Shown here in pieces: positions 1 through 22,752 of a stretch of DNA of 22,752 nt. How positions within the stretch are numbered: the stretch's first letter is position 1; the number at the start of each line of letters is the position of its first letter. This DNA is from Intoshia linei. Lineage: Eukaryota; Orthonectida; Rhopaluridae. The translations under genes and the position numbers were made by a program. The notes below the pieces were generated by a model that was not told the origin of the DNA, did not search any database, and saw only the letters and a list, made by a program, of their open reading frames with translations. The stretch lies in assembly GCA_001642005.1 (NCBI GenBank), contig LWCA01000613.1:1-22752 (forward strand), read 5' to 3'.

Positions 1-1410
1 TTCAAAATGTTCATATGGTGGAAGGGTGCACTTTTGATATAAAAATTTGTTCACACCTCTAACATACATACATTTATTAAAAAATTTAAATAACTTTGTT
101 ACTATAATGTTGTCAACTAATATCTTTTGATAACAAACTGTAGAATTAAAAGAGAAGTTTCATGTTGATCACGAAAATTGCAGCTTTTTAATCGTATAAG
201 TCATTCAGATCTTCGAAAAAAGTTTTCTTTTTGTTTTGCCGTTATATTTAGGATAATTAAAAGCAAACACAAAATTTTTATGATGAAATTTATTATTGAT
301 TAAACTAAACCGTTCTATATATTTTTAATTTTTTTGGAATACATTTATGCTACATTACTTTGTACTATAAGAAAATTTACATTCTATTAAATGTTTTTTA
401 AAATTCAGAGAGTCTTAGCGTTTTTTATTAAAAAATTGTAGTTCGAGGTTTTTCGAAATGAATAAAATTTCTGAAATTGAAATTTATACAATTTTTTGCC
501 ATGAAAAGCGTAATTTAGAATGTGTGTCTTTTACATTTGTGGTTTTTTCGTCTTCTCCATAAAAAGAGACACATTTTAAATAACTTTTACTAATATAAAT
601 TAATTAATTCATTATTAATATTTATTTATTAATTATTATATTAATATTAATACTTATTACATAAAAATTCAATTAATAATAAAAATTAAGTATTATTGTA
701 ATAATAAACCCTCCATTAGTGCGGTTAATGTATATATGACATATACCGAACTAATCATGGGTTACCTATATTCAAATATTGAAAATATCGAACTTTTTGA
801 TTCTATTCCTTTTATCAAAAATTGTAATGCTAGATATTTATTTTCAGCTAAATTTGAATCATTATACACGTGAAATTAAATTAATTACTAATAAATTTTT
901 TTTTCTTTACTTTTTTCTAAAAATAAAAATTTTAAATATGATTAAATATTTTAATAAGTATTATGGATTTAAAACTAGTTTAATAATTACCAATGTGCCA
1001 TATTCCTCTGGTTTTAATCTACATCTCCATAATTTATAAATTATTATGTTATTGAATATAAATAACATATCTTTATCACTAAATATATTTATTAATATCA
1101 TATAATAAATCATTAAATATATCAGTAAATACCAATAAAAAATTTTTTATATGAAAAAAATTGCAATTGCAATTGCAAAGTTATCCCTGATTCTGAATTA
1201 TAATTGTGCTATACACTGCATATTATTATTATCACATTATAATGATTATAATTTGGTTATATTGTTTGTTTTAAATTTAAATCATAAAAAAGTAATGTCA
1301 AAATTTATTTTATACACCACACTTCGGGTTCATGCATTAAAACAAAACTGGTACATAATTAGTTGTATCGTAAAGTTAAATTTTAGTCACTAGAAACGTA
1401 TATAACTTAC
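1..1410. other. Low-complexity AT-rich stretch, probable downstream part of the GRAF-like gene
   Basis: No feature here is well supported. The minus strand should hold the rest of the PH domain. Possible fragments are 991-1018 (phase 2, reads LKPEEYGTL) and an open stretch near 410-470 beginning KFYSFRKTSNYN after a TTTCAG. Neither matches the family well. The plus-strand ORFs at 779-1039 and 1151-1393 look like AT-rich noise. A perfect 18-bp palindrome of TTGCAA units lies at 1161-1178. Confidence 0.3.
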
Positions 1411-1505
1411 TTTTCCAAAGTAAATGAAATAAGATAACGTCTAGCGTTAAGAAAATCTTCATAAAAATTTAGTTTTATAACTTTTTTTAATTTTGGAGCT
1501 TTATT
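1411..1505 (-). CDS. GRAF-like exon 11 (PH domain)
   Basis: Ninety-five nt, phase 0 in (AATTAG|AAT), with a consensus donor (GGAAAA|GTAAGT), phase 2 out. KLKKVIKL then ARRYLISFTLE corresponds to V.LKSC........EKRFCFDVEA of the PH domain. Intron 10 is only 43 bp. The donor is the best splice site in the gene, so transcription should continue left, but no convincing exon 12 was found. Confidence 0.74.
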
Positions 1506-4500
1506 CTAATTAAATTAATTTTAATTTTTATAACACTTTTTAATGTACTGTTTTTGTAATAGTGAGTTCTTGACAATCCATGTTATATGATATAAAACAC
1601 TTCATTAGTCGGCCAGCTAAATTTTAGATTATAAAATAACAAAATAAAAGATATTATACAAGTACTAGATCATGGGTTCTTAACCTTTTTTCACTTGGCG
1701 CTCCATAAAATCAATTGAATGAAATTCCATTGATATTTATACACCCAAAAATTTAATAAACTTATATTCGAAAAACATTAATATTATCGCAATTCTATTC
1801 ATCAATTACATTAAAATTGATGTGATGTAAAATTTACATTAATTCGGACATTATAATACATTGCAATGGTAATAAAACAATACTATACTTGAAATTCTAT
1901 TCAAAAGAACCAAAAGTATGTTATTTTATTATTGTATAAATGAGTATTTAGTATTAATACATATTATTATTATTATTTTTATTAATGTATATTTACCCTG
2001 TCATATTAACAAGTTAAACTAACCACGTATAAATTAGTCGTTTACGTAATTTATGTGTAATACACTCATTTGGGAACCGCTGTAAAATTAATATTTTATT
2101 ATAAATTACTTTTTTCAGTCAAATAAAAATAGTTTTTTAATATGGGACAATCTTCATTATAATTTCCAACTGTTTCAATATTCTAAATTGAATTAATCGA
2201 CACTTGTACAATAAAATTACATTTGAATAATATATAAATTATAATTACACTTAAATATTCAATCATGTGTTTATTGATGCCTATTTTTATCGATTTCCAA
2301 TTTTGACGATACTATTTGTATAATTATTATAATATGGTTTATAGGTAACATTATTTATAGATTTCATTAATTCTTTATTATTTTGTGAAAACGTTCGTCC
2401 CATCACTGATGTCTCGTGGAAGTAATTGGTAAAACTTATTAGCATCACTATTATCTATTATAATTTTATTAACAATGTTTGTAATATTAAACTAATATTA
2501 AATATTATTTGATTAATACTGATAGAGTCAATCATGTTCAATTGTAATATTTTTTTATTTCTGATAGAAAAAAATGAAACTTTATTTCTTTCAATAACAA
2601 ATGTACGGTGATTTAATGAATTAGTGATTTTACAGGAAAAAACTGAAAAAATTTCCCGGTTTTTCTATTTCCCCGAATTTCCCGAAAAAATTCTTTCCAA
2701 AAAAAAAAATAAAATTAATTAATTATTATATTTAAGGTAATTTTTTAATACATGTATATTAATAATGTAAACGTTGTATATATTAATACATCAATATTGT
2801 AGAAAATGATTGACGGGAATAATTATGAATCAAGATCAGGGGTGTCATACTCAATTTGCTTGGCGAGTTAAATGTATAAAAAAATTATTACGCGGCGCCA
2901 CAAAAATTTTAATTAATATTAAACAATAATTAATTTATACTTATTTTAATTTATAAAATGAAATAAGAAACAATAATAATGGAATAAGTCTACAACTAAT
3001 GTTAAAATTGTTATTATGAATAAATAAATCATGAAAAATATATGAAAAAACTGTAAAAAAAATAATATGTTTAAAAAATTGCTATAAAAATAAAAATTTA
3101 TATACTAACGCGGCCCGCATAATTGACACTACTGATCATCATATAATAATTTAAAAGATGTAAACCGTTTCACTGACATCAAATTTTAACCGTTCTTCAA
3201 TGTCCAATATATCTGATAAATATTGACATTGCCCTTGGCAATATAGGTTTTGTTCGATGAAATAATTTTTCTAGATTTAATTCATAAATTTAATTAATTT
3301 AAAAGTATTTTAATATATTTAAATAAAAGCTTTTATATCGTAACATATTTTTTCACAAAAAAACCAAATTGCACCTTCAACCAATATATTTATCAGTAGT
3401 TGAAACAACCCTGCATTTGGTATTTGGGTCATAAATGTAACCAAAAATAAGAAAAATTTTTTAATATATTCCTGTTGACAAATTAAAATCTTGATAATCT
3501 GTTTTACTTTTAAGATAGCCGTGTAGCCAATGAAAGGCGAATGGAGAAATATGGATTCTATACAGGTGTACCATACGTCGAATACAAATAATGTTCTCAT
3601 AATGAATTTACAAAATCATATTAATATACTATGTATAAAATTGTAGCAATATTAAAATTATTATTAGTGTATTAAGAAAATTGTATACGAAAAATATAAG
3701 TTGATCATAATGATGATTATAAGTTGATATAAATCATCACTATTAAAAGTTTTCATTTAACAATACTAATATATTAAAAAAACCTCCATATTTGGATTGT
3801 TTTCAAAAGATTTTTTGCTTGATTGTACAAATTTATGCTGTATTGATTCAAACTTCATTCTACGTTTATCACAACTTTTTTTTTTAGACTAACATAAAAT
3901 ATTAGTAAATATACTAGTATATACTAATATGTATAATATATATAAATAACTATCGTATAAAATAATAATGTATAATAGTAAAATTATAATTAATTATAAG
4001 TTAGGATAATACACATTTTTCATAAAAAGGTTAAATAATTTAGTTAAAAGTGTACATTTGTATGTCTATTTATTTGTTGTTTTAGTTTATTTAAGAAAAT
4101 AAGATAAGTCAAGTTTTAAAAATTCCATATTTCTATTGCACTTTTCGAGAGTGATGTTTTATCGCAAATTTGATTTTCAGTAATTGAGTCCTTCAAGGTC
4201 AAAAAATTCAATTATTTTTTTTTTTTAAATTCAAACCCGTCATAGAATTATAAAAAATACACAATCTGATAAAGATTTTAAATTCATCAAAATTATTATA
4301 AATTTTAACACCAAAAAGATAATTTTCACGGTCGAAAACCTAGATTACTCTTTTTATTAAAAATAAAAACAGCCTTGGAATTTTAAAGAAATTTACAATA
4401 ATACAGTTGTATATCCAGTTAACACATACAAAAATTTTCAATCTGACGAAGCGTCGCCTTTACGGTACAAAAAAGCACTTTAGCATTTGTTTTTTTTATT

Positions 4501-7500
4501 TCGAAACTATTTTATTAAAACTAAAAATTTAAATAATTAATATTCCTAAAATTACAAAAAAGGTTTATTCTGATGCATCTTATTCCAGTTGATATAAATA
4601 TAATATTTCGACCACAGAAATTCACGCATTCCCAGTGAAAAATAAGTTTTAATATATTATTAACCAATATTTTACAAATGTTTGAATTAAATTTAATGAT
4701 GAAAATGTAAATGTTCATCCTACGATATCAAAAAAATGTGCATTGAAAGTCTACACCTGTGTTTCCCAACCTTTTTTATGCTAGCCCCTACTTTCACTCT
4801 TAAAAAAATTCCAGGCCCCACTAAAAAAAATTCGAGCGAATTATAATAAAATTATGATAAAAGCAATAGTAATGTATTTATTTTTTAGAATAAATCAGTT
4901 TGTACTAAAACTATTATCAATAATACATAACCAAGGTACAAAGTACAACTTTGCTATTATCATTTTTATATTTATTGCTATGTTGCTAAAATTCACTCGA
5001 AATATGTTTTTAAAGTGCTGATTACGTTTATTATTATTGATAAAAAATAGTTTTTACTCATCGAAAGCAGATACTGAATATACAATATGTATAATACATA
5101 ATTAATAATAATACATGTATGTATATCTAATTTAAATGATTTTTCTTATTTTTCAAAATAAGCGCAGGTCAGGACAGGTAGATTATTATAATTAAAATTG
5201 TATTAAAACCTTTATATCCGATATCGATTCATTGAAATCATCGAGACGGCGATAAATCTGATTTATTAATATTCCTTCCTATTGTATATATACATACATA
5301 TATTCTATATAATAATATAAATGATATTAATACAGTCAATTATGTTCTATATGAACATGAAGGGACCAAGTTTTGATAATGTTTATACTATACTGTAATA
5401 TGAATGGCAATAATAATATAATTAAAAGTTTCGAAATGTCTAATCAATGTTTGTTCAAACAAAATTGTCGTATTCATATTGAGCTGAGTTCATATTTTAG
5501 AATGTTCATATAGAACAGAATTGACTGTATATACAGTCGGACTCCCCTGTCTGCACAAAATTTAGAAATTATGTTCACTATAAGAGTATAGTGAACAAAA
5601 AAAACTTTAAAAATATGGTTTATATCAGACATTGTCAACTCTTTTTCGCTGTGGACCCCAAAAAAATTAAAAAATAATGGCAATTTTTAATAAATCATTA
5701 CATTTGGGTAAAACGAATGATGGTCAAAAGACATGAAGTACTTTATTTTTGCGATATGATAAACTTGATGAACTATTAATATTAATCTTTAACTCGTCAA
5801 TGTTCCTAAAATAGAACATGTTTTGCAGGTATTGTTTACAGTACATTATTAATTGTTTACTACATATTTTATCACATCAATAAAAAGTCTATATTATCTA
5901 TCTTTCCTGTGAAGAATTTATATTTTATATCCGTTGTTTGATGTTTCATAGAATCATGAATATTGACTGATTTTTTGTCCCATTTTCAATTTGAAATTTA
6001 ACTTGGCTCGGTCATAAATTTTAATAAACTAATTAATTAAAACCACTGCTCCTAAAATGGAACAATGGAGGTTTCCCAATAAGTTTTTACACTTTTAAGT
6101 AATTTAATTTAATACCAGAGAATTTACTTTTACATGATTTGCACGTTTTATATTAGTATTTCTAAGACTTTATGTTATTGAAAATGTATATAATATGTTA
6201 TAAATTTATATAATTTTCATGGAGCCCAAAAAAGTGCTGCGGACCGGTTTAGAATGGCTGGTTTATATGATATGCTGGTGAACGATAAGCGAAGCAAGGA
6301 ATGGAAAATTAATATGATCTAATGAAGAATTCTCAAACTTTACCATTTTGAACGATTTTGACGTTTTAAATCTAAAGAATCAAAATTCACAATTTAAGAC
6401 TTTAAAAATTATTAGATTATGTATTTTGTGAAATGTAATAAAAAAATCGCTCCAAATTCGCCCACCGTTGAGAATTCCTGATCTAATACAATAAATAATG
6501 TATAATGTAATTCAAATTTACATGTAAAAAATATATACTCATTTTATTTAAAGTTATTATTCTATGACACAAGACAACAAAAATGAACTTTTTAGTTTAC
6601 TTATGGGGTCTCACCATTTAAGTTGAAAGTGTGACGTCTTCTGAGCAGAACGACATTATTCACGATATTTGGTTTGATCGTTAACGTGTAGTAATTAACC
6701 AATCAACATTTTCATTATCCATATAAACAATTAACACAATTATTTAAATCGGTTAAACTTAAACTATAGTTTTATTGTTAATTTTTAATTGGCTAATTAA
6801 TCAACTTTGACAATCTCAATTGAGATAATTAGATACATCATTCTGCTCCAAATTTAATATACTACCTTTTCTAATAGTCATATTTGGTAAGTAAAATTAT
6901 GTGTTTTGTAGTGTTATTTGATGTGTCCCGTAATAAAATATTCACAAAAATGATAATTATAATTTATTTTCATATATACAGTCAAACTGATCAATAAGTA
7001 ACCTTAAATGTAACATTTTTGACAGATTCATTATTAAACATTTATGTGATTTAACGACAATTTTAAGAAAGGGTGTATATTTCATTTTACTCAGTATTTT
7101 TATGATTTACATATATTAATAAAGTTTAAGTTTAATAAAGCCGACAAGCCGGTTATACAATTTTGTACCATGTTAATAATGTACTATTTTATTTTATAAA
7201 TGATATACCATAGTTTCATGTGATTCGTTAAAGTCTTTTAATAATTGACTGCATGTTGCAAAGGAATCGCCTGAAAAATTTAAACATTTTATGACATTTA
7301 AATTCAAATATTGCGTAATAAACGTTTGAGGATTAATCTACAGACTCTTTGTATATAGCTCTTATGTTAAAACTTCAATAAACCATATTCATTACAATAT
7401 AAAAATATATAAAATGATCATTGGAAACTTTTATTTTAAGGTACAATGTTTAAGTTAAATGTGAATAAAAATAAAAAAATCACTAATAATAAAATATTTA

Positions 7501-8749
7501 AATTTTTTTTAAATATCTCAAAATCTCGAATTCTGGCTATTTACATTATTTTAATTGTACTGAAAGCATCAAAAAAAAATAAATAAAATTCAAAAAAATT
7601 GAGCTAGAAACAAATTTAAAAAATAAACAGTATAACTAAACATGGACAACAATATTATAAAATCGGTACCACGTTTAACAGCTCAAACGCTAATTTCCGT
7701 TAAAATAAAGTTCAGTTTTAATTTTGTAATATATAGTATATATAGAAAACTTTAAATGGTCAGGTTAACTTCACCGTTAGGAGTTGGCCGAAAATATTTT
7801 ACCATATTTATTATTTTAGTAATACTATAATTTTAAGCCCTAAGGATATTTTTTCTAAATACCCATGAGACACCTTACTGTACAATGTGAAATTTTGAAT
7901 TAGTCGTCATTTTTAATTATTTTATAAATTACTAATTTTAATTTCATCTACTGAAACCACATTATCCAAATCAGGTTTAAGTGTTTCCAAAACTTCCGAT
8001 ATCTTTTTTGATATAGAATGAACACCTAAAATTTATAATATTCAAAATAAATTGAATTGCAAATAAATGAAATGACGCATATTAGGATGCAACACCTCAA
8101 AGCAGTTATAATTTAATACTCACATTAACATTAACAGTTAGTTAGATTACGTATATGAGAAAAAGAAAAGTTACTAAACTGACTAATATAAATTATATTT
8201 CTAGAAATAATTACCATTACAAATGAAAAAAACTAATATTCATATACTTTAAAAAAAAATTTAATTAACTTGTAAGTAAGTTGATAGTAAAAAATAAAAG
8301 TTTAAATAAAATAAAATAAAAGTTTTGATCAAAAATTTATATAAGATAACAATAAACTTAAAATGCTGAGCTTATGATTAAACTGCATATAACATAATAC
8401 AATATGTATTCGAAACGCACATTTCCCAGGTTTTTATTTTATAGAAAATTTTGGTATTCATATTTGATTACATATACTTTAAAGTCTAATGATAATATCG
8501 AAATACCAAAATGGCGGTATTGATCTATATCATAACGCAGGCCTAATAATTGAAACCCTGCTATAAACTAATTTTATAAATATAACCTTGATAAGCTTTA
8601 GTATATTCTAAAACCAGATTTGATAATACTTTAATCTTTTTAATAGAAGTTTCGATTGCATTTTCATGAATGGCCAGTTGTTTAGCATACTCTGGTGTAT
8701 AAACAGTGCATTCTGTAAACTCTAGATAATGTTTATTTTCCATTGTCAT
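1411..8749 (-). CDS. GRAF/oligophrenin-like BAR-PH protein, 11 exons, 3' part beyond the window
   Basis: GRAF/OPHN1 proteins (Drosophila Graf; vertebrate ARHGAP26/10/42, OPHN1) bind curved membrane through a BAR domain, phosphoinositides through a PH domain, and inactivate Rho GTPases with a RhoGAP domain. Here eleven minus-strand exons (8587-8749, 7933-8025, 7209-7270, 5210-5278, 3784-3888, 3166-3270, 2350-2454, 2249-2311, 2110-2182, 1549-1616, 1411-1505) join with matching phases and no stop into 1001 nt, about 333 codons. Residues 1-255 follow the BAR helices and 270-333 the first half of the PH domain, at nearly the same length as the family up to that point. Blocks that line up: LEFTEC with HE (exon 1), DEIKI plus DSF (2/3), KFxxxxxKF (5), ILDIEERLKFDVSE against IQEVQExKKFxxVE (6), MKSINN (7), YFYLTEK (9), RRYLISFTLE (11). 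Identity is low, so the gene is divergent. The RhoGAP part is not seen. A recent pseudogene is possible but the clean phases argue against it. Confidence 0.78.
1549..1616 (-). CDS. GRAF-like exon 10 (PH domain)
   Basis: Sixty-eight nt, phase 1 in (ATTTAG|CTGG), phase 0 out (ACA|GTACAT). GRLMKCFISYNMDCQELTIT matches the family strand W.KHYCTYQRDSKQITM, the second and third strands of the PH fold. The usual tryptophan before the lysine is replaced (RLMK). The hAT element at 1671 begins 54 bp upstream of the exon. Confidence 0.74.
1671..2082. mobile_element. hAT-type non-autonomous element, 412 bp
   Basis: Left end CATGGGTTCTTAACC and right end, read inverted, CAGCGGTTCCCAAATG are the diverged CAGNGGTTCYYAA termini typical of hAT elements. 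The flanking 8-mers (tactagat, taaaatta) are too different to be a clear target duplication. No transposase is inside. It lies wholly in the intron between GRAF-like exons 9 and 10. Confidence 0.6.
2110..2182 (-). CDS. GRAF-like exon 9 (start of PH domain)
   Basis: Seventy-three nt, enters in phase 0 (CAATTTAG|AAT) and leaves in phase 1 (AAAA|GTAATT). DCPILKNYFYLTEK matches the family PH entry strand P..MEGYLYVQEK. The next intron contains a complete 412-bp hAT-type element (1671-2082) whose right end is 27 bp from this donor. Confidence 0.75.
2249..2311 (-). CDS. GRAF-like exon 8 (BAR-PH linker)
   Basis: Twenty-one codons, phase 0-0, acceptor AAATAG|TAT and donor AGT|GTAATT. YRQNWKSIK corresponds to TRNRFEGTR, the conserved start of the linker helix after the BAR domain. 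It fills the exact gap between exon 7 (SINN) and exon 9. The intron before it is only 38 bp, short but within the range seen in insects. Confidence 0.66.
2350..2454 (-). CDS. GRAF-like exon 7 (end of BAR)
   Basis: Thirty-five codons, phase 0-0, acceptor TAATAG|ATA and a weak donor AATAAT|GTTACC. The frame stays open past the donor to 2287. It reads LISFTNYFHE, then FSQNNKELMKSINN, matching the family stretch SFxxxxTFYHxG....KDF...L..SIQN without gaps. A second frame is also open here but does not match. Confidence 0.74.
2837..3134. mobile_element. hAT-type MITE, 298 bp, CAGGGGTGTC type
   Basis: Left end CAGGGGTGTCATACTCAATT with GC-richer subterminal sequence (gcttggcgag, gcggcgcc); right end gcggcccgcataattgacactactg, whose inverse is CAGTAGTGTCAATT. 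Flanking 8-mers atcaagat (2829-2836) and atcatcat (3135-3142) agree at six of eight positions, consistent with an old 8-bp target duplication. It has no ORF. It sits in the intron 31 bp past the donor of GRAF-like exon 6. Confidence 0.7.
3166..3270 (-). CDS. GRAF-like exon 6 (BAR)
   Basis: Thirty-five codons, phase 0-0, acceptor AAATCTAG|AAA and donor GAAACG|GTTTAC. The core ILDIEERLKFDVSE aligns position by position with IQEVQESKKFNIVE of oligophrenin. The spacing from SSKK in exon 5 to the N-aromatic pair (NLY here, NFF in oligophrenin) is exactly preserved. This is one of the strongest blocks for the family call. A 298-bp hAT-type MITE (2837-3134) sits just past the donor. Confidence 0.78.
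3271..3783 (-). other. Intron 5 of the GRAF-like gene with a decoy ORF
   Basis: A 93-codon ORF (3319-3600) and a second, stop-broken frame both look faintly protein-like, but neither fits the gene. Exon 5 joins exon 6 exactly across this stretch with family spacing preserved. The stretch may be a remnant of an unrelated inserted coding sequence. Nothing else is recognisable. Confidence 0.45.
3784..3888 (-). CDS. GRAF-like exon 5 (BAR)
   Basis: Thirty-five codons, phase 0-0, acceptor GTTAG|TCT and donor GAG|GTTTTT. It contains KRRMKFESIQHKFVQSSKKS, matching KKKFEK...F........SSKKK in the long BAR helix. A run of ten A residues near its start is a likely spot for sequencing or polymerase slippage; the frame works with ten. 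Confidence 0.72.
4080..4756 (-). repeat. R1 foldback repeat copy a (inverted)
   Basis: Read on the minus strand this copy carries the R1 blocks in order: TGTAGACTTTCAATGCACAT, then CACTGGGAATGCGTGAATTT, TATATCAACTGGAATAAG, GTAAAGGCGACGCTTCGTC, and a tail shared with copy b (TTGCGATAAAACATCACT). The 65-codon ORF at 4521-4718 is a chance reading of it. It lies in intron 4 of the GRAF-like gene. A hAT terminus begins directly at its edge (4757). Confidence 0.7.
4757..4835. mobile_element. hAT-type left terminus, partner end not found
   Basis: CTGTGTTTCCCAACCTTTTT followed by atgctagcccc resembles the terminus at 16740-16781 read inverted (CAATGTTTCCCAACC, atgctggacccc), so both belong to one family. 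It starts right after gtctacac, a sequence that is part of the R1 repeat, so this element appears to have inserted into R1 copy a. No right end was found before the next element. Confidence 0.5.
4836..5209. other. AT-rich intron sequence, nothing recognised
   Basis: This is part of intron 4 of the GRAF-like gene. It may include the interior of the hAT element whose left end is at 4757. There is no ORF, terminal repeat or RNA-like structure of note. Confidence 0.4.
5210..5278 (-). CDS. GRAF-like exon 4 (BAR)
   Basis: Twenty-three codons, phase 0 at both ends, acceptor CAATAG|GAAGG and donor AAAG|GTTTTA. The peptide ILINQIYRRLDDFNESISDI matches the family segment VLI.PLE.FRKEQIG..K. The acceptor has only a TA-rich tract before it. 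A 195-bp Tc1/mariner MITE (5333-5527) lies 54 bp upstream in the intron. Confidence 0.7.
5333..5527. mobile_element. Tc1/mariner-type MITE, 195 bp, TA target
   Basis: The ends are 26-bp inverted repeats (5333-5358 and 5502-5527) beginning CAGTCAATT and ending TATATGAACAT, differing at a single base, flanked on both sides by TA (5331-5332, 5528-5529). CAGT ends and TA duplication are the hallmark of the Tc1/mariner superfamily. There is no coding capacity. The near-perfect ends suggest a recent insertion. It lies in intron 3 of the GRAF-like gene. Confidence 0.85.
5534..5596. mobile_element. Half of a pogo/Tigger-like element with central hairpin
   Basis: It begins TA|CAGTCGGACTCC (TA at 5532-5533), four bases after the previous MITE, and ends in a perfect hairpin: arms GTTCACTATA (5573-5582) and TATAGTGAAC (5587-5596), loop agag. 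Pogo-like MITEs are often near-palindromic with such a centre. The expected mirror half ending in GGAGTCCGACTG is missing, so this looks truncated. Confidence 0.5.
5626..6260. mobile_element. hAT-type non-autonomous element, 635 bp, perfect 8-bp TSD
   Basis: It is flanked by identical 8-mers GTTTATAT at 5618-5625 and 6261-6268. The termini are CAGACATTGTCAACTC on the left and, inverted, CAGCCATTCTAAACC on the right, with subterminal gctgtggacccc and gtgctgcggacc. The 8-bp duplication and CAG ends identify the hAT superfamily. No transposase ORF is present; the 69-codon ORF at 5474-5683 only straddles its left edge. Confidence 0.9.
6324..6480. mobile_element. hAT-type MITE, 157 bp
   Basis: Left end GAAGAATTCTCAAAC and right end, inverted, CAGGAATTCTCAACGG. 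The 7-mer atctaat flanks both sides (6317-6323, 6481-6487). It lies 55 bp beyond the right target duplication of the 635-bp hAT element and also falls in intron 3 of the GRAF-like gene. Confidence 0.7.
6490..7208. other. AT-rich intron 3 sequence
   Basis: No exon, repeat pair or structured RNA was recognised. A strong donor-like string (TTTG|GTAAGT near 6890, plus strand) has no coding sequence before it. TACAGTCAAACTG near 6976 resembles a Tc1/mariner end, but no partner end was found. Confidence 0.4.
7209..7270 (-). CDS. GRAF-like exon 3 (BAR)
   Basis: A 62-nt exon behind a good acceptor (AATTTTTCAG|GC), with donor ATG|GTATAT. Joined to exon 2 it reads DEIKI-S-DSFATCSQLLKDFNE, which parallels [22 protein letters not shown] of oligophrenin without a gap. 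It leaves in phase 0. Codon use includes TGC, CAA and GAC, less AT-biased than the intron around it. Confidence 0.78.
7271..7932. other. Intron 2 of the GRAF-like gene
   Basis: AT-rich sequence between exons 2 and 3. It has one short plus-strand ORF at about 7642-7755 (start MDNNIIKSVPRL, 37 codons) with no splice context or family resemblance, so it is not called. Nothing else was found. Confidence 0.4.
7933..8025 (-). CDS. GRAF-like exon 2 (BAR)
   Basis: Ninety-three nt between the acceptor ATTTTAG|GTG and the donor AATTA|GTAATT, phase 1 at both ends. It encodes a lysine/leucine-rich helix (VHSISKKISEVLETLKP) and ends in VSVDEIKI, which corresponds to the (T)DDE.NI stretch of oligophrenin. 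Alternative donors inside the exon (TCA|GTAGAT and others) are in phase 0 and would not join exon 3 in frame. Confidence 0.78.
8026..8586. other. Intron 1 of the GRAF-like gene
   Basis: AT-rich and without recognisable repeats. It separates the start exon from the second BAR exon. No coding stretch in either direction is convincing. Confidence 0.4.
8587..8749 (-). CDS. GRAF-like exon 1 (start, BAR N-terminus)
   Basis: This is the first coding exon, codons 1-54 plus one base. Translation can start at the ATG at 8749 (MTMENK) or at the third codon. The family entry motif is visible: LEFTEC, a proline six residues later, then HENAIE followed by a lysine-rich amphipathic helix, matching LEF..C...P.F...HE..L in GRAF proteins. 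The donor CAAG|GTTATA ends the exon in phase 1. Reading through reaches a stop at 8561, which is why a 62-aa ORF appears here. Confidence 0.8.
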
Positions 8750-9047
8750 TTTCTAGTGCCTAGAATAAAAACGAACAGAATTGTATTTTAACAGTAAGAT
8801 AAGTCTAATTGTAAATATTGACTTTATGCATAGATTATTTACTGACAGTCAGCGCTTTAACTTGAAATTTAAAATAAGAATTAAATCATTTATAATGTAG
8901 ATCATATTGATAATTAATGTAGTACCATTTTTTTAAAAAATTTTTATAATAATTGGAAGATATTATGATTTAAAATTAGAAAATTCATATACACTAAATT
9001 ATAAGTTTTTTTATGGATGTAAACATTCCTACATAACAATTGTAAAC
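8750..9047. other. Upstream flank of the GRAF-like gene, no clear promoter motif
   Basis: This should contain the 5' UTR and possibly the core promoter of the minus-strand gene. No convincing TATA plus initiator arrangement can be singled out in such AT-rich sequence. R1 copy b begins directly after it. Confidence 0.3.
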
Positions 9048-9987
9048 ATCCTTTCCTTATATAAAACCGAATCTCTGTATTTGTGTGTTTGTGTGTTAGC
9101 ATACCAATTGACAGTAGAATTTAAATGAACCCAATTTCTAAATTCAATTTTAACATTTAAAAATTAAAATTCTAGGGTTGTTTTCATTTTTAAAAAATTT
9201 TTTGAACCTCAGAAATCTAAGAATTCCATGTTAAAAAAATAAGTTTAATTAATTAACATTTGAACATTTAAAAAATATTAGTTGATAATATATTAAAAGT
9301 TATTTGTCACTGGGAATGTGTAGATTTCTGAGGTTGATTTTTTTTATCAATATTAACTGGAATACGCTGTATGAGAATAATTTTTTTTTTAATTTTAGGA
9401 ATGTTAATTATTTAAAATTTTTTGTTAATAAAGTAGTTTCGTAATAAAAAAAATGAATAGTAACATTTTTTTTTTTGACCGTGAAGTCGTCACTTTTTCA
9501 GATTTAAATTTTTAGTGTGTTTTAACTGGAAATACCTATCAACTGTAAATTTTTTTTAAATTTTAGGAATTGTCATTTTTAAAAAAAAGGTAATCTGCGG
9601 TTTTGCTCGTGAAAATAATTTTTTTTGAGGTTGCAATTTATGAAAATGCTAATGATTTCAAAAACTATCCAAAAATTTATGATGTATAAAATTCTAGGAA
9701 TTTTTTCATTTTTACAAAAAATAGTAATTTGTGGTTTTAGTTATAAAGATATAAGATTTTGAGATTAAAAATAATCGTAATGTTGATCATTTTAAAATCT
9801 TGATCAGAATGTATATTTTAGTATAATTCTTAGAACGATTTGAATTTTAAAAAAAAGTGACAATTGAAGTTTTTTAACTTGAAGAATTAAATTGCTCAAA
9901 ATCAATTTTGCGATAAAACATCACTTTCGAAAAACGGTCTTAACAATAATGAATTTTTAAAACTCGACTTCTCTTAGTTTCTGAATG
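9048..9987 (+). repeat. R1 foldback repeat copy b
   Basis: It opens with an inverted R1 end (ATCCTTTCCTTATATAAAAC then a GTGTGTTTGTGTGTTAG tract, 9048-9098), followed by the body in forward orientation: CACTGGGAATGTGTAGATTT, GACCGTGAAGTCGTCACTTT, and successive diverged units of about 130 bp, each carrying an ATTCTAGGxxT-A-run-GGTTTT-TGAGGTTG motif series. The tail TTGCGATAAAACATCACTTT is shared with copy a. It is non-coding. Confidence 0.72.
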
Positions 9988-10295
9988 TATTACATATTAT
10001 GTATAACCATAATTAATTGTATCATTGACTGATTGATCGTCAATATACTTGAATGAGGATTTGTTTCATAGGTATGGTACTCTGTTAATTGCACGCTCAG
10101 AAACCTCATTTGTTAGAGTAACTTAAAGAGGTGGTACCGACAAATATAAATGTTTTGTGCAAAAACATGTTCAATATTTGCATCTTTTCGGTAAAACAGA
10201 AAGAGAAACATTTCTGATCCCAAAAAAAGGTAGTCTTGTATAAAACAACTATTTCATACAGTTTCATTGATCCAACAATGTATTTGATATAAATG

Positions 10296-10472
10296 TTAAG
10301 TAACCTCGCTGTTTGTTGGTGGATGGGGATGTGGTAATTCTTTTATATGAGAGTCGATGCCATTTTTTAATGCAAGTTTATAACAATTTACATCTTTATT
10401 GTTGATAAAAGAAATTAACAAACTATTAATCTTAGATGTCAAATTTGTTCGTTCGATTTGATCGAAATGCAT
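10296..10472 (-). CDS. Unassigned 58-codon ORF, possible exon
   Basis: The ORF starts MHFDQIERTNLTSK and includes KDVNCYKLALKNG and ELPHPHPPTNSE before a stop. Its composition (Cys, His, Pro, Asp, mixed third positions) is less AT-driven than random ORFs here. A donor-like GAG|GTTACT at 10305/10304 would end an exon in phase 0. A possible partner begins after GATCAG at 10213 and stays open to 10106 (KCFSFCFTEKMQ...). No family was recognised. It lies on the same strand as, and upstream of, the GRAF-like gene, so it could be the end of a neighbouring gene. Confidence 0.35.
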   Translation of the reverse strand: MHFDQIERTNLTSKINSLLISFINNKDVNCYKLALKNGIDSHIKELPHPHPPTNSEVT

Positions 10473-10992
10473 CACTTTTTTTCAAATTTGGACGTCGCTT
10501 AAATGTCATATTCAACGATAGTTTTAATAATTTCCTTACAATGCTACTCAAAGCAATATTTATATTTATATTGACTTTTTTATTATACAAATTATAGAGT
10601 TCTTGAGCTATGATTTAGTAAATCAGATTTATAATGCTGTAGATCTTGAAATTTGAATCTTTGTTAAATATCTTCCAATAACGTATTTTACAACGGGTAC
10701 CCGCGTACCGGTTCCTAAAAAAGTAATGCTTGAAAATAAGATATTAGGCTTAGCCCTTATTAATAAATTCTTAGAACGATCTTTGTGATTATAAGAGTTA
10801 TTATTAATAATAATAAGTTTTTAAGGGCAAGTTTTTTTTGGACCTGTAAATTTTGAAATTCGAACCTATAAATCTGACTTTTTGGATTTAAAATTTTTTT
10901 ATTCAAAGAGCAACAATTGAAAATAATTATACTAACTATTCTATTTATGACAAATTAATTAAAATTCACTGAAAAAAATAATATTAATTAGT
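10473..10992. other. Intergenic AT-rich sequence
   Basis: No gene was recognised. A short GC-richer patch near 10694-10713 (gggtacccgcgtaccggttc) contains overlapping partial palindromes and may be the edge of an element. A stretch near 10825-10900 weakly resembles R1 units. Confidence 0.35.
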
Positions 10993-11545
10993 TTAATTTG
11001 TTGCTAAATTATAATGAGAAACTATATATTTTTTAATATTATCGGTTTTAAAATTTCTATCTTTTGCAATCAGTTTTTTAAGCATAGAGAATTTTCGTTC
11101 TACGGTAGCTTAAGTTGATTGACAATTTTCCAATAGTTCATATATATACGGAGAAATATTATCATGCCTCAATTCACAAATAACTCTAATGTCATTGTTA
11201 TCCAGCCGTTTCATAATGTATAATTTGATATTACATGGATCTTCTTAAAAATGAATATATTTCATTGTTTTCCAGGCTTTAATTACAGAAAATAGCAATC
11301 TTCACATTTTTTAATTAATTCATGTATCATTTTGTAGTTTGATATAATTTTTAATTCTGATGGTAATGTTTCTTTGGATATTGCACATTTGGCTTGTCTA
11401 ACTATGAGACCGTCACCTTCGAATTTGTTAACTATACGTTTTACAGTTGTTAAATGTTTTTCATAATAATTTGAAGCAACTAACTAAGTTCCCATCGTGT
11501 AGCAACTGGAATGGGATCGTATCCAAATTTTTTGGGATTAAATAT
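10993..11545 (-). pseudogene. hAT-type transposase C-terminal remnant
   Basis: Minus-strand fragments in shifting frames read NPKKFGYDPIPVATRW, then NYYEKHLTTVKRIVNKF and SKETLPSELK, then SPYIYELLENCQS and ATVERKFSMLKKLIAKDRNF before a stop at 10993. VATRW near the middle and a C-terminal VERxFSxxKxL..DRNF block are typical of hAT-family transposases and their domesticated relatives, the dimerisation region. At least two frameshifts and several in-frame stops show it is dead. The N-terminal zinc finger part is not present. Confidence 0.68.
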
Positions 11546-11683
11546 GTAAAATCTGATAACATAACAGTTATATTGAAAAATAATTATTATTAATTCGGTG
11601 ATTATTTTTTACTAAAAATTATCATTATCTAATATATTACAAATATAAATAACATTATAAATTAGCTTTTATTGGCGAAGCTT

Positions 11684-11966
11684 GGGCTAATTATTATATT
11701 TATTATATATAATTAATGAGGTGATTGAGTATGATGATTCTTGTATATTTTCTTAATATTAGCCTAATATTAGTAAGAACGATACATGAGAATCCTTCAT
11801 ATCAAATTCAATATCTTGAATTTTTATCATAATTATCATATTATACACTTTTAAAATAAAAAAATTGAATCGAGATGCAAAATGGCTTTTTCTAATTAAA
11901 AAAAAGTTGAAAGCCTAATACATGTATATTAGGGCTGTTCAAAAAAAAAATCTTTGGGCACACCAT
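11684..11966. repeat. 283-bp exact duplicate, copy 1, ends at an assembly gap
   Basis: Identical to 14162-14444 by direct reading, including a run of ten A residues. It stops exactly at the n at 11967, while copy 2 starts exactly after the n at 14161. This is the pattern of overlapping contig ends, not of a biological repeat. Confidence 0.9.
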
Positions 11967-12174
11967 NCTGAATATTATTTTGTTGAATATGGTAGAACCG
12001 TTTCTCTTCAGTTAAAATTGAAATTTATCATGTGTAAATTTTCAAAAACGGGGCCCGTATAATTTTTTGATATACAAAAGTGGCCACTAGACGCAAAAAA
12101 ATGGCCGACCCTTGTACTACAGTATTACTAACTTACAAGTTGTAAAAATTTAATTTAATATCTTAATCTTAACT

Positions 12175-12230
12175 CAGCGTTTCCCATATTCCGGTCTATG
12201 AATAAGTTATACCAGTCCGTGAAAAAATTT
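12175..12230. mobile_element. hAT-like terminus without partner
   Basis: CAGCGTTTCCCATATTCCGG followed by a t-rich stretch and agtccgtg resembles the CAGNGTTTCCCAA ends of the other hAT elements in this window. The matching right end was not found before the R1 copy. Confidence 0.35.
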
Positions 12231-12333
12231 TAATTTAAAATTTATCCAATTGATATTATAACTCAATGGTAAATATAATATACTAGGTTGACTGTTATGT
12301 ACTACGTATAAACGGTATAAACATATAAATTAT

Positions 12334-13063
12334 TTATTGGAAATGTGTAGACGTTCAATGCACATTTTTTTGAAATTGTAAGATCAATATTTACATTTTC
12401 AATTTTTATTTTTATCGACATATTTGAAAAATATCGTTGAAAATATATTTAAAATTATTTTTTACCGGGAATGCGTAGATTACTGGGGTTAAAATTTTGT
12501 ATTTATATCAACTGGAATAAGCTCTATCAGAATAATCTTTTTTTTAAATTTTTGAAACGTTAATTATTTCATATTTTTTGTTTTAATAAAATATTTTGGA
12601 AAAAAAATATATGAATACTAAAATGCTTTTTTGATCGTGAAGTCATCACTTATTCGGGTTGAAATTGTTTGTGTGTGTTAACAGGATACAACTGTACCAC
12701 CTGTAAAATTTTTGAAATTCTAAGGCTGTTTTCATTAAAAAAAGAAGGGTAATTTGTGGTTTTGGCCCTGAAGATATAATTTTTTTAAATTTAAATTTAT
12801 GATAATGTTTATGATTTTAAAATCCGTATCAGCGTATATATTTTTTTAAATTCTCCAACTTGTTTGATTTTCAAAACAAAAGATAATTGGGGTTTTTGAC
12901 CTGTAAGATGTGAGTTTGGGAGGTTGAAATTTATTTTGCTTACACCCGGAAAAAACTGAAATTGAAATGTGGACTTTATAAATTCTTAAACTGGTAGTTA
13001 TTGAAATAAACGGTAACACACATACATACAAATATTGCAAAGCATATTATATAAGTAAGGATA
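12334..13063 (+). repeat. R1 foldback repeat copy c
   Basis: Forward R1 body: TTGGAAATGTGTAGACGTTC, ACCGGGAATGCGTAGATTAC, TATCAACTGGAATAAGCTCT, GATCGTGAAGTCATCACTTA, then units with GGTTTTGGCCCTGAAGATAT and GACCTGTAAGATGTGAGTTT, ending GGTAACACACATACATAC...TTATATAAGTAAGGATA. It is the closest relative of copy d over the whole length. The 64-codon ORF at 12846-13040 is incidental. Confidence 0.75.
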
Positions 13064-13539
13064 AATTTAAAATTTTATTAAATTCTTTATCCAATTTTTT
13101 ACTGTTTCCTAGTAATTTCGTTTTAATGGTACGCAATAAATTTGATAATTAATTACACATCCGCTGTGAAAAAAGTATGAAACCCATGTACTAACCTATT
13201 ATATACTTTACCCAATTTGATTATACACAGTGACGAATCTATAGTACCCGAGATTCTGTTCTGGGACATCGAAGAAATTTTTGTAAAATGAGGGCATCGT
13301 TTTTCAAAATTGAGCATTTAAAAAAGTATATTCTTGATGTCATTACTATTTTTGTATCAATGTAATATGTCAAATGAAGCGTCTTGAATAGGTGGCTATG
13401 AACTATATTAAACTTCTATATACGCCACGTTTGCGAAAAAAAATTTTAGGGGCCTATTTTACATTTTAAGATGGTTTCGAGCTTGGGTCGTTTCGGATCT
13501 GATTATACATGTACATTAGGGCTTTTCAAAAAAAAATCC

Positions 13540-13992
13540 ATGGGCACACCATATACTTCAAAGTGTGTAATAACGTATGTGCCTATTAAAAATGGTCAAT
13601 TTTTTAAAAATGTCTACCCTAAATAGATAGATTATCGTAACATAAATGAAAAAAATATTTATAATCTACCTGAAGTTTACTATGATGCATCTTATGAACT
13701 TGAAAATATTAATGAATATAATAGTGCTAAAGAATCAAACTTCACATCAGATTTAATGGAAAATGATTCAAATTTGCTTTATCCTCACAATATGTCTCAG
13801 TCGGATGTTGTAAAAATATCTGAAAGCCTGTCTCAAGTGTTCTTACAGTTGAGATGAGTTTGATGACTTTGAACAGATAATCTTGGATATTCCATTAACT
13901 GTACTGTTTCTATGGTTAACGAAGTAATGAAAATAATGGGATACAGGACATTTCCTAGGTTGTCCATTCAAAAACAAGCGTGTAGTTTAAAG
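13540..13992 (+). pseudogene. Degenerate coding sequence of unrecognised family
   Basis: One frame reads from ATG at 13540 (MGTPYTSKCVITYVPIKNG) through one stop at 13624 and then 76 codons to 13857, with clearly protein-like text such as IDYRNINEKNIYNLPEVYYD and SQSDVVKISESLSQVF. Coding-like sequence continues after frame changes (RDEFDDFEQ, then TVSMVNEVMKIMGYR) up to a donor-like AAG|GTATAT near 13990. The breaks suggest decay, though unrecognised introns could explain some of them. Acidic, Asn/Ser-rich start; family unknown. Probably transposon-derived, since the first part recurs at 14396-14490. Confidence 0.45.
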
Positions 13993-14161
13993 GTATATCA
14001 GAAATAAATAAATAAACTAATTATTAGTTACAAAGGTGATCTTTGTATCCACTTTCATTCTAAAACATACAAGCATCGACATTATTTATCAATTTGTCTC
14101 AGCGGCGAATCTTTGCAGATATGCATTGCAATGAAAATAATAATTAATGGAAAATCATCAN

Positions 14162-14444
14162 GGGCTAATTATTATATTTATTATATATAATTAATGAGGT
14201 GATTGAGTATGATGATTCTTGTATATTTTCTTAATATTAGCCTAATATTAGTAAGAACGATACATGAGAATCCTTCATATCAAATTCAATATCTTGAATT
14301 TTTATCATAATTATCATATTATACACTTTTAAAATAAAAAAATTGAATCGAGATGCAAAATGGCTTTTTCTAATTAAAAAAAAGTTGAAAGCCTAATACA
14401 TGTATATTAGGGCTGTTCAAAAAAAAAATCTTTGGGCACACCAT
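14162..14444. repeat. 283-bp exact duplicate, copy 2, starts at an assembly gap
   Basis: Identical to 11684-11966. Beyond 14444 the sequence continues into the same TATACTTCAAAGTGTG block that is also found at 13551 in the bracketed segment. Confidence 0.9.
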
Positions 14445-14680
14445 ATACTTCAAAGTGTGTAATAACGTATGTGCCTATTAAAAATGGTCAAAACTAAATG
14501 CATGGCAAACATGAACAATTTATAAAATTATTTGACATTTCTTGTGAACCTAAAATTTTTGAATCAATTTTGGACCAGCAATTTTACAAGGTAGGGGTAG
14601 ATTTTTTTCGAATAGAAAATTTTGTTAAAAATGAACAGCCCTCATGTATTTGTTTCAGGCAATTTTCAAATTTTACCTAA
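14435..14680 (+). pseudogene. Degenerate coding remnant, family unknown
   Basis: The frame GTPYTSKCVITYVPIKNG (shared with 13540) runs into a stop, then continues in the same frame as a 60-codon ORF from ATG at 14498: MHGKHEQFIKLFDISCEP, KIFESILDQQFYK. A donor-like AAG|GTAGGG at 14590 and an acceptor-like TTTGTTTCAG at 14660 suggest that part of the ORF is intronic. The protein-like text is short and broken, so it is likely a decayed mobile-element gene or a single exon. No function can be assigned. Confidence 0.4.
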
Positions 14681-14925
14681 TCAATTAATGTATCAATTCA
14701 TCTATTAATTCGTACCTAATTTAATATTAATAAGTGTAAGCAAAATTAAAATAATACTGTTCAAACTGTTCCAATCATTTTTTATTCTGGATTCATTTAC
14801 ATTATTTTGTAATTTTATCAGTTTTTCATAATATTCCCAATATTTATCAACATTTAATGTTTTACATCAATTGAAATAGAATACGTTTATAATTTTAAAA
14901 TTGCCTGTAACATATATATAATGTA

Positions 14926-15723
14926 TATCCTAACTTATATAATATGCTACGCGATTTTTGTTTGTGTGTGTTTTGTTAAATTTTTTAAAGACCACATTTC
15001 AATTACAGTTTTTTTCGGACCGTATAATAAGATGAATTTCAACGTCCCAGTCTTTATTGGAAATGTGTAGACGTACAATCCACATTTTTTATGAAATTGT
15101 AAAATTAATATTTACATTTTCAATTTTTGATTTTTATCGAAATATTTAAAAAATATTGGTTGATAATATATTAAAAATTATTTTTCACCGGGAATGCGTA
15201 GATTTCTAGCGTTGAAATTTTGTATTTATATCAACTGAAATAAGCTCTATCAGAATAATCTTCTTTTTTTTAATTTTTGGACCTTTAATTATTTTACATT
15301 TTTTGTACTAATAAAATATTTACGAAAAAAAATATATGAATACTAAAATGCTTTTTTGACAGTGAAGTCATCACTTATTCAGATTGAAATTTTTTTAAAT
15401 TCTAGGGATTTTTTAATTAAAAAAAAGGCAATTTGTGGTTTTGGCCCTGAAGATATATTTTGTTTAAATTTAAATTTATGATAATATTTATAATTTTAAA
15501 ATCCATATCAGAGTATAATAGAGCATATCATAGTATATTTTTTTAAATTCTCGAACTCGTTTGATTTTTAAAAAAAAGGACATTTGGGCTGTTTGATGCG
15601 TAAAGTGTGAGTTTGGGAGGTTGAAATTTAGACTTTATAAAATTGTAAGACTTGTAGTTATTGAAATAAAGGGTAACACACACACAAACAAATATTGCGC
15701 AGCATATTATATAAGTATGGATA
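14926..15723 (+). repeat. R1 foldback repeat copy d, both ends present
   Basis: This is the only copy with two inverted ends. 14926-14970 (TATCCTAACTTATATAATAT...) and the inverse of 15679-15723 (TATCCATACTTATATAATAT...) agree at about 40 of 45 positions. TA flanks the TCC...GGA core on both sides, which may be a TA target duplication or simply part of the ends. The body holds the same block order as copy c. It is about 800 bp and non-coding, so it behaves like a MITE. Confidence 0.78.
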
Positions 15724-16139
15724 ATTTTATATTTTTATCGTTTTAATCTTTGCACATTTTCGAATATAAATGTTTTTTCTTATTAAAAATGAAGGTGCGC
15801 CTAAATTTTAATTTATTTTATAGTTGCGTCCTGAATTAAAAAGATTAAAAAACATTGATGCAATTTAACTTAAAAATGTAATATCAAGTAATGCATATCA
15901 AAAATAAATGAATACAATTTATAAAACAAAGTAAATACCAATGTAATCACTAAAAAATTATGAATTACTCAATAACAATAACAATTCATAGTGATATACG
16001 AATAAATAAAAATTAATTTACAGCGTATTAATTGGAACAATAATCTATCAAATCTCTATCAATAGTAAATTTTTACGTTACAAAAATCTATACATTGATC
16101 TATAAAATATTTTTGCAAATAAATAAAGATTTATAAGCA
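15724..16139. other. Upstream flank of the TMEM178-like gene
   Basis: AT-rich sequence without ORF or repeat pair. It must contain the 5' UTR and perhaps the promoter. A TATAAAATAT string at about 16101-16110 lies some 30-40 bp before the start codon, but such strings are common at this composition. Confidence 0.35.
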
Positions 16140-16377
16140 ATGCAGAATTCATATATAATATTGAGCTTAGTAGTGTCTATAATCGCTTTAAAAATGACAA
16201 TTATTTCCTTTTTAACTGATCATTGGACGGATACAACAGTATACAGAAAACCCTTACTTGAAATTCTGGAAAAAAACTCCCTTAATCCCAATTTGCAAAA
16301 AATATATACCGATCAATTGTATTATTCCAATTACCGAGGAATATTTAGAAAATGTTTCAATAAAGACTATGTTATAG
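16140..16377 (+). CDS. TMEM178-like exon 1 (TM1 and first loop)
   Basis: Seventy-nine codons plus one base from the first ATG of the frame, with a donor ATAG|GTATTT. A hydrophobic segment IILSLVVSIIALKMTIISFL is followed by TDHWTD and, after a charged loop, YRGIFRKCF. Reading into the intron adds five codons before a stop at 16392, so the ORF looks longer than the exon. Confidence 0.8.
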
Positions 16378-18836
16378 GTATTTTATTTTATTAGTTTAAA
16401 CTTTAAAATAAACTACATTTTTTAAATTCACACGATATTGTGTGTCATATTGTGTACATTACTGCTTGGTATGATTAATAGAACATTATGACTACTGAAT
16501 AAAAATTCAGATGAGGACTCCTGGGCCGTATGAGGGCATACTATTCGATACTATTAGATCATCTTATAAAAATTTTTTTTTTTACTACTGAAGGGTTGAT
16601 TAACTCTTAAATTGCAGAGTAACGCTGAAAAAACGTGATTTATGATTATGGTAATAATTTAAAAAATTTCCCCAATAAAAGCTTTCCATTAATAATATAT
16701 TAGAACATGATAGTTTTTATTAAAAAATAGTCAATAAATTTTTAAAGTGGGGTCCAGCATATAAAAGGTTGGGAAACATTGGTTTATGTTATATATTTAG
16801 TTAGCAAGGGCGAATTGGAACAAGACTGTGTATATGAAAATGGATTTGAATTGAGAATGTCTGAAAATAACGTCCACTACGGAAATTATTATGTGATTAG
16901 AATACGTATATAAGTTAAGTGATTTGCCTTTACATTATAATTATTAGATATACTCAGAACGCTAGTTTGCCTTATTTGTCTATCAATCATATTTAATTTG
17001 ATTTCACTTGTTGTAGCCGGATTAGCAGGTGTCAAAAGAAGCAATTACATGTGTAAATTTAAATAATATTTAAGGGATTATATGCAGTCAGAGTCTGACT
17101 ATCTAATTTTGATACAATGAATATTAACTTTCAAAAAATAAAAATATTTATTATACATTACTAATTCCTTAGAAATCAAACGCTGATGTTTTTTCTAAAA
17201 TTATATTCAATGAATTCATACAATTGTATTGCCCAAACATAATTTGTGATGGAATTGCAACTCATCTTTAATTTAACCAATTTATTTTTCAAATATTGAT
17301 CTATTTCCATTAAATTTGAAATTTTATAATAATAATTCCGTATAATGAGGCATACATACGGTCGATTTTGTTACGGCCATTATACGGACCGGCCCTTAAC
17401 CCAGTTGATTCTTGTAAGCATTTGTTAATGAATAGTTATGATCCATCCGGTAGATTGATCGCAAAGTGGTCTAAGTTTTAATTTGAATTTGGTAATTAGT
17501 CCGTATTTTTAAAAATTAAAATAAAAATAATAAAGATATTAATGATAAAATCACTATCTAAAACTCTATTAGCAAATGGGTGTTATTAAATTCTAGGATG
17601 CTTAATTTTTTAATTAAACGGTAATGCACATATATAATTCATTCTGGTAAGTAAAGAATAAATTTGATTCCATATAATATTAAAATTATAAAATTTACAC
17701 ATCCATCAAAACGGATGATTCCTAATTTAAAGTGTTTATTTTTTAAATCGTTATAAACTCTACTTTTAGTTTAATTTAGCATATATCTATGAATCAATCC
17801 GGTTTAATATGAAAAATCACACTAAACATACCTTACATCAATGCTTTTCAACTGGTGTGTCGCCAATGATCTCCAGATGCGTCGCCAATCTTTTTAAAAT
17901 TTATTTAATTTTGTTTTAAACCGAAATGATAACATAATAATAATATCGTTCACGCATATTTTTTAAGACACACATGTATGAATAAATACGCAAAAAAAAA
18001 TGTAAATGTCGTTTAGACAAGTGTAATTTTATGAAATTTAGTTTCCCATTTTTTTTTTTGACGAAAACAATCTTCGTCCACAGACTGTGGACCATAATAC
18101 GTAGTTTGACGATGCACTCTTTCTAATGAAAGTATGGTACCTAAAAAATTACAACGTCATCTAGCTACAACACATTGCCATTTATCATGAAAACGATGAA
18201 TGTATTTTGTGCAATTATTAAAATCTTTCAAAAATCAATGTTAAATTTTTACAAATATAATAAAAATATCAGATAGAGCTCACGGCAGTTACCTGATAAC
18301 TTAAATAGTGGCAAAAAATAAACCATTAAACTCAATCAAAAAAGATTATTAAAGAACCTGTAGAATATATAGCAAAATCCCAGCGAAAAACTGTATTAGA
18401 AAATGGGTTTTTTAAATTCTAAGACTGTTCATTTTTTAAATATACGTAACAAACACAGACATTCAATTTTATATATATTTAAGTAAAGGATGTTGAGCAT
18501 TCATTTTATATACCTTATTTTTGATTAATATTGGAAAAAAATAAATTTCACTGGATTTATAAATCAATGGTTTATTTTTTATTGGTGTGTCGCGAAAATG
18601 TTTGAGATTGAAATGTGTGTCGTCAAACAAAAATGGTTGGAAAGCACTTTGTTACGTATACGAAAATTTGTTAATAATATTCGGAATAAGAATCTTAATT
18701 GAATCTTATTCATAATCAAAAAATCAGAACACTGGATAATTCATTGATTGATATATATTTATCTGGATTGATTGAGATTTTTCATTATTTAATACTTTAT
18801 TAGTAAAAAAAGCTATGGCTCTAGTTTTGATGGCAG
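16140..18836 (+). CDS. TMEM178-like claudin-superfamily membrane protein, first four exons
   Basis: Four exons (16140-16377, 16801-16905, 16948-17028, 18804-18836) join in phase 1 throughout into about 152 codons without stops. Residues 5-25 form TM1, then FLTDHW, a loop with GIFRKCF (67-73) and a second cysteine in KGELEQDC (82-89), then RTLVCLICLSIIFNLISLVV as TM2 (118-137), and KKAMALVLMAG starting TM3. The W...G(L/I)(W/F)xxC...C pattern defines the claudin/PMP22 superfamily. G(I/L)xRKC followed by KGE(L/I)E..C points to TMEM178, an ER/plasma-membrane four-span protein linked to calcium control in vertebrates. The third and fourth spans and the C-terminus were not found in the window, so the gene is partial or has further tiny exons. 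Confidence 0.7.
16740..16781. mobile_element. hAT-type right terminus inside intron 1
   Basis: ggggtccagcat followed by AAAAGGTTGGGAAACATTG is the inverse of the terminus at 4757. The left end of this copy was not found in the 363 bp of intron before it, so the boundary on that side is unknown. It ends 19 bp before TMEM178-like exon 2. Confidence 0.55.
16801..16905 (+). CDS. TMEM178-like exon 2 (first loop)
   Basis: Phase 1 in and out; acceptor ATATTTAG|TTAGC, donor AATAC|GTATAT. It encodes VSKGELEQDCVYENGFELRM, then VHYGNYYVIRI. The KGELE..C block parallels KGEIERC of vertebrate TMEM178 and supplies the second loop cysteine. A hAT-type terminus ends at 16781, only 19 bp before the exon. Confidence 0.7.
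16948..17028 (+). CDS. TMEM178-like exon 3 (TM2)
   Basis: Eighty-one nt after a 42-bp intron; acceptor TTATTAG|ATAT, donor GCAG|GTGTCA. It encodes HILRTLVCLICLSI and FNLISLVVAGLA, a clean membrane span preceded by arginine as usual at TM2 of the family. Reading on without splicing gives VKRSNYMCKFK and a stop at 17063, so a short alternative end is conceivable. Confidence 0.66.
17029..17539. other. Intron 3, first part, nothing recognised
   Basis: AT-rich intron sequence. A perfect 15-bp palindrome AGTCAGAGTCTGACT lies at 17087-17101, 59 bp past the exon 3 donor. No exon or repeat end was identified. Confidence 0.35.
17540..17659 (+). repeat. R1 terminal fragment
   Basis: TATTAAATTCTAGGATGCTT, a short purine-rich spacer, then GGTAATGCACATATATAATTC and GGTAAGTAAAGAAT follow the layout of the R1 3' end. 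It is diverged and lacks the body. Confidence 0.5.
17839..18651. mobile_element. hAT-type element with R1 fragment inside, about 813 bp
   Basis: Left end CAATGCTTTTCAACTGGTGT with gtcgccaatgat; right end, inverted, CAAAGTGCTTTCCAACC, with gtgtgtcgtcaaac and gtgtgtcgcgaaaa just inside. The repeated GTGTGTCG motif on both sides supports one element. The flanking 8-mers (ccttacat, ttacgtat) do not form a clear duplication. It carries an R1 terminal fragment at 18360-18491. It lies in intron 3 of the TMEM178-like gene. Confidence 0.6.
18360..18491 (+). repeat. R1 terminal fragment nested in hAT element
   Basis: CCCAGCGAAAAACTGTATTA, then TAAATTCTAAGACTGTTC and ACACAGACATTCAATTTTAT...AAGTAAAGGAT match the end of R1 copy f closely. 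The body is absent. Either R1 inserted into the hAT element or the element captured it. Confidence 0.6.
18804..18836 (+). CDS. TMEM178-like exon 4 (33-nt microexon, start of TM3)
   Basis: Acceptor TTTATTAG|TAAAAA and donor GGCAG|GTAATA flank eleven codons' worth of sequence, phase 1 in and out, giving VKKAMALVLMAG. This fits the family, where a basic turn separates TM2 from a Gly-ended TM3 start. The small size makes the call tentative. The 1.8-kb intron before it holds a hAT element and R1 fragments. Confidence 0.5.
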
Positions 18837-19408
18837 GTAATATTTAAATAATTTTGTAATAAATACATACATGTATGTAGATGAGAATAATTTATATAAT
18901 ATAATATTATGGGTGTCTGTAGTAGCATATTCCACAGTAGTTCAGTATATTATTTCATTTTTTATTGTTTTCTAATAATTCTGATTATTATTAATTGTTT
19001 ATAATCATAAAATATTCTTATATACTGCATAATATGCAATGCATATATATAATTATTTTTTTAGAATATTTTTATGTGGTTTTTAACAATAGAATTACGG
19101 AGAAAAAAATATAACGAAAACTATCATCGGTAGTGATTTTAATCAGCAAATTTGGTTTTAATAATCATTTCCCATAAATTTAAAAAAAATTTATACTAGA
19201 TCAGTTATTTCTAAAGCAGAAATAAAGACGTATTTAAAATTCTGTATTTGGTATATTCAATCCCCGAACCCATTATTAATTACTTATTTTTGAATAATCA
19301 AAAAAATAATAATATTTTAGACTTTAAAAATAATTACAGGTAATTCAGCTTTTTCCAATTAACGTGCTCAAAAATTTTCAATTTATGAGATTTTAATCCA
19401 TATTTCTT
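18837..19408. other. Region downstream of TMEM178-like exon 4
   Basis: Hydrophobic short frames exist after AG at 18946 and at 19064, in a phase that could follow exon 4, but both hit stops quickly and lack the residues expected for TM3 and the second loop. No exon is called. Confidence 0.35.
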
Positions 19409-19545
19409 CATTGGAAATGTATAGACGTTCAATTCATACTTTTTTGGTATTGTAGGATGAATATTTACATTTTCATTTTTAATGTTAATTCAAATATTAG
19501 AAAAATATTGATTGATAACACAGGACAACATTTTTATAATTTTAA
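19409..19545 (+). repeat. R1 copy e, 5' fragment
   Basis: TTGGAAATGTATAGACGTTC, then TATTGTAGGATGAATATTTA and TAGAAAAATATTGATTGATA match the first part of the R1 body. It then breaks off into unrelated sequence. Confidence 0.6.
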
Positions 19546-20004
19546 AAAAATTTTTGTTAGATTTTATTTTTAAATGATAGACCGAATTGCAAAATCTATA
19601 TTCTGAAAGATAGAGGGAAATGCGTCTCCTAGTTACCGTAATAATATCATATTAATATTATTTTATACAAAAGAATTATTGGATATTTTAAATCATTAAG
19701 TGAACTATTTTGGGTAACTAATATTTTTTAAATACAAAATTAAAAATGGTGAATCTAATAAAACTATAATAATTTCAATTATGAAATTATCCTTAAAAAA
19801 AAGGGCAAATTTACCCTAATCATAGGTTTTTTTAACAATTTCTGGGATATTTTTTTACAGTACAATCTACACGAGAAAACGCAAATATAATCCCATGACA
19901 TAAAATTATTGATCTTACAGATTTTTTTTAAATTAAGTTTTAATAATTAACAAACAGACAAAATTTCATATTTACCATAAAGAATAATCATAAAGCATCT
20001 ATAC
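19546..20004. other. AT-rich sequence, nothing recognised
   Basis: No ORF, terminal repeat or RNA gene was seen between R1 copy e and the next hAT-type element. Confidence 0.4.
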
Positions 20005-20373
20005 CTGTGTTTTCCAATTTTTTTTACTACATTACCAATATTATAGTACTTATTTTGATATTACCCACTATATTGTTTTACTGCATTTTGGATGGTCAGG
20101 TTTTTAGAATAAGCCATATAAATTTTTTAATAGTAAACTTTAATTAAAATTTTTTAAAAAACTTATTTTAAAAAATAGTAAAATAAAGAGGAAATTGTGT
20201 TTTTGACCCGAAGGATTCAATAGGTAAAATGTATTTCATACGTTATTACGCTATATTATGCGACGCAAAAAAATAATCAAATTCATATTTTTTTAGAACA
20301 AATTTTGCGATTACCTATGAAAAATATCAAATTACTCATTCGTGGGTAAATACCCATAGGTTGGGAATCATTG
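20005..20373. mobile_element. hAT-type non-autonomous element, 369 bp
   Basis: Left end CTGTGTTTTCCAATTTTTTT, right end inverted CAATGATTCCCAACCTATGG. The flanking 8-mers atctatac (19997-20004) and atctaatg (20374-20381) share their first five bases. It contains no transposase. It belongs to the same terminus family as 4757 and 16781. Confidence 0.55.
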
Positions 20374-20557
20374 ATCTAATGTTATACATTGTATAGTATA
20401 CATTTCTTAACTTTAACACGAAATAGTCCACATTTGATAGAGTAAGATATTTTTAATTTTATTAGACGTAAGTCACAAATTAAACAATAATTATTTGATT
20501 TTATACAATAATAATCATTCATTTAAAATTAAATCAACTTTATATATTAGTTTAGTT

Positions 20558-20749
20558 CAGCGGTTCTTAAATGGGGGTACTGGTACTTCCTAGGGGCACC
20601 ATAAATTATTTTGGGGTACTAGTTCATCTCAGTTGATTTTTTTAATTTACATGGTAGCATAGTTACAATAAATAGAAATTATTATGGAGTACCAAATTAT
20701 TTTTTTTTAGTTTAGGGGTACCAACTACGAAATATGTTGAGAACCGCTG
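20558..20749. mobile_element. hAT-type MITE, 192 bp, perfect 8-bp TSD
   Basis: Identical 8-mers GTTTAGTT flank it (20550-20557, 20750-20757). The ends are CAGCGGTTCTTAAA and, inverted, CAGCGGTTCTCAAC, with GGGGTAC and TGGGGTAC-type subterminal repeats. This is a textbook short hAT MITE and, with its intact duplication, probably a fairly recent insertion. Confidence 0.92.
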
Positions 20750-20939
20750 GTTTAGTTGCATGTAACATTTAGTTGTACAGAAATGACAGTTATTATTTTA
20801 TATATAATATTAATATATTAATTAAACCTTTAACTACGAGATACATTTTTTAAATTTTTTCAGGAATGTAAAAATTATAATGCATATTTGCATATTATCT
20901 TATTTTTAAGCATAAATTTTATTCAGTGTTGTCCAGTGT

Positions 20940-21660
20940 AATATATTAAAAGTTATTTTTTACCGGCAATGCGTAGATTTCTGAGATTGAAACTTTTTTT
21001 ATATCAAATTGAATAAGCTCTATTAAAATAATTTTTTTTTTAATTGTAGAACTGTTAATTATTTCCAATTTTTTGTTAAAAAATATTTTCGAAATAAGAA
21101 AAGAATGAATGCTAAAGTGCTTTTTTGACCGTGAAGGCGTCACTTTGTCAGATTGAAATTTTTGGAGTGAATTAACTGGATATAACGTTATTAGCTGTAT
21201 TGTTTTCTAAAATTTTAGGGCTATTTTTATTTTTAAAAAAAAGGGTAGTCTGGGATTTTGATTGTAAAATGGACTTATTTGAGGTTGCCATTTATGATAA
21301 TGCTTATGCTCTTAAAAAATATTTCAGAATTTATGTTTTATAAAATTTTAAAACATTTTTCATTTTTATAACAAAGGTCAATTTGGGTTTTGACCATGAA
21401 GGTATGCGTTTCTGAGACTGAGATTTACGATAATGTTAATGATTTTAAAAGGCGTCCCAGTATATATGTTTTATTAAATTTTTGGGTTGATTTTATTTTT
21501 ATAAGGGAAAATGTGTTTTTGGACTTGAAGGACTTAAATTCGGAAACTGAAAAATAGATATAAACACGTCCCGGGAAAAACTGTATCAAAAATTAGGTTT
21601 TTTTAATTTTTAAATATACAGTACAGCACACAGACATTCAATTTTATATAAGTAAAGGAT
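20940..21660 (+). repeat. R1 foldback repeat copy f
   Basis: From TACCGGCAATGCGTAGATTT through GACCGTGAAGGCGTCACTTT and four recognisable diverged units starting near 21216, 21347, 21480 and 21600, to the end ACACAGACATTCAATTTTAT...AAGTAAAGGAT. The unit starts are about 120-133 bp apart. The 65-codon minus ORF at 20946-21143 is a chance reading. Confidence 0.75.
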
Positions 21661-22289
21661 TATGTACTGATTAGGGTGTGCACTTTTTTAAAAAACAAAA
21701 AGTATATTTTCATATAGGTGTGTTTTTGTGTGCTGATCATGAATATGCAAAAATTAATACGTTTAATTCATATTTTCTCCGCCTATTTTTTAAAACGCAT
21801 ACGATATTTATTATTTTATAAATTTGAACTGTGGTTTATTACTTATTAATTTTATATCATTATTACAATTATTACTATTTTTAGTAACGATTTATAGTAT
21901 AGGTAACAATATTAGAAAACGAATGACTAACCGTCAAATTGTTTATTTGATTAGTTGATCGTAGATTAAAAGAAATTAAAAATGTCTAAGCTCAAAAATT
22001 GAAAATTTTGTATTCATCAGATGTCATTTTGTATGACACTGACATAATGTCAGTATTCTAATTTTTAGTTATTTATATCAGTAAATATATATAACAAAAA
22101 TCATTCAAAATCATAATAATCCCAAAAAATAAATTCCATTAGATTATACAGTGTTGTTCAATAGATTATAATAATTGCTTTTTACATATTCTGTGGTTAC
22201 TAATTCACTAATGAGTAAATGAAATTAAATAAAATTTTGAAAATAAGTTACACATATATTTATGTTTAATTCAAATTAATTAATATTTT
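21661..22289. other. AT-rich sequence, nothing recognised
   Basis: No convincing exon of the TMEM178-like gene was found here. A candidate 18-nt open piece between TTTTTAG at 21885 and a GTAACA donor is in the right phase but too short to judge. Confidence 0.35.
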
Positions 22290-22752
22290 GTAATCCCTCC
22301 TTTAGCATGTATGAAATCTGTAATTCATTTCCACCCATTCCCACAGAAGATATATCCCCCAAACCATTACTTTTGTTAGAAATTTTACTGTTTGTATGAT
22401 GATTCGCATGATCTTATGCGCACATTATTACATTGGTTGCCCATCACACAAATCATTGATTCGTCCGAAAAAATAACCTATAAAATTACAAATTAGGTGG
22501 TTTTTATTAATTAGTACAAAATTAATGAATATAATATAATACAATTTATTTTAACTTATTAATAAATAACCTCATTCCATTTATGTTTATTCCAATTTTC
22601 ATGACGTTTTGCCCATAAAAATCTTGTTTTTTTTATTCTCTCAGTAAGGAGGGGTTTTCTTGTTTTTCGGTAAGATCTGTAACCTGCCTCCAATAGATTA
22701 GTCTACGATTAACAGTTAACCTTGACACATTAACATTTTGAGTTTGTAATTT
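22290..22752 (-). pseudogene. Tc1-like transposase fragment with a 93-bp GT-AG insert, runs off the right edge
   Basis: Tc1 transposases cut and paste DNA with a DDE/D catalytic triad. Read on the minus strand the fragment gives NVSRLTVNRRL, AGYRSYRKTRKPLLTERIKK, TRFLWAKRHENWNKHKWNE, then after 22570-22478 VIFSDESMICVMGNQ, and later VMVWG. SRxTVxRRL is the end of the DNA-binding part; the D of FSDES is the first catalytic aspartate. A frameshift near the start, stops after GNQ, and a broken frame past VMVWG show that it is decayed. The second Asp and the Glu lie past the decayed end or are lost. No terminal inverted repeat was recognised. Confidence 0.85.
22478..22570 (-). other. 93-bp GT-AG intron-like insert in the Tc1-like transposase
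   Basis: Removing exactly GTTATT...TTATAG restores WNE|VIFSDES, the standard Tc1 reading. The insert is AT-rich with stops in the transposase frame, and its ends obey GT-AG. It starts with GTTATTTA and the following exon starts with GTTATTTT, so a short direct repeat spans the insert. It may be a true intron or a small insertion with that duplication. Confidence 0.6.

Follow-up and report, generated by a model that had tools for sequence, protein, structure and literature searches.

A probable GRAF/oligophrenin-family gene dispersed over many short exons on a contig of the orthonectid Intoshia linei

The GRAF/oligophrenin family comprises ARHGAP26, ARHGAP10, ARHGAP42, OPHN1 and Drosophila Graf. 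Its proteins have the domain order BAR-PH-RhoGAP, mostly followed by SH3, and the RhoGAPs of GRAF proteins are reportedly autoinhibited through the BAR domain. The ACAP/ASAP and APPL families also start with the order BAR_3-PH; ACAP/ASAP proteins continue with ArfGAP and ankyrin parts, and APPL with a PTB domain. According to one study, BAR and PH of GRAF bind PIP2 liposomes, and Drosophila GRAF inhibits the constriction of the actomyosin ring during cellularization (PMC8081525).

We analyzed one complete contig of Intoshia linei (C492, all 22752 bases, hereafter the window) together with the genome to which it belongs (34.65 Mb in 1319 contigs). The window carries a gene that is like members of the GRAF/oligophrenin family in having a BAR_3 domain of nearly full length, a PH-like part next to it and a probable first RhoGAP exon; GRAF-type RhoGAP and SH3 pieces occur on its sister contigs. 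It is unlike them in its divergence: the protein deposited for this locus, A3Q56_04515, was 19-20% identical to mammalian GRAF1 in one alignment, the PH-like part is too diverged for Pfam, and one RhoGAP stretch of I. linei (on contig C949) has Lys in place of the Arg finger. From sequence comparison, we consider the gene a distant relative within the GRAF/oligophrenin family, with its 5' part on the contig, at a probability of about 0.9. What is new is a corrected member of a known family, the gene itself having been deposited before, unnamed and partial. Searches of a limited literature collection, one for orthonectids together with RhoGAP and one for the locus tag, found no report; the 2016 genome paper may treat the family.

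The earlier note on this DNA described eleven minus-strand segments with GT-AG borders and matching phases that join to 1001 nt without a stop. Since it listed no exons, we used the set whose exon number, ends and summed length agree with the note (exons 1-11 in Table 1). The description was reproduced: the set comprised 1001 nt and 333 aa, was stop-free, had GT-AG at 10 of 10 introns and fitting phases, and ended at 1411. When the translation was compared with the BAR_3 profile, it matched with 67.5 bits (cut-off, 31.7 bits; E 1.8e-18) over profile positions 1-228 of 235. Among open reading frames of 50 aa or more, of which exon 1 was said to be the only one to appear, exon 1 (8561-8749) was indeed listed, and so was most of exon 7 (2287-2448).

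The locus is already public as A3Q56_04515, the one protein-database record matched by the joined protein, an unnamed "hypothetical protein, partial" of 398 aa with a precomputed BAR_3 match. Mapped back onto the contig letter for letter, this model has 14 exons (1194 nt, 8749-490, minus strand). Its first ten exons (896 nt, ending at 1411) are identical to 10 of the 11 joined exons, and the difference of 105 nt between 1001 and 896 is the exon at 2454-2350. Its last two exons are at odds with the paralogs described below; the model runs past 794 on to 766 instead of ending exon 14 there. These comparisons confirmed that the 11-exon join, with its splicing predicted, looks like a real gene, far above chance. 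Our full model of the window has 14 exons (8749-794) on the minus strand, after which the contig ends, and exon 14 is probably the first RhoGAP exon. No stop or frameshift occurs across these 14 exons, and the donors of 6 of the 14 are GTT.

Table 1. Exons of the GRAF/oligophrenin-like gene and a repeat in the window
Feature	Position	Strand	Source or support
Exon 1, start codon and N-terminal BAR (LEFTECTVYTPEYAKQL...)	8587..8749	-	A3Q56_04515; ORF list
Exon 2, BAR	7933..8025	-	A3Q56_04515; phase equal in both paralogs
Exon 3, BAR, 62 nt in 3/3 loci	7209..7270	-	A3Q56_04515; C1290 copy hand-set from deposited protein
Exon 4, BAR, 69 nt in 3/3 loci	5210..5278	-	A3Q56_04515; paralogs
Exon 5, BAR, 105 nt (C701 102, C1290 90)	3784..3888	-	A3Q56_04515; paralogs
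Exon 6, BAR, 105 nt in 3/3 loci	3166..3270	-	A3Q56_04515; paralogs
Exon 7, BAR helix 3, 105 nt	2350..2454	-	Not in A3Q56_04515; paralog exons, control scan, BAR_3 gain
Exon 8, BAR end, 63 nt in 3/3 loci	2249..2311	-	A3Q56_04515; C1290 copy hand-set from deposited protein
Exon 9, PH-like start (NYFYLTEK), 73 nt in window and C701	2110..2182	-	A3Q56_04515; C701
Exon 10, PH-like	1549..1616	-	A3Q56_04515; C701
Exon 11, PH-like (RRYLISFTLE), final exon of the earlier note's model	1411..1505	-	A3Q56_04515; C701
Exon 12, PH C-terminal helix (YKLWRCRLKPEE)	991..1078	-	A3Q56_04515; phase as in C701 exon 12
Exon 13, tentative 28-nt microexon between PH and RhoGAP	889..916	-	A3Q56_04515; C427 candidate
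Exon 14, probable first RhoGAP exon (ENKYLALQFLIKGIESK), 54 nt, weak donor GTTCGA	794..847	-	Exon scan; C427, C949
Last A3Q56_04515 exon, doubtful	490..589	-	Public model only; no paralog support found
Short MITE-like repeat with inverted ends, intron between exons 3 and 4	5330..5530		Genome matches

Exon 7 is open, has GT-AG borders and runs from phase 0 to phase 0. Exons of the same length lie at the same place and in the same phase in both paralogs (C701:11774-11878 and C1290:15930-16034), and exon 7 has 11 of its 35 residues in common with each of them. Against these two exons it scored 65; the controls were 2321 open 105-mers taken from the plus strand and, outside the gene, from the minus strand, and the best of them scored 18. 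When exon 7 was added to the full model, the BAR_3 match rose from 48.6 to 66.5 bits, its extent grew from profile positions 1-188 to 1-228 of 235, and the BAR z-score against human GRAF1 increased from 9.9 to 14.9. That this is a genuine exon, by which the deposited model is to be corrected, is well supported by these alignments. A reading of the raw sequence had caught an exon absent from the public model, and hypothetical orthonectid genes gain names.

Three BAR loci were found in the genome, all of them diverged: that of the window and those on contigs C701 and C1290. When the genome was searched with the BAR proteins of all three loci, no fourth clear BAR locus came up (C1018:67091 appeared at E 0.14). 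A six-frame family search of the genome with BAR_3 gave zero matches despite the three loci, and further BAR genes could therefore be missed; such a search overlooks genes built of many short exons. The C701 gene was modeled from 18 aligner pieces, of which the first 12 were kept (the first extended to an ATG); the other six, which follow the PH and are small or doubtful, were dropped. For C1290, six of 26 pieces were kept (the first extended to an ATG, exon 8 shortened), exon 3 was set by hand from the deposited A3Q56_04831, and the rest were dropped as noise. Exon phases in the window equaled those of C701 in 12 of 12 exons and those of C1290 in 8 of 8, and lengths were equal in 6 of 12 and 5 of 8, respectively; the spliced aligner does not impose phases. 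The paralog A3Q56_04831, of the same exon phases and with BAR_3, is 32% identical to the window gene in 225 aligned codons, and its deposited 267 aa gave no RhoGAP match. The deposited model of this paralog, too, seems to be off, at C1290:15504-15608, where exon 6 appears to end early and KFETSEC to be lost. Amino acid identity among the three loci was 32-34%, which ruled them out as allelic copies. Codon positions 1, 2 and 3 differed at 0.52, 0.39 and 0.59 of 351 codons, with positions 1 and 2 below position 3.

The introns of the window gene measure 561, 662, 1930 and 1321 where those of C701 measure 35, 42, 43 and 43; elsewhere they measure 38, 66, 493 and 43 where C701 has 2108, 737, 921 and 594. 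The median intron of I. linei is given as 57 bp in a review (PMC6543705). The MITE-like repeat between exons 3 and 4 gave 100 rows of matches across the genome, and many of these are full-length copies with 79-90% identity. The many exons are ordinary: their phases are common to the paralogs and only intron lengths differ, in both directions. Fragmentation, which the earlier note had taken as a sign of rapid evolution, reflects shared intron positions together with long introns and is not in itself such a sign.

The PH-like part is the weakest block of the gene. Pfam detected no PH in the window or C701 protein. Compared directly, the window PH gave z 0.7 to the PH of GRAF1 (111/500 shuffles), which is within the shuffles, and with this PH alone none of GRAF1, ACAP1 and APPL1 exceeded them. 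The window PH and C701 PH gave z 10.5, a score favored by the choice of the C701 exons by alignment to the window. The C701 PH, in turn, gave z 7.2 to GRAF1 (0/500 shuffles), 0.9 to ACAP1 and 0.1 to APPL1. The only link of the block to GRAF thus appears to run through the C701 paralog. The earlier note had named both BAR and PH blocks, and the profile search that it proposed for the joined translation recovered the former and missed the latter.

RhoGAP matches were obtained on 15 contigs; the search for GRAF-type RhoGAPs covered C427, C701 and C949, eleven others were translated at the match only, and C257 was left out. Three GRAF-type stretches were found, at C427 minus 17590-16802, C949 minus 31035-28883 and C701:4985-7097. 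The exon lengths were 54, 72, 85, 59, 106 and 160 on C427 and 54, 69, 85, 59, 106 and 160 on C949. Spliced scores against the Graf structure 1f7c, with the opposite strand in parentheses, were 331 (141) for C427, 148 (91.5) for C949 and 166 (85) for C701:1-10400. The nearest solved structure was also 1f7c, for C427 with 129.6 bits (next, 89.4) and for C949 with 53.2 (next, 46.3), the exons of both having been chosen by alignment to 1f7c, which favors this outcome. The C427 stretch matched Pfam RhoGAP with 124.9 bits, and the SH3 pieces downstream, joined by hand, reached 43.4 bits; this more conserved part is in line with the second, conserved Graf gene that the earlier note suggested looking for elsewhere in the genome. 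A short SH3-like piece on C701 from 7617 scored 19.9 bits, below the Pfam cut-off of 21.8. The arginine finger is kept on C427 (GMYRVDG), and Lys stands at its place on C949 (NLYKEDK, 30376-30308, minus strand), where catalysis has possibly been lost.

The 54-nt exon at 847-794 of the window runs from phase 1 to phase 1, like C427:17590-17537 and C949:31035-30982, and scored 15.3 in an exon scan, compared with -6.3 for the best control among 39 candidates. It is probably the first RhoGAP exon. General spliced alignment of the window tail with RhoGAP stayed within the null (39.8 vs 30.5 on the opposite strand), and this reading therefore rests on the exon scan. On C427, a 22-nt candidate microexon lies directly before the first RhoGAP exon and, like exon 13, changes phase from 0 to 1. 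In the window, SH3 is absent and RhoGAP is represented by one exon at most; the exon scan found no arginine-finger exon there, and the place of a C-terminal SH3 is beyond the contig. RhoGAP after the PH scored 88.8 vs 97.5 on the opposite strand for C701 (C701:16726-23680) and 62.8 vs 59.5 for C1290, which was not counted as above; both results are in line with 3' parts that lie on other contigs.

Several RhoGAP candidates were rejected. The last exons of the deposited model could be read as a lost arginine finger in the window gene (SSIFSIFEY vs GLYRIVG); the spliced alignment here was within the null, and the paralogs end that exon 28 nt earlier. The peptide MDSLAFYIIRG at C701:16770 was discarded as a GRAF RhoGAP start, a similar peptide lying at about C701:22390 on what by eye is a dispersed repeat. 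A candidate arginine-finger exon at C701:1608-1688 was too weak (1.5 vs -3.2 for the best control, 31 candidates).

The families with which a GRAF gene might be confused are ACAP/ASAP and APPL, and some observations point to them: the BAR_3 profile is named after APPL, and the window BAR is somewhat like that of ACAP1. With one human reference per family (GRAF1, ACAP1 and APPL1), BAR z-scores were 14.9, 7.4 and 1.6 for the window, 18.6, 3.4 and 4.2 for C701, and 14.2, 0.1 and 1.3 for C1290. GRAF1 thus scored double ACAP1 in the window and the paralogs were more one-sided; with ACAP1 and APPL1 as the only references, BAR-PH was not closest to ACAP, nor BAR to APPL. ACAP1 and APPL1 share the BAR-PH fold, with much lower similarity, and BAR_3 covers human GRAF1 records too. 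A tree built with FastTree from six sequences placed the proteins of the three I. linei loci with GRAF1 (support 0.96), on a common stem of 1.29 and with tips of 0.75 (window), 0.62 (C701) and 0.76 (C1290); support for the window-C701 grouping was only 0.68. Similar tips on one long stem suggest that the whole family is fast in the I. linei lineage; paralogs exist, as the earlier note had proposed, and the window copy evolves no faster than its two sister loci. The predicted structure of A3Q56_04515 (mean pLDDT 49.6; residues 194-398 under 50) has three long helices at residues 19-220, with block pLDDT mostly 58-80 up to 190. It is only supporting, since the input alignment contained four mammalian GRAF1 rows. 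In the structure search, 13 of 13 PDB matches at E <= 0.001 were BAR-PH tandems of APPL or ACAP1, with low TM-scores of 0.27-0.39. When the PDB was searched with human GRAF1, no GRAF chain spanning BAR-PH was found, and the structure search could therefore match none. With the first joined pieces, a PDB search gave nothing but chance matches; with a three-paralog profile, it gave weak APPL1 and ACAP1 matches (E 1.3-3.5) beside unrelated ones. Given further the preference of the C701 PH for GRAF1 and the probable RhoGAP exon after the PH, we regard an ACAP/ASAP or APPL gene as very improbable; BAR_3, z-scores, tree, shared phases, and RhoGAP and SH3 pieces elsewhere argue for the GRAF/oligophrenin homology of the earlier note.

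Another rival reading is a decaying pseudogene, whose exons are recognizable while translation is gone. Decay would fit the long introns, one or more of which holds a dispersed repeat, the partial and predicted state of the deposited model, and the GTT donors; against it, the 14 exons are free of stops and frameshifts, the codon positions are biased and all phases are kept, and we hold decay to be highly unlikely. AT-rich sequence yields many GT-AG pairs, from which open pieces might be joined by chance. The BAR_3 match, the exons of the paralogs and a deposited model that independently has 10 of the 11 exons leave this a negligible probability, and we view it as already refuted.

Three BAR-PH parts and three RhoGAP parts were found, and no contig carried a complete gene; this suggests three genes interrupted where contigs end, and I. 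linei probably has three GRAF-type genes. The window gene would continue at the beginning of C701, the gene at C701:10494-16725 (the second on that contig) in C949, and C1290 in C427, and two of the three genes would then lie in tandem. PH-like pieces on C427 (18223-18164 and 17768-17691), chosen by eye, scored 27.2 vs 25.5 on the opposite strand and were not above it. By analogy with GRAF biology, the BAR dimer would bend or sense the membrane, the PH would bind phosphoinositides, and the RhoGAP, restrained by the BAR, would switch off Rho at the membrane. The parasite has a syncytial plasmodium. Three GRAF genes might have been kept, the tandem pair serving as RhoGAP-dead membrane scaffolds, perhaps in this plasmodium; the idea draws on the Lys on C949 and on the absence of a detected arginine finger for the window gene, likens the proteins to Drosophila GRAF restraining ring constriction in the cellularizing embryo, and seems to us doubtful, probably wrong. 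A single family ortholog is described for Drosophila in one report (PMC8067379), compared with three loci in I. linei. For an animal so strongly reduced, three GRAF genes are a modest surprise. If the three-gene picture is true, copies of a membrane-shaping Rho regulator multiplied in a lineage whose body plan has largely been lost, and the catalytic residue has apparently disappeared from one copy or more, which raises a question about Rho control in the parasite.

Elsewhere in the window, an exact 283-bp duplicate occupies 11684-11966 and 14162-14444, and each copy touches a single N (11967 and 14161). It looks like an unmerged overlap of contigs within the scaffold, and the 2.2 kb between the copies may therefore be misplaced. 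The stretch at 22280-22752 (minus strand) resembles by eye a stop-broken remnant of a Tc1/mariner transposase; a 39-aa piece of it had no Pfam match. At 16140-16394 (plus strand), the start of a possible claudin/PMP22-like membrane protein gene was seen, with a weak Pfam match to Claudin_2 at E 0.008, under the cut-off.
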